42,888 bases of DNA, taken from positions 1 to 42,888 of the IMG/VR virus record IMGVR_UViG_3300018476_000008. One strand, given 5' to 3'. The translations under genes were made by a program, and so were the position numbers. The DNA comes from a virus. The notes under the pieces are model-generated. The model did not search any database. It had not been told where the DNA came from and saw only the letters and a program-made list of their open reading frames with translations. Positions 1-42,888 of this stretch are shown here, piece by piece. Positions within the stretch are counted from its first letter, which is position 1, and every line of letters begins with the position of its first letter.

Positions 1-123
1 CCAGCGTGTCGGCGCGGAAGTACTCCAGCAGCGCCTGATTGTCCGCGCTGGGGGTGGCGACATAGTTCGCCGAGAAGATGCCGCTGGTGGCCTTGAGCAC
101 CAACCCGGAGATGCCGCGCGTGC
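1..123. repeat. Direct terminal repeat, copy 1 (circular overlap)
   Basis: These 123 bases are identical to 42766-42888. The tail-fibre gene stays in frame when the two copies are merged (849 nt, 283 codons). The simplest reading is assembly overlap of a circular or circularly permuted genome, not a biological terminal repeat, because it lies inside a coding gene. Confidence 0.95.
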
Positions 124-412
124 GGTAGGTGTTGATGTTGGTGCCGGCCTCGCAGTTGAACCCGACGAAGCCGTTGCCGTTGCCGGCTTCGCTGCCCAGC
201 ACGTTCTGGCGCCCGGCGGTCGGATGGCCCCACTCCAGCGCGTTGCCGGCCTTGCGCAGGCGGATGTCCGCGTTGGTTTCGCCGGCCGTGAGGATCAGCG
301 CGGCCTCGATGGCCGCGATCTCCTCCTGCACCGCGTTCATGTGCTCGGCGAAGATCGTCGTCGCGTCCGCGCGCGTGGGGAAGACGACCGGCGTCGTCGG
401 GTAACTCGCCAT
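1..412 (-). CDS. Tail-fibre/appendage-like virion protein, N-terminal part (gene continues across the circular join)
   Basis: The gene starts with ATG at 412-410, overlapping the TGA of the nozzle gene by one base (TGATG), and reads off the left edge. On the circle it continues at 42765 down to a stop at 42329, giving 282 residues in one frame. The N-terminus, beginning MASYPTTPVVFPTRADATTI and followed by a helix rich in Glu and Ala, resembles the start of many phage tail-appendage proteins in which a short helical segment follows an 'aspartate-rich trimming' motif. The C-terminal half is beta-rich with many Gly, Thr and Ser. Placement directly after the tail nozzle supports a tail role; receptor-binding function is inference. 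This entry is truncated only because of where the circle was opened. Confidence 0.75.
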   Translation of the reverse strand, partial: MASYPTTPVVFPTRADATTIFAEHMNAVQEEIAAIEAALILTAGETNADIRLRKAGNALEWGHPTAGRQNVLGSEAGNGNGFVGFNCEAGTNINTYRTRGISGLVLKATSGIFSANYVATPSADNQALLEYFRADTL

Positions 413-2295
413 CAGAAGCCTCGCAGCTGCGGCTCGGGCCGGTGCCCGACCGCGTAGGTGAACCAGCGAAACGTCGCCCGCCCCACGTAGGTGGCGCGCA
501 GCGTCAGCGTCAGTCCCTCGGCCTCCAGCGGCAGCATCGACGTGAAGTTGCGCCGCAGGCGCCCGCCGTAGACGGAGCTGCCGTAGACCGCCGTGCCGTA
601 CAGCGACAGCGACGCGCCGATGCCGAACGGCAGCACGGTCACCGGCTTGTCATCGACGCGCACCTCGATGTTGAACGTGCCCACGGCCGGCCCGTACTCG
701 CCGAACAGATCGATGTAGCGCGTCCAGCGGCGCGGCGCCGCCAGCAGCGCCGGGCCTTCGTAAACGCACGTCAGGTCGCCGCCATCCGCGCTGGTGCCGA
801 CCGCCTCTTCGGCCAGCTCGCCCTGCAGGAACTTCCACGACATCAGCCGGCCCTGATCGCCGGGCAGCGCCTCTTTGCCGTCCCACGGGAAGTAGCCGCC
901 GATGGCGCGGTCGGTGGACGTCCACGCCTCCGTCTCCTGCTCGCGCGTGCGCGACAGGTCGAGGATCCACTCGCCCGGGCCGATGGTTTCGTGCAGGCGC
1001 GGCACGCTGACGCGCACCTCTTTGCGCCGCTCATGGTAGACCACGGCGATGCGCTCGATCTGCTCGGGCAGGGAGTTTTCCATCGCGTCGCGCCAGCCGG
1101 TGACGATGCTGTCGCTGAGCAGCCGGTCGGTCGCGCCGTCGAAGATGTAGATGCCGCCCTCGCTGGCGTGCACGATGCCCTGCTCGATCACCCAGCACGC
1201 GCGCAGGCCCAAGGATCCGGCGACCGCACCCGCGCTCGGGCGCACTTCAAAGTCGAGGCTCGTCTGCCCGATGATCAGGAACACGCCGGTGTTGCCAAAC
1301 ACGATCAGCGTGTCGCCCAGCGCGATCAGCCCGGTGATGCGGTCGCCCTTTTCAAACGGGATGTCCACGTAGAACAGGTCGGGCCACGCCTGCGGCAGGA
1401 ACACCTCGGTGAAGTGGATCCGGTTGCCGACCGTCGCGCTCAGCCCCCACCAGCGGTTGCGCCACACGACGCCGTACTTCAGCGCTTTGGCCAGATCGTG
1501 CCGCGTGGGGATCTCCACCCCGTCAGGGAAGAACTGCGTGGGCGCGGTGATGTCGAAGGTGGCGGTGGCGCCGGCCGGGTTGGGCACGCTGCCGGCGCGG
1601 CGCAGCACCGACTCGCCGGCGGTCTTGTTGCGCGCGTAGACGTAGATCGTATCGACCTGCGCGTTGGTCGCCTTGGCCACCGTGACGCGGATGGTCAGCG
1701 ACCCGGCGACGACCGTGTGGCTGGCGACCGTCGAGCCGTTGCTCTCGTAGCTCAGGCCCGAGTCCGCGTAGGTGTAGGCGACCTCGTAGACGTTGGTGGC
1801 CACCAGCGAGCCGCCGGCGACGCCGGCCAGCACCGGCAACACGCTGGGCTTGGCGATGCCGAAGCTCGACCACGTGGTGCCGTCGGTGGTCTTGTAGGTC
1901 GGCGCCAGCCCGTCGAAGAGCACCGCGATGTTGCGGTCGTACACGAAGTAGTGCTCGCCGGTGCCGCGCGCGGGCAGCGTGGGCGCGCCCCACGCGCCGA
2001 GGTCGGTCGGCTTGTAGACGCTGTCGCCCCAGCTGGCCAGCGTGAACGTCGCGCCCGCCAAGTAGATGCGGCGCGCGCCCTGCGGCCGGCCGGCGCCGAG
2101 GTTGGTGGTGGTGAAGGTGCGCCAGCCGGGGAACGGCTGCCACGCGCCGGGTTCCTGCAGCGAGACGTTGCGCAGGACGCGCGCGCGGGTGCTTTGCAGC
2201 AGCGACGGGCTGCGGCGCAGATCGACCCCGCCCGTCAGGTCATCGACCGCGACGAGCTGGTAGCCCTTGTTGCCGAGCGCCGCCTTCTTCGCCAT
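412..2295 (-). CDS. Tail nozzle / tail-stabilisation beta-propeller protein
   Basis: A 627-residue beta-rich protein. Its layout matches the podovirus tail nozzle/stabilisation family (P22 gp10-like in role): an N-terminal segment with 'LTGGVDLRRSPSLL' (residues about 20-33) announcing a gene-order motif common in these proteins, then repeated strands with Tyr/Thr/Val, and mid-protein segments such as 'GDTLIVFGNTGVFLI' and 'GIVHASEGGIYIFDG' that look like propeller blades. It would sit below the portal and adaptor and form the DNA exit channel. Start ATG at 2295 follows the upstream gene by six bases; its stop overlaps the next start. Family assignment comes from recognisable motifs and context, not a search. 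Confidence 0.75.
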   Translation of the reverse strand: MAKKAALGNKGYQLVAVDDLTGGVDLRRSPSLLQSTRARVLRNVSLQEPGAWQPFPGWRTFTTTNLGAGRPQGARRIYLAGATFTLASWGDSVYKPTDLGAWGAPTLPARGTGEHYFVYDRNIAVLFDGLAPTYKTTDGTTWSSFGIAKPSVLPVLAGVAGGSLVATNVYEVAYTYADSGLSYESNGSTVASHTVVAGSLTIRVTVAKATNAQVDTIYVYARNKTAGESVLRRAGSVPNPAGATATFDITAPTQFFPDGVEIPTRHDLAKALKYGVVWRNRWWGLSATVGNRIHFTEVFLPQAWPDLFYVDIPFEKGDRITGLIALGDTLIVFGNTGVFLIIGQTSLDFEVRPSAGAVAGSLGLRACWVIEQGIVHASEGGIYIFDGATDRLLSDSIVTGWRDAMENSLPEQIERIAVVYHERRKEVRVSVPRLHETIGPGEWILDLSRTREQETEAWTSTDRAIGGYFPWDGKEALPGDQGRLMSWKFLQGELAEEAVGTSADGGDLTCVYEGPALLAAPRRWTRYIDLFGEYGPAVGTFNIEVRVDDKPVTVLPFGIGASLSLYGTAVYGSSVYGGRLRRNFTSMLPLEAEGLTLTLRATYVGRATFRWFTYAVGHRPEPQLRGF

Positions 2296-2301
2296 CGCGC
2301 G

Positions 2302-2928
2302 CTAGATCGGGTGGTAGTTGCCACGGTTGTCGAAGTAGCCGCTCGTGCCGGCTGGCGCGCCGCTGGACCCGTAGGGGTTCGGGCTGTCCCATGCCGCGTC
2401 GCCCGGCGGCGGCGTGCCCGATACCGGCGCCGGGGTCGGGGTCGGGGCCGGGGTCGGGGCCATCTGCGCGGGCGGGTTCGGGATGCTGTCCACGTAGCCG
2501 CCGCCAAGGTTGCCCGGCTCGGGCGCCTCGTAGGCGGGCCGGCTCGACCCGCCGCCACTGCTGCCGCTGCTGACCGGCTTGGCCGGCCCCGGGGTCACCG
2601 TCGGCATCGCCGGCGCGGCCGGCTGCGGCAACGACTCGGCCGCGCGCGCGGGCGCCGCCTGCTTCGGGCCGACCGGCTTGCGGACCTTCGCGCGCGTGGT
2701 CATCGCGCGCATCATGCGCGACAGCTGCGCGCTGGCCGCGTCCTGCGAGCCGGGCCGGAACGCGCCGAGCACGTTGGCGCTCGGGGCGAGCTGGTCCGCG
2801 CCCAGCGTCGTGGGCAGCTCCAGCGCGAGGGTCTGCAGCGACTGCTGCGCGCCGGGGCGCCGGCGCCGCTGCTGTGCGTTTTCTTCGACCCCGCCCTGCG
2901 TCGCCGAGAAGCTCGATCCAAGCGCCAT
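2302..2928 (-). CDS. Hypothetical virion-region protein, low-complexity Pro/Ala/Ser-rich
   Basis: 208 residues. The first 100 residues look helical and Gln/Arg/Ala-rich ('ENAQQRRRRPGAQQSLQTL'), the rest is a disordered tail of Pro, Ala, Gly, Ser and Thr, including a run of PTP/APTPTP repeats near residue 160 and a C-terminus with Asn-Arg-Gly-Asn-Tyr. I recognise no family. It lies between two tail/neck-region genes in a tightly packed late operon (six and nine base gaps), so a minor structural or assembly role is likely. Confidence 0.7.
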   Translation of the reverse strand: MALGSSFSATQGGVEENAQQRRRRPGAQQSLQTLALELPTTLGADQLAPSANVLGAFRPGSQDAASAQLSRMMRAMTTRAKVRKPVGPKQAAPARAAESLPQPAAPAMPTVTPGPAKPVSSGSSGGGSSRPAYEAPEPGNLGGGYVDSIPNPPAQMAPTPAPTPTPAPVSGTPPPGDAAWDSPNPYGSSGAPAGTSGYFDNRGNYHPI

Positions 2929-2937
2929 GTCCGTCTC

Positions 2938-4041
2938 CTAGAAATAGCTGAACTGCGGCGACGTGCGCCGCTGCGCCTGCTGCTGCGCCTCCAGCTGCTG
3001 CATCAGCGTGTTCATCTGCTGCCGCATCGCCGCGATCTCCGCGTTCTCCGCGCCCGGCGCCGGCCCCTGCGGCCCGTAGTTGACCATCGGCCCGTTGCCC
3101 TGCGCCTGCGTCAGCTGGGTGAGCAGCGTCACGAACGGATCCACCTGCCCGGCCGGGGCGGCCTGTGGCTTGCCGCCGCCCCCGCCCTGCCCACCGAACT
3201 GCCAGCCCTTGCCGCCCACGTCAGCGGCGCGCAGGATGTCGGTGCTGCCGATGCCGGGGACGGTGATGTCCCCGCTGCCGGTGCGCCGCGTGCCCGGGTA
3301 GGCGCGCGCGATCTCGGCGACCACCGCGTCCATGTTCTCGGTGCGCGGCGCGTACTGCGACAGGATCCGCCCGATGACGTACTTCGGGGTCTGGTGGTTG
3401 GGGTTCGCCCACTTCGCGCGGTCCCAGCCCGGCATCGGATGGCCGGCCGGGTTCTGCGCGACCCAGCCCGGCTTCGGGTAGTTGTCGGTGTTCCACCCAC
3501 GCGGGTCGCTCGGCAGGCGCGGCATCTCGCGCACGGTGCCCTGCATCTGGCCGGGCGGGCCGTAGCCGGGCTGCGTCTGCTGCGCGCCCGGGGGCGGCTG
3601 CTGCGCCCGGCGCTGCTGGTAGGCGCGCGCCTCCTCGCTGTTGGCGATGCTCTGCTGGTGCACGCCGGGGTTGAACCCGGGGTCGCGCAGGCGGTCGTTG
3701 ATCTCCTGCTGGCTCGCGTCGCGGCCGAGATACTGCTGATACCAGCCGCCGATCTGCTGCGCGTAGTTGTTGCCGGCCGGCTTGGGCGCGCCGCCCTGCG
3801 GCTGCTGATACCAGTCCTGCCCGCCGCTCCACTGATACTCAGGCGTCGAGCGCGGGGCGGCCGGCTGGTTCTGCTGCGCGAAGGTCTGCCCGCCGAACGG
3901 CTGGTTGGGCTGCGGCGCGTATTGCTGATAGACGCCGCCGACCGCCGGGCCGCCGCCGCTGGTGTACGCGCCCGTGCTCGCGCCCTGCCAGCTGGGCGGC
4001 TGCTGTGGCGGCTGCGGTTCATACGGGTTCTGGTAGGCCAT
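2938..4041 (-). CDS. Gln/Pro/Gly-rich virion protein with DUF4214-like segment
   Basis: 367 residues. Residues 1-100 are disordered and rich in Gln, Pro, Gly and Tyr. Around residues 100-145 is a helical segment, 'WYQQYLGRDASQQEINDRL' to 'SIANSEEARAY', which resembles the DUF4214-type repeat seen in tail and surface proteins. A second ordered block (about 190-285) contains 'GWDRAKWANPNHQTPKYVI' and 'ITVPGIGSTDILRAA', a combination I associate with neck/tail genes of uncultured phages; this is memory, not a search. The C-terminus is Gln-rich and probably coiled coil. Start ATG at 4041 overlaps the preceding TGA by one base. Confidence 0.7.
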   Translation of the reverse strand: MAYQNPYEPQPPQQPPSWQGASTGAYTSGGGPAVGGVYQQYAPQPNQPFGGQTFAQQNQPAAPRSTPEYQWSGGQDWYQQPQGGAPKPAGNNYAQQIGGWYQQYLGRDASQQEINDRLRDPGFNPGVHQQSIANSEEARAYQQRRAQQPPPGAQQTQPGYGPPGQMQGTVREMPRLPSDPRGWNTDNYPKPGWVAQNPAGHPMPGWDRAKWANPNHQTPKYVIGRILSQYAPRTENMDAVVAEIARAYPGTRRTGSGDITVPGIGSTDILRAADVGGKGWQFGGQGGGGGKPQAAPAGQVDPFVTLLTQLTQAQGNGPMVNYGPQGPAPGAENAEIAAMRQQMNTLMQQLEAQQQAQRRTSPQFSYF

Positions 4042-4244
4042 CAGCGTGCGCGTCCGATCTCCGGGTCAAAGGTGGCCAGCGGGCCGTGCGCGGCGCCCCG
4101 GAAGCGCGGCGCGGGCGCGTGCACGCGGGCCACACGCGACTCCTTGTGCTCGTCACAGACGGGGTCCGCGCGATCCGCCGGCGCGGCGCCCTCGTCCACC
4201 GGCACCTTGCAGCCGCACGCGAGCGTGACGACGATGCGACTCAT
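4041..4244 (-). CDS. Small CxC...C..H zinc-ribbon-like protein
   Basis: 67 residues. Cysteines at positions 10 and 12 (CGC) and 30 with a following Asp-Glu-His (CDEH) form a plausible single metal site. The ATG at 4244 overlaps the stop of the preceding gene by four bases (ATGA) and its own stop overlaps the next start, so it is translationally coupled on both sides. Function is unknown; small zinc-ribbon proteins of this type recur throughout this genome. Confidence 0.6.
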   Translation of the reverse strand: MSRIVVTLACGCKVPVDEGAAPADRADPVCDEHKESRVARVHAPAPRFRGAAHGPLATFDPEIGRAR

Positions 4245-4540
4245 CCGAGACTCGGCTGCAGCTTGAGGCGCCGCATGATCTCCAGCAGCGCCGGGGGCAT
4301 GTCCACCTCGCCACCGGGGCCACCCAGCGCCGCCGGCGAGAGGCCGGGCGGCAGCGCGCCGCCGCCGGGAGGCGCGGACGGATCGATCCCGTCCTCGTCG
4401 GGGATGCCGCCCGGGCCGGCCTGTGGGGCCATGGGCGGGCTTGTGGGCGACGCGCCGGGCGCACCGCCCCCGCTCTTCTGGAGCAGCGCGATCAGCTGCT
4501 GGAGCAGCTCTGGCGGCAGCTGGGGCATCGGCATCGTCAT
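4241..4540 (-). CDS. Hypothetical small protein with amphipathic helices and Pro/Gly linker
   Basis: 99 residues. Two short helices, 'LPPELLQQLIALLQKSGG' at the N-terminus and 'DMPPALLEIMRRLKLQ' at the C-terminus, flank a Pro/Gly/Ala linker. Such a helix-linker-helix layout suits a binding bridge between virion proteins. The start ATG at 4540 overlaps the adaptor gene's stop by four bases. No family recognised. Confidence 0.65.
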   Translation of the reverse strand: MTMPMPQLPPELLQQLIALLQKSGGGAPGASPTSPPMAPQAGPGGIPDEDGIDPSAPPGGGALPPGLSPAALGGPGGEVDMPPALLEIMRRLKLQPSLG

Positions 4541-5307
4541 ACCCTCGGGTCGCCCTGCACGATGGCGCTGGTCGGCGTGCGCACCCGACGCAGGTAGTCC
4601 CGCGCCTGCCGCACGCGCTGATCGCCGCCACGCGGGCGTCGTTGCGTCTTGAAGTCCTGCACGTAGGCACCAAACAGCGACAGCTGTCCTTCGACCGCCT
4701 GCGTGTCTTTCCGCAGCCGCTCCAGCAGCGACGCCGCAAAGTGCGCCAGCGCCCAGTGGAACGGCTCGATGGCCATCTGCGGGTTGCCCTCCCAACTGAA
4801 CGGCACGTCGCTGTCGGCGGCCAGATCGGGCGGGTTGAGCAGCACCGGCACGTGCAGCGCCCACGTCTCCGGGGCCGACACCGCCGGCAGCGGGTTCAAC
4901 AGGATGCTGTTGGTGCCGCCATCGACGTTGAACGCCCACACGTCCGACACGCCGCTGCCCGGGGTGTCACGCCAGCCGCCGCGCTCGGCGTCGAGCCACG
5001 CCTCGTCGTGCCGGGTGAGGCGCGACTCCATGATCGCGCCCGTCGCGGTGGTCGTGCGGACCAGTCGCAGCGGGCGCGCCATGAAGTTGACAAACAGGTT
5101 GGAGGAGAGCGCGTCGAGGTCGTAGCGCGCGACGCCGAGCGTGATCGGCTGCACCAGCTCCACCACGAAGCACTGCGTCAGGCGGGCGAACTCCCGCTGC
5201 GCGCGGTTGATCGCGGCCTTGCGCCGCACCGTGGTGAACAGCTCGGTGACATCGGCGCTGCCCAGCTCGTGGTGCAGCGCCTCGCCGTACAGCTCGGCGA
5301 ACGTCAT
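4537..5307 (-). CDS. Head-tail adaptor-like protein (podovirus neck)
   Basis: 256 residues. The opening 'TFAELYGEALHHELGSADVTELFTTVRRKAAINRAQREFARLTQ' region is typical of the podovirus 'adaptor' proteins that attach under the portal: an N-terminal helical pair, then a beta-rich region with aromatic residues, then helices ('FHWALAHFAASLLERLRKD') and a C-terminal basic tail that would reach into the portal or DNA channel. Position between the capsid block and the nozzle gene agrees. Assignment is from pattern and synteny (inference); a structural search against P22 gp4 or DUF6682-type proteins would settle it. Start ATG at 5307, four bases after the upstream stop. Confidence 0.65.
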   Translation of the reverse strand: MTFAELYGEALHHELGSADVTELFTTVRRKAAINRAQREFARLTQCFVVELVQPITLGVARYDLDALSSNLFVNFMARPLRLVRTTTATGAIMESRLTRHDEAWLDAERGGWRDTPGSGVSDVWAFNVDGGTNSILLNPLPAVSAPETWALHVPVLLNPPDLAADSDVPFSWEGNPQMAIEPFHWALAHFAASLLERLRKDTQAVEGQLSLFGAYVQDFKTQRRPRGGDQRVRQARDYLRRVRTPTSAIVQGDPRV

Positions 5308-5311
5308 CGCC

Positions 5312-5857
5312 CTACCGGCGGCGCTTCGGCTGCGCGCCGCCCGACTCGTCGCCCTCGTCGGGCAGGCTGTTGTCGGGATACTCGCCGCCGCCCTCGCCCG
5401 GCAGTCCCTGATCGGGATACTCGTCCTTGCAGGGCACGAGCACCCAGCCGTAAACCGGCGACCACTTCAGTTCGAACTTCTGGTCGCGCTCGGGCCGCTC
5501 GGGCAGGTAGATCGGCAGCGACACCTGCGGCGGCTGCACCGGCAGGCTGTTGTCGATGCCCGGCTGTTCACCCGGCAATCCCTGATCGGGGCGCCCGCCC
5601 CCGCTGCCGCCCGGCGCAATCGGGTGCGTGGGGAACCCCGGCCCCTGCGAGGGGTAGTTGCCGCCCCCGCCCGGGGCGATGGGGTGCGTCGGGAAGCCCG
5701 GTCCCTGCGACGGGTAGGGCGGCTGGCCGCCGGGCGCAATCGGATGCGTCGGAAACCCCGGCCCCTGCGACGGGTAGTTCGGCAAGCCGGGCAGGCTGTT
5801 GTCGGGCCGGCCGTCGCTGCCGTCGAGGAACGTGATCAGCGCGAGACGTGCGTTCAT
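5312..5857 (-). CDS. Pro/Gly repeat protein of the virion region
   Basis: 181 residues. The protein is built from repeats: three near-identical copies of YPSQGPGFPTHPIAPGG (about residues 27-85) plus scattered PDNSLPG and PDQGLPG motifs before and after. One ordered stretch, 'LPIYLPERPERDQKFELKWSPVYGWVLVP' region (split for length), contains alternating aromatic and hydrophobic residues and may be the folded part. Similar Pro-rich repeat proteins occur between capsid and tail genes in metagenomic phages; their function is not established. The coding frame is the only one giving repeats at protein level while codons differ between copies, which supports that it is translated. Confidence 0.7.
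   Translation of the reverse strand: MNARLALITFLDGSDGRPDNSLPGLPNYPSQGPGFPTHPIAPGGQPPYPSQGPGFPTHPIAPGGGGNYPSQGPGFPTHPIAPGGSGGGRPDQGLPGEQPGIDNSLPVQPPQVSLPIYLPERPERDQKFELKWSPVYGWVLVPCKDEYPDQGLPGEGGGEYPDNSLPDEGDESGGAQPKRRR
5611..5790 (-). repeat. Three tandem ~60-nt coding repeats
   Basis: Three units of about 60 nt inside the 181-residue gene encode YPSQGPGFPTHPIAPGG followed by a variable 3-residue linker. Differences between units are mostly synonymous (for example gcaatcggatgcgt versus gcgatggggtgcgt), so the protein sequence is maintained by selection. Confidence 0.85.
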
Positions 5858-5891
5858 AGGTGCAGACTCCTTTGGCGGGGATCCTACCGCA

Positions 5892-6209
5892 TCAGTTGGC
5901 GACGAGCAGCACGGTGACCGTGCCGCCGGTGATCGGGGTCGTGACGCGCGCGCGCACGGCCTTGGCGGTGCCGGTTGTGGGAATCGCCGCGACGGTGTTG
6001 GCGACGACGGTCGTGACGGCGCCCAGCGGCGCCCACGTGCCGGTGTAGTCCCGCCGGTGCGCCTGCTCCAGCTGCACCGCGCCCGCGCTGACCGCGCCGT
6101 TGCCGACGATGTAGGCGGTGAACGTGCGCACGCCGTTCAGCTCGACGGCGTCACCGACGCCGGTGGTCGCGTCTTTGAGCAGCTGGCGGTCGATGATGTT
6201 GGGCAGCAT
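5892..6209 (-). CDS. Small beta-rich virion protein
   Basis: 105 residues, predicted mostly beta (alternating Val/Thr/Ala, e.g. 'TVVANTVAAIPTTGTAKAV', 'TVTVLLVAN' end). The pattern resembles an Ig-like or jelly-roll head-decoration or appendage subunit, but I cannot name a family. It follows the 135-residue gene by seven bases in the block distal to the capsid terminator. Confidence 0.65.
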   Translation of the reverse strand: MLPNIIDRQLLKDATTGVGDAVELNGVRTFTAYIVGNGAVSAGAVQLEQAHRRDYTGTWAPLGAVTTVVANTVAAIPTTGTAKAVRARVTTPITGGTVTVLLVAN

Positions 6210-6216
6210 GGCGGCC

Positions 6217-6624
6217 TCAGTATGCGCCGACGCCCATCGACATGATCGTGACCACGCCGCTGCCGCCGACCACCGCGAAGTAGCGCCCCTGCTGGTTCTG
6301 CGGGATGATCATCGTGCCCGCCAGCAGCAGGCCGGTGTTGGTCGTCAGCGTCACCGCGAACGCGCCCGCGCTGGTGTTGCGCACGAAGAACTCGGCCGCG
6401 TTGCCGACCACCGGCTGGCGGCCGCTGATCGTGAGGTATTGCAGGATCTCGGCAGCGGTCGGTAGCTGATCGCTGCGCGCGGCGCCGGCGCAGTCGCGAA
6501 TCAGCACGCCGCCCAGCAGCTGGTCGGCCTTGAGCGTGACGTTGCCCGCCGTGGCCAGCGTCGTGACGCCGAGGAACTCCACGAACTTGCGGCCCATGAC
6601 CGCGAGGTTGTTGAAGTGAGACAC
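6217..6624 (-). CDS. Virion protein, capsid-adjacent, unknown family
   Basis: 135 residues, start 'MSHFNNLAVMGRKFVEFLGV'. It begins with a helix and continues as a beta-sandwich-like segment ('AEFFVRNTSAGAFAVTLTTN', 'GTMIIPQNQQGRYFAVV') that resembles carbohydrate-binding or trimeric appendage domains seen in phage head fibres. First gene after the terminator that follows the major capsid gene, so its expression level is expected to be lower than that of the capsid genes. A strong GGAGGG lies upstream (gcagggagggttcgcgtgtct on the minus strand is the leader). Confidence 0.65.
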   Translation of the reverse strand: MSHFNNLAVMGRKFVEFLGVTTLATAGNVTLKADQLLGGVLIRDCAGAARSDQLPTAAEILQYLTISGRQPVVGNAAEFFVRNTSAGAFAVTLTTNTGLLLAGTMIIPQNQQGRYFAVVGGSGVVTIMSMGVGAY

Positions 6625-6650
6625 GCGAACCCTCCCTGCCTCCCCGCGTG

Positions 6651-6690
6651 AACAGAAACGGCCTGCCCCGTGCGGGACGGAGCAGGCCGA
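6651..6690 (-). terminator. Rho-independent terminator after the major capsid gene
   Basis: Read on the minus strand: an 8-bp perfect stem CGGCCTGC / GCAGGCCG (arms 6682-6689 and 6659-6666), extended inside by CCG/CGG, closed by a GC loop and followed by a T-rich tail TTTCTGTT. It sits about 30 bases past the capsid stop. It probably limits read-through, so that capsid and decoration protein are made in excess of the downstream neck and tail proteins. Confidence 0.75.
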
Positions 6691-6717
6691 CAGGCAGCAA
6701 CCAGCCGCCGCGTGACG

Positions 6718-7635
6718 CTACGCGCCCGCCGTGCCGTAGGTGTTCTGCCAGAGAAACGCGTCCCACGCCTGCCGGAAGCGCACCTTGTAGATGCGGTTGC
6801 CGGTGCGCGGATCCTGCATCGCCGGCGCGGCCGTGATGCCGAGGCGGTCCACGCAGACCAGCCCGTGCGTTTCCTTGGACGAGGCGATCAGGAACCACGC
6901 ATCCGGGTCGGTCAGGTAGGGGTTGACCACGATGCGGATGTTGCGCCGCTTCTTGATCGGGTTCAGGTCGTTGTCGGCGCCGCCGGGCAGCTGCGTGCTG
7001 TTGACGATGCGCTCGGCGAGCATCTCCAGCTGCGGCGGCACGTAGAGGATCCACGACATGACGGGCGCGACCAGCTGGCCGCTTTCCATCTTCGTGTCCG
7101 TCTGCACGTCGCCCATCGCCTGCGCCAGCGAGTCGTAGCTCAGGTCGGCGTCGGTGGCCGGCCGGTTGCGCGCGGTGCCGCCGCCAGCGAGCACGTGCGC
7201 GGTGTTGAACAGCGAGACGCCGTCAGGCGTGGTCTGCGTGGTGAAGCCGTTGTTGAACGGCCGCGCCGCATACTTCTCCTGCACGACGCGCGCGGAGAAG
7301 GCCAGCCACGCCGCCTGCCGCTGCAGCACGTCGTACTGGTCGTCTTCCAGCGCCGTCTCGGTCACTTCGAACCCGAGGCCGAACTCGACCGGCGTGATGT
7401 CCTTGCTGTAGCCGGGCCGGATCAGGTCGAAGGCGTAGACGCTGCCCTCGGGCTTTTCGGGCACGTCGCCGAACGGGGTGACCGTCTGGAAGCGTTCGAA
7501 CTTCCGGGTGCTGCTCTTGCGCGAGTACACCTCGGTCCAGATGGCGGGCAGTTCCTTGAGCTGTTTGCCGAGCAGCGCGTAGACCGTCTTATCGACGTTG
7601 TCGTAGAGCGCTGCAAATGTTCCGCGAACCTGCAT
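6718..7635 (-). CDS. Major capsid protein, Mu gpT-like (HK97 fold)
   Basis: 305 residues. Features of the Mu gpT-like major head family: an N-terminal 'LPAIWTEVYSRKSSTRKFERF' arm, 'FGLGFEVTETALEDDQYDVLQR' (E-loop/spine region, about residues 88-109), 'ARPFNNGFTTQ...LFNTAHVL' (about 143-168; the F-N/N-x-F...LF-x-T-x-H signature) and a C-terminal A-domain with 'VNPYLTDPDAWFLIASS'. Preceded by a good ribosome site (AGGAG nine bases before ATG) and followed by a terminator, as expected for the most abundant virion protein. It lies downstream of the decoration gene. No delta domain, so the separate scaffold gene (9031-9966) fits. Confidence 0.88.
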   Translation of the reverse strand: MQVRGTFAALYDNVDKTVYALLGKQLKELPAIWTEVYSRKSSTRKFERFQTVTPFGDVPEKPEGSVYAFDLIRPGYSKDITPVEFGLGFEVTETALEDDQYDVLQRQAAWLAFSARVVQEKYAARPFNNGFTTQTTPDGVSLFNTAHVLAGGGTARNRPATDADLSYDSLAQAMGDVQTDTKMESGQLVAPVMSWILYVPPQLEMLAERIVNSTQLPGGADNDLNPIKKRRNIRIVVNPYLTDPDAWFLIASSKETHGLVCVDRLGITAAPAMQDPRTGNRIYKVRFRQAWDAFLWQNTYGTAGA

Positions 7636-7675
7636 GGTCGTGTCTCCTGATCAGGGTCGAGAAAGGGTTTGCGCC

Positions 7676-8143
7676 CTACGACGCGTACGGCGTGCGCGCC
7701 GCGTTGAGGAACTTGAACAACACCTGCCCGTTGATGTCGCCGGGCGCGTCCACCAGCTCGACCACCTTCACCTGCAGGCTGGTGGTGTCGCTCAGATCGA
7801 CGCGGTGGATGTCGTTGGTGGCATCGAGCACGAGGCCGCAGCTCAGGCCGACGTTGGCCACGGCGAGCACGCCGGTGTCCTGCACGTTGCCGATGAACTC
7901 GGCCGTCTCGTCGGCGATGAACACGCCGATCTTGGAGTCGGTGGTGCCGGTGGCCGCTTCGGCCGCCACGCCCGCGACGGTGCCCGCCGCCGGATCCGAG
8001 CCGGCCTTGACGACCTTGCCCGCGCTGAGCAGGACGACGTGCCCGGCCTTGAAGGTCTGGCCGGCGCCCTCGGGGAAGTACGCGATCCGGTCGAGCCGGC
8101 GCGTGCGAAAGACGTTCTTGCTGTTGACGACGATGGTGGCCAT
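7676..8143 (-). CDS. Head decoration / capsid cement protein candidate
   Basis: 155 residues from ATG at 8143, chosen over an upstream TTG at 8149 because AAGGGG lies eight bases before the ATG. The protein is almost all beta with repeated Gly/Ala/Val turns ('FKAGHVVLLSAGKVVKAGSD', 'AAGTVAGVAAEAATGTTDS'), typical of the DUF2190/gpD-like trimeric decoration proteins encoded just before the major capsid protein. The 40-base gap to the capsid gene holds only its ribosome site. Function assigned by position and fold pattern. Confidence 0.7.
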   Translation of the reverse strand: MATIVVNSKNVFRTRRLDRIAYFPEGAGQTFKAGHVVLLSAGKVVKAGSDPAAGTVAGVAAEAATGTTDSKIGVFIADETAEFIGNVQDTGVLAVANVGLSCGLVLDATNDIHRVDLSDTTSLQVKVVELVDAPGDINGQVLFKFLNAARTPYAS

Positions 8144-8391
8144 CGACAAGACCCCTTACCCGCCGCGCGAGGCGCGCAGCGCGTGTGCTGGTGTTGGGGT
8201 CGGCCTCATCGCAGTCGCAGGCGGCCGACAGAAGGCCCGCGAAAGCCGCGCCGGTCTGATGCGCCGGCGATGCACGACGTCCCTCGGTGTCACCGCGCCA
8301 CCGCCCCGCGCGCGCGCCGAAGCGACGTGCACAGGGCGGCCCCGCAGGTTCGACCGAGGGAGGTCGGCACAGACTATCGCACAGCGGGGTG
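8144..8391 (-). other. 248-nt leader before the decoration/capsid gene pair
   Basis: This is the longest gap in the late operon. I find no convincing gene in it: a 45-codon GTG frame exists but lacks a ribosome site. On the minus strand the first 25 bases after the upstream stop contain TGTGCGATAGT, a possible extended -10 without a clear -35. The rest is very GC-rich with several short inverted repeats. It may be a structured 5' leader or hold a separate capsid promoter; this is weak evidence. Confidence 0.35.
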
Positions 8392-9027
8392 CTACTCGTC
8401 CAGCGCGCTGACCAGCCGCTCGCGGCCCGTCTTGATGTCGCCGACGATCTGCCCGACCTCGTCGTTCTGGTCGGGGTCGAGGCCCGCCTTCATCGCCTCG
8501 CGCGCGACGGCCTCGCGCATCGCCTTGGGCTGCAGGCTGCGGTTGTGCCGGTCGCGCTGCTTCTTCTTGATCGCGAGGTAGTAGACCAGCGGCATCTTAC
8601 ACAGCACCTCCAACCCCCGGTCGCCGCGCCGCACCTGATCGCTGCCCGCAAACGCATTGCTGACGATCTCTTTGTCCTGCAGCTCGGTCCACAGCACCGG
8701 CACGTAGCCCTGCGCAGCGGTGGCGCTGTGGAAGCGGTTGGGGATCGACGTGTTGAACCAGCGCAGATACCAGCGGCGCTTGCGGCCCTCGGGATCCTGC
8801 GCGTAGGTCGGCTCGTCGGTGAGCCGGATCGGCAGCACCGTCTCGGCCTCCGGGTTGGTCAGCCGGCGGTCGAGGATGTCGATGCTGTCGAGGTCTTTGA
8901 ACGCCTCGCGCATCTGCTCGGGGGACTGCGGCGGGTTGGCGCGGCGCTGCGTCTGCTGCTCGCGCTGCTTGGCCTCGCGCTGCACGCGCTCGGTGTGCTT
9001 CTGCACCGGGGTCTTGGGGGCGGTCAT
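8392..9027 (-). CDS. Hypothetical protein of the head-assembly block
   Basis: 211 residues. The first 45 residues are charged and Gln/Arg/Lys-rich (coiled coil or disordered). The middle ('LDRRLTNPEAETVLPIRLTD', 'RKRRWYLRWFNTSIPNRFHS', 'GYVPVLWTELQDKEIVSN', about 50-130) is ordered and rich in aromatic residues, and resembles a recurrent phage protein placed between scaffold and capsid genes. The C-terminus is a basic helix. Function unknown; packed three bases after the scaffold gene. Confidence 0.65.
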   Translation of the reverse strand: MTAPKTPVQKHTERVQREAKQREQQTQRRANPPQSPEQMREAFKDLDSIDILDRRLTNPEAETVLPIRLTDEPTYAQDPEGRKRRWYLRWFNTSIPNRFHSATAAQGYVPVLWTELQDKEIVSNAFAGSDQVRRGDRGLEVLCKMPLVYYLAIKKKQRDRHNRSLQPKAMREAVAREAMKAGLDPDQNDEVGQIVGDIKTGRERLVSALDE

Positions 9028-9030
9028 CGG

Positions 9031-9966
9031 CTACTCCAATCGGTTCGGCGCGCCCGGCACGAAGCGCGACAGGCTCGCGTTGATGTCGTCGTCCTTCAGG
9101 CCGCTCTCGCGCAGGCGCGCGCGGAACGGTTCATCCAGCTGCGGCGTCGCGCGCGGGCGCCCGCCGGCCGGCTCGCTGTAGATCGGCGGCCGCAGCTGGC
9201 CGCGCTGGTTGGGCACGGCCGGGCCGCGCTGCGGTGCCTGCGGTGCCTGTGGCGCCCCGCCGGCGCCGAAGGTCTGCAGGCCCAGCGCGGTCATCAGCAC
9301 GGTCTGCTGCACCTCGGGGTTGCCCATCTGCTCGACCGGCAGCGTGCGCATCCCGCGCTCGACCATGTCGGGGTCGATGCCGTAGTGCGCGGCGACGTTG
9401 CGCACGTGCGCGATGGTCTGCTCGGCGCGCTGCGCCTTGATCGGCGCCAGCTCGGTCTGCTGCAGGTGCTGCACGGCCTTCTGCACCTGCGCGGCCACGC
9501 GGCGCTCCTCGCGCGCCATGATGCGGTGCGCGGCCTGCAGGTCAGGCTGCCCCTCGGAGTCGTAGAGGCCGAGGTCAATCGCGGTGGCCTCCAGCTCCTG
9601 CTGGAACGCCTCCTGCTGCGCCGGGTCGGGGCCGGGCGCCTCGGGCGGCTGGCCGGCGGCGACGCGCTGCAGCAGCGCCATGCCGGCGGGGTCGGCGATG
9701 ACCTGCCGCAGCAGCTCCTGCGCGCTGTTGGCCTGCTGCTCGGCGGTGCGGCGCTGCTCGCGCTCGCGCACCAGATCGCCGACCAGCGTGCGGCGGCCCT
9801 CGACCGGCGCCTCGCCCAGTTCGGGGTCGTCCTCCTCGCTCGGCGGCAGCTCAGGCTCGGGCGCCGGCGCCGGCGGCGCGGGCGGGTCGGGCGTCGGCGG
9901 GGCTTGCCCGGTCGGCATCCCGCTCGGCATGTCGTGGGGTGCTTCCAGCACGATCTCGTCAGGCAT
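9031..9966 (-). CDS. Scaffolding protein candidate
   Basis: 311 residues. Composition and layout fit a scaffold: an acidic, Pro-rich N-terminus (residues 1-55), long helical and coiled-coil central region ('LVREREQRRTAEQQANSAQE', 'EERRVAAQVQKAVQHLQQTE'), and a C-terminal helix-turn-helix-like end 'ARLRESGLKDDDINASLSRF' that could be the coat-binding domain. It lies between the portal/GroES genes and the decoration/capsid genes, where scaffold is usual. The ATG at 9966 is chosen because GAGGAG stands six bases upstream; an in-frame GTG three bases earlier is too close to it. Confidence 0.65.
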   Translation of the reverse strand: MPDEIVLEAPHDMPSGMPTGQAPPTPDPPAPPAPAPEPELPPSEEDDPELGEAPVEGRRTLVGDLVREREQRRTAEQQANSAQELLRQVIADPAGMALLQRVAAGQPPEAPGPDPAQQEAFQQELEATAIDLGLYDSEGQPDLQAAHRIMAREERRVAAQVQKAVQHLQQTELAPIKAQRAEQTIAHVRNVAAHYGIDPDMVERGMRTLPVEQMGNPEVQQTVLMTALGLQTFGAGGAPQAPQAPQRGPAVPNQRGQLRPPIYSEPAGGRPRATPQLDEPFRARLRESGLKDDDINASLSRFVPGAPNRLE

Positions 9967-9969
9967 CAC

Positions 9970-10233
9970 TCACTCCTCAAACACCGCGTCCACGTCCTGC
10001 GCGCGCAGGAGCAGGCACGGCCAATCTTCGATGCGGACCACCTCGCCGACGTCGGGGCCGAACAACACCCGCGCGCCGGGCGCCGGCTCGGTGACGCGCG
10101 CGCCGACCTGCAGCACGACGCCGAGCTGATCCACGATGATCATCGGGGCCGGTAAGACGATGATGCCACTGGGGCGGGCCGTACGATCGCGCGGCGGCAG
10201 CGCCACGAGCACCAGATCAGGGCGCAGAATCAT
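9970..10233 (-). CDS. groES: Phage GroES-like co-chaperonin
   Basis: 87 residues (GroES is about 95). Recognisable in order: the opening 'MILRPDLVLVALPP' matching the GroES 'LRPLxDRVLV' strand; 'RTARPSGIIVLP' (about 17-28) at the position of the GroEL-binding mobile loop, which normally carries a Gly-Ile-Val-Leu type tripeptide; then 'GVVLQVGA' and 'GARVLFGPDVGEVVRIED' corresponding to 'GxVxAVGxG' and 'GDxVLFxxYxGxEVKxDG'; and the ending 'CLLLRAQDVDAVFEE' matching 'YLILRExDILAVLE'. Phage co-chaperonins such as T4 gp31 replace host GroES so that GroEL can fold the capsid protein. Its place inside the portal-scaffold-capsid block supports this role. ATGA overlap with the preceding gene. Confidence 0.82.
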   Translation of the reverse strand: MILRPDLVLVALPPRDRTARPSGIIVLPAPMIIVDQLGVVLQVGARVTEPAPGARVLFGPDVGEVVRIEDWPCLLLRAQDVDAVFEE

Positions 10234-10592
10234 CGGCGCCCGGTGGTCACTTCGACGTCGGGGCCGAAGCCGTGCGCCGCCTCGCCGACGTCCTGCTGCT
10301 GCAGGATCCGGTCGGCGCTCTCACGGTACTTCTTCGCCAGCGTCTCGGGCAGCGCGGCCATCTGGCGCGCGGTGCGGTGCTGCGTCACCAGCTCCAGCGT
10401 GCCGGTCCCCAGCTGCTCAGGCGGCGTGCCGGCGCTGCACAGGTTGGCGATGCGCTCCAGCGTGACGTGCTCGCCAAACATCGTCTGCGCCGCGCTGACC
10501 ACCGTCGCCCACGCGGGGTGCGCGGCCAGATCGTCCAGTGCGGCCGCCAGCTCGCGCAGCTCATCGAGGCTCTTGGGGCGTGGCTCGGGCAT
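10230..10592 (-). CDS. Hypothetical helical protein downstream of portal
   Basis: 120 residues, predicted all-alpha: 'LDELRELAAALDDLAAHPAW' (about 8-29), then a series of amphipathic helices to 'YRESADRILQQQ'. Similar helical small proteins lie between portal and scaffold in several podovirus-like genomes, but I cannot name the family. Eight bases after the portal stop; its own stop overlaps the GroES-like start by four bases, so the two are probably translated together. Confidence 0.65.
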   Translation of the reverse strand: MPEPRPKSLDELRELAAALDDLAAHPAWATVVSAAQTMFGEHVTLERIANLCSAGTPPEQLGTGTLELVTQHRTARQMAALPETLAKKYRESADRILQQQDVGEAAHGFGPDVEVTTGRR

Positions 10593-10599
10593 CAGGCGC

Positions 10600-12699
10600 C
10601 TACATCATCGACGGCGGCTGGCCGCCCATGGCCGACATCATCTGCGGCGGCAGCTGCGGCAGCGGCGGGCCGCCCGGCCCCGTCGGCGGCGCGCCCGGCA
10701 TCTGCGGCGGTCCCGGCGGCTGCGCGCTGGGCGGCGGGCCACCCGGGGGCGGTGGTCCCGGCGGCTGACCCGGCGCGCCCGGCGGCGGCGCCCCCGGCGG
10801 CTGCATCTGCGCCTGCATCGCCGCCATCTGCTGCTCCTGCTGCGCCTGCACTTCCCACTGCCGCATCGCCCGCATGAACTGCGCGCGGTTGGGCACGTCG
10901 AACAGGCGCAGCGCCTGTTCAAACAGCGGCACCAGCACGTCGGGCGACGTCAGCACCTGCGCGAGGCTCTGGTTCATCTTCGCAAAGCCGCCCATCACCG
11001 ACATGAAGCCGTTGTAGTTGGCGCGCTGCTTGTTGCGGTCGGCGCCCTCGACGCTGCCCCGGGGCTTGCCGTGGAACGTGCCGGCCAGTAGGTCGGCCGT
11101 GATGTTGCCGTCGGCCAGATCGATGCCGCGCGCGGCCAGCTCGGCCACCATCTTCGCGCCCGGCTCGATGGGCGCCTCCATCGCGGCGCGGCGCCACAGC
11201 TCGTGCCGGCATTTGAACAGCTCTTCCAGCGTCTCCTGCATGTTGCGGATCGACTCTTCGATCCGCACGAAGCTCTGCTCGGTGACCATCTGCACTTCGC
11301 CCAGCGTGCGCGACGCGTCGGGCGTGGCGCCGAGGCTGACGTCGTTGAGGCCGCTCAGGCGCTCGGCGGCCTGAATGATCCCGCCCTCGCGGTTCATCAT
11401 CGACGCGGGCACGTCGGGCAGATCGAACGGCTGCACGTCGTTCATGTCGTTGACGGTCATCCGCTGGCCCGGTCCCCACGGCTCCTCGTCGGGATCCCAT
11501 GCGGAGCTGGTGAGCACCTTGATCGGCGCGTTGTTGACGAGGTTGCTGCGGTCGGCAATCGCGTTGCGCGTGCCGGCGTGCTCTTCGCCAAGGCCCGCCA
11601 GCTTCTGCACGTGCGACCGGCCGTAGACGCTGACCGGGTTCGGGTAGGGGCGCAGCAGGTAGTAGCGCGGCAGGTTCAGGTCATCGAGGCGGATGCGCAG
11701 GATCACCCGGTGCACCGCGCTGAACGTGATGATGTACCACTCGTCCACGCCGTCGTTGTCGAGGTCGGCGACCAGCTGCAGCTCCCACAGCTCCTTCTCG
11801 ATGGTGCGCGCGTGATCCTGCGGCGCGATCTGCTGGCCGGTGCTGGCGACGCTGGGCAGCAGCGGCTGGCTCTCGCGGTCGCTGACCGCGCCGAGCGCCT
11901 CGACGGCTTTCTTGTCGTAGACGCCGTCGTCGGCGCGCTGCTGCAGCTCGGTCAGGCGCCGCCAGAAGCGCTTGGCGTAGCCCCACACCTCGGAGTCGTC
12001 CTGCGCGTGGCCCGGCAGGATCAGGAAGTCGCGCAGGCTGCAGACGCGGTAGCTCGGGCCGCGCCGCACGGGCACTAGCTCCTCGACCACCTGCTCCAGC
12101 GCGCCCTGCGCGGCCGGGTCGTCAGCCATCAGGAACTGCCCGCGCTCATCGAGCGCCGGCTGCGGCGCGCCGTCATCGCCGAGCAGGACGGTCCCGTCGG
12201 GCGCGCGTTTCGGCTGCACGCGTTTGACGGCGCGTTGTTTCCGCACGTCCGTCTTCTCGCTGCACTCCAGCACGCCCGTCCCCTCGATCAGGGCGAGGTC
12301 GAACGCTCGCTGTAGCCAGCCCTGCAGCCGCTCGTCTTCGACTTTCCATTGATGGAACTCCTCCACGAGCGCGGCGCGCTCGGCCGCCTTGCCCCAGCCC
12401 TCGACGGTCCACACCGGCTCCACGAAAATCGTTTTCACGAAGCGCGCGCGCATCGCGTCGATCTTCTCGGTGACGATCCATGTGGCGAGGTCAGCGGCGC
12501 CCGGGAAGGGCAGCTCGCTGCTGTTGCGCTTGCCCTGTTCGTAGAGCCAGTGCCAGTAGTCGAGGTCGCCGCCGGCCTCGATGATGGTGGAGCGGGCCGC
12601 GACGGCGCGCGTGATCTCGTCGTGCAGGAAGTGGACGAGGTCGCTCGTCTTTTCTTCCGACAGCTTGACGTCAAACGCCGAGCGCCGTCGCGGGTCCAT
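10600..12699 (-). CDS. Portal protein (P22-type)
   Basis: 699 residues, the usual size for podovirus portals. Seen in order: N-terminal helices with 'DYWHWLYEQGKRNSSELPFPGAADLATWIV' region, a wing with 'VRRGPSYRVCSLRDFLILPG', a crown/clip segment 'ELQLVADLDNDGVDEWYIITF' and 'YYLLRPYPNPVSVYGRS', the stem 'LGEEHAGTRNAIADRSNLVN', and a long helix 'VTEQSFVRIEESIRNMQETLE'. The last 70 residues are Pro/Gly/Gln/Met-rich and disordered. It forms the dodecameric DNA gate at one capsid vertex and binds terminase during packaging. Lies two genes after TerL as is typical. Confidence 0.88.
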   Translation of the reverse strand: MDPRRRSAFDVKLSEEKTSDLVHFLHDEITRAVAARSTIIEAGGDLDYWHWLYEQGKRNSSELPFPGAADLATWIVTEKIDAMRARFVKTIFVEPVWTVEGWGKAAERAALVEEFHQWKVEDERLQGWLQRAFDLALIEGTGVLECSEKTDVRKQRAVKRVQPKRAPDGTVLLGDDGAPQPALDERGQFLMADDPAAQGALEQVVEELVPVRRGPSYRVCSLRDFLILPGHAQDDSEVWGYAKRFWRRLTELQQRADDGVYDKKAVEALGAVSDRESQPLLPSVASTGQQIAPQDHARTIEKELWELQLVADLDNDGVDEWYIITFSAVHRVILRIRLDDLNLPRYYLLRPYPNPVSVYGRSHVQKLAGLGEEHAGTRNAIADRSNLVNNAPIKVLTSSAWDPDEEPWGPGQRMTVNDMNDVQPFDLPDVPASMMNREGGIIQAAERLSGLNDVSLGATPDASRTLGEVQMVTEQSFVRIEESIRNMQETLEELFKCRHELWRRAAMEAPIEPGAKMVAELAARGIDLADGNITADLLAGTFHGKPRGSVEGADRNKQRANYNGFMSVMGGFAKMNQSLAQVLTSPDVLVPLFEQALRLFDVPNRAQFMRAMRQWEVQAQQEQQMAAMQAQMQPPGAPPPGAPGQPPGPPPPGGPPPSAQPPGPPQMPGAPPTGPGGPPLPQLPPQMMSAMGGQPPSMM

Positions 12700-12709
12700 C
12701 GCTTACCGC

Positions 12710-13432
12710 CTACCGCCCGCCGCCGGGCCGGCTGCTACCCGACCCGCTGCCGCTGCCGCCGCCGGGCCGAGGGCTGCTCGGGCCGGCCGGCTTGGACGGG
12801 CCGCTGCGGTCGGGGCCGCTGCGGTCGGGGCTGTCGCGCTTGTCCTTGTCGCCGTCGCGGTCGGTGTCGCGCTTGCCGCCATCGCGGTCGCCGCCCCGGT
12901 CACCTGACGCGCGGTGCTCGCGGTCGCGGCTGTCGCGGTCGTCACGGCCCCGGTCGTCGTCGCGGCCCCGGTCGCGGTCATCACGCCCACGGTCGTCGCG
13001 TCCCCGGTCGTGATCGCGGTCGCCCGCCGTGCGTGCGCCGCCGTCGTAGCGGTCGCGCCCGCTGCCGCCGCTGCCGATGTCCTCGCGCGACTCCGCGTCG
13101 GGGTGCGGGCTGCCCGGGCCGACAAGGTTCTCGTTGCTCGCGCCGGCGGTGTTGCCGTCGTCGCCCAACACGCTGCGGCTGTCCTTCGGCCCGTCCTGCG
13201 GGTCGTTCTTCTCGCGCTGCTCTTTGTCGAACTTCTCGCGCGCCTGCTTGGCCTCCTGCATCGACGCGTGCGTGCGCTGCGACGCTTCGATGTCGAGCTT
13301 GCCCTCGTGGTCTTTCAGGCCGAGGCGAGCGCCGAGCTGCTCGGGCGTCTCGTCGTCGGGGGCAGCGTCAGGCGGGCGCGTGGTCATCGCGCCCGAGGGG
13401 TGCACGGTCTGGACAGACGATGAAGTGTTCAT
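12710..13432 (-). CDS. Arg-Asp repeat protein between TerL and portal
   Basis: 240 residues from ATG at 13432, which has GGAG seven bases upstream. Residues about 40-80 form a charged helix ('EASQRTHASMQEAKQAREKF'); from about residue 115 the chain is dominated by Arg-Asp dipeptides (e.g. RDRGRDDDRGRDDRDSRD) and ends in Gly/Ser/Arg. The alternating charges recall RD/RS-type low-complexity proteins, able to condense or bind nucleic acid; no phage family recognised. The open frame extends upstream to ATG 13486, adding MQTRGTFPELY, which resembles the capsid N-terminus (MQVRGTFAALY), but that start lacks a ribosome site. Placement suggests a packaging or head role. Confidence 0.6.
   Translation of the reverse strand: MNTSSSVQTVHPSGAMTTRPPDAAPDDETPEQLGARLGLKDHEGKLDIEASQRTHASMQEAKQAREKFDKEQREKNDPQDGPKDSRSVLGDDGNTAGASNENLVGPGSPHPDAESREDIGSGGSGRDRYDGGARTAGDRDHDRGRDDRGRDDRDRGRDDDRGRDDRDSRDREHRASGDRGGDRDGGKRDTDRDGDKDKRDSPDRSGPDRSGPSKPAGPSSPRPGGGSGSGSGSSRPGGGR
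12800..13060 (-). repeat. Degenerate CG-rich hexamer repeat encoding Arg-Asp
   Basis: A low-complexity tract of imperfect repeats of gcggtc/gtcgcg/ccggtc type on the plus strand. In the minus-strand gene it encodes RD/DR/GRD dipeptides. Other frames also stay open here because of the repeat, so those frames are not evidence of further genes. Confidence 0.7.
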
Positions 13433-13504
13433 GGGGGTACTCCGGTCTTGGGTGTACAGCTCGGGGAAGGTGCCACGCGTCTGCATAACGGTCGGGAGTC
13501 TACA

Positions 13505-13591
13505 TCAGCGCCGACGCATCAGCACCCAGTTCAGGGCCACCACCAGCACGAGCCATGCCGCGATGCCCGCGAGCACGAGCACGCAGCTCAT
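13505..13591 (-). CDS. 28-residue single-span membrane microprotein
   Basis: ATG at 13591 overlaps the TerL stop by four bases (ATGA), giving MSCVLVLAGIAAWLVLVV followed by ALNWVLMRRR and a stop. A 20-22 residue hydrophobic span ends in three arginines, so it should insert as one helix with the C-terminus in the cytoplasm (positive-inside rule). TerL itself ends in Arg-Arg-Arg over the same bases in another frame. No family recognised; a pinholin-like, regulatory or spurious role are all possible. The coupling to TerL and clean hydrophobicity argue that it is real. Confidence 0.5.
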   Translation of the reverse strand: MSCVLVLAGIAAWLVLVVALNWVLMRRR

Positions 13592-15135
13592 CGGCGGCGC
13601 GCACGCGCCGACCCGCCCCAGCGCCCGCGCTGCACGGGCACCCGATCCATAGGGTCAAGGTCGCGCTGGCTGCGCGCGGCCGCGAGGCGCTCGGCCTTGG
13701 CGTGATCGACGCGGCTGGGCTGCGCCGGCCCGTAGGCCAGCACCATGTATTCCAGCGTGTTCATCCCGTGGTCATAGAAGCCGTCCTTACGCGGTCGCCG
13801 CGTGTTGGGCGACAGCGTGGTCGCGTACACGCGCTCGTCCCACACGTAGCCGGCCTCCAGCGCGTCCACAAAGTGCGTCGAGCTGACCGGGCCGTCGTCG
13901 CGAAACAGCAGCCAGCGGTCGGGGTCCACGAGGAACGCCGGCCCCATCTTCGTGAGGCGCCGCTGGTAGCCGGCGATGTGCTGGATGCAGCGGTCGCGTG
14001 CGTCGATGTGGTTGGCGCCGGGGATCGTCCACAGCTGCACGCCGTGCTCGCGCAGCACGTCGGCCGCGCTGACGTTGGTGCCCTGCGAATTGTTTTGATC
14101 GCCGGCCGGGTCGCCGGTGCTCAGGATCTCGTAGGGCCACTCGCTCTGCGACGCGTCCTCGACGTTGAACAGGCCGCCGAACCACGTCGCGCGCAGCCCC
14201 AGCGCGGAGGGCGCGAAGTCCTCGATGAACTGATCGACGCCCATCACGCCGCCGAGGATGACCAGCTGGCCCCACGGCATGATCTGCCCCCACGTCACGT
14301 GCGGGTGCTTGTGGCCGAAGTCCCACGCCTCCAGCAGCGGCACGTCGGGGTTCATGCGCGTCGGGCCGATGTGCAGCTGGCTGTTGAACGTCGAGCCGTA
14401 GACCGGCGTGCCGACCACCGACAGGCCGCGCTTGCCTTCGATGAAGCGCCGCCGCAGCGCGTGGCCGGCCGGGTAGGCCAGCTCCAGCGAGCGGATGTAG
14501 TGGTCGCCGAGGTTGCGGCGGTTGTCGTAGACGCTGGTGCGCAGGTAGCGGTGCCCGGGCCGCGTGTTGCTGACCGGGAAGTCGCGCGCGAGCCAGTGCG
14601 TCTCCCCCGGCGGGTTGGGCGTGAGCAGCACCTGATGCGGGTAGCCGGGCTGCGACAGCCGGGCCGGCACGTAGGCCCGGTAGACGTCCTCGGGCACCTC
14701 CTCGGCTTGGTCGATGCCGATGATCGCCAGCGTCAGGCCGGCCAGCTTGGAGAAGCGGCTCGTCTCCTCGCTGGCCTTCAGCGCGCGCAGGTAGACGCGG
14801 CTGCTGCCGTCCTTGGTCAGCACCTCGTCGTACTCCTCGTCGGCGTGCCACCGCAGCGCGACGCCGTTCTCGCGGCACCAGTCGCGCCAGCGCGGCTTGA
14901 GCTGGGCGTCGAGGCCGTCCTGCGTCCAGCGCGTCAGCGCGCAGTGGATGCCGGGGTGGTCGATGCAGTAGCCGAGCACCTTGGCGCACAGCGGCGTGGT
15001 CTTGCCGGCGCGCACGGCGCCTTCCAGATCGACGTAGGGGTCGGTGGCCGCGTCGGCCTGCAGGAACGCCGACTGCACGCCGTTCCAGCGGTGCGTGATG
15101 CGCCGGCGGCCGTTGACGATAGCGACCTGCGCCAT
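13588..15135 (-). CDS. terL: Terminase large subunit
   Basis: 515 residues. Walker A 'GAVRAGKTT' at 39-47 and Walker B 'LAIIGIDQAEEV' at 136-147 (Asp142, Glu145) mark the packaging ATPase; the 'LLTPNPP' at about 170-176 resembles the coupling motif C. The nuclease domain starts with 'LLEAWDFGHKHPH' (Asp272, first metal ligand) and continues with 'STGDPAGDQ' (second acidic cluster). It cuts concatemeric DNA and pumps it into the prohead through the portal. The ATG at 15135 follows the previous stop by four bases. The reading frame and motifs leave little doubt; the packaging type (headful or cos) cannot be told from this alone. Confidence 0.93.
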   Translation of the reverse strand: MAQVAIVNGRRRITHRWNGVQSAFLQADAATDPYVDLEGAVRAGKTTPLCAKVLGYCIDHPGIHCALTRWTQDGLDAQLKPRWRDWCRENGVALRWHADEEYDEVLTKDGSSRVYLRALKASEETSRFSKLAGLTLAIIGIDQAEEVPEDVYRAYVPARLSQPGYPHQVLLTPNPPGETHWLARDFPVSNTRPGHRYLRTSVYDNRRNLGDHYIRSLELAYPAGHALRRRFIEGKRGLSVVGTPVYGSTFNSQLHIGPTRMNPDVPLLEAWDFGHKHPHVTWGQIMPWGQLVILGGVMGVDQFIEDFAPSALGLRATWFGGLFNVEDASQSEWPYEILSTGDPAGDQNNSQGTNVSAADVLREHGVQLWTIPGANHIDARDRCIQHIAGYQRRLTKMGPAFLVDPDRWLLFRDDGPVSSTHFVDALEAGYVWDERVYATTLSPNTRRPRKDGFYDHGMNTLEYMVLAYGPAQPSRVDHAKAERLAAARSQRDLDPMDRVPVQRGRWGGSARARRR

Positions 15136-15139
15136 GGCG

Positions 15140-15376
15140 CTAGGTCAGCGGGCAGGGGTCGGTGACCGGGTGCGCGTCAGCCGCGCAGCTGCGCGCCGCG
15201 CAGCGGGGGCACGGCGGCACCACGATCTCGGTGACGAGCGCGGACAGGTCGGCCTCGACGTCGTCCAGCACGGCCAGCGCATACCGCTGGGCGCCTGAGC
15301 CGACGCCGGGCGAGGCTTCGACGTGGCGGCGGTGCTTCGCCACGGTGGCGAGCGCGAGCGCAGCGTCGATGGCCAT
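15140..15376 (-). CDS. Small protein with Cys-rich C-terminus
   Basis: 78 residues. N-terminal two-thirds is helical ('AIDAALALATVAKHRRHVE', 'YALAVLDDVEADLSALVTEI'), then 'PPCPRCAARSC...DPCPL' supplies four cysteines that could bind one zinc. The pattern suggests a DNA- or protein-binding adaptor. Start ATG at 15376 is five bases after the stop of the Acb2-like gene, so they are co-transcribed. Function unknown. Confidence 0.6.
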   Translation of the reverse strand: MAIDAALALATVAKHRRHVEASPGVGSGAQRYALAVLDDVEADLSALVTEIVVPPCPRCAARSCAADAHPVTDPCPLT

Positions 15377-15381
15377 GTGCC

Positions 15382-15633
15382 CTATTGTGAGGGAGGCTGC
15401 CACTGATCCGGGCCTTCCGCGTCGGGTTCGTTGACGGCAATCGCGCTGTTGGCGTGCATCGAGGCGGCGTGCACGCAGCGGATCGCGAGCGTCTGCTCGG
15501 GCGACTCCGGGGTCAGCTCGGCGATGGCGTCCGCGTAGGTGCGGGCCGCCGCGCGCAGCCGCGCGTAGCGGTCGGGCTGCGTGCCGTGGGGTTTGTGGTA
15601 CGCGAACAGGCGGTCGAGATTCAGCTTCGGCAT
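15382..15633 (-). CDS. Acb2/Tad1-hairpin family protein (cyclic-nucleotide sponge candidate)
   Basis: 83 residues. 'LFAYHKPHGTQPDRYARLRA' (9-28), then 'LTPESPEQTLAIRCVHAASM' and the ending 'HANSAIAVNEP' match the helical-hairpin family with consensus F-x-Y-H-x-P...Q...RY...R.AA...A..I....P.S.E...A...L..A.M.ANA.IA, known as DUF7681 or Acb2/Tad1 hairpin. Family members Acb2 and Tad1 bind signalling nucleotides made by CBASS and Thoeris, so blocking those defences. The family match is from remembered consensus; whether this copy binds nucleotides is inference. It overlaps the preceding stop (TGATG) and has GGAG nine bases upstream. A plain structural role in other members of the family cannot be excluded. 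Confidence 0.7.
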   Translation of the reverse strand: MPKLNLDRLFAYHKPHGTQPDRYARLRAAARTYADAIAELTPESPEQTLAIRCVHAASMHANSAIAVNEPDAEGPDQWQPPSQ

Positions 15634-15938
15634 CAGTGCAGGCTCCGGTGATGTGGCGGGCAGACGCGGTCGAAGCGTCGAGGGTCACTGTAGTCGGGGT
15701 GATGGTTCTCGGCGGCCGCGCCGCACAGCTCGCACGGTCCCTTCGGCAGCACGCCGCGTCGCTGCAGCACCTTGGTGTAGCTGCGCGTGTTGGCTTTGCG
15801 TCGCTGCTCGTCGGGCAGGTCGCGGTGACGCGGCCGGTGCGCGCGCTGGTAGGCGGCGTGGCACTCGCGGCACCAGCGCTGCCCGGCGCGACGCGGGCGC
15901 ACGCGGCAGCTCGTGCACGATGTTGATCGTGGAACCAT
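15633..15938 (-). CDS. HNH-like zinc-finger protein
   Basis: 101 residues from ATG 15938, chosen because GGGGGA lies eight bases upstream. Two metal clusters: 'SCTSCRVRP...WCRECHAAYQ' (residues 7-30) and 'CELCGAAAENHHPDYSDPRR' with 'FDRVCPPHHRSLH' (C-terminal 35), the second having the CxxC...HH...C-x2-HH layout of HNH-fold phage proteins that often lack clear endonuclease activity. It may be a small homing-type endonuclease, or a DNA-binding factor linked to packaging; HNH proteins commonly neighbour TerL. Its stop overlaps the Acb2-like start. Confidence 0.7.
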   Translation of the reverse strand: MVPRSTSCTSCRVRPRRAGQRWCRECHAAYQRAHRPRHRDLPDEQRRKANTRSYTKVLQRRGVLPKGPCELCGAAAENHHPDYSDPRRFDRVCPPHHRSLH

Positions 15939-15958
15939 TGAGCGTTCCCCCTGCAGAT

Positions 15959-16204
15959 TCAGTGCAGCGTGATCATCGGCAGCGCGAGATCGATGTGGTG
16001 GTGCAGCGTGACGTGCAGCGCTTCGCAGTAGATCGTCGGCCACGCGATCATGCCGAGGCTCATCGCGTCGCGAAACGGATCAGCTGCCTCGCGCACCGTG
16101 CTCTCGGCGGTGAGCCAGTCGTAGAGGCGCAGCCGCGCGCCCAGCTCATGCGCCTCCAGCTGGCCCCACGCGCGCCGCAGCGCGTCAGTCGCTGTCGTCT
16201 CCAC
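15959..16204 (-). CDS. Hypothetical helical protein next to terminase genes
   Basis: 81 residues. I choose GTG at 16204 because GAGG sits six bases upstream; the longer frame from 16267 would overlap the previous gene and lacks a ribosome site. The sequence is helical with 'DALRRAWGQLEAHELGARLR' and a C-terminus 'HVTLHHHIDLALPMITLH' with four His. No family recognised. It overlaps the 3' end of the small-terminase-like gene by 20 bases. Confidence 0.55.
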   Translation of the reverse strand: METTATDALRRAWGQLEAHELGARLRLYDWLTAESTVREAADPFRDAMSLGMIAWPTIYCEALHVTLHHHIDLALPMITLH

Positions 16205-16637
16205 TCGTCGCCTCGGTGAAGATGTTGACGATCTGCACGGGCAAGCGCGACGGATCGCCGGCGTCAAAGTCGATGGTCTGCCCCGGCCGGCCCCAGCGTC
16301 GATCTGCCAGCGTCTGCAGCGCCTGCGTGCGGTCCTTCGCTTGCACCTTCAGCGGCTCGCCGAAGAACGTCAACCGGCTCGGCGCGTTGCCCAACGCGAG
16401 CACCGCGAGCGCCTGCACGATGCGCTCGCCCTCGGGGCCGCAATACTTGTCCACGATGGTCCGCACGCTCTCCTGCGCCGTAGGCGGCGACACCACTCCA
16501 CGTGCAGCAGCACTATGCCGCCGGGGGCGTGGGGGTTGCGCCTTTTTCAGCGCGGTCTGCGCGACCTGCAGGGCCGCCCCGGGGCGCTTGTGGCGCTTCT
16601 GCCGAGGCGGGCTGGGGCGCGGCTTGCGTTTGACCAT
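16185..16637 (-). CDS. Small terminase subunit candidate
   Basis: 150 residues. A basic, Pro/Lys/Arg-rich N-terminus (1-45, DNA contact or linker), then a helical core 'ESVRTIVDKYCGPEGERIVQ' to 'ALAVLALGNAP', and 'TQALQTLADRRWGRPGQTID' followed by an acidic C-terminal end. The 'xxLxxLADRRWGRPxQ' motif is shared by many TerS-type and TerS-adjacent phage proteins. TerS forms a ring that recognises pac and hands DNA to TerL; here it is four genes upstream of TerL in the same operon. No clear N-terminal HTH is visible, so the call is tentative. Confidence 0.5.
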   Translation of the reverse strand: MVKRKPRPSPPRQKRHKRPGAALQVAQTALKKAQPPRPRRHSAAARGVVSPPTAQESVRTIVDKYCGPEGERIVQALAVLALGNAPSRLTFFGEPLKVQAKDRTQALQTLADRRWGRPGQTIDFDAGDPSRLPVQIVNIFTEATSGDDSD

Positions 16638-16642
16638 GGGGA

Positions 16643-16882
16643 CTACTCGGCGCCGGCCTGCACGATGCGGATGGTGTCGAGCACCAGCTGCAGCTCAGCA
16701 AGGATCTCGGGTTCGGCGTCCAGCTCCTGAAACAGCTTTTGTGCGTCGAGCAGCGCGAGGCGACACGTGCCCAGCGCGGCGTACTGGCGCTGCGCGAGTT
16801 GGATGACCCACAGGATCGTCGCATCATCGAGGCGCGACCCGGTGGCCTGCTGCTGGAGCTGGACGTCGATGCGGGCGCTCAT
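16643..16882 (-). CDS. Small helical protein of unknown function
   Basis: 79 residues, all-alpha by pattern ('DDATILWVIQLAQRQYAALG', 'LALLDAQKLFQELDAEPEIL'). Its ATG at 16882 directly abuts the stop of the PEP-CTERM gene (no gap) and its stop is five bases before the TerS-like start. I recognise no family; it may be an assembly or regulatory adaptor. Confidence 0.6.
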   Translation of the reverse strand: MSARIDVQLQQQATGSRLDDATILWVIQLAQRQYAALGTCRLALLDAQKLFQELDAEPEILAELQLVLDTIRIVQAGAE

Positions 16883-17560
16883 CTACGCACGGCGCCAGCG
16901 CTTGCGCGCGCGCGACGCGAGTCCGATCAGGCCGCTCCCTAGCAGCACGAGGCTTGCCGGCTCAGGCACGGGCACCTGCGCCTGCACCTGCGCGTCGGCC
17001 GTGCCGGTGAAGCTGGCGCTGAAGCTGTTGATGGTGCCGCCGCTGATGCCAAGGCCCGGCGTCAGGTTGGACAGCGACAGGCTGAAGCTCATCGGGTCCA
17101 CGAGGAACACCGGCAGGTCGGTGTCCATGGTCAGCGGGTCAAACGTGATGGTGTTGGCCGTGAACACGGCGCCGGTGCCGCCCTCGCCCCCGAGCAGCAG
17201 CGCGCCGCCGAAGCTGCCCGACAGGTAGGAGAACGTGCCGGCGCTGTTGGTCAGGTTGAACGTGCCCTCGTAGTTCTGGAAGATGCCCGTGTCCCCGCCG
17301 GGGCCGACAAACGTCTCGGCCGCGCCAATCGACTCCGCGTCGAAGGTGAACAGCGCGTTGGGGTCGGTCGCGCCGCTGACGATGTTGGTGATCGACACGC
17401 CGGCGTCCGACGCCAGCGTGGTCGTGCCGTCGCCGTTGTTGGTGGCGAAGAACAGGTTGGTCGTGCCGAGCTGGCCGAAACTGACGATCTGGTCAGCGGA
17501 CGCACGCACGGGGAGCAGGAGCAGAGCGACAGCGACGGTCAGACAGCGCAGGCTTCGCAT
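16883..17560 (-). CDS. Secreted PEP-CTERM protein encoded by the phage
   Basis: 225 residues from ATG 17560 (GAGG nine bases upstream; the earlier ATG at 17575 lacks a ribosome site). Signal peptide: basic start 'MRSLR', hydrophobic core 'CLTVAVALLLLPV', cleavage at Ala-Ser-Ala | Asp-Gln (22/23). The mature part is beta-rich, with Gly, Asn, Thr and Ser, as in extracellular PEP-CTERM proteins. The C-terminus has all three sorting parts: 'PVPEPASL', hydrophobic span 'VLLGSGLIGLAS', and basic end 'RARKRWRRA'. Exosortase (EpsH) of the host would cleave and anchor it in the envelope or polysaccharide. It has no known virion role; a surface-change, superinfection-exclusion or exosortase-decoy function is inference. 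Genes on both sides are ordinary phage genes in the same operon, so this is not a contig error. Confidence 0.85.
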   Translation of the reverse strand: MRSLRCLTVAVALLLLPVRASADQIVSFGQLGTTNLFFATNNGDGTTTLASDAGVSITNIVSGATDPNALFTFDAESIGAAETFVGPGGDTGIFQNYEGTFNLTNSAGTFSYLSGSFGGALLLGGEGGTGAVFTANTITFDPLTMDTDLPVFLVDPMSFSLSLSNLTPGLGISGGTINSFSASFTGTADAQVQAQVPVPEPASLVLLGSGLIGLASRARKRWRRA

Positions 17561-17588
17561 CGGGAGGCACCTCATAGTTGGAGCGGCA

Positions 17589-17843
17589 TTATGCCTCAGT
17601 CGCCAGCGCGCTCTTGCGCGTGCGCTGCGGCTTGGCGATCAGCGTCAGGTAGAACGTGGTGCTGCCCAGCAGCGTCAGCACGCGCGCCACCTCGGGCACG
17701 TCGGCCGGCGCCACCGACAGGCGGATGGTGCCTTCGCCCTCGGCGCTGGTGGCCAGCGTGTTGCCGAGGCTGGGCAGCGACGCCTCGACGCACAGCAGCA
17801 TCGCGTCGGGGTCGAGCGACGGGGTCGGCGGCTTGGGTTTCAC
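17589..17843 (-). CDS. Small conserved-looking protein, unknown
   Basis: 84 residues from GTG 17843, with GGAG five bases upstream and GTGA overlap with the preceding stop. Sequence shows one alpha/beta unit ('GEGTIRLSVAPADVPEVARV', 'LTLLGSTTFYLTLIAKPQ') after a Pro/Lys-rich start. It could be a small regulatory or nucleotide-binding fold; I cannot name a family. The next gene downstream is the PEP-CTERM gene, 28 bases away. Confidence 0.55.
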   Translation of the reverse strand: MKPKPPTPSLDPDAMLLCVEASLPSLGNTLATSAEGEGTIRLSVAPADVPEVARVLTLLGSTTFYLTLIAKPQRTRKSALATEA

Positions 17844-18280
17844 TCGCGCTCCATGACCAACGTGAACCACACGACCGGCACCAGCAGCACCAGCTCGGCG
17901 GTGTGCTCGGGACGGCTGCTGCGCCGGCGCCACACCGGCGACAGCTCCGCGCAGGCCGGCACCGTGACCCAGCCGAGCGCATCGTCCCACGACACCACAA
18001 ACAGGCAGCGGTCAGGCGGCAGGCCGCGCACGAGCGCCTCGGCGCGCAGCGCGTCGTGTTTGGCCAGCGCGAACCACACGTCGCGATACGCGAAGCGCGG
18101 GTTGTCGCGACACTTCAGCTCGGCCAGCCCGGTGACGGCGGCCTCCTCCTCGATGTGGAAGTCCACGGGGGCGTACTGGGGCTGGCGCCGCACGTCGCAC
18201 CGCCACGCGGCCGACAGGGTCGCGGCGATGCCGTCCTCGCGCCGGCGGTCGTCGTCTGTCTCGTAGGTCGGCGTGGTCAC
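17840..18280 (-). CDS. Small PD-(D/E)XK-type nuclease candidate
   Basis: 146 residues from GTG 18280 (GTGA overlap with the Dam stop). Asp40 in 'PVDFHIEEEAAVTGLAELKC' and Glu54-x-Lys56 in 'ELKCR' give the D-(x13)-E-x-K signature of PD-(D/E)XK nucleases. Downstream helix 'YRDVWFALAKHDALRAEAL' and strand 'RCLFVVSWDDALGWVTVP' fit the rest of the core seen in small phage members of this group. It could be a Holliday-junction or VRR-type nuclease. It lies with RusA and Dam, which supports a DNA-processing job, though having two resolvase-like enzymes side by side is unusual. Confidence 0.6.
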   Translation of the reverse strand: MTTPTYETDDDRRREDGIAATLSAAWRCDVRRQPQYAPVDFHIEEEAAVTGLAELKCRDNPRFAYRDVWFALAKHDALRAEALVRGLPPDRCLFVVSWDDALGWVTVPACAELSPVWRRRSSRPEHTAELVLLVPVVWFTLVMERE

Positions 18281-18849
18281 GCGGCCGACTCCACGATGGT
18301 CTTCTCCACGGCGCGCCAATCGACGCAGCGCACGCGCGGGGCGCGCACCGAGTCCTCCGCGCGCCAGTGCAGCACCGCGCTCGGGAACGGCGCCGTGTTC
18401 TGGTCGCTGATCGGGCGCTTGCCGGCGGCGGCGCGGTCCTCGTTGAGCACGGCCAGCTCTTCGGGCGTCAGCCAGAACTTCACACGGCCGCGCAGGAACG
18501 CGATGTGGGACCAGCGCGGCCAGCTGTCCTGCCACCACGCGGTGTCGGTGCGCGCGCCGACCAGCAGCGTGATCGACTGGCACCTCGGGTTTTCGCTCAG
18601 CTCGTAGACCGCCTTGGCCACAAACAGGCCGACCTCGCTGTAGGGCGGGTTGCAGTAGACGTCGCCGTCCCACGGCGCCTGCAGGCCATCCGGCGTCGCG
18701 CTGCCCGGGCCGTGCCACGCCGGCGCCAGCGTCGCGTCAGCGGCCGCCGCATCGAGCGTGAAGGGGCCGTAGGCCCAGCCCAGCCACCGCGCCAGCGTGC
18801 GCTCGGTGCGCCACAGGCTCGTCTCACTCGACAACACCACCGCGTCCAT
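18277..18849 (-). CDS. dam: Phage DNA N6-adenine methyltransferase (Dam)
   Basis: 190 residues from ATG 18849 (TGATG with RusA). 'FTLDAAAADATLAPAW' (30-45), 'GDVYCNPPYSEVGLFV' with the NPPY catalytic motif at 67-70, 'SITLLVGARTDTAWWQ' and 'IAFLRGRVKFW' match the phage Dam family (PF05869 type), which methylates adenine in phage DNA to evade restriction or mark its own DNA. Members of this family have a reduced SAM-binding region compared with host Dam, which is what is seen here. In the same operon as RusA and a PD-(D/E)XK protein. Confidence 0.88.
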   Translation of the reverse strand: MDAVVLSSETSLWRTERTLARWLGWAYGPFTLDAAAADATLAPAWHGPGSATPDGLQAPWDGDVYCNPPYSEVGLFVAKAVYELSENPRCQSITLLVGARTDTAWWQDSWPRWSHIAFLRGRVKFWLTPEELAVLNEDRAAAGKRPISDQNTAPFPSAVLHWRAEDSVRAPRVRCVDWRAVEKTIVESAA

Positions 18850-19226
18850 CAGTCCTCCTCGATCACCGTCACCGTGACGCCGGGCACCGCGCCCTGCGCC
18901 TTGCGCGCGTCGCACGCCACCACCTGCCGGTCGTCCACCCACACGACGCCGGTGCACGCGTCGAGCACGGCGCGCATCAGCTTGTCCAGATCAGGCGGGC
19001 GCGTCGCCGGCGTCGCCAGCGTGAAGCGCAGCACCACCGTCAGTGGCCCCGTCAGCGGCTGCGTCCGCATCGTGGCGCGCGCGGTCCAGCCGATGGCGTG
19101 CCGCCACTGGGTCAGCCGCCCACTCGACGCGTGGCGCACGCGCCCGCGCTGCGTGATCATCGACCCCTGCGCTACGGGCGACCCGTGTACGGCGAAGGTC
19201 AGCGGCGCGTTGGTTGGCGGCGGCAC
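18849..19226 (-). CDS. rusA: RusA-type Holliday-junction resolvase
   Basis: 125 residues from GTG 19226. The start 'LTFAVHGSPVAQGSMITQRG' matches the RusA 'xxFxVxGxPxPKxRPR' opening, and the core 'TRPPDLDKLMRAVLDACTGV' with 'VWVDDRQVV' holds the conserved acidic residues (Asp79, Asp81, Asp89, Asp98/99 and Lys82). RusA is a homodimer that cuts four-way junctions during phage recombination and before packaging. The ribosome site is weak (GGGA), and the start lies inside the 3' part of the zinc-finger ORF in another frame (18991-19899). Confidence 0.85.
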   Translation of the reverse strand: MPPPTNAPLTFAVHGSPVAQGSMITQRGRVRHASSGRLTQWRHAIGWTARATMRTQPLTGPLTVVLRFTLATPATRPPDLDKLMRAVLDACTGVVWVDDRQVVACDARKAQGAVPGVTVTVIEED

Positions 19227-19899
19227 GGCGGGTATCGTCCCACGCCCGGCGGTCGGTGCGCCGGCGCTGCTGCTTGTAGCGCGCCCGGGTGACGTCGATG
19301 CCGAAGCGGAACGCCTCCAGCGGCGACAGGGCCGCCAGCTTGCGGCGCACGTCGGCCACCTGCAGCTCCAGCCACACCCAGCGGCGCCACTCGCCCCGGC
19401 ACGGCGGGCTGCACGTGATCGGCACCTTCGACACCGCGCAGCGCCGGCGGATGGGCGCGTCGCACACGACGCACGGCCGCTCGATCCAGCGGTGCTTGTG
19501 ACGCTCGCGCTTGCAGAAGGCCCGGTAGGCGATGGCGCAGGTCGTGCTGCAGCTGATCCACCGGAAGCGCCGGAACCCCGGGCAGCCGTTGATGGCGTGC
19601 ATACAGCACGGGCCGCGCAGCTCGGCGTGGCGCAGCGCCTGCAGGCGCGCGCGGCAGATGTGATTGCAGACCCAGCGGCGCTGGCGGTTGCTGACCGTGA
19701 CGAGGCGCCAGAGGCCGCACACGCAGCAGAAGAACCACGTGTGGCGCGGCGCCGGCGGCGCGCTCGGGGGATCCGGCCGGGGCGCTTCCATGACCGCCCG
19801 GCACAGCGCCGGCATCAGGTCGAGGCGCCACGTGGGCACCGCGTGGTGGACGCGGCGCGACAGGTGCACGGTGCGCTTGCGGCGACGGGTGCCCTTCAC
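18991..19899 (-). CDS. Multi-zinc-finger protein (overlaps RusA by 236 nt)
   Basis: 302 residues from GTG 19899 (GTGA overlap with the upstream gene). Residues about 50-150 carry many Cys pairs: 'FFCCVCG', 'CNHICRA', 'CCMHAINGC', 'SCSTTC', 'PCVVCDAP', 'TCSPPCR', i.e. three to four zinc-binding units of the CxxC type, partly like the recurrent 'CxxCG...CSxxC' phage zinc finger. The chain is basic with many Arg and Trp, so DNA or RNA binding is plausible. After about residue 225 it enters the RusA gene in another frame and becomes Ala/Arg/Asp-rich, like a shadow frame. Either the overlap is real or the native stop has been lost. Confidence 0.6.
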   Translation of the reverse strand: MKGTRRRKRTVHLSRRVHHAVPTWRLDLMPALCRAVMEAPRPDPPSAPPAPRHTWFFCCVCGLWRLVTVSNRQRRWVCNHICRARLQALRHAELRGPCCMHAINGCPGFRRFRWISCSTTCAIAYRAFCKRERHKHRWIERPCVVCDAPIRRRCAVSKVPITCSPPCRGEWRRWVWLELQVADVRRKLAALSPLEAFRFGIDVTRARYKQQRRRTDRRAWDDTRRAAANQRAADLRRTRVARSAGVDDHAARARAPRVEWAADPVAARHRLDRARHDADAAADGATDGGAALHAGDAGDAPA

Positions 19900-20321
19900 G
19901 GCCGCTCCCGCAGCGACGCGACGATGCGGGCCACGCACGCGCGCCAGTCGTCGCAGACCGGGTCGTGCAGGCAGCCGCCGCGCATGTTGGCGCGGATCCG
20001 GTGCGCGCGCTCCAGCTCCGCAGCGGTCGGCGGCGCCGGCGCGTAGGCCGCCGGGTCGTCGGTCCAGCGGCGGTTGTTCAGGTAGGTCGTCGGGTGCGGG
20101 ATGAAGCGCGGGTGCTCGGTCCACTGCGGGCTGGCCACCTGCAGCGGCAGCACGCGCTGGAGCTGGGTCCACTCCGCTCCACTCAGCGCCGCGCGAATGA
20201 ACGCCGCGCGCGCTTTGTGTTTGTCCACGCGCCGCGCCGCCGGCCACGCCTGCCAGAACACTTCGAACCGATCATCGCTCGCGCGCATCGGCACCTCCGC
20301 GTCAAACAGTGCGGGCTGCAT
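19896..20321 (-). CDS. Replisome-organiser-like protein
   Basis: 141 residues from ATG 20321 (TAATG with the preceding stop). The segment 'RFEVFWQAWPAARRVDKHKA' (18-37) with 'AAFIRAALSG', then 'HPRFIPHPTTYLNNRRWTDD' (about 72-91), is the signature of the C-terminal domain of phage replication-initiation proteins ('FWxxYPRK...KxxAxxAWxxA...RFIPxPxTWLNxxRWxDE'). These usually load the host or phage helicase at the origin. Here only that domain is present, the DNA-binding N-terminal domain being absent or encoded in the neighbouring gene. Supports replication through host enzymes. Confidence 0.65.
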   Translation of the reverse strand: MQPALFDAEVPMRASDDRFEVFWQAWPAARRVDKHKARAAFIRAALSGAEWTQLQRVLPLQVASPQWTEHPRFIPHPTTYLNNRRWTDDPAAYAPAPPTAAELERAHRIRANMRGGCLHDPVCDDWRACVARIVASLRERP

Positions 20322-20773
20322 TATCGGCCGCCCCACGGGCGCCGGATGGTCACGCCCTGTTCGAACGCGGCGCGGCGCGCGGGGTCCAGATAGCGGCCGG
20401 TGATGCGACGCACCCAGCCACGACGCGGCGGCCACGGCACGCCGAGCGCGCGGAACTGCGCGAGCGTCCACGCGCCGGCCGGCGTGCGGTGCGCCATCAG
20501 CCACTCGACCGTGATGCGGCCGTCGGTCGCGGCGCGCGGCGTCACTGTCGGCAACGGCAACGGCGGCGGGTCGCTGTCGAGCACAGGCGCGAGATCGCGG
20601 TAGGTCGTCACCGTGATGTCGCGGCCGATGCGACGCGCGAGATCAGCGAGCGCGCCGGTCGCGAAGCCGCGCGCGCAAACCACGTAGCTGGTTGGCTGGT
20701 GTACAACCCCGGCGCCTGTACCGTGATCGTCCCCACAACCAGCTGTACCCTCACAACCGTTCTCCTCAGACAC
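20321..20773 (-). CDS. Hypothetical protein, first gene of the leftward middle/late operon
   Basis: 150 residues from GTG 20773, which has a strong GGGGAGG ribosome site seven bases upstream. 'MAHRTPAGAWTLAQFRALGV' and 'GWVRRITGRYLDPARRAAFE' (about 93-140) could form a helix-turn-helix, so the protein may provide the DNA-binding half of the replication initiator encoded by the next gene, with which it is coupled. This is inference; no family is recognised. Confidence 0.5.
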   Translation of the reverse strand: MSEENGCEGTAGCGDDHGTGAGVVHQPTSYVVCARGFATGALADLARRIGRDITVTTYRDLAPVLDSDPPPLPLPTVTPRAATDGRITVEWLMAHRTPAGAWTLAQFRALGVPWPPRRGWVRRITGRYLDPARRAAFEQGVTIRRPWGGR

Positions 20774-20827
20774 ACGCCCCCCTCCCCCATAGCCCTACCA
20801 GAAGACCGGATCCCCTCGCGCCTACGA

Positions 20828-20845
20828 TTTCCACAGGTGTGAAAA
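20828..20845. promoter_or_regulatory. Inverted repeat, possible operator
   Basis: TTTCCACA-GG-TGTGAAAA: two 8-base arms that match at seven positions, about 55 bases upstream of the GTG start at 20773. The position suits an operator for the replication/packaging operon. Only one copy is seen, so this is weak. Confidence 0.35.
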
Positions 20846-20949
20846 CCGCAAGCTGCGCTCGGGTGCGCCTGCGCCTCGTTGGGTTGTGGGGAACTGGCGA
20901 ACCGGCTACCATGACGGCACCCGGGTTCGCGTGTGTTCGCAGCACACCG

Positions 20950-20995
20950 AACAAGGAACAGGGCCGAGCCGGTGTCACGCACCGTGTCTCGGCCC
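20950..20995 (-). terminator. Rho-independent terminator of the recombination operon
   Basis: Perfect 8-bp stem GGGCCGAG / CTCGGCCC (20961-20968 and 20988-20995), with a second inner stem CGGTG/CACCG. On the minus strand the hairpin is followed by TGTTCCTTGTT, a moderately T-rich tail. It lies about 90 bases after the last gene of the operon. The plus side has GAATTGTTT, so it may also work in the other direction. Confidence 0.65.
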
Positions 20996-21085
20996 GAATT
21001 GTTTACCGCGCCGTCGCGCGTGAAGTCAAGTGCCCACAACGCGCTGCGTACTCGGCGCGAGACACCACAAGCGGCAGTGACCCCG

Positions 21086-21469
21086 TCAGATCGTCCCCCC
21101 GTGCCGGAAGTCGGGCACCACCGCGCCGTCGAGGCAGTGCCACAGGTGCAAGCAGAACGGGTGGTCGTTCACGTACTCGGCCGCGACCGGGAAGACCGAG
21201 ATCGCCCAGCGCGCGTCGCCGAGCGTCCAGTCCTTCACGCTGCGCAGCTCGTCCCACGTCGGCAGCCGGTCGCGGTGCGACACGCTGACGTGGATCCAGC
21301 GCTTACCGTCGGCCTCGCGCTCGACGCTGAAGATGGCGCCGAGCCGGCGCGCGCGGTTGATGAAGGTGCCGGCCATGTCGTTGACCGGCGCCCAGCCGGC
21401 CGGCAGCACGCGCGGGCACAGCTCGGCGCTCAGGCGCTGCCCCTCGGGGCTGACGATGCCCGGCGTCAT
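21086..21469 (-). CDS. Phage conserved protein, DUF7694-like
   Basis: 127 residues from ATG 21469 (ATGA overlap). 'FINRARRLGAIFSVEREADG' then 'RWIHVSVSHRDRLPTWDELR' (58-77) and 'EYVNDHPFCLHLWHCLDGAV' match a recurrent small phage family with consensus WxHVSxSxRxRLPTWxxL...YVN.HP..LHLWH.LD, which I recall as DUF7694. Function is unknown; it commonly travels with recombination genes, as here. Last gene of the operon before the terminator. Confidence 0.7.
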   Translation of the reverse strand: MTPGIVSPEGQRLSAELCPRVLPAGWAPVNDMAGTFINRARRLGAIFSVEREADGKRWIHVSVSHRDRLPTWDELRSVKDWTLGDARWAISVFPVAAEYVNDHPFCLHLWHCLDGAVVPDFRHGGTI

Positions 21470-22164
21470 CGCCGCGTGCTCCGCACCTGCGGCGCCTTGG
21501 GCACGCGCTTGACGCCGGGGATCGCGAACGCGTCGCCCTGCTGCTTGACGAGCAGGTCGAGGCCCGCCTGATTCGGCGCCAGCACGACGGCCATCATGGC
21601 CGGGTTGGCGTGCGCGAACGCGACGAGCAGCGCGAGGTCGGTCAGCTCGGCCTCGTAGCTCAGCGTCACCGCGACGCCCTTGGTGCGCGGCGCCGTCGTC
21701 GTCGGCGTCGTCACCGGCTCGGCGAAGTGCTCGACCGGCATCGACCGGATGTCCTCGGCCTGTCGCGGGCTGATCAGCGCGGCCAGTGCCGCCTCGCCCT
21801 CGCGCCGGTCGGCCGCCTCGCGCGCCTGCTGCTCGGCCTGCGCACGGCGCTCGCGCTCCTCGGCGCGCTGCCGGTCGATCTCGTAGTTGCCGATCTTGGT
21901 CGTCACCAGCGACAGCGCGGCCACCGGCACCGCGCTGCGCTCGCGCAGCTCCTGACACAGGCCACTGTGCAGCGCGTGCGCGCGCTGAATGTGCGGGCGG
22001 AACGCGCCGTCGATCTCGCGGATCAGCGCCTTGATGCCCTCGCGTGTGTCGATGGCCAGCTCCATCGTCTCGGGGCCGCTGATCGTGACGGCCTCCGCTT
22101 CGGCCAACACGTCGCTCTCACCGGCGACGGGCGGCACCACTACCAGCTGGGTGTCCTCGGTCAT
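21466..22164 (-). CDS. Coiled-coil protein of the recombination operon
   Basis: 232 residues from ATG 22164 (ATGA overlap with the nuclease). 'ELAIDTREGIKALIREIDGA' to 'PHIQRAHALHSGLCQELRER' (about 35-78) and a long charged helix 'RQRAEERERRAQAEQQAREA' (98-117) followed by a small alpha/beta end. The first part resembles phage proteins with the consensus 'E...I...F.P.I..AH..H..L...R', found beside ERF and RecB-like genes and sometimes compared to Gam-type DNA-end binders. Not proven; the partner role is inferred from the operon. Confidence 0.6.
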   Translation of the reverse strand: MTEDTQLVVVPPVAGESDVLAEAEAVTISGPETMELAIDTREGIKALIREIDGAFRPHIQRAHALHSGLCQELRERSAVPVAALSLVTTKIGNYEIDRQRAEERERRAQAEQQAREAADRREGEAALAALISPRQAEDIRSMPVEHFAEPVTTPTTTAPRTKGVAVTLSYEAELTDLALLVAFAHANPAMMAVVLAPNQAGLDLLVKQQGDAFAIPGVKRVPKAPQVRSTRR

Positions 22165-22733
22165 GCTCTGCTCCTGTTGCGGGCCTGCAGCTGCACCACG
22201 CGCACGCAGGCCATGAAGTCGGGATAGTCGAGCGGGTCGCGGTAGGGCACGACGCGCGGCTCGCCGCTCAGCGACAGCCGCACCGCGTAGCGCTCGTGCG
22301 GCTCGACCAGCGGCCGCGCGTAGCCGGCCAGCTGCAGGCCGGTCCACCACGGCAGGCTGCCGGTCTTCAAGTCCACGACGCACGGCCGGCTGATGCCGCG
22401 CATCCGCACGCGCAGGTCGCGCCAGCCGGCGTAGCTGCCGCCGTCCACCAGCTCCTCGGCCCCGAGCACCTCGACGCCCATGGTGGCCATCCACCACTGC
22501 GCCGCCGTGAAGTAGGGCACGTCGTCGGGGTCGAGGCACGCCAGCGCCGCGTCCTCGCTGCGCTGCGTCAGCTCAAACATCGCGGCGTGGACGCGCGTGC
22601 CCCGGTCGCGCGCCCACGTGTCACTCGGGTCGTAGGCGCGCATCAGCCCCGCCGCGTCAATCACCTGCGTGACCGATGGGACACGCACGCCGTCACGGGC
22701 GAAGACGTGCGTGGCCTCATCGAACGTCAGCAC
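22161..22733 (-). CDS. PD-(D/E)XK exonuclease, RecB/Cas4-like
   Basis: 190 residues from GTG 22733, overlapping the ERF stop by one base. The RecB-nuclease motifs are in order: 'RGTRVHAAM' with His49, 'AGWRDLRV' with Asp106, 'CVVDLKTGS' with Asp121-x-Lys123, and 'TGLQLAGYA' with Gln134 and Tyr138. Length is typical for phage single-domain members. It probably resects double-stranded ends to give 3' single strands for the ERF annealase encoded just upstream, an exonuclease plus annealase pair like lambda Exo-Beta in logic. Confidence 0.85.
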   Translation of the reverse strand: MLTFDEATHVFARDGVRVPSVTQVIDAAGLMRAYDPSDTWARDRGTRVHAAMFELTQRSEDAALACLDPDDVPYFTAAQWWMATMGVEVLGAEELVDGGSYAGWRDLRVRMRGISRPCVVDLKTGSLPWWTGLQLAGYARPLVEPHERYAVRLSLSGEPRVVPYRDPLDYPDFMACVRVVQLQARNRSRA

Positions 22734-23722
22734 TAGCCGCGTGCCTCGGCCTTCACCACGACCACCGTCATGCCGTCCATCGTTTCGAACGTCACGCCGT
22801 TGTCGCCGGGGAACTCGATGCACGACAGCACGCGCGTCAGCTGCTCAGGCGTGAGCTGCGATGTGCTGTCGTAGTTGTAGAGCTGCTTGATCAGCGACTT
22901 CACATCGGCCTCGGCCCATGCGCAGTCCTTCGCGGTCTTGAACAGCAGCGCGCGGTCGCGCGCCGTGATGCCGCCGGTGCCCACGGGCACGTCGGTCCTC
23001 GGCGGCGCCGTGCTCGCCGGCTTGGTGGCGCGGCCACGCGCGGGCGGCTTCGGCTCGCGCGCCGGCAGCTCGTTCTCCAGCTGGGGCGGCGCCTCCGTCG
23101 GCGCCGGCGTCTCGGGGGCGGCCGCTTTCGCCTCGCGGCGCTGGCGCTCGCGCTCGCGCGGCGTTGTCTCGCGCGTCGGCGCCGGCTGCGCGAGCTGGCC
23201 GTCGTCGTCGTCTTCACTCGCCACGCCGGCCAGCGCGGACAGGCCGTAGCGGCGCAGGTAGGTCAGCAGCGACCCCATCCCCTGCGGCGTCGCGTCGCCC
23301 AGCGGCAGACGCAGCACGCTGCCGATCCACTGCCCGCTGGTGTGCAGGAAGCGCGTGTCCACCTGCAGCAGCACGCTGCGCTCGGTGTTCAGGATGTTGG
23401 CGCTCTGCACCAGCGCGATGCCCTGCGCGTTGAGCGCCGGGCGCACGGCCGCGATGACCGAGGCCAGCGTCGCGTAGCTGTACTTGTAGCTGCCGCCGCC
23501 GCGCATCTCGACATTCGCGGTGCGGTCCTTCGCGACCACGCCGAAGGCCGACTGCGCCGCGCACAGCGCGGTGATGATGTCCACCACCGTGTCGCTGCTG
23601 TGCAGCACCGGCGTCGGCGTCGCCGCCACGCGCGCGCCGGGGGTCTGCCCGGTCAGCGCCTCATTCACGACGCGCGGCCGCACGGCCGGCGCTGTCTCTG
23701 TCGTCTGCTCGTTGTCACTCAT
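22733..23722 (-). CDS. erf: ERF-family single-strand annealing recombinase
   Basis: 329 residues from ATG 23722, chosen for GAGGAG nine bases upstream; an in-frame ATG at 23743 that overlaps the previous stop is an alternative. ERF core: 'SSDTVVDIITALCAAQSAFG', 'KYSYATLASVIAAVRPALNA' (80-99), 'GIALVQSANI', then 'GMGSLLTYLRRYGLSALAGV' (148-167) and an acidic 'SEDDDDG'. Residues about 180-255 are a Pro/Ala/Arg/Lys-rich linker, and the C-terminus is a helical domain. ERF proteins (P22 type) anneal homologous strands, circularising or joining concatemers. Paired with the RecB-like nuclease. Confidence 0.88.
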   Translation of the reverse strand: MSDNEQTTETAPAVRPRVVNEALTGQTPGARVAATPTPVLHSSDTVVDIITALCAAQSAFGVVAKDRTANVEMRGGGSYKYSYATLASVIAAVRPALNAQGIALVQSANILNTERSVLLQVDTRFLHTSGQWIGSVLRLPLGDATPQGMGSLLTYLRRYGLSALAGVASEDDDDGQLAQPAPTRETTPRERERQRREAKAAAPETPAPTEAPPQLENELPAREPKPPARGRATKPASTAPPRTDVPVGTGGITARDRALLFKTAKDCAWAEADVKSLIKQLYNYDSTSQLTPEQLTRVLSCIEFPGDNGVTFETMDGMTVVVVKAEARG

Positions 23723-23742
23723 CGGTCTGATCTCCTCGTTCA

Positions 23743-24027
23743 TCACAGCGGGTCGGCGCGCACCGCCACCAACACTCCGACGTCGTCACGCACCGTGCGC
23801 AGCACGCCGCTGCGCTCGCCCTCGATCACCGCGCGCTCGACCTCCGCACGCGGCACCGCGAGCACCGTCGCGAGATCGTCCAGCAGCGGGTTCGCCATCG
23901 CGAACGTCTCGCCGCGCACCTGCAGCGTCTGCGTGTCGTGCTGCACGCGCAACGCCGCGCTGCGCGCGAGTGCCGACAACACGCGGCCCGGCGACCGGCC
24001 CTCGCGATCCGTCTGTCCTTCTTCCAT
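23743..24027 (-). CDS. Small winged-helix-like protein, regulator candidate
   Basis: 94 residues from ATG 24027, which has GGAGG eight bases upstream (in-frame ATG at 24042 is possible). After a charged start and a helix, 'NPLLDDLATVLAVPRAEVER' and 'AVIEGERSGVLRTVRDDVGV' (about 52-91) form helix-turn-helix-wing by pattern: helix, turn, recognition helix, then two strands. It is the first gene leftward from a pair of CCCAGCGCTGGG palindromes and would be autoregulated by the nearer one. I propose, as inference, that it is the repressor that binds this palindrome. The structural call is from pattern only. Confidence 0.55.
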   Translation of the reverse strand: MEEGQTDREGRSPGRVLSALARSAALRVQHDTQTLQVRGETFAMANPLLDDLATVLAVPRAEVERAVIEGERSGVLRTVRDDVGVLVAVRADPL

Positions 24028-24049
24028 CGGGCGTCCCTCCATGCGCCGC

Positions 24050-24081
24050 AGTGTGGCACACCCCAGCGCTGGGCGCAACAA
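24050..24081 (-). promoter_or_regulatory. Leftward promoter with CCCAGCGCTGGG operator (site 1)
   Basis: Minus strand: TTGTTG (24081-24076), perfect palindrome CCCAGCGCTGGG (24073-24062), then extended -10 TG-C-CACACT (24058-24050). It drives the recombination operon starting at 24027. The -35 is poor and the spacing about 20, so it should be weaker than the rightward promoters or need an activator. Confidence 0.6.
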
Positions 24082-24132
24082 CACCCGAGCCGGTCGGCCG
24101 AATCGCGGGTTTTCCTTAAGGTTTGCGGGGGG

Positions 24133-24162
24133 TTGACAACCGAGCGCTGGGTGGCACATACT
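24133..24162 (+). promoter_or_regulatory. Rightward sigma70-type promoter with operator (site 2)
   Basis: TTGACA (24133-24138), 18-base spacer that contains CCGAGCGCTGGG (24140-24151, one mismatch to the palindrome), and CATACT (24157-24162). Upstream is a T-rich element TTTTCCTTAAGGTTT that recurs before site 3. Directs the DUF932 gene at 24227. Confidence 0.8.
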
Positions 24163-24226
24163 GTGTTGGTCGGTGGTTGACACCGACACCGGCGCACACC
24201 GCGCCGCGACCGAGGAGGTCACGACC

Positions 24227-25222
24227 ATGGCACACCAGATTGACGAGACGACGGGACAGGCAGCTATCGCTTACATCGGTTCGACGCCGTGGCACGGCCT
24301 CGGCAAGCGCATCACCCCAACGCAGGCGCGCGACCTCGACTACGTGCGTGTCGCCGCCGGCCTCGACTTCACCGTGGACGCGCGCGGCATCGCGTTCCTG
24401 CAGGACGGCGCGTGGCAGGCGACGCCCAAAGGGCAGGCCGTCGTGCGCACCGACACCAACGCGGTGCTCGGCATCGTCGGCCCCAGCTACACCGTCGTGC
24501 AGAACGCGCAGGCGCTCGACGTGCTGCGCCCGGCGGTCGAAGAGCTGGGTCTGACGGTCGCCGTCGCCGGCGCGCTGCAGGGCGGCGCCATCGGCTGGGC
24601 GCTCGCGCAGCTGCCGACGTCGGTGGACGTCACCGGCACGGGCGACACGGTCAACGGCTACGCGCTGTTCCGGTGGTCGCACGACGGCTCGGTCGGCATC
24701 GTCGGCGACCTGACGCCCATCCGCGTCGTCTGCCAGAACACGCTCAACGCGGCGCTTCGCGGCAAGACCGCCGGCGTCATCCGCGTGCGGCACACCGCGT
24801 CGGCCGAACGGAAGCTGGACGAGGCCGCGCGCATCGTCACCAAGCTCACCGAGTCGCTCATCGCCACGGGCGAGACGTTCACGTCGCTCGCCGCGCGCCG
24901 CCTGTCGCAGCGCGAGGTCGTCGCCTATATCGAGTCGGTCATCCCGCAGGAGGGCGACAAGCTCTCCGACGTCGTCAAGGCCCGCCGCGCGACCGTCGCG
25001 CAGCTGCTGGAGACGGGCGTGGGGGCGAACCTCGCGTCGCCCGACGGCCCGACGGCGTGGGGCGCCTACAACGCGGTCACCGAGTACTTCGACCACGTGC
25101 GCCCGGCCGAGGCGCGGTCGGTCAGCGGCCGCCAGCGCGCCAACGAGTCGGCGCTGTTCGGCGGCAACAACGACGTCAAGCGCTTCGCACTGGCGCAGGC
25201 GCGCGAGCTGGTGGCGGCGTAG
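24227..25222 (+). CDS. DUF932 phage/plasmid-like protein
   Basis: 331 residues from ATG 24227 with GAGGAGGT seven bases upstream. 'STPWHGLGKRI' (about 19-29) is the hallmark start of the DUF932/TIGR03299 family; also present are 'GPSYTVVQNAQALDVLRPAV', 'GWALAQLP', 'GYALFRWSHDGSVGIVGDLT', 'IRVVCQNTLNAAL' (the conserved RxVCxNTL) and 'RVRHTASAERKLDEAARIV'. Widespread in phages and plasmids; the biochemical function is not established, though it tends to lie with ssDNA-handling genes. First gene of the rightward early block under the site-2 promoter. Confidence 0.88.
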   Translation: MAHQIDETTGQAAIAYIGSTPWHGLGKRITPTQARDLDYVRVAAGLDFTVDARGIAFLQDGAWQATPKGQAVVRTDTNAVLGIVGPSYTVVQNAQALDVLRPAVEELGLTVAVAGALQGGAIGWALAQLPTSVDVTGTGDTVNGYALFRWSHDGSVGIVGDLTPIRVVCQNTLNAALRGKTAGVIRVRHTASAERKLDEAARIVTKLTESLIATGETFTSLAARRLSQREVVAYIESVIPQEGDKLSDVVKARRATVAQLLETGVGANLASPDGPTAWGAYNAVTEYFDHVRPAEARSVSGRQRANESALFGGNNDVKRFALAQARELVAA

Positions 25223-25234
25223 CCACCACCCCCA

Positions 25235-25259
25235 CGGGGCGGGCATGGCGCCCGCCCCG
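25235..25259 (+). other. Perfect GC-rich hairpin between genes
   Basis: A 10-bp perfect stem CGGGGCGGGC / GCCCGCCCCG (25235-25244, 25250-25259) around a five-base loop, 13 bases after the DUF932 stop. There is no T-tract, so it is more likely to stabilise or segment the mRNA (3' exonuclease barrier) than to terminate fully. Confidence 0.5.
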
Positions 25260-25290
25260 GTCCTACTCAACCATCGAGGGAGACACGTTC

Positions 25291-25659
25291 ATGTTCACGA
25301 CCACCGGCAACCTCTGCTACGTCCTCGGCTGCTACGACGCGCGTGCGACGCAGTCGGCCCAGCACCGCCACTTCGGCCGCGTCGCCACGTGCGACAGCCA
25401 CCACCCCGACCGAGGCGGCATCGGCGTCGGGTTCGGATCGCTCGACGCGCCGGCGCCGCCGGCGGCCCCTGTGGCCGCGCAGGCGCCCGCTGGGGGCCAG
25501 CGCACGCCGCTGACGGTCAGCGCGTCGCCTGACCGCCCCAAGCCCGTCCTGCCGCCGTCAGGGCTGGCGCAGGTCACCCCCGAGGTGGCGCGCGAGCGCA
25601 TCGCCGCCGCCCGGGCGCGCGCGGTCGCCTCGGCCGCGCAGGCAGGGGGTGCGCTGTGA
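25291..25659 (+). CDS. Hypothetical protein with His/Cys-rich N-terminus
   Basis: 122 residues from ATG 25291, ribosome site GAGGGAG about nine bases upstream. 'NLCYVLGCYDARATQSAQHR' and 'RVATCDSHHPDRG' (residues 7-45) hold three Cys and several His, possibly one zinc site; residues 50-100 are Ala/Pro linker, and the end is a helix. No family recognised. Second gene of the site-2 operon. Confidence 0.6.
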   Translation: MFTTTGNLCYVLGCYDARATQSAQHRHFGRVATCDSHHPDRGGIGVGFGSLDAPAPPAAPVAAQAPAGGQRTPLTVSASPDRPKPVLPPSGLAQVTPEVARERIAAARARAVASAAQAGGAL

Positions 25660-25892
25660 TCGTTCGCGTCCCCCGCCAGTTCATGTTGTGGGCGCCGCGC
25701 GTTGGCCCCATCGCCGGCTGCGTCGGCCTCGACAGTGCGGCCGCCAGCCGCCTGTTGCTCGACCGCGCCGCCAACGGCACCGCGTTTCCCGGCGAGCGCG
25801 TGCGGCCGTTGAAGGTGCACGTCACCATCGCGTCTGATGGCGGCGTCACCGGGTTCGTGGTGCCGGCTGTTATCCGAGGAGGTGTTCTGTGA
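25656..25892 (+). CDS. Small beta-rich hypothetical protein
   Basis: 78 residues from GTG 25656 (GTGA overlap with the preceding stop). Pattern is beta-turn-beta with 'MIVRVPRQFMLWAPRVGPIA' and 'VHVTIASDGGVTGFVVPAVI'. Unknown function. Coupled translation with both neighbours. Confidence 0.5.
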   Translation: MIVRVPRQFMLWAPRVGPIAGCVGLDSAAASRLLLDRAANGTAFPGERVRPLKVHVTIASDGGVTGFVVPAVIRGGVL

Positions 25893-26170
25893 TCTTTCCG
25901 ACCGTCCACTTGAACGGGTCCAGCGCTGAGACGCTGGCCAACGACTACACGACCGCGCTGGAGGCGCTGCGCGCGGCGCAAGGCGCGCTGGCCACCACCG
26001 CGCCCAACGCGCGCGACTACTACGTGCAGGACGCCGGCGCGTTCGACCGTGCGCGCCACGAGCACCTGCGACGCGTCGAGGCGCTGCAGGACGTCGCGCT
26101 GCAGGTCGGGATGCTGCTGGAGAACGTGCTCGATCAGACAGCGGCGCGGCGCGCGCGAGGGAGGCGATGA
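25889..26170 (+). CDS. Helical hypothetical protein
   Basis: 93 residues from GTG 25889 (GTGA overlap). 'NDYTTALEALRAAQGALATT' and 'VQDAGAFDRARHEHLRRVEA' (18-66) form helices that resemble small phage proteins with consensus 'Y...A..AL..A...L....PN.RDYY.Q...A...A...H..R...L', a recurring early-gene family in tailed phages of unknown function. Confidence 0.6.
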   Translation: MIFPTVHLNGSSAETLANDYTTALEALRAAQGALATTAPNARDYYVQDAGAFDRARHEHLRRVEALQDVALQVGMLLENVLDQTAARRARGRR

Positions 26171-27075
26171 TGGGCACCGTCTCGCTCCGCGACAGCTTCA
26201 CGCACGCCGCCGCCGAAGCAGAGATCACCCGACGGCTCCTCGCCGGCGAGCGCGTGTTGCTCGTTGGCGTCAAGCCGACCAACCTCCCGCAGGTGCTCGC
26301 GCAGCACCCGCAGGTCGAGCTGTGGGACAGCGACGGCCCGCAGGTGAACCGGCGCAACGTGCCGGCCAGCGCGCGCGTCGTGCTGTTCGCCAAGTGGATC
26401 GGCCACGACGCGCACAAACAGATCCGCGACGACGCGGCGCGCGACAACAACCGCTTCGTGTGGCCCGAGCTACTCGGCACCGGCGAGATACGCCGGCTGC
26501 TGCAGCCGCTGACGGCCAACGCCCCGGAGCCGGCGCCGGCGCGCTGGGACGGCAGCACGCGCGACTTTGTCGAGCAGCACTGGCAAGTGCCCGACGACCG
26601 CAGTAACGGCTGGCAGGCGCGCGAGGCCGAGCGCCTGCACCGGCTCGCCGGGCAGCACGGGCTATCCACGTCGCGGCACTACCTGCAGACCGTCGTCAGC
26701 CAGATCAACGCGCAGCGCGGCCAGCAGGCGCGCGACGAGGAGCAGCTCTCGCGTGAGCGCGCCGCGCTGGCCGAGGAGGCGCTCGACCGCGAGAAGGCCG
26801 CGCAGCAACGCCGGCACGCGGCCGACGCGATGCTGCCCACAACGGTGCCGGCGCCGGTGCCGGTGATCATGGCCGCCGCCGCGCACGTCGAGGCCGACGA
26901 CGAGGTGCGCGTCAGCACTGAACTCACCGAGCTGCTGCGGATGATTGACGACGCCAGCGCCGTGCTCGGCCTCGCGCGCGAAACCATCGTGCGGCTGTCG
27001 AAAGAAAACGCCGAGCAGCGCGGCGTGCGCGAGCGGCTGCGCGCGAAGATGCAGGCGGCGCTCGACAACCTCTAA
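26167..27075 (+). CDS. DUF2325-like N-terminus with long coiled-coil C-terminus
   Basis: 302 residues from ATG 26167 (overlapping the previous TGA; a second ATG follows at once). 'RVLLVGVKPTNLPQVLAQHP' (29-48), 'VNRRNVPASARVVLFAKWIG' (about 60-79) and 'HDAHKQIRDDAARDNNRFVW' resemble the Rossmann-like DUF2325 domain, in which a residue-level 'x-x-x-I-G-H' end follows. Residues about 185-300 are long charged helices. The domain's function is unknown; it may bind a nucleotide. Last gene of the operon, before the palindrome-hairpin at 27083. Confidence 0.6.
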   Translation: MMGTVSLRDSFTHAAAEAEITRRLLAGERVLLVGVKPTNLPQVLAQHPQVELWDSDGPQVNRRNVPASARVVLFAKWIGHDAHKQIRDDAARDNNRFVWPELLGTGEIRRLLQPLTANAPEPAPARWDGSTRDFVEQHWQVPDDRSNGWQAREAERLHRLAGQHGLSTSRHYLQTVVSQINAQRGQQARDEEQLSRERAALAEEALDREKAAQQRRHAADAMLPTTVPAPVPVIMAAAAHVEADDEVRVSTELTELLRMIDDASAVLGLARETIVRLSKENAEQRGVRERLRAKMQAALDNL

Positions 27076-27082
27076 CCCTCAA

Positions 27083-27116
27083 AACCCCCGGGTTTCCTTA
27101 AGGTTTCCCGGGGGTT
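27083..27116. repeat. 10-bp perfect inverted repeat ending inside a -35 box
   Basis: AACCCCCGGG (27083-27092) and CCCGGGGGTT (27107-27116), with the loop TTTCCTTAAGGTTT itself palindromic at its centre (CCTTAAGG). The right arm ends in the first two bases of the TTGACA of site 3. It could end transcription from upstream partly and also fold over the promoter. Confidence 0.7.
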
Positions 27117-27143
27117 GACATACCCAGCGCTGGGTGTCATACT
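27115..27143 (+). promoter_or_regulatory. Strong rightward promoter with perfect operator (site 3)
   Basis: TTGACA (27115-27120), spacer of 17, CATACT (27138-27143) preceded by TG-T (extended -10). The 14-bp palindrome ACCCAGCGCTGGGT fills the spacer (27122-27135), so a bound protein must block RNA polymerase. Drives the gene at 27189, leader about 40 bases. Confidence 0.88.
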
Positions 27144-27188
27144 CTCTGTGTTGGTTGGCGCTGGGCCGGCCACGAGGGAGATAGACCA

Positions 27189-27506
27189 ATGAAGACCATC
27201 AACACCATCGAGACGCCGTTCGGCACCTTCACGCGCAAGTCCGACACCACCTACGCCTTCGCCGCCGTCGCCGAGGCCGCCGTCAACCCGGAGCAGGGGC
27301 TGCGCGTCGTCGGCAACCGCAAGGGCGACTTCACGGTCGAGCGGTCCTACACCAACTCGGTGGGTGAGACATCGACCTACGACGAGCCGCGCGTCCGCTA
27401 TCACATCGTGTGGTCGCGCACGGCCGCCGGCGCGCAGAAGAACGCCGAGAGCTACGTGTGGCAGGCCGCGCGCTGCGCCGGCGTGTTCCCCGTCATCGCC
27501 CGCTAA
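27189..27506 (+). CDS. Small hypothetical early protein
   Basis: 105 residues from ATG 27189, GAGGGAG about nine bases upstream. Beta-rich start ('TINTIETPFGTFTRKSDTTY'), mid 'GDFTVERSYTNSVGETSTYD', then 'RVRYHIVWSRTAAGAQKNAE' to a helical end. No family recognised. First gene under the site-3 promoter, so expected to be made early and strongly. Confidence 0.6.
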   Translation: MKTINTIETPFGTFTRKSDTTYAFAAVAEAAVNPEQGLRVVGNRKGDFTVERSYTNSVGETSTYDEPRVRYHIVWSRTAAGAQKNAESYVWQAARCAGVFPVIAR

Positions 27507-27530
27507 CCCCGCACCGCAGGAGTCACGACC

Positions 27531-27875
27531 ATGACCAAGTCCCAAGAGATCGCCGCGCTCGACAAGTTCATCGCCCAACTGGGCACCGCGTCCTACCTCG
27601 GCCCGTGGCTCGCGGATGCCCGCGCCGAGATCGTGCGCGACATCACCAGCGACATCGCGCCCAGCGCGCAGCTGCCGGGCGCCGCGCGTCGCGATGCGCG
27701 CGACATCGTCGCGGCCGCGAAGGCCGAGGCCGACAGCCTGCGGCAGGCCGCTGAGAGCACCGCCGCCGGCCTGCGCGCGCAGACGCAGCGCCAGTGCGAC
27801 CAGCAGCGGCAGATCGTCGCCGACCTGATCCGTCGTCACGCAGAGGAGGCGGCCCGCGCGTTGGGCCGACTCTGA
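27531..27875 (+). CDS. Coiled-coil early protein
   Basis: 114 residues from ATG 27531 (AGGAG eight bases upstream). After 'LDKFIAQLGTASYLGPWLAD', residues 55-110 are continuous heptad-type helix ('AKAEADSLRQAAESTAAGLR'). A structural or partner-binding role is likely. Unknown function. Confidence 0.6.
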   Translation: MTKSQEIAALDKFIAQLGTASYLGPWLADARAEIVRDITSDIAPSAQLPGAARRDARDIVAAAKAEADSLRQAAESTAAGLRAQTQRQCDQQRQIVADLIRRHAEEAARALGRL

Positions 27876-28330
27876 TGGCGAGGATCGCAGCGACCGTCCC
27901 GAAGCACGGCGACCCGTACCCGACCGTGCGCGCGTGGATGCAGCGCCTCGGCGCCACCGCGCTCGACATCCGCGCCAACGAGGTGAAGCTCGATCACGCC
28001 GCGTGCCGCGTCTACGTCGCCGCCATCATGGGGCCGACGTTCGACCTGCGGTTCCGCGTGCTGCACTCCAGCATCGGGCGCGGCGGCCACCGCTACATCG
28101 TGCTCGACCGCCAGACGCGGCACACGCTGGGCACCGTGCTGCACGAGTGTGCGCACGCCATCCAGCTGACGCGACTACAGGAGCGGAAGGCCGTGCGGCG
28201 GTCGTTGTACGACGCCGCGCGCGCGAAGGGCCGCCACGCCCACTTGCAGGCGCTGCCGGCGCGCACCGACTACCACGGCGAGGCGTTCTGCCGCACCTAC
28301 GCCCGGCTCCTGCGGGACACGCTGACGTAG
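27875..28330 (+). CDS. HExxH zincin-like protein
   Basis: 151 residues from ATG 27875 (TGATG). 'GTVLHECAHAIQ' (86-97) holds His90-Glu91-x-x-His94, and 'TDYHGEAFCRTYARLL' (131-146) holds a third His134 followed by Gly and Phe, the order seen in SprT-like and other small zincins. Before this, 'GGHRYIVLDRQTRHTLG' fits the strand that precedes the active helix. It may cut a host protein or process phage proteins early; alternatively a catalytically inactive member. Operon under site 3. No signal peptide, so it acts in the cytoplasm. Confidence 0.65.
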   Translation: MARIAATVPKHGDPYPTVRAWMQRLGATALDIRANEVKLDHAACRVYVAAIMGPTFDLRFRVLHSSIGRGGHRYIVLDRQTRHTLGTVLHECAHAIQLTRLQERKAVRRSLYDAARAKGRHAHLQALPARTDYHGEAFCRTYARLLRDTLT

Positions 28331-28354
28331 GTTTTTGCTAGGGTTTGTGGGGGG

Positions 28355-28385
28355 TTGACAGACCCAGCGCTGGGTGTGCTATGAT
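28355..28385 (+). promoter_or_regulatory. Rightward promoter with perfect operator (site 4)
   Basis: TTGACA (28355-28360), ACCCAGCGCTGGGT (28362-28375), then TG-C-TATGAT (extended -10, hexamer 28380-28385). The spacer is 19, longer than at site 3, so the extended -10 may compensate. Drives 28432. Confidence 0.85.
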
Positions 28386-28431
28386 TCTCTGGTCGGGCGA
28401 TGGTGCCCGGCCAGACCGAAGGACAACGACG

Positions 28432-28641
28432 ATGACGAGCAAGTGGACGGTGAAGCGCCAGACCGAGATCGGCTCCAAGCAGTGGGGCGTCTACCGCAAC
28501 GGCCAGCTGGTCGAGGGCGGGTTCTTCGCCTACGACGCGGCCGACAGCAGCCGCGCGCAGCACGCCGCCGACGAGGCGCGCGCCAAGCCGCAAGCTGACG
28601 ACTACGGCCGCGAGCCGATGGCCGACCGGATCGACTACTAA
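28432..28641 (+). CDS. Small early protein with SH3-like pattern
   Basis: 69 residues from ATG 28432, AAGGA eight bases upstream. 'SKWTVKRQTEIGSKQWGVYR' and 'NGQLVEGGFFAYDAADSSRA' (3-42) form a beta-hairpin unit followed by a helix ('AQHAADEARAKPQ'), much as DUF-type 'WxVxxxxxGxxxWxVYRxG...GxFxxxxAAxxAAxxxN' small phage proteins. Function unknown. Confidence 0.6.
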   Translation: MTSKWTVKRQTEIGSKQWGVYRNGQLVEGGFFAYDAADSSRAQHAADEARAKPQADDYGREPMADRIDY

Positions 28642-28667
28642 CCGACGGACCCGAGGGAGGCACGACC

Positions 28668-29234
28668 ATGGACAGCATCCGCAAAGTCACGATTCGGCAG
28701 AACGCGTGGGACAACTGGGCCGGCTACATCAGCGGCCGCCACGCCTGCTACTTCTTCGCGCACCAGCACGGCGACGACCAGCAGACGCAGGCGGTCGCGT
28801 GGCTGCGCGCGACGCTGGCCGAGGAGGTGCGCCGCGTGTATGGCGCCACGCTCGCGCGCCTCGCGCAGGGCACCAACCGCACGCAGCTGACGGTGGACAC
28901 CGACGACCTCGCGCAGGCGCTCGCGCTCGTGCGCGCCGCCGAGGAGCACCAGCTGCCGGTGCTGCACACCGTCGTCACCAAGGGCCGCGCGCGCCGCTAC
29001 GACGTGCAGCGCGTCACCATCCGCGCCCGCGAGTGGGACATCGAGGTCAGCGGCGTGGGCGACAGCGTCGTGCTGTTCGCCGGCCACAGCGAGCAGGGCA
29101 TCGACTGGCTCGGCGAGCACCTGCACGTCGAGAGCTGGCAGCGACTCGGCCGCAGCATCGGCGTCGAGCACCGCTACGCCGGCGCCATCGTCAGCGGCGC
29201 GGCCGACGCCGGCCTGCGGGTGCGGGTGCTGTGA
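28668..29234 (+). CDS. Early protein of unknown family
   Basis: 188 residues from ATG 28668, ribosome site GAGGGAGG. 'WDNWAGYISGRHACYFFAHQ' (14-33) starts an alpha/beta protein; 'YDVQRVTIRAREWDIEVSGV' to 'VVLFAGHSEQGIDWLGEHLH' (113-152) is beta then helix. I cannot name it. Second gene of the site-4 operon; its stop overlaps the next start. Confidence 0.6.
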   Translation: MDSIRKVTIRQNAWDNWAGYISGRHACYFFAHQHGDDQQTQAVAWLRATLAEEVRRVYGATLARLAQGTNRTQLTVDTDDLAQALALVRAAEEHQLPVLHTVVTKGRARRYDVQRVTIRAREWDIEVSGVGDSVVLFAGHSEQGIDWLGEHLHVESWQRLGRSIGVEHRYAGAIVSGAADAGLRVRVL

Positions 29235-29503
29235 TGGTGACGTGGACGTTCCGCTACAGCGACGGCGTCGTGCAGCACCTGTGCGACGCCTGCGGCCGCC
29301 GGCAGGCGGCATCCCTCGACGCGCGGCTGCCGCGCGAACACGAGCACGGCGCGACGACGCGCAAGGGCAAGGGGCGCACGGGCTGGACGGTGACCGTCCT
29401 GCGCGCGCCGCAGACCGACGAGTGGCTCTACAGCGTGCAGTGCGCACAGTGCGCGGGGCCGACCGAAGACGAGATCAACCACTTCCTGAAGACCGGAGAT
29501 TAG
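29234..29503 (+). CDS. Small zinc-ribbon protein
   Basis: 89 residues from ATG 29234 (TGATG). 'HLCDACGRRQAA' (15-26) and 'YSVQCAQCAGPTEDE' (about 66-80) are two CxxC knuckles that together bind one zinc. Between them are a basic loop and two strands. Zinc-ribbon early proteins of this size may bind RNA polymerase or DNA; function unknown. Confidence 0.65.
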   Translation: MVTWTFRYSDGVVQHLCDACGRRQAASLDARLPREHEHGATTRKGKGRTGWTVTVLRAPQTDEWLYSVQCAQCAGPTEDEINHFLKTGD

Positions 29504-29505
29504 CG

Positions 29506-29703
29506 ATGGATCCGAACGCGAACCTACAGGCGCAAGAGCGCCTCCTGCGGCACGACCGCCGCCTGACGTCCGACGACCGCGCGTGGCTGCACGACCTGCG
29601 CGGCGACCTGAAGCGCTGGCTGGCGGCCGGCGGCTTCGCGCCCGACTGGGCCGCGTGCCCGCTGGCCTCGGTTTACTTCGGCCACGGCGTACTGGCCACG
29701 TAG
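29506..29703 (+). CDS. Small acidic/basic helical early protein
   Basis: 65 residues from ATG 29506, GGAG seven bases upstream. Helical start 'ANLQAQERLLRHDRRLTSDD' and 'RAWLHDLRGDLKRWLAAGGF', then a short C-terminal end. Unknown family. Its stop codon lies against the operator of site 5. Confidence 0.55.
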   Translation: MDPNANLQAQERLLRHDRRLTSDDRAWLHDLRGDLKRWLAAGGFAPDWAACPLASVYFGHGVLAT

Positions 29704-29724
29704 CCCATCGCTGGGTGTTATACT
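29704..29724 (+). promoter_or_regulatory. Operator with extended -10, no clear -35 (site 5)
   Basis: CCCATCGCTGGG (29704-29715; one mismatch in the centre) followed at once by TG-T-TATACT (hexamer 29719-29724), the best -10 of the set. The expected -35 position (about 29696-29701) has no TTGACA match. The start codon of the next gene is at 29737, about six bases from the predicted transcription start, so the transcript would be nearly leaderless. Confidence 0.6.
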
Positions 29725-29736
29725 GAGGGGGTTGCC

Positions 29737-30105
29737 ATGCGAGTGAACGTGACGATTGTGATGGACGAGGAGCAGCTGCGGCGCGTGCGCGCCACCGTCG
29801 GGCGTGGCGGCCGCGCGACGCGCGACGAGGTGCGCATCTGGTTGCAGCGCGTGATGCAGGTGGCGCTGACCCACGCGCCCGAGCCGAAGCGGCGCCGGGT
29901 GAAGGCCGCCGCGCCGCCGCCGGCGGTGGTGGACACGACGCGCGCGCCGGCGCTGCCCGAGGTGGAGTCGGCGCCGGTGACCGACGAGACGCGGTGCCGG
30001 CACTGTGCACGCCGCTACGAGAACCATGGCCGTATGAGCCAGACGTGCCCGCCGGGCTTCGGCGCGCGCGTGGGGAGCCGGTTCGCGCCGGCGGTTGGAG
30101 GATGA
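29737..30105 (+). CDS. RHH-like N-terminus plus zinc-knuckle C-terminus
   Basis: 122 residues from ATG 29737. 'VNVTIVMDEEQLRRVRATVG' (3-22) then 'TRDEVRIWLQRVMQVALTHA' (29-47) has the strand-helix-helix pattern of a ribbon-helix-helix DNA-binding protein. Residues 50-85 are a basic, Pro/Ala linker; the end has 'CRHCARRYENHGRMSQTCPP' with three Cys and a His for one zinc. Being directly under site 5, it is a second candidate for a protein that binds the shared palindrome or regulates it. Structure call is by pattern only. Confidence 0.55.
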   Translation: MRVNVTIVMDEEQLRRVRATVGRGGRATRDEVRIWLQRVMQVALTHAPEPKRRRVKAAAPPPAVVDTTRAPALPEVESAPVTDETRCRHCARRYENHGRMSQTCPPGFGARVGSRFAPAVGG

Positions 30106-30106
30106 C

Positions 30107-30397
30107 GTGACGATTGACGTGACAGTGCAAAAGGGAGGGGCCACCGCGCGCGAGCCGGTCTACCTGCAGCCGGGGATCACCGAGGCGCGCTACAGCACCA
30201 AGCGCGGCGCGGTGGACATCGTGCGCGGTGGCCGCGACAAGATCGCCGCCGCGCTGCGGGCGGCCGGCTACGAAGTGAACTGGGTGGACCCGAACCCGGC
30301 GCGGGTGCTCGGGGCGATGACGTCGCAGGCCAAGGCCGACGCGGCGCGCAGGAACGGGGCGAAGAACAAGGGCCGCAAGCGCGCGGTCACGAAGTAA
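30107..30397 (+). CDS. Small early protein, unknown
   Basis: 96 residues from GTG 30107, with GGAGG five bases upstream; an upstream in-frame TTG at 30095 is less likely because it precedes this site. 'REPVYLQPGITEARYSTKRG' (15-34), 'DKIAAALRAAGYEVNWVDPN' (about 44-63), and a basic C-terminus rich in Lys/Arg/Asn that may bind nucleic acid. No family recognised. Confidence 0.55.
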   Translation: MTIDVTVQKGGATAREPVYLQPGITEARYSTKRGAVDIVRGGRDKIAAALRAAGYEVNWVDPNPARVLGAMTSQAKADAARRNGAKNKGRKRAVTK

Positions 30398-30423
30398 CCG
30401 AGGGACCGAGGGAGGTCGCGACG

Positions 30424-31035
30424 ATGGCGAAGTTTAAGACGGTGGAGATCGACGGGCGGAAGTTTGACGTGGAGCTGGACAGCGACGGGCACTTCCGCGC
30501 GCTGGACGACGGCGACCTCGTGAAGGCCGACACGTTCACCGCGCTGCAGGAGAAGCTGCGCGCGCGGTGCCGCCGCCAGAAGGTGCGGCTGGCGCTGCCC
30601 ATCACACTGCTGGGCGTGACGCAGAAGCCGAACCCGCAGGCGCCCCACAGCTGGGAGCGCGGCTCGGCGCTGCGGCCCGACCGCGACACGGTCGATGCGA
30701 CGGTGACCGGGGTGCACGCGCAGAACCGCGACCTGCTGACCGAGCTGCCCGACGGCACGAAGCACCGGATGGACGGCAACGGCTACGCCCGCGAGGGCAC
30801 CATCACGCGCCGGCTGACGGCCGCCGAGAAGGCCACCTACATCCGGCTGGCCACGGCCGCCGCCGACGCCGACGAGGCGCTGGAGACGTTCGTGGCCGGC
30901 GTCAAGATCGACAACGCCCGGGAGTGGGTGCGCGAGCAGGTCGAGGCCGCCGAGAAGGCCCAGCTCGACGCCGAGCCGGCCGTCGAGGAGGCGCCCGCCG
31001 ACCCCCGGCTGGCGGTGCCGAGGCGCCGTCGGTGA
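30424..31035 (+). CDS. Early protein with helical C-terminus, unknown
   Basis: 203 residues from ATG 30424, GAGGGAGG nine bases upstream. N-terminus 'KFKTVEIDGRKFDVELDSDG' is a beta sandwich-type hairpin, then a beta region to about residue 110; 'GTITRRLTAAEKATYIRLAT' and 'ETFVAGVKIDNAREWVREQV' are helices, followed by an acidic tail ending in Arg. Not recognised. Stop overlaps the next start. Confidence 0.6.
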   Translation: MAKFKTVEIDGRKFDVELDSDGHFRALDDGDLVKADTFTALQEKLRARCRRQKVRLALPITLLGVTQKPNPQAPHSWERGSALRPDRDTVDATVTGVHAQNRDLLTELPDGTKHRMDGNGYAREGTITRRLTAAEKATYIRLATAAADADEALETFVAGVKIDNAREWVREQVEAAEKAQLDAEPAVEEAPADPRLAVPRRRR

Positions 31036-31505
31036 GCTGGGAGCCGAACCGGCCGAAGCACGGCCGGCAGCCGACGCTGCCCCCGGGGCCGGTGTCGCGG
31101 CCGCTGCGGCCCCCGCCGTGGCTCAGGGACGCGCCCCCGCCCGGTGACCCCTCGCCGGCGCCTGCGCCGCCTGCAGGGCCGCCAGACGCGCCTGACGGGC
31201 CGCCCGAGCCGGGGCCGGCGGTGCTGGGGGTGACGGCCTACTGCTGGCCCTGCAAGGGCGCCCAGCGGTTCGAACGGCCGGCGCCCGGGGTGCCGCGCCG
31301 GTGCACGGCCTGCCGGATGCCACAGGGCCACCGGCGGCCCGTGGTATGCACGACCTGCGGCGGGGCGCTGCCCCGGGTGCCCGAGCACCACGACGCGCCC
31401 GGGCAGGCCCGGGAGCTGTTCTGCACGTGGCGGTGCCTGATGGTGCGCCGGGACGACCCCGAGGCGCGCGTCATCAGCGCGCGGATGGGCTGGGCGCGCC
31501 CGTGA
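31032..31505 (+). CDS. Pro-rich protein with two zinc knuckles
   Basis: 157 residues from GTG 31032 (GTGA). Residues 1-65 are Pro/Gly/Ala-rich and disordered. 'TAYCWPCKGAQRF' and 'RRCTACRMPQGH' make the first CxxC...CxxC zinc ribbon; 'VVCTTCGGALPR' and 'ELFCTWRCLM' the second. Two ribbons joined in this way suggest a nucleic-acid or polymerase-binding role; unknown. Confidence 0.6.
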   Translation: MSWEPNRPKHGRQPTLPPGPVSRPLRPPPWLRDAPPPGDPSPAPAPPAGPPDAPDGPPEPGPAVLGVTAYCWPCKGAQRFERPAPGVPRRCTACRMPQGHRRPVVCTTCGGALPRVPEHHDAPGQARELFCTWRCLMVRRDDPEARVISARMGWARP

Positions 31506-31723
31506 GCAGCAAGGCCGTCGTCTACATGGAGCTGGCGCCGGTGCTGTGCCCCACCAAGTGCGGCCGGCTACTGGCAGTCGAGCGGGAGGTGTGGAACCCG
31601 CGCCTGCGGCGCTGGACGGGGCAGCTGCGGTGCCCGGCCGGGCATCACATCCACGACACCCGCCAGCTGCACGAGCCGCGCCCGCACGACTTCGTGCCGG
31701 GCGGGCAGCCGGCGCTGTTCTAG
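31502..31723 (+). CDS. Small zinc-ribbon protein, last rightward gene
   Basis: 73 residues from GTG 31502 (GTGA). 'APVLCPTKCGRLLAVEREVW' (12-31) and 'GQLRCPAGHHIHDTRQ' give CxxxC...C...H ligands for one zinc. Its TAG is within the last codons of the convergent lipoprotein gene (stops overlap at 31720-31723), so no terminator fits between them. Confidence 0.6.
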   Translation: MSSKAVVYMELAPVLCPTKCGRLLAVEREVWNPRLRRWTGQLRCPAGHHIHDTRQLHEPRPHDFVPGGQPALF

Positions 31724-32187
31724 GCCGACCACTGGCCGCTGATCGTGACGGTCGGCTGGAACCCGGTGGCGTGCGCTTCGCGGAACAGCTGGCCGTCCAC
31801 GAACAACTGCGCGGTCAGCGTGCCCTCTTCGAACAGCGCCGACGACACGACCAGCGACAGGAACATCAGCGTGCGCGTCGAGCGGATGGTGGCGAACCAC
31901 GGCAGGTCGGTCGTCAGCAGCGTGGTGCCCTCGGTGGTGCTGCTGTGGCTGATGTCCACGCGGCGCACGGTGCCGGTGACGCGGAACTCAAAGCTGTGCA
32001 CCGGCGGCGGCGGGGGCGGCTCCTCGATGGGCGTCGGCTTGGTCGGGTTCTCGCCGTTGCGGTCGGCGAGACACTGGCGCCGCTCGTGCCGGTCGTCAAT
32101 GTCCTCGCAGTCCTCCTCGTCGGAGCACGCGCAGGCCGCCGCCAGCACCGGCAGCACGGCAGACAGGAAGAGGCGGCGGTTCAGCAT
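31720..32187 (-). CDS. Secreted lipoprotein with Tat-like signal
   Basis: 155 residues from ATG 32187. 'LNRRLFLSAVLPVLAAACAC' (2-21): paired Arg followed by x-F-L as in Tat signals, a hydrophobic span and an Ala-Ala-Ala-Cys lipobox-like end (L at -4, so imperfect). Residues 22-60 are acidic and Pro-rich linker. The rest, 'FEFRVTGTVRRVDISHSSTT', 'LPWFATIRSTRTLMFLSLVV', 'GTLTAQLFVDGQLFREA', is a beta-sandwich similar in pattern to MmpS-like lipoproteins. Phage lipoproteins often block superinfection by binding receptors in the outer membrane; here that is inference. Own operator-linked promoter at site 6. Confidence 0.7.
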   Translation of the reverse strand: MLNRRLFLSAVLPVLAAACACSDEEDCEDIDDRHERRQCLADRNGENPTKPTPIEEPPPPPPVHSFEFRVTGTVRRVDISHSSTTEGTTLLTTDLPWFATIRSTRTLMFLSLVVSSALFEEGTLTAQLFVDGQLFREAHATGFQPTVTISGQWSA

Positions 32188-32195
32188 AGCGGCGT

Positions 32196-32219
32196 CAGGG
32201 TAGCACAACCAGCGCTGGG
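32196..32219 (-). promoter_or_regulatory. Operator with extended -10 for the lipoprotein gene (site 6)
   Basis: Minus strand: CCCAGCGCTGGT (32219-32208, one mismatch at the end of the right arm), then TTG-TG-C-TACCCT (extended -10, hexamer 32201-32196). The layout matches site 4 on the plus strand (TGTGCTATGAT). The -35 is not clear. The start codon at 32187 is only about nine bases beyond the -10, so this transcript is also nearly leaderless. Confidence 0.55.
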
Positions 32220-32234
32220 CGCAGGGAGGCGACA

Positions 32235-32414
32235 ATGGAGATCGTGATCATCGGGCTGGTCGGGATGTTTCCGCTGCTGGGGCTGCTGGCCTTTGACGGC
32301 GACAGTCCCAACTATCGCAGCAACGTCCGCAGCGTTGTGCACGGCAGCGCGCTCGTGCTGGCCGCGCTCGTGCTGTGGTGGTTCGCCCCGCTGTGGGTGC
32401 GCGCGATCATTTGA
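32235..32414 (+). CDS. 59-residue two-helix membrane protein
   Basis: ATG at 32235 with GGGAGG five bases upstream. Sequence: first hydrophobic helix 'MEIVIIGLVGMFPLLGLLAF', a polar loop 'DGDSPNYRSNVRSVVHG', second helix 'SALVLAALVLWWFAPLWVRA' and end II. This hairpin is typical of small holins and similar membrane proteins (inference). It is divergent from the lipoprotein gene and overlaps the next gene's 3' end. Confidence 0.6.
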   Translation: MEIVIIGLVGMFPLLGLLAFDGDSPNYRSNVRSVVHGSALVLAALVLWWFAPLWVRAII

Positions 32415-32544
32415 CCGGGAGCACGACCAGCAGCTGCGCGATGATCGCGAGCAGCACCGCGATCCACAGCGGCGCCTTCCCCAGCGAACTGGCGATGGTG
32501 ATCAACAGGGCACAGACGAGCAGGATCAGCGTGATGGACAACAT
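32407..32544 (-). CDS. 45-residue two-helix membrane protein
   Basis: ATG at 32544 with a GGGGG-type leader (TTGGGGGTTGCC before ATG). 'MLSITLILLVCALLITIASS' helix, short 'LGKAPLW' turn, then 'IAVLLAIIAQLLVVLPVK' helix. It resembles the very common 40-50 residue double-helix proteins of phages, whose function is unknown but which often sit near lysis genes. Converges with the 59-residue gene, overlapping its 3' end by eight bases. Confidence 0.6.
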   Translation of the reverse strand: MLSITLILLVCALLITIASSLGKAPLWIAVLLAIIAQLLVVLPVK

Positions 32545-32794
32545 GGCAACCCCCAAGAGTGTGACGACGTTGACGCCGCGCGCTGCAGCGCCCTACGACC
32601 CACGCGGCGCGCATCTGCGGCACCAGCCGCGCGCGCGGTGCTACGGCTGCGGCGGCGGCTCGCACGAGACGCGCCTGCTGCATCTCGACCGCCGTGGCCT
32701 CGACTGGCACGCCGACTGCTACGTGACGATCCTGCAGACCGCCCCGCCGCGCGACTGGCGCACGGGCCGGCACGTGCTGCCCTTCACTCGCTGA
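32543..32794 (+). CDS. Small zinc-binding protein, plus strand
   Basis: 83 residues from ATG 32543, which shares its CATG with the start of the opposing 45-residue gene. 'QPRARCYGCGGGSHETRLLH' and 'LDRRGLDWHADCYVTILQ' give CxxC, several His and a final His-Ala-Asp-Cys: a plausible zinc ribbon similar to small phage 'CxxCG....H......WH..C' proteins. The ribosome site is weak. Its stop overlaps the convergent polyvalent gene's stop by eleven bases. Could be a shadow, but the motif order makes me include it. Confidence 0.5.
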   Translation: MATPKSVTTLTPRAAAPYDPRGAHLRHQPRARCYGCGGGSHETRLLHLDRRGLDWHADCYVTILQTAPPRDWRTGRHVLPFTR

Positions 32795-35700
32795 CCGGGC
32801 GGATCTGGTCCCGCGAGAACACCTGATACTCGTCGGGGTTCATTTTGTCGCCCCGGAAGATCACGCCGTCGTGCTCGGGCGTCAGCGCCGTGAGCGCCTC
32901 GCGCTTGGCGTCGCCGAAGCTCATCCCGCGCTTGCGCAGCTTCGCGACCGTGTCGGTGATGTCCAGCGGGTGGTGCATCACGAGGTGCGCCGAGAGCACG
33001 CGGCCCGGCGGGTGCTTGATGCCGGCGCGCGGCGGCCGCGTGTAGCCAGACGCGCTGCGCTGATCGGTGGTGAACGACACGCCGCGCGCGCCGCTGACCG
33101 GGCGCACGTTCGGCCGCGCCGGATCGAGATCGGTCACCACGATGTCGCGCGCCGTGCTGCCATGGTGCACCGTGATCGGCCGGCCGTCGGGATGCCGCAG
33201 CAGCCCGCCGCCTAAGTCGCCCTCCGTCCCGGTCGCAGCGGCCGCCGCTGCCCCCGGGCGCTGCTGGCGGTCGCGCTGCCGCTTCCACCACTTCAGCATC
33301 ACGCGCTGGTTGGCCGACAGGCGCGGGTCCGCTTCCAGTGCGGAGATGCGCGCCGCGATCTGGTTCGGGTCGAGCACCGACCCGCGCTCGTAGACGTGCG
33401 GGCGCCGCGCGGCCGCTGCGTTGCGCGCCGCCGGGCTGCCGGCCAGCCACGACATGCCGCCGGTGCCCTGCTCCTGAAACTGCAGCAGGTCGTAGACGGA
33501 GTACTGGTTGAACTCCATCCCCAGCGTCTTGGCCACCAGATTGTTGTGCCCGCGCGACGGCGTCGCGACGACGTCGAGCACGAGCGTGTTGGGCGGCACT
33601 TCGCGGCCCGCGAACTTCACCGCCGTCTTGCCCGCGCGGCGCTCGGCCGGCGTCAGCGCGGGCGCGACCCAGCCGCCGATGGCGAAGTCGGGGTTGCGCA
33701 GCAGGTCGGCGTTGTCCTGCATGAACGCCACCACCGCCGGGATCCAGCCGTCCTCGGCCGACTTCGCCGCGCGCGGCACCATCAGCTGGCGCTCGGGGAA
33801 GATCGACACCGCCGTGACGTCGGTGCCGGCGCGGCCCTGCCCGCCCAGCGCAAACGTCGCCCCGCCGTTGGCCTCGATGCTGTCGGTGACTTCCTTGGCC
33901 AGTGCACTGTCGCGCGCGAGCAGCTGCTTCTCGGCGCGCTCGACGCGCTCGGCGTGCGGGATCGCGACCGTGCGGCGCCCGACGCGCTCCTCCAGCGGCA
34001 CGTCAGCCAGATACGGGTCGAGCCGCGCCGCGCCGGCGGCCGCGAGATGCTCCTGCTGATCGAGCGGCAGTCCCTGCGCGCTTTTCTTGCCGCCGAACAG
34101 GTCGCTGCCGAACTTCTGCCGGAACCACAGCGTGGCCTGCGCCGCAATCGGCGACATGCCCGTGCGCTTGGCGGCCTCCATCAGGTTGCGCTCGGTGACC
34201 TCGTAGCCGACGTCCGCGATCAGCTTGTTGCTGACGTACTCGCTGCCCTGCGCGGTCGAGCGGTGCGCCTGCCGCACGGTCGGCTTCGCGAACTGCTGCG
34301 TGAGCACGCGCGCCTCGCGCTCGATGCGTGCGACCTCGCGCGGCGTGATGGGCGTGCCGCGCGCCTCGGCGCGCTTGGTGGCCTCGGCCATCAGGCGCTG
34401 CTGCGTCTGATCGACGCGCGCCTGCTGCGCCTGTTCCGCCAGCGTCTGCGCTTCGCGCGCGATGCGGGCCTCGTCGGCCGGCGTGATCTCCAGCCCGCGC
34501 GCCTCCGCGCGCTTGGTGGCTTTCGCGAGCAGCCGCTCCTCGATCTGCGCCACGCGCTCCGGGTCCACGTCCACCACCGACACCTGCCGCACGCGGCGGT
34601 CGCCGCCGCGCACGAGCGGCTCGCCGGTCGCCGGATCGATCACGGGCGCGCCGCTGGGCGTGCGGCGCAGCACCGGCTCGTCGGTGCGCAGCGGGATCTC
34701 GGTCGGCAGGCCCATGCCGCGCAGCACCCAGCGGTCATTGGTGGTCGGGTCGATCATGCGGCCGATGGCGTCGTGGCGCTGCACCTGCGCGAGGTTGTGG
34801 AAGTAGCTCTCGATCTTCCGCCCGCCCAGCGTCTCCTTCGTGCCTTCCATCAGCGCGCGCAGCGCGGGGATCCCCGGCTTGCGTTCGTTCATGCCGAAGA
34901 TGCGGCGCTGCTCGCGCGCCTTCCGGCCGCCCTCGGGCGTGATCGACTCCATCCCGATCATGCGCGTGCGCAGCCACTCCATCAGCTGCGGCCGCGTGAG
35001 ATCGTCGGGCGCGGTCTTCACGGCGTCGGCGACACGCTTGTAGAGCGCGAAGTTATCCGCCGGCGGCGTGTTGGTGCCAAACGCCGCGAGCGCCTCCAGC
35101 GCGAAGTACTGCTTCTCGGTCAGCGCCGGGCGCACGATATTGCCGGCGGCGTCGGTGACCGCCGTGCCCGCGACCGTGGCCGCGCCGGGCGCCGCCGGCA
35201 CGTGCGACTCCACCATCCCGCGCGCGCCGTCATACCAGCCGCCCTGCAGCGCCTGATCGGTGTCGATCATCCGCTCGGTGCGTCGCACGTCGAGCGCGCG
35301 GCCGCCGCTGTCGCGGTCCACCTTCGCGACCAGCTCGCGCGCCTGCGTCTCGGCGGCGTCCAGTGTGCTCGTGACCTTCTCAGCGACGCGCTCCGCGTTC
35401 CACGTCGGATAGCGCTGCTGGAAGTGCTTGGTGAGCATCGGCGTCAGCCGCTGACGCGAGATCGCCGAGCTGCGGCCTTCGGAGATGTCGCCGGCCAGAT
35501 GCACCAGCGCCTTGCGCGTCGGCGGCATCTGGCGGTAGGCCATCGCGCCGAACGCGACCGTGCTGCCGGCCAGCCCGAGGATCTGCAGGCCGCTGACGGC
35601 CGTCGCGCGCATCTCGTCGTCGGGGATCAGGCGCCGCATCATCGGCGTGTCGCCCAGCTCCTGCGCGGTCAGCGCGAGCGTCGGCCCGGCCGCGACGTTG

Positions 35701-38378
35701 ACGGCGCCGGCGCCGCCGGCCTTGAGCAGCCGTCGGCCGACCGACGTGGCGGCCGCCGCCGGGCCGCCCGCCTTCATGCCGGCGCCGCCGAGGAGCAGCC
35801 CCATGCCGCCCCCAACGATCTTGGCGGGGTTGCGGGTGGTCAGCCCTTCATCGAGCGCGGCCGCGCCCTGCAGCGCCTCGACGCCGCTGGCGACGCGCCC
35901 CACGCTCTCGGCGCCCTTGGCGAAGCGCGTGCCGGCGGCCAGCGGCCGCGCCACCGAGCTGGCGAGAAACGCGAGATCGCTCGGGCGCGTGAACTGCTCC
36001 AGCGCGGCGGTCGCCTTGTTGACGTTGGGGTGCCCTTCCCACTCGGGCAGATCGATCAGCGGCTGGTCGTAGCGGTTCACGACGTCGGCCGCGCGTCGCA
36101 CCAGCCCGCCGCCGGCGTCGGCGCGCAGCACGTCGGGATCCCGGCGCGCGGCCGCCTCGGGCGATCCGTCCTCGGCCAGCGGCTCGTCGCCGCCCATCAG
36201 TGCGGGGTCGAGGCCGTCGCCGGTGAGCGGCTCGGAGACGTTGGGCATCGGCGTGACGATGTCGTCCACGTTGCTGTCGGGGTCGCTGATGCCGGGCAGG
36301 TTCGTGCCGCTGATGCCCAGCTCCCGCAGCTGCTCCTGATACTCCTCGTCGGTCATGTCGCCGGGCACGTCCACGTTCATGCCGCCGCTGGCCTGCGAGA
36401 TGCGCAGCTGCGTGCCGACGCGGCCGAGCACCGAGCGCAGCGCCTCGACGTCGCCGCGTCGCAGCGCCTGTGCCACCCCGAGGCGCACCTTGGCGCTGAG
36501 CAGGTTGAACTCGGGCGACTTCACCAGCTTGGTGCCGTAGTGCAGCAGCGCGCCGGCGGTGGCGGTGGCCAGCCCCGCGCCCGGCAGGCTCAGGTCGAGC
36601 AGCGTGCTGGCGATGCCGCCGCCCACGGTGCCCACGACGCCGGCGACGCCGGCCATCGGCCCTTTGGTCTGGCCGGTGCGCCGCTCGATGGTGTCCTGCA
36701 CGACGTCGCCGAGGTTGCGGTTGAAGCTGAACGCGCGGTTGGGCGCCACCAGATCCGGCACCTGCTGCGCGATGCTGCCGCGCAGGATGTTGGCGCCGCT
36801 GCGGTGCGCACCGCGCCGCGACTCGTCGGCGATGTCGGAGAGGAACCCCTTGCCGTTGCCGCCGGCGACGATGGAGTCCCACTGCTGGCGGATGTTGCGC
36901 GTCTGATCGATGTTCATCTCGCTGCCGTAGGCGCGCACTTGTGCGATCAGGTCATCGACCTGCTGCGCGCCGGCGGCGTTGTGCACGATCTCCTCGCCCG
37001 CGTCGTTGACCCCGACAAACGTGCGCCGCAAGGATCCCAGCGAGCTGAGAATCGGCTGGGTGCGGATGCGCGACGGCGCGACGGCCGCCTGCACGGTGCG
37101 GAGCCGGCGCTGCGTCGCGCGCGCGAAGTTCCGCGTGGCCTGCACGGTGCCGCCGCTGATCGCGGTGTCAAACGCCTGCCGCACCGCGCCGACGCCCTGA
37201 ATCTGCGCCGAGCGCCGCCCCAGCTCGCCGCGCAGGCCGCGCATCGCGGTCGTCAGCTCGTCGCGCGCCACCTGCAGCACCTGCAGCGACGTGCTCTTGG
37301 GGTTCACCGACGACAGCCCCTGCGCGATGGCCTCCAGCGTCTCGCGCGTCTTCGGCGCGAGCTGGACGCCCACGGATCCGGCCTTGGTCAGCAGCGCGTT
37401 GGCGCCGTTCTGCAGTGCGACGCGCGCGGCCTTCAGCTGCGGCGCGACGTTGCCCTGCCGCACGCCCGACAGCACGGCGTCGATCCGCTGGCCGGCGGCG
37501 CGCGCGTTGGCCTCGGCCGAGTCGGCGAGCGCCTGCAGCCCGCCGAACCACGGCGTCTGCTGGATGACCTGCTCCCAGTTCTTTTCCACGAAGCGCTTGT
37601 TGGCCTTCGTGCTCGGCGCCACCGCCTGCGACACGCGCTGCTTCGCCTTGGCCAGCTGCTTCTCGGCGGCCTCGGCCACCTCGCTCGCGGTGCGCGACGG
37701 GAAGATCGCGCCAGTGACGCCGCCGGTGACCGCGCCCGTGATCGGGTCGCCCGCCGTGGCCTGCCCCATCAGCGCGCCGACGGCGCCCTCGCGCGCGGCG
37801 CTGGCCAGCCGGGGGAAGCGGGTCGCGCCCGCCACGCGGCTGCCCGGCAGCAGCGCCGACATCGTGACGTCGCCGGCGAGGCCGCCGATCTGCTGCTCGG
37901 TGTTCGCATACTGCAGCGCGTCATCGAAGATGCCGTAGGGCTTCGGCGTCTCCACGATCAGGTCGGTGAGTGATTTGGTCTGCGTCGGCCGGCCGATAGC
38001 GCGGCGCACGGTGTCGATGTAGGGGTTGCCCGGCACCTTCTCGCCGGTCACGCCCTCGACCAGCCCACGCGCCATCGCCTCGGGGCCGAAGCGGTCGTAG
38101 CCCTGCAGCAGCCCGAGCGCCGCACGCGGCACCGACTTGGCCAGCCCCTTGGTCAGCTCCCACTGCGTGCCCAGCGTCGTCTTGGCGTGGCCGAGCATCG
38201 CGTCGATCATCCCGGTGCCGGCGGGCGGATCGATCTCGTCGCTGGGCGGCGTCGGCTCGATGTCGGCCTCGGCGGCCGGCACCACGGCGCGCGGCTGCGC
38301 ATCGACGCGCCCCTGCGTGGCGAAGTCCACCGTGGTCGGCTGCCCGTAGGCTTGCACGTCGCTCAGCTTGTAGGCCAT
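32784..38378 (-). CDS. Giant polyvalent/internal virion protein with C-terminal ADP-ribosyltransferase-like domain
   Basis: 1,864 residues, 13% of the genome. Residues 1-60 disordered; 60-560 helical, with hydrophobic glycine-rich stretches that could cross membranes ('GPMAGVAGVVGTVGGGIAST' near 595); 560-760 further helices; about 1130-1440 a domain with 'GRKIESYFHNLAQVQRHDAI', 'NDRWVLRGMGLP' and 'GMSPIAAQATLWFRQKFG', as in polyvalent phage proteins, interrupted by a 36-residue tandem repeat (about 1283-1359). The last 140 residues match an ART-type fold: 'PITVHHGSTA', 'ARGVSFTTDQRSASGY' and 'NPDEYQVFSRDQI', in the H...S-F-T...E order of ADP-ribosyltransferases. Such proteins are packaged and injected, and modify host targets on entry. 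Ejection is inferred from its size and place among the last virion genes. Confidence 0.75.
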   Translation of the reverse strand: MAYKLSDVQAYGQPTTVDFATQGRVDAQPRAVVPAAEADIEPTPPSDEIDPPAGTGMIDAMLGHAKTTLGTQWELTKGLAKSVPRAALGLLQGYDRFGPEAMARGLVEGVTGEKVPGNPYIDTVRRAIGRPTQTKSLTDLIVETPKPYGIFDDALQYANTEQQIGGLAGDVTMSALLPGSRVAGATRFPRLASAAREGAVGALMGQATAGDPITGAVTGGVTGAIFPSRTASEVAEAAEKQLAKAKQRVSQAVAPSTKANKRFVEKNWEQVIQQTPWFGGLQALADSAEANARAAGQRIDAVLSGVRQGNVAPQLKAARVALQNGANALLTKAGSVGVQLAPKTRETLEAIAQGLSSVNPKSTSLQVLQVARDELTTAMRGLRGELGRRSAQIQGVGAVRQAFDTAISGGTVQATRNFARATQRRLRTVQAAVAPSRIRTQPILSSLGSLRRTFVGVNDAGEEIVHNAAGAQQVDDLIAQVRAYGSEMNIDQTRNIRQQWDSIVAGGNGKGFLSDIADESRRGAHRSGANILRGSIAQQVPDLVAPNRAFSFNRNLGDVVQDTIERRTGQTKGPMAGVAGVVGTVGGGIASTLLDLSLPGAGLATATAGALLHYGTKLVKSPEFNLLSAKVRLGVAQALRRGDVEALRSVLGRVGTQLRISQASGGMNVDVPGDMTDEEYQEQLRELGISGTNLPGISDPDSNVDDIVTPMPNVSEPLTGDGLDPALMGGDEPLAEDGSPEAAARRDPDVLRADAGGGLVRRAADVVNRYDQPLIDLPEWEGHPNVNKATAALEQFTRPSDLAFLASSVARPLAAGTRFAKGAESVGRVASGVEALQGAAALDEGLTTRNPAKIVGGGMGLLLGGAGMKAGGPAAAATSVGRRLLKAGGAGAVNVAAGPTLALTAQELGDTPMMRRLIPDDEMRATAVSGLQILGLAGSTVAFGAMAYRQMPPTRKALVHLAGDISEGRSSAISRQRLTPMLTKHFQQRYPTWNAERVAEKVTSTLDAAETQARELVAKVDRDSGGRALDVRRTERMIDTDQALQGGWYDGARGMVESHVPAAPGAATVAGTAVTDAAGNIVRPALTEKQYFALEALAAFGTNTPPADNFALYKRVADAVKTAPDDLTRPQLMEWLRTRMIGMESITPEGGRKAREQRRIFGMNERKPGIPALRALMEGTKETLGGRKIESYFHNLAQVQRHDAIGRMIDPTTNDRWVLRGMGLPTEIPLRTDEPVLRRTPSGAPVIDPATGEPLVRGGDRRVRQVSVVDVDPERVAQIEERLLAKATKRAEARGLEITPADEARIAREAQTLAEQAQQARVDQTQQRLMAEATKRAEARGTPITPREVARIEREARVLTQQFAKPTVRQAHRSTAQGSEYVSNKLIADVGYEVTERNLMEAAKRTGMSPIAAQATLWFRQKFGSDLFGGKKSAQGLPLDQQEHLAAAGAARLDPYLADVPLEERVGRRTVAIPHAERVERAEKQLLARDSALAKEVTDSIEANGGATFALGGQGRAGTDVTAVSIFPERQLMVPRAAKSAEDGWIPAVVAFMQDNADLLRNPDFAIGGWVAPALTPAERRAGKTAVKFAGREVPPNTLVLDVVATPSRGHNNLVAKTLGMEFNQYSVYDLLQFQEQGTGGMSWLAGSPAARNAAAARRPHVYERGSVLDPNQIAARISALEADPRLSANQRVMLKWWKRQRDRQQRPGAAAAAATGTEGDLGGGLLRHPDGRPITVHHGSTARDIVVTDLDPARPNVRPVSGARGVSFTTDQRSASGYTRPPRAGIKHPPGRVLSAHLVMHHPLDITDTVAKLRKRGMSFGDAKREALTALTPEHDGVIFRGDKMNPDEYQVFSRDQIRPVSE

Positions 38379-38381
38379 GGC

Positions 38382-40199
38382 TCAATTCGCGTCGAACTCG
38401 CCGTTGGGGTGCACGCGCGTGACCTTCTTCCACGTCCCGTCGATCAGCACCGGCATCCCGACCCACACCGTCTTCGGCGTGCCGGCCTTCGGCGCGGCGG
38501 GTGCCTTGGTCGGCTTGGCCTGCGTCTGCGTCGCGGTCGGCCGGCGCGCGGCGCCGGGGGTCACCGTCGGCGTCACCGGCGTCACCGGCGCGATGTTGCC
38601 GGCGGCGTCCTGCTCCAGCGGCACGGTGTCGGCCACGCCGGGGATCCGCATCGGGTCGTTGCTCGCGTTGAAGTCGGTGAGGATGTCGCGCGGGTCGAGG
38701 TTCTGCCGCATCGCGGCCTGCGCGAACTGCCCGACGATGCGGTCGTGCGCCTTGCGGTGCGTGGTGTAGAGGCCCGCGCCCTCGCGCGCCATCCCGACGA
38801 TCTGCTCCTTGCTCAGGAACCGGCCGTCCTTCACCTTGTTCCACAGGTTGCGCACGCGCTCGGGAACACCGGCGGCGTTTTGCGCGGTCGCGTACTCCGT
38901 CTCGCGCACGACGCTGCCCGGGTCCAGCATCTTCATGTAGGCGAAGACCAGCGCGATCTGCGCCTGCGGTGACTTGTCGGCGCGCGACACCGTGGACATG
39001 ATCGTGTCGTAGGCTTCGGAGCGCTTGGCGAACTCCTTGCTGGCGGCGACGTAGCGCGACGCGAAGCGGCCGGCGGCGACCTGCTGCTGCGGCGAGTATT
39101 TCGTAGACCAGTCGGCGCTGCTGCCCGTGCCCGTGCCCTTGGTGCGCTTGTTGTGCAAGTCCTGCAGTGCCTGCAGCTGCGCGTCCTGCAGCGCGCGCTG
39201 GCGCGGCGTCACCTTGGCCTCGGCAAACTCCTTCTGCGCCTGCAGCACGATCTGGTTGCGCTCGGTGCGCGACGGCGGCCGCCCGGTCGTTTCTTCAAAC
39301 GCCGCGAACTGATCGCGCACGTAGTTCTCGATGTTGCCCGCGCCTTTCAGCGTCGCCTCGCGCGTGGCCGGATCGAACCCGCCCATGCCGGCAATCTGCG
39401 CCAGCTCGCCGAGGCTCATCGTCTTGCCCCGGAACGTCACGCTGACCTTGTCGTGCAGCGCCTCGGGGTTGAACTTCTCGCCCTCGGGCAGCAGCTTTTT
39501 CTGCACGTCGATGGCGGTGGTGTATTGCTTCTCGGCGGCCTCGCGCAGCCGGCGCTGGGCGCCCGGCAGCACCGTGCTGCCCATCTGCGTGGTGTCGATG
39601 CCGAGCCGCGCGTAGGTCGGCGCAATCGACGTCAGCCACGCCTGCGCGGCCGCCGGGTCATCGAACTCGGCCGCCTGCTTGAGGATGCCTTCGACCGCAG
39701 CGGTCTGCTTCTGTGTGCGCTCCCAGCGCTGATTGGCCAGCGTCGCCTCGCGGGTCATCGCGCGCTCGCGCCGCGCCGCGTCCAGCTTGGCCTGCTCCAG
39801 CTCCCGCTCCTCTTGCTGCGCGCGGCCCTTCAGCGTGCCCGCGAGGAACCCGGCCGCGCCCTGCGACCCGCCGCCGAACTTGCCGATGGCGCCGGCCGCC
39901 AGCAGCGGGATGATCGCCTCCATCAGCCGCTGCTTGACGCCCGGCTCTTTGCGGATCGGGTCCAGCAGCGCGCTGTAGTCGGGCGCCTCGGGTTCGGGCA
40001 GCAGGAACGAACTGCCGCTGGGCGGCGCCTCGTCGTAGCTCGCCTCGTCGGGCGCCGTCGGCATGTCGGGCGCGAAGAACTGCGACCCGAGCATCTGCGG
40101 CGCCATCGGGTTGAAGCCGGGCAGCGGCGCGGGCGCCAGCGGCTCGACCTCGGGCGCGAACGCCCCGCCCAGCATCGCGGCGAGTGGGGAGATCGCCAT
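38382..40199 (-). CDS. Internal virion protein candidate, helical
   Basis: 605 residues from ATG 40199, overlapping the previous TAA by one base. Residues 1-60 Pro-rich; 'QEERELEQAKLDAARRERAM' to 'TREATLANQRWERTQ' (about 135-170) coiled coil; mid-protein long helices; 'SKEFAKRSEAYDTIMSTVSR' and 'AQIALVFAYMKMLDPGSVVR' plus 'ETEYATAQNAAGVPERVRNL' (about 395-455) are typical of phage 'DNA-injection' proteins (P22 gp16/gp20-like in layout). The end has an SH3-like strand set ('KTVWVGMPVLIDGTWKKVTR') preceded by a basic Pro/Ala/Thr linker. Placement before the giant polyvalent gene supports an ejection role. Confidence 0.65.
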   Translation of the reverse strand: MAISPLAAMLGGAFAPEVEPLAPAPLPGFNPMAPQMLGSQFFAPDMPTAPDEASYDEAPPSGSSFLLPEPEAPDYSALLDPIRKEPGVKQRLMEAIIPLLAAGAIGKFGGGSQGAAGFLAGTLKGRAQQEERELEQAKLDAARRERAMTREATLANQRWERTQKQTAAVEGILKQAAEFDDPAAAQAWLTSIAPTYARLGIDTTQMGSTVLPGAQRRLREAAEKQYTTAIDVQKKLLPEGEKFNPEALHDKVSVTFRGKTMSLGELAQIAGMGGFDPATREATLKGAGNIENYVRDQFAAFEETTGRPPSRTERNQIVLQAQKEFAEAKVTPRQRALQDAQLQALQDLHNKRTKGTGTGSSADWSTKYSPQQQVAAGRFASRYVAASKEFAKRSEAYDTIMSTVSRADKSPQAQIALVFAYMKMLDPGSVVRETEYATAQNAAGVPERVRNLWNKVKDGRFLSKEQIVGMAREGAGLYTTHRKAHDRIVGQFAQAAMRQNLDPRDILTDFNASNDPMRIPGVADTVPLEQDAAGNIAPVTPVTPTVTPGAARRPTATQTQAKPTKAPAAPKAGTPKTVWVGMPVLIDGTWKKVTRVHPNGEFDAN

Positions 40200-41305
40200 T
40201 AGTCGAACCAGTTCTTCGCGGCCGCGCCGAGGATCGGGGCGGCGATGCCGCCGATGGTGCCGAACACGTTGGCCTTGTTCGCGTTGCTCTGGTTCTTCTC
40301 GTCGTTGATCAGCTTCTGCTGCGCGAGCTGCTGCTCATAGATCGACTGCGGCGTGCCCTGCCCCTGCAGCATCTGCTGCATCTGCGCCATGCGCTGCTGC
40401 CAGAGCGTGGCCGGCAGCGCGGAGGTTTCCAGCAGCGCGCCGCCGCGCGCGATGTCGTCGCCGTAGGCGGTGCGCTGGAGGCCCGCGAGGCTCTGCCCGA
40501 TGTTGGCCTTGTTCGCCTGCAGCGACGCGAGCAGGCCCGCGAGTCCCTGCCCGATGTTGGCCTGCTGCGACATCCACTGCGCCTGATTGGCCGCGTCGGC
40601 CTGCCCGTGCTGCGACAGCCCGCCGCTCATCGTCACCGCGAGATCGCGCCGGCGGTTGCGCTCGTCGGTCACGTACTTGAGCAGGTCGCGCTGCTGCCCG
40701 GCGCGCGCGGTTTCATACTCGCCCTCCAGCAGGGCGCCGGCCTCCTGCGCCGTGCCCGACGTCGGCGCCATGCCCATCGACGCGAGGCGCTCGCGCAGCT
40801 GCTGCGTGCGGTCGTCGCGCGTGCGCGCGAGGTCATCGAAGAACCGCGCCTTCAGGGCGGCCTCATCCGATCCGCTGAAGGGGTCTTCGTTCAGCTCCTT
40901 CATGCGCCGCGTGGTCGCGCCGGCGTACTGGCCGAGGTAGGCGTTGGCCGGCGCGCTGCGCTTGGACAGCCCGGTAAGGTTCTTGATCAGCGCGGTCATG
41001 CGCGGGTCTTCGCGCCCGCTCGCGCGCAGGTAGTCCATCGCCTCGCCGTAGTTGGGGCCGGGCGCGGCCAGCTGGTTCATCCGCCCGGTCCACGCCTGCA
41101 TGATCGGCTGCGTCAGCGGGTCATCGAAGTAGGGCATCGAGCCGCCGCTGCCGCCGCCGCTGTCCCAGCTGCTGCCCCACGCCGGCGCCGGCGTCTGCGC
41201 CTGCGGCTGGTAGCTCGCGCTGAAGCCGCCGTAGCCGCCGCCGGCCGCTGACGCGGGGGGCGCGGGGGCGCCGTAGTAGTTCGGTTCGTAGGCGGATTGG
41301 GCCAT
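40199..41305 (-). CDS. Virion protein, Gly/Gln-rich start and helical core
   Basis: 368 residues from ATG 41305. Residues 1-65 Tyr/Gly/Pro/Ser-rich and disordered, then helices including 'RTRDDRTQQLRERLASMGMA' and repeated 'NIGQGLAGLLASLQANKANI' / 'GQSLAGLQRTA' segments (about 265-300), and 'QMQQMLQGQGTPQSIYEQQL' near the end. Resembles internal/tail-lumen proteins of podovirus-like phages. Nine bases after the 215-residue gene. Confidence 0.6.
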   Translation of the reverse strand: MAQSAYEPNYYGAPAPPASAAGGGYGGFSASYQPQAQTPAPAWGSSWDSGGGSGGSMPYFDDPLTQPIMQAWTGRMNQLAAPGPNYGEAMDYLRASGREDPRMTALIKNLTGLSKRSAPANAYLGQYAGATTRRMKELNEDPFSGSDEAALKARFFDDLARTRDDRTQQLRERLASMGMAPTSGTAQEAGALLEGEYETARAGQQRDLLKYVTDERNRRRDLAVTMSGGLSQHGQADAANQAQWMSQQANIGQGLAGLLASLQANKANIGQSLAGLQRTAYGDDIARGGALLETSALPATLWQQRMAQMQQMLQGQGTPQSIYEQQLAQQKLINDEKNQSNANKANVFGTIGGIAAPILGAAAKNWFD

Positions 41306-41314
41306 CGGCGTCTC

Positions 41315-41962
41315 TTAGTAGAGCTGGCGGCGCGGCACCGCGAACGGTTCCCCGGTGAAGCGCGCCGCGTTCTCGGGCGACGTGCGCGTCGTCATCAGCG
41401 TGTTGGGCCGGAAGCTGCGCTGCGTCGGGTAGGCGCTGGTGCGCGCGGCGCCGTAGGGATCAGCGGCCATGTTGGCGGCCTCGTGCTTGGTCATCCACTG
41501 GTCAATCGCGCTGCCGGGGATCTTCGTGTGCGTCGGCATCATCGAGCTGGCCATCGCCAGCAGTGACTGGTTCAGCGGCTCGGCGGCCATCATGCGCTGG
41601 TTCTGGAACGCGAGCAGCTGCGACAACGCGTCGTTGGTCCCGCTGGGCTTCTTGCTGCTGCCCTTGTTCATCAGCATCCCGCCGACGAGGCCGCCGGCGC
41701 CGGCAAGGTAGGGCGCGGCCGCGCCCCAGTCGAACCCGCCGCCGGTGGTGCCCTCGCCGGTTGTCTCGTCAAACCCGCCGCCGGCCTTCTTCTTGCCGCG
41801 CATCGCACCGATGGCCGCCGTGATCAGCGGGATGGCGAGGCTCCAGAACGCGCGCGTGGTGCCCGGGGGCGCCGGCGCGAAGCTCTGCAGCCACGGCGTG
41901 ATCACGCACACGTCGAGCAGCACGACGAGCGTCAACAGGATCAGCTTGCACACGCGGGCCAT
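41315..41962 (-). CDS. Virion protein with N-terminal membrane span
   Basis: 215 residues from ATG 41962. One N-terminal hydrophobic span ('VCKLILLTLVVLLDVCVITP', 3-22), a second shorter one 'FWSLAIPLITAAIGAM' (39-54), and a Gly-rich hinge; the rest is helical ('ALSQLLAFQNQRMMAAEPLN') and ends 'FTGEPFAVPRRQLY'. The membrane spans suit an ejected protein that inserts in the host envelope, or a host-membrane protein. First of the four genes of the ejection block. Confidence 0.6.
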   Translation of the reverse strand: MARVCKLILLTLVVLLDVCVITPWLQSFAPAPPGTTRAFWSLAIPLITAAIGAMRGKKKAGGGFDETTGEGTTGGGFDWGAAAPYLAGAGGLVGGMLMNKGSSKKPSGTNDALSQLLAFQNQRMMAAEPLNQSLLAMASSMMPTHTKIPGSAIDQWMTKHEAANMAADPYGAARTSAYPTQRSFRPNTLMTTRTSPENAARFTGEPFAVPRRQLY

Positions 41963-41963
41963 T

Positions 41964-42329
41964 CTACGCCTCCACCATCACCCGAATGATTGCATCGGCC
42001 ACCGGCGACGACAGGTAGATGCGCTCGGCGTCGGCCGGGCGCGTCACCTGCAGCGGCACGATCTCGGCGCCCTCGACGTCCAGCGGCAGCACCGGCACCA
42101 GCAGGTAGGGCGGCGCCGCCAGCCCGTGCAGGATCTGGAACTCGCCGTTGGCCACCGAGGCCGTCGCCGCTTCGAAGTAATACTGCTGGCCGTTCTCGCA
42201 GCGCTCGGCGTGCTCGGGCCGGCCCCAGCGGAAGTTGTCGAGCACGTATTCGAACGCGCCGCTGATCGCGCGCTTGTGATCGTCGGGCAGGCCCGCGATC
42301 AGGGCTTTGATGTAGCTGGCGCGCGCCAT
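41964..42329 (-). CDS. Small tail-associated virion protein
   Basis: 121 residues from ATG 42329 (TGATG). 'PDDHKRAISGAFEYVLDNFR' (15-34), 'ASVANGEFQILHGLAAPPYL' (57-76) and 'IVPLQVTRPADAERIYLSSP' (88-107) match a recurrent phage family with consensus 'HGL...P...VL.L...G..IVPL.VTR.AD..R.YLSSP', usually encoded among tail-fibre genes. An Ig-like or jelly-roll base is likely. One base after the tail-fibre gene on its 3' side. Confidence 0.7.
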   Translation of the reverse strand: MARASYIKALIAGLPDDHKRAISGAFEYVLDNFRWGRPEHAERCENGQQYYFEAATASVANGEFQILHGLAAPPYLLVPVLPLDVEGAEIVPLQVTRPADAERIYLSSPVADAIIRVMVEA

Positions 42330-42888
42330 CAGGCCGCCTCGTAGGTGAGCGTGGCGATGAAGCCGTCGTTGGTCGCCCACGCCATCGGCACGCCGACGCC
42401 CAGCGGGGTGACGAGACTGTCGAAGTAGAAGTTGATCGTGGTCGCCGACGCGTTGACCGCCGTCATCAGCCGGTAGGTCGTGCCGAAGTCAATCACGCGG
42501 CCCGCCCCCAGCACCGCGCCGCCCGCGCCCAGCAGTGTGGGCAGCCCGGGCGGCAGCGAAAACGCCCACGTCCCCGTGCCCTGCGTCGAGGTGGACCCTA
42601 GCGTGAAGATCAGCGTGACCGACACCGTCTTGCCGACCACCGTGTAGCGGCCCGACAGCGCGCCGTTGCCCAGCGCCGGCGCCGTGCCGCTGGCGGTCCA
42701 CGCCGGCGTGTAGGGCGCCCAGTGCCCCTGCCGGCCCGTAAACCCGCTCTGGGGCAGCGTGATGCCCAGCGTGTCGGCGCGGAAGTACTCCAGCAGCGCC
42801 TGATTGTCCGCGCTGGGGGTGGCGACATAGTTCGCCGAGAAGATGCCGCTGGTGGCCTTGAGCACCAACCCGGAGATGCCGCGCGTGC
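42329..42888 (-). CDS. Tail-fibre/appendage-like virion protein, C-terminal part (circular continuation of the gene at 1-412)
   Basis: This part runs from the window edge to TGA at 42329. Merged with 1-412 (123 bases shared) it is one 282-residue frame. It is beta-rich, e.g. 'GAVLGAGRVIDFGTTYRLMT' and 'AVNASATTINFYFDSLVTPL', with a pattern of Gly, Ser and Thr like a trimeric fibre or lectin-type tip ('LIFTLGSTSTQGTGTWAFSL'). An internal ATG at 42868 is not the start. Probably a tail appendage or receptor-binding subunit; the exact role is inference. Confidence 0.7.
   Translation of the reverse strand, partial: TRGISGLVLKATSGIFSANYVATPSADNQALLEYFRADTLGITLPQSGFTGRQGHWAPYTPAWTASGTAPALGNGALSGRYTVVGKTVSVTLIFTLGSTSTQGTGTWAFSLPPGLPTLLGAGGAVLGAGRVIDFGTTYRLMTAVNASATTINFYFDSLVTPLGVGVPMAWATNDGFIATLTYEAA
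42766..42888. repeat. Direct terminal repeat, copy 2 (circular overlap)
   Basis: Identical to positions 1-123. Indicates that the unit length is 42,765 bp. Confidence 0.95.

Follow-up and report, generated by a model that had tools for sequence, protein, structure and literature searches.

Here, we describe a gene for a putative exosortase substrate in the genome of a soil phage, the virus record IMGVR_UViG_3300018476_000008, whose 42,888 bases together form the window analyzed. The PEP-CTERM gene (16883..17560, minus strand) encodes a protein of 225 amino acids. It starts with an ATG at 17560, stops at 16883-16885 and has a ribosome-binding-site-like GAGGTG (17568..17573, minus strand) just before the ATG; an alternative in-frame ATG upstream, at 17575, would lengthen the reading frame. 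Its codon-position GC is typical of the coding sequence of this genome, and dN/dS against relatives is below 1. At the N terminus, residues 1-22 (MRSLRCLTVAVALLLLPVRASA; 17495..17560) resemble a Sec-type signal sequence with a basic n-region, a hydrophobic core and an AxA-type site followed by D. Here, by eye and hydropathy, and in the relatives, signal peptides were judged from sequence and hydropathy, and all family members inspected have signal-like N-termini. Residues 23-195 (16976..17494) form a beta-rich body. The C terminus reads VPVPEP-ASLVLLGSGLIGLA-SRARKRWRRA, i.e., a PEP motif (residues 199-201; 16958..16966), a hydrophobic span (residues 202-215; 16916..16957), which lies within a helix spanning residues 201-224 in an AlphaFold2 model, and a basic tail (residues 217-225, RARKRWRRA; 16886..16912) that is present in all C-terminally complete relatives; all these parts are on the minus strand. 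The tail matches PF07589 (residues 197-220; 29.5 bits versus a cut-off of 20.7) and TIGR02595 (21.1 bits versus a cut-off of 16). Such a tail very rarely originates by chance: in Markov-simulated genomes of like composition, one of 23,195 ORFs had a PEP-CTERM-like tail and none had a tail together with a signal, a tail of this kind occurred in 15 of 102,000 residue-permuted proteins, and the protein is the only tail-bearing ORF among the 310 long ORFs of the window. Export and exosortase sorting of the protein, as predicted from these features, are well supported.

The gene is part of a long leftward gene run, with Erf, RusA and Dam genes for recombination and replication on one side and the genes for the terminase large subunit (TerL), the portal and the major head protein on the other. 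The order along the run is the Erf annealing protein and exonucleases, then RusA and Dam, then TerL, an SU10-type portal protein and the major head protein, and the gap between the PEP-CTERM gene and the preceding gene is 28 bp. TerL (13588..15135, minus strand) matches phrog_3717 weakly (E 0.0024) and is homologous to annotated TerL proteins in INPHARED, being distant from the TerL of every isolated phage there. The portal protein (10600..12699, minus strand) matches PF23899 (76.6 bits) and phrog_1216 and found no match in the comparison with isolated phages. The major head protein (6718..7635, minus strand) matches phrog_371 and annotated capsid proteins of isolated phages, and is ∼35% identical to the proteins of HTVC027P and similar isolates. 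Because the direct terminal repeats of 123 bp (1..123 and 42766-42888) are exact, the window is expected to be a complete phage genome; no integrase was found in it. With terminal repeats, terminase, portal and major head protein, and without an integrase, it is a real phage genome. Neither a sigma-54-like site upstream of the PEP-CTERM gene, nor a sigma-70 promoter for it, nor structured RNAs were found when looked for. A preliminary description had proposed a reading frame at these positions, on an unstated strand, with a signal peptide and a full C-terminal sorting signal inside a compact operon. The reading frame is real and lies on the minus strand, the profile scores and hydropathy bear out both signals, and the gene run between the recombination/replication and the packaging genes bears out the operon.

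By treating a single gene, that description understated the case. A search of phage genomes revealed a large phage family, with at least 106 distinct members among the retrieved contigs of uncultured phages. A scan with the window protein returned two relatives, both with signal and tail intact. A TerL scan, which is blind to the PEP-CTERM gene, gave 46 related IMG/VR loci in which all complete homologues recognized by a body-only model end in PEP-CTERM. An alignment scan reached contigs of 44-72% GC without the window's terminase, and from the matches listed by a scan with a tail DNA pattern 84 distinct PEP-CTERM proteins were examined, of which 48 belonged to the family by body. A body-only scan with a 5-member body alignment matched 124 stretches, with a family ORF in all 79 new loci; among its C-terminally complete distinct ORFs, 56 of 60 end in PEP-CTERM and the other four in an xEP form followed by a hydrophobic span and a basic tail. 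Over all loci, which come from uncultured contigs and were retrieved partly via the tail pattern, 98 tails are of the PEP form, 4 are xEP, 4 are cut by contig ends and none is missing, i.e., among the 102 members with an intact C terminus 98 have PEP-CTERM and 4 the degenerate form. VPEP is invariant in the 34-member alignment A8. That the relatives conserve the sorting signal indicates that the signal matters. In L231, L246, L230 and L258, VEP, FEP or SEP replaces PEP while the hydrophobic span and the basic tail are retained; these natural variants could serve to probe exosortase specificity.

A hydrophobic span and a basic tail could anchor any protein, and the exact PEP motif is missing in those 4 of 60 complete body-selected relatives. 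The tail might accordingly be a membrane anchor only, never processed by exosortase, with the protein acting in the inner membrane or periplasm, e.g., against DNA injection by rivals; however, VPEP itself, beyond hydrophobicity, is retained in most of the family, and we consider this reading improbable. The body is informative about a second alternative, in which the protein is a decoy that floods the host exosortase and blocks sorting of host surface proteins. Alignments A2, A5 and A8 define the family by its body, which contains invariant residues and, with a dN/dS of 0.2-0.6 across the family, is by this measure under purifying selection. While the full conservation of the sorting signal and the tandem PEP-CTERM genes of some phages, which raise the dose, would suit a decoy, a conserved folded body of 170 residues with invariant positions and a dN/dS below 1 would be unneeded, making a decoy very improbable.

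The fold of the body is modeled with confidence (mean pLDDT 90.8 and pTM 0.77 in the deeper AlphaFold2 model). Across two AlphaFold models and three Foldseek searches, no PDB fold matched at E ≤ 0.001; OmpX/OmpA-like matches were weak, with TM-scores of about 0.15-0.2, and were rejected. The bodies did not match the PDB by sequence either, Pfam and NCBIfam-type models found no hydrolase or lyase domain in the window protein, and there was no fold or family match for the body that suggests a function. None of 18 family members matched PHROGs and body-only sequences matched nothing in NCBIfam; the body thus defines a family absent from both. With no PHROG match, INPHARED match or paper found, the remark in the preliminary description that phage-borne PEP-CTERM proteins are hardly described holds. 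Searches of the open-access literature gave only incidental co-mentions and no earlier description of a phage PEP-CTERM family; subscription papers and preprints are outside this coverage, leaving priority uncertain. The substrate class is known, and the phage gene family appears undescribed. Homologues with a role in the virion, which the same description had named as evidence against its proposal, did not turn up, and none of the 18 members matched a PHROG. Its term "envelope protein" suits the envelope of the host and does not suit that of a virion. The Sec signal argues against cytoplasmic assembly, which disfavors a virion role.

Several observations tie the family to phage genomes. First, the GC content of the family gene tracks that of its locus or phage (r = 0.86, n = 48, range 44-72%). 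Second, distances between the PEP-CTERM proteins co-vary with TerL distances (Mantel r = 0.74), with a mean of 0.41 for the PEP-CTERM protein versus 0.22 for TerL; this fast divergence is compatible with a surface protein as well as with weak constraint. Third, the independent contig L002 has the gene at the same position as the window, and in many other contigs relatives lie at the packaging genes. No relative was found in isolated phages or plasmids. Environmental bacteria commonly have PEP-CTERM proteins and INPHARED phage isolates lack the family, which might point to a host gene in transit or to host DNA in a misassembled or misclassified contig. The terminal repeats together with the full phage gene set, the shared position in L002 and the GC content matched to each phage argue against this, as does the finding of no cellular relative in 84,980 species genomes in family-alignment and TerL-alignment scans with two short peptide patterns each, which distant homologues could escape. 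We therefore regard this origin as extremely unlikely, and host contamination of the window was rejected based on terminal repeats, synteny and GC content.

The family occurs in several unrelated phage lineages with differing terminases and gene orders. The body family is constant, and the tail, judged from its motifs (LALLGxGLLGLGxVRRR versus LVLLGSGLxGLAxxARKR), seems to track the phage group, as if tuned to differing host exosortases. Four viral records of 111-228 kb (G060, G061, G063 and G064) have two PEP-CTERM genes each, and the trait therefore extends beyond 43-kb phages. A second PEP-CTERM gene was present in 11 records, in most of them clearly adjoining the first. In the three such second genes that were read (L065:6442-7158, L014:13243-13977 and L061:6810-7595), which lie beside the family gene, the bodies are unrelated to the family and two are alike; the second genes of L065 and L014 share 70% identity in phages that are otherwise unlike.

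Within the clade of the window, the gene occupies at least three positions, i.e., before terS, between TerL and portal, and between the PDNSLP-repeat gene and portal. Of the ten TerL lineages with coverage between terS and portal, the gene is present in eight, absent from one and variable in another, the mixed lineage including L023, the sequence of which reaches only partly into portal. L022 has the gene whereas L030 and L031 have lost it, with 872 bp and 824 bp missing and different junctions, and the terminase DNA of these phages is ∼96% identical. L022 and L030 are a natural pair with an occupied and an empty site: their sequences diverge precisely where the PEP-CTERM gene has its start codon and come together again after 872 bp. 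Because near-identical phages carry or lack the gene by clean deletion, it is accessory. By these comparisons, it is dispensable and has been lost repeatedly, and the signal is kept wherever the gene is present. We consider it probable that several unrelated phage lineages share a family of exosortase substrates that is dedicated and specific to phages and that hijacks PEP-CTERM sorting by the host to redecorate infected cells.

No exosortase was found in the 57 phage records tested, and sorting must therefore rely on a host enzyme; processing of the window protein by the host exosortase is very probable. In the bacterial EpsH/exosortase system, PEP-CTERM proteins have a signal peptide, a near-invariant PEP motif, a hydrophobic helix and a basic C terminus (PMC1569441, Haft et al. 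2006); they undergo Sec export, cleavage by signal peptidase, retention by the tail, PEP recognition and release to the surface or polymer, and most of their genes form operons of their own that are preceded by long intergenic stretches (PMC1569441). The window protein is like them in signal, PEP motif, helix and basic end and also in having a body unlike those of known families. It differs from them in that its gene is phage-borne, lies in a long operon with an upstream gap of 28 bp and has no exosortase alongside; the single-gene operon with a long upstream region and a sigma-54 site, which is usual without being obligatory, is not seen here. The only precedent found in the literature for a virus-borne C terminus of the exosortase type consists of TIGR03118-family proteins with a putative exosortase-interaction C terminus in hot-spring virus contigs, which are listed in passing as cellular proteins derived from HGT (PMC11003980). 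That paper does not address a phage family, conservation or sorting of these proteins, and TIGR03118 is not among the families matched by the window protein.

The closest characterized case of the function of such a substrate is the flocculation-associated PepA (NF033554), which is likewise exported and has PEP-CTERM; overexpressed PepA converts soluble into cell-bound polymer and binds exopolysaccharide to cells (PMC9850573). The window protein scores 39 bits against NF033554 versus a cut-off of 80. Because bodies alone give no match (0 of 16 body-only family sequences), the tail accounts for most of the resemblance, and homology to the PepA body was rejected. The second point of comparison is Llp of phage T5, which blocks its receptor from within the envelope and excludes rival phages (PMC9586334). 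Llp and Cor are also small, exported accessory phage proteins in the host envelope; however, they are periplasmic or outer-membrane lipoproteins without a sorting tail, while the window protein is predicted to be sorted by exosortase, and no homology of the window protein to known exclusion proteins was found in Pfam or PHROGs.

Because PepA binds exopolysaccharide to cells and envelope exclusion proteins of the T5 Llp type exist, we favor surface remodeling. We suggest, leaning modestly toward this reading on sequence evidence, that the gene is a moron, accessory cargo resident in the phage that encodes a host-surface protein, which is processed by exosortase and displayed to change adsorption by other phages. 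Upon infection, the Sec system of the host would export the PEP-CTERM protein and the signal peptide would be removed. The tail would then retain the protein in the inner membrane until the host exosortase cuts it, and the protein would pass to the cell surface or the extracellular polymer. There, the beta-rich body would most likely alter the presentation of the surface or polymer, and adsorption to the infected cell, or to what is left of it, would then be reduced for competitors or for the progeny of the phage itself. That exclusion or surface remodeling is the purpose of the gene is a tentative proposal, in which we favor lowered adsorption by other phages.

The main rival to this proposal is a release factor that, sorted to the surface late, loosens or reorganizes extracellular polymer and thereby lets progeny out of biofilm, flocs or soil aggregates, or that aids lysis of the envelope. 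The location of the gene among late packaging genes would suit such a factor, as would the role of PEP-CTERM proteins in governing polymer binding (PMC9850573) and, in another phage group, an adjoining protein of ∼69 aa with a single TM segment that is holin-like in size. However, PepA binds polymer rather than releasing it (PMC9850573), the window protein is without a hydrolase or lyase domain, and the ∼69-aa protein is without a holin match and absent beside the window gene. We therefore consider a release factor unlikely. At L181:1114-1323 and 16 other loci, the small TM protein itself is encoded no more than a few genes away from the PEP-CTERM gene; it has no family match above cut-off, and a holin or lysis reading of it found no support.

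Many environmental bacteria have the exosortase pathway, and a purpose has been assigned to only a minority of its substrates. If a phage family depends on it, this pathway is a battleground of phage infection, and phages with PEP-CTERM genes can be linked to exosortase-positive hosts. The phage gene would also offer a small, single-gene substrate with which soil bacteria could be used to study sorting and superinfection exclusion, and the near-identical phages with and without it permit a direct comparison.

Four other genes of the window, all on the minus strand, deserve mention. Near the TerL gene, 15382-15633 encodes an 83-aa protein with an Acb2/Tad1 hairpin domain (PF24729, 38.7 versus 27 bits), likely an anti-CBASS/anti-Thoeris sponge, of which copies ∼80-86% identical are present in L002, L008, L010 and L044. 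At 32784-38378, a late protein of 1864 aa has a C-terminal stretch resembling an ADP-ribosyltransferase of the ART-PolyVal type (27.3 bits, below the cut-off of 31.2). The proline-rich protein encoded at 5312-5857 has PDNSLP/PSQGPxxPTHPI repeats, a conserved FELKWSPVYGWVLVP end and no family match; its relatives adjoin the PEP-CTERM gene in many phages and also occur in phages without that gene. Finally, 31720-32187 encodes a second predicted exported protein, whose signal contains RR and resembles that of a lipoprotein (NRRLFLSAVLPVLAAACAC) and whose body is of the beta type. Many of the phages compared have relatives of this protein, unrelated carriers of PEP-CTERM genes among them, and it is a candidate partner envelope protein.
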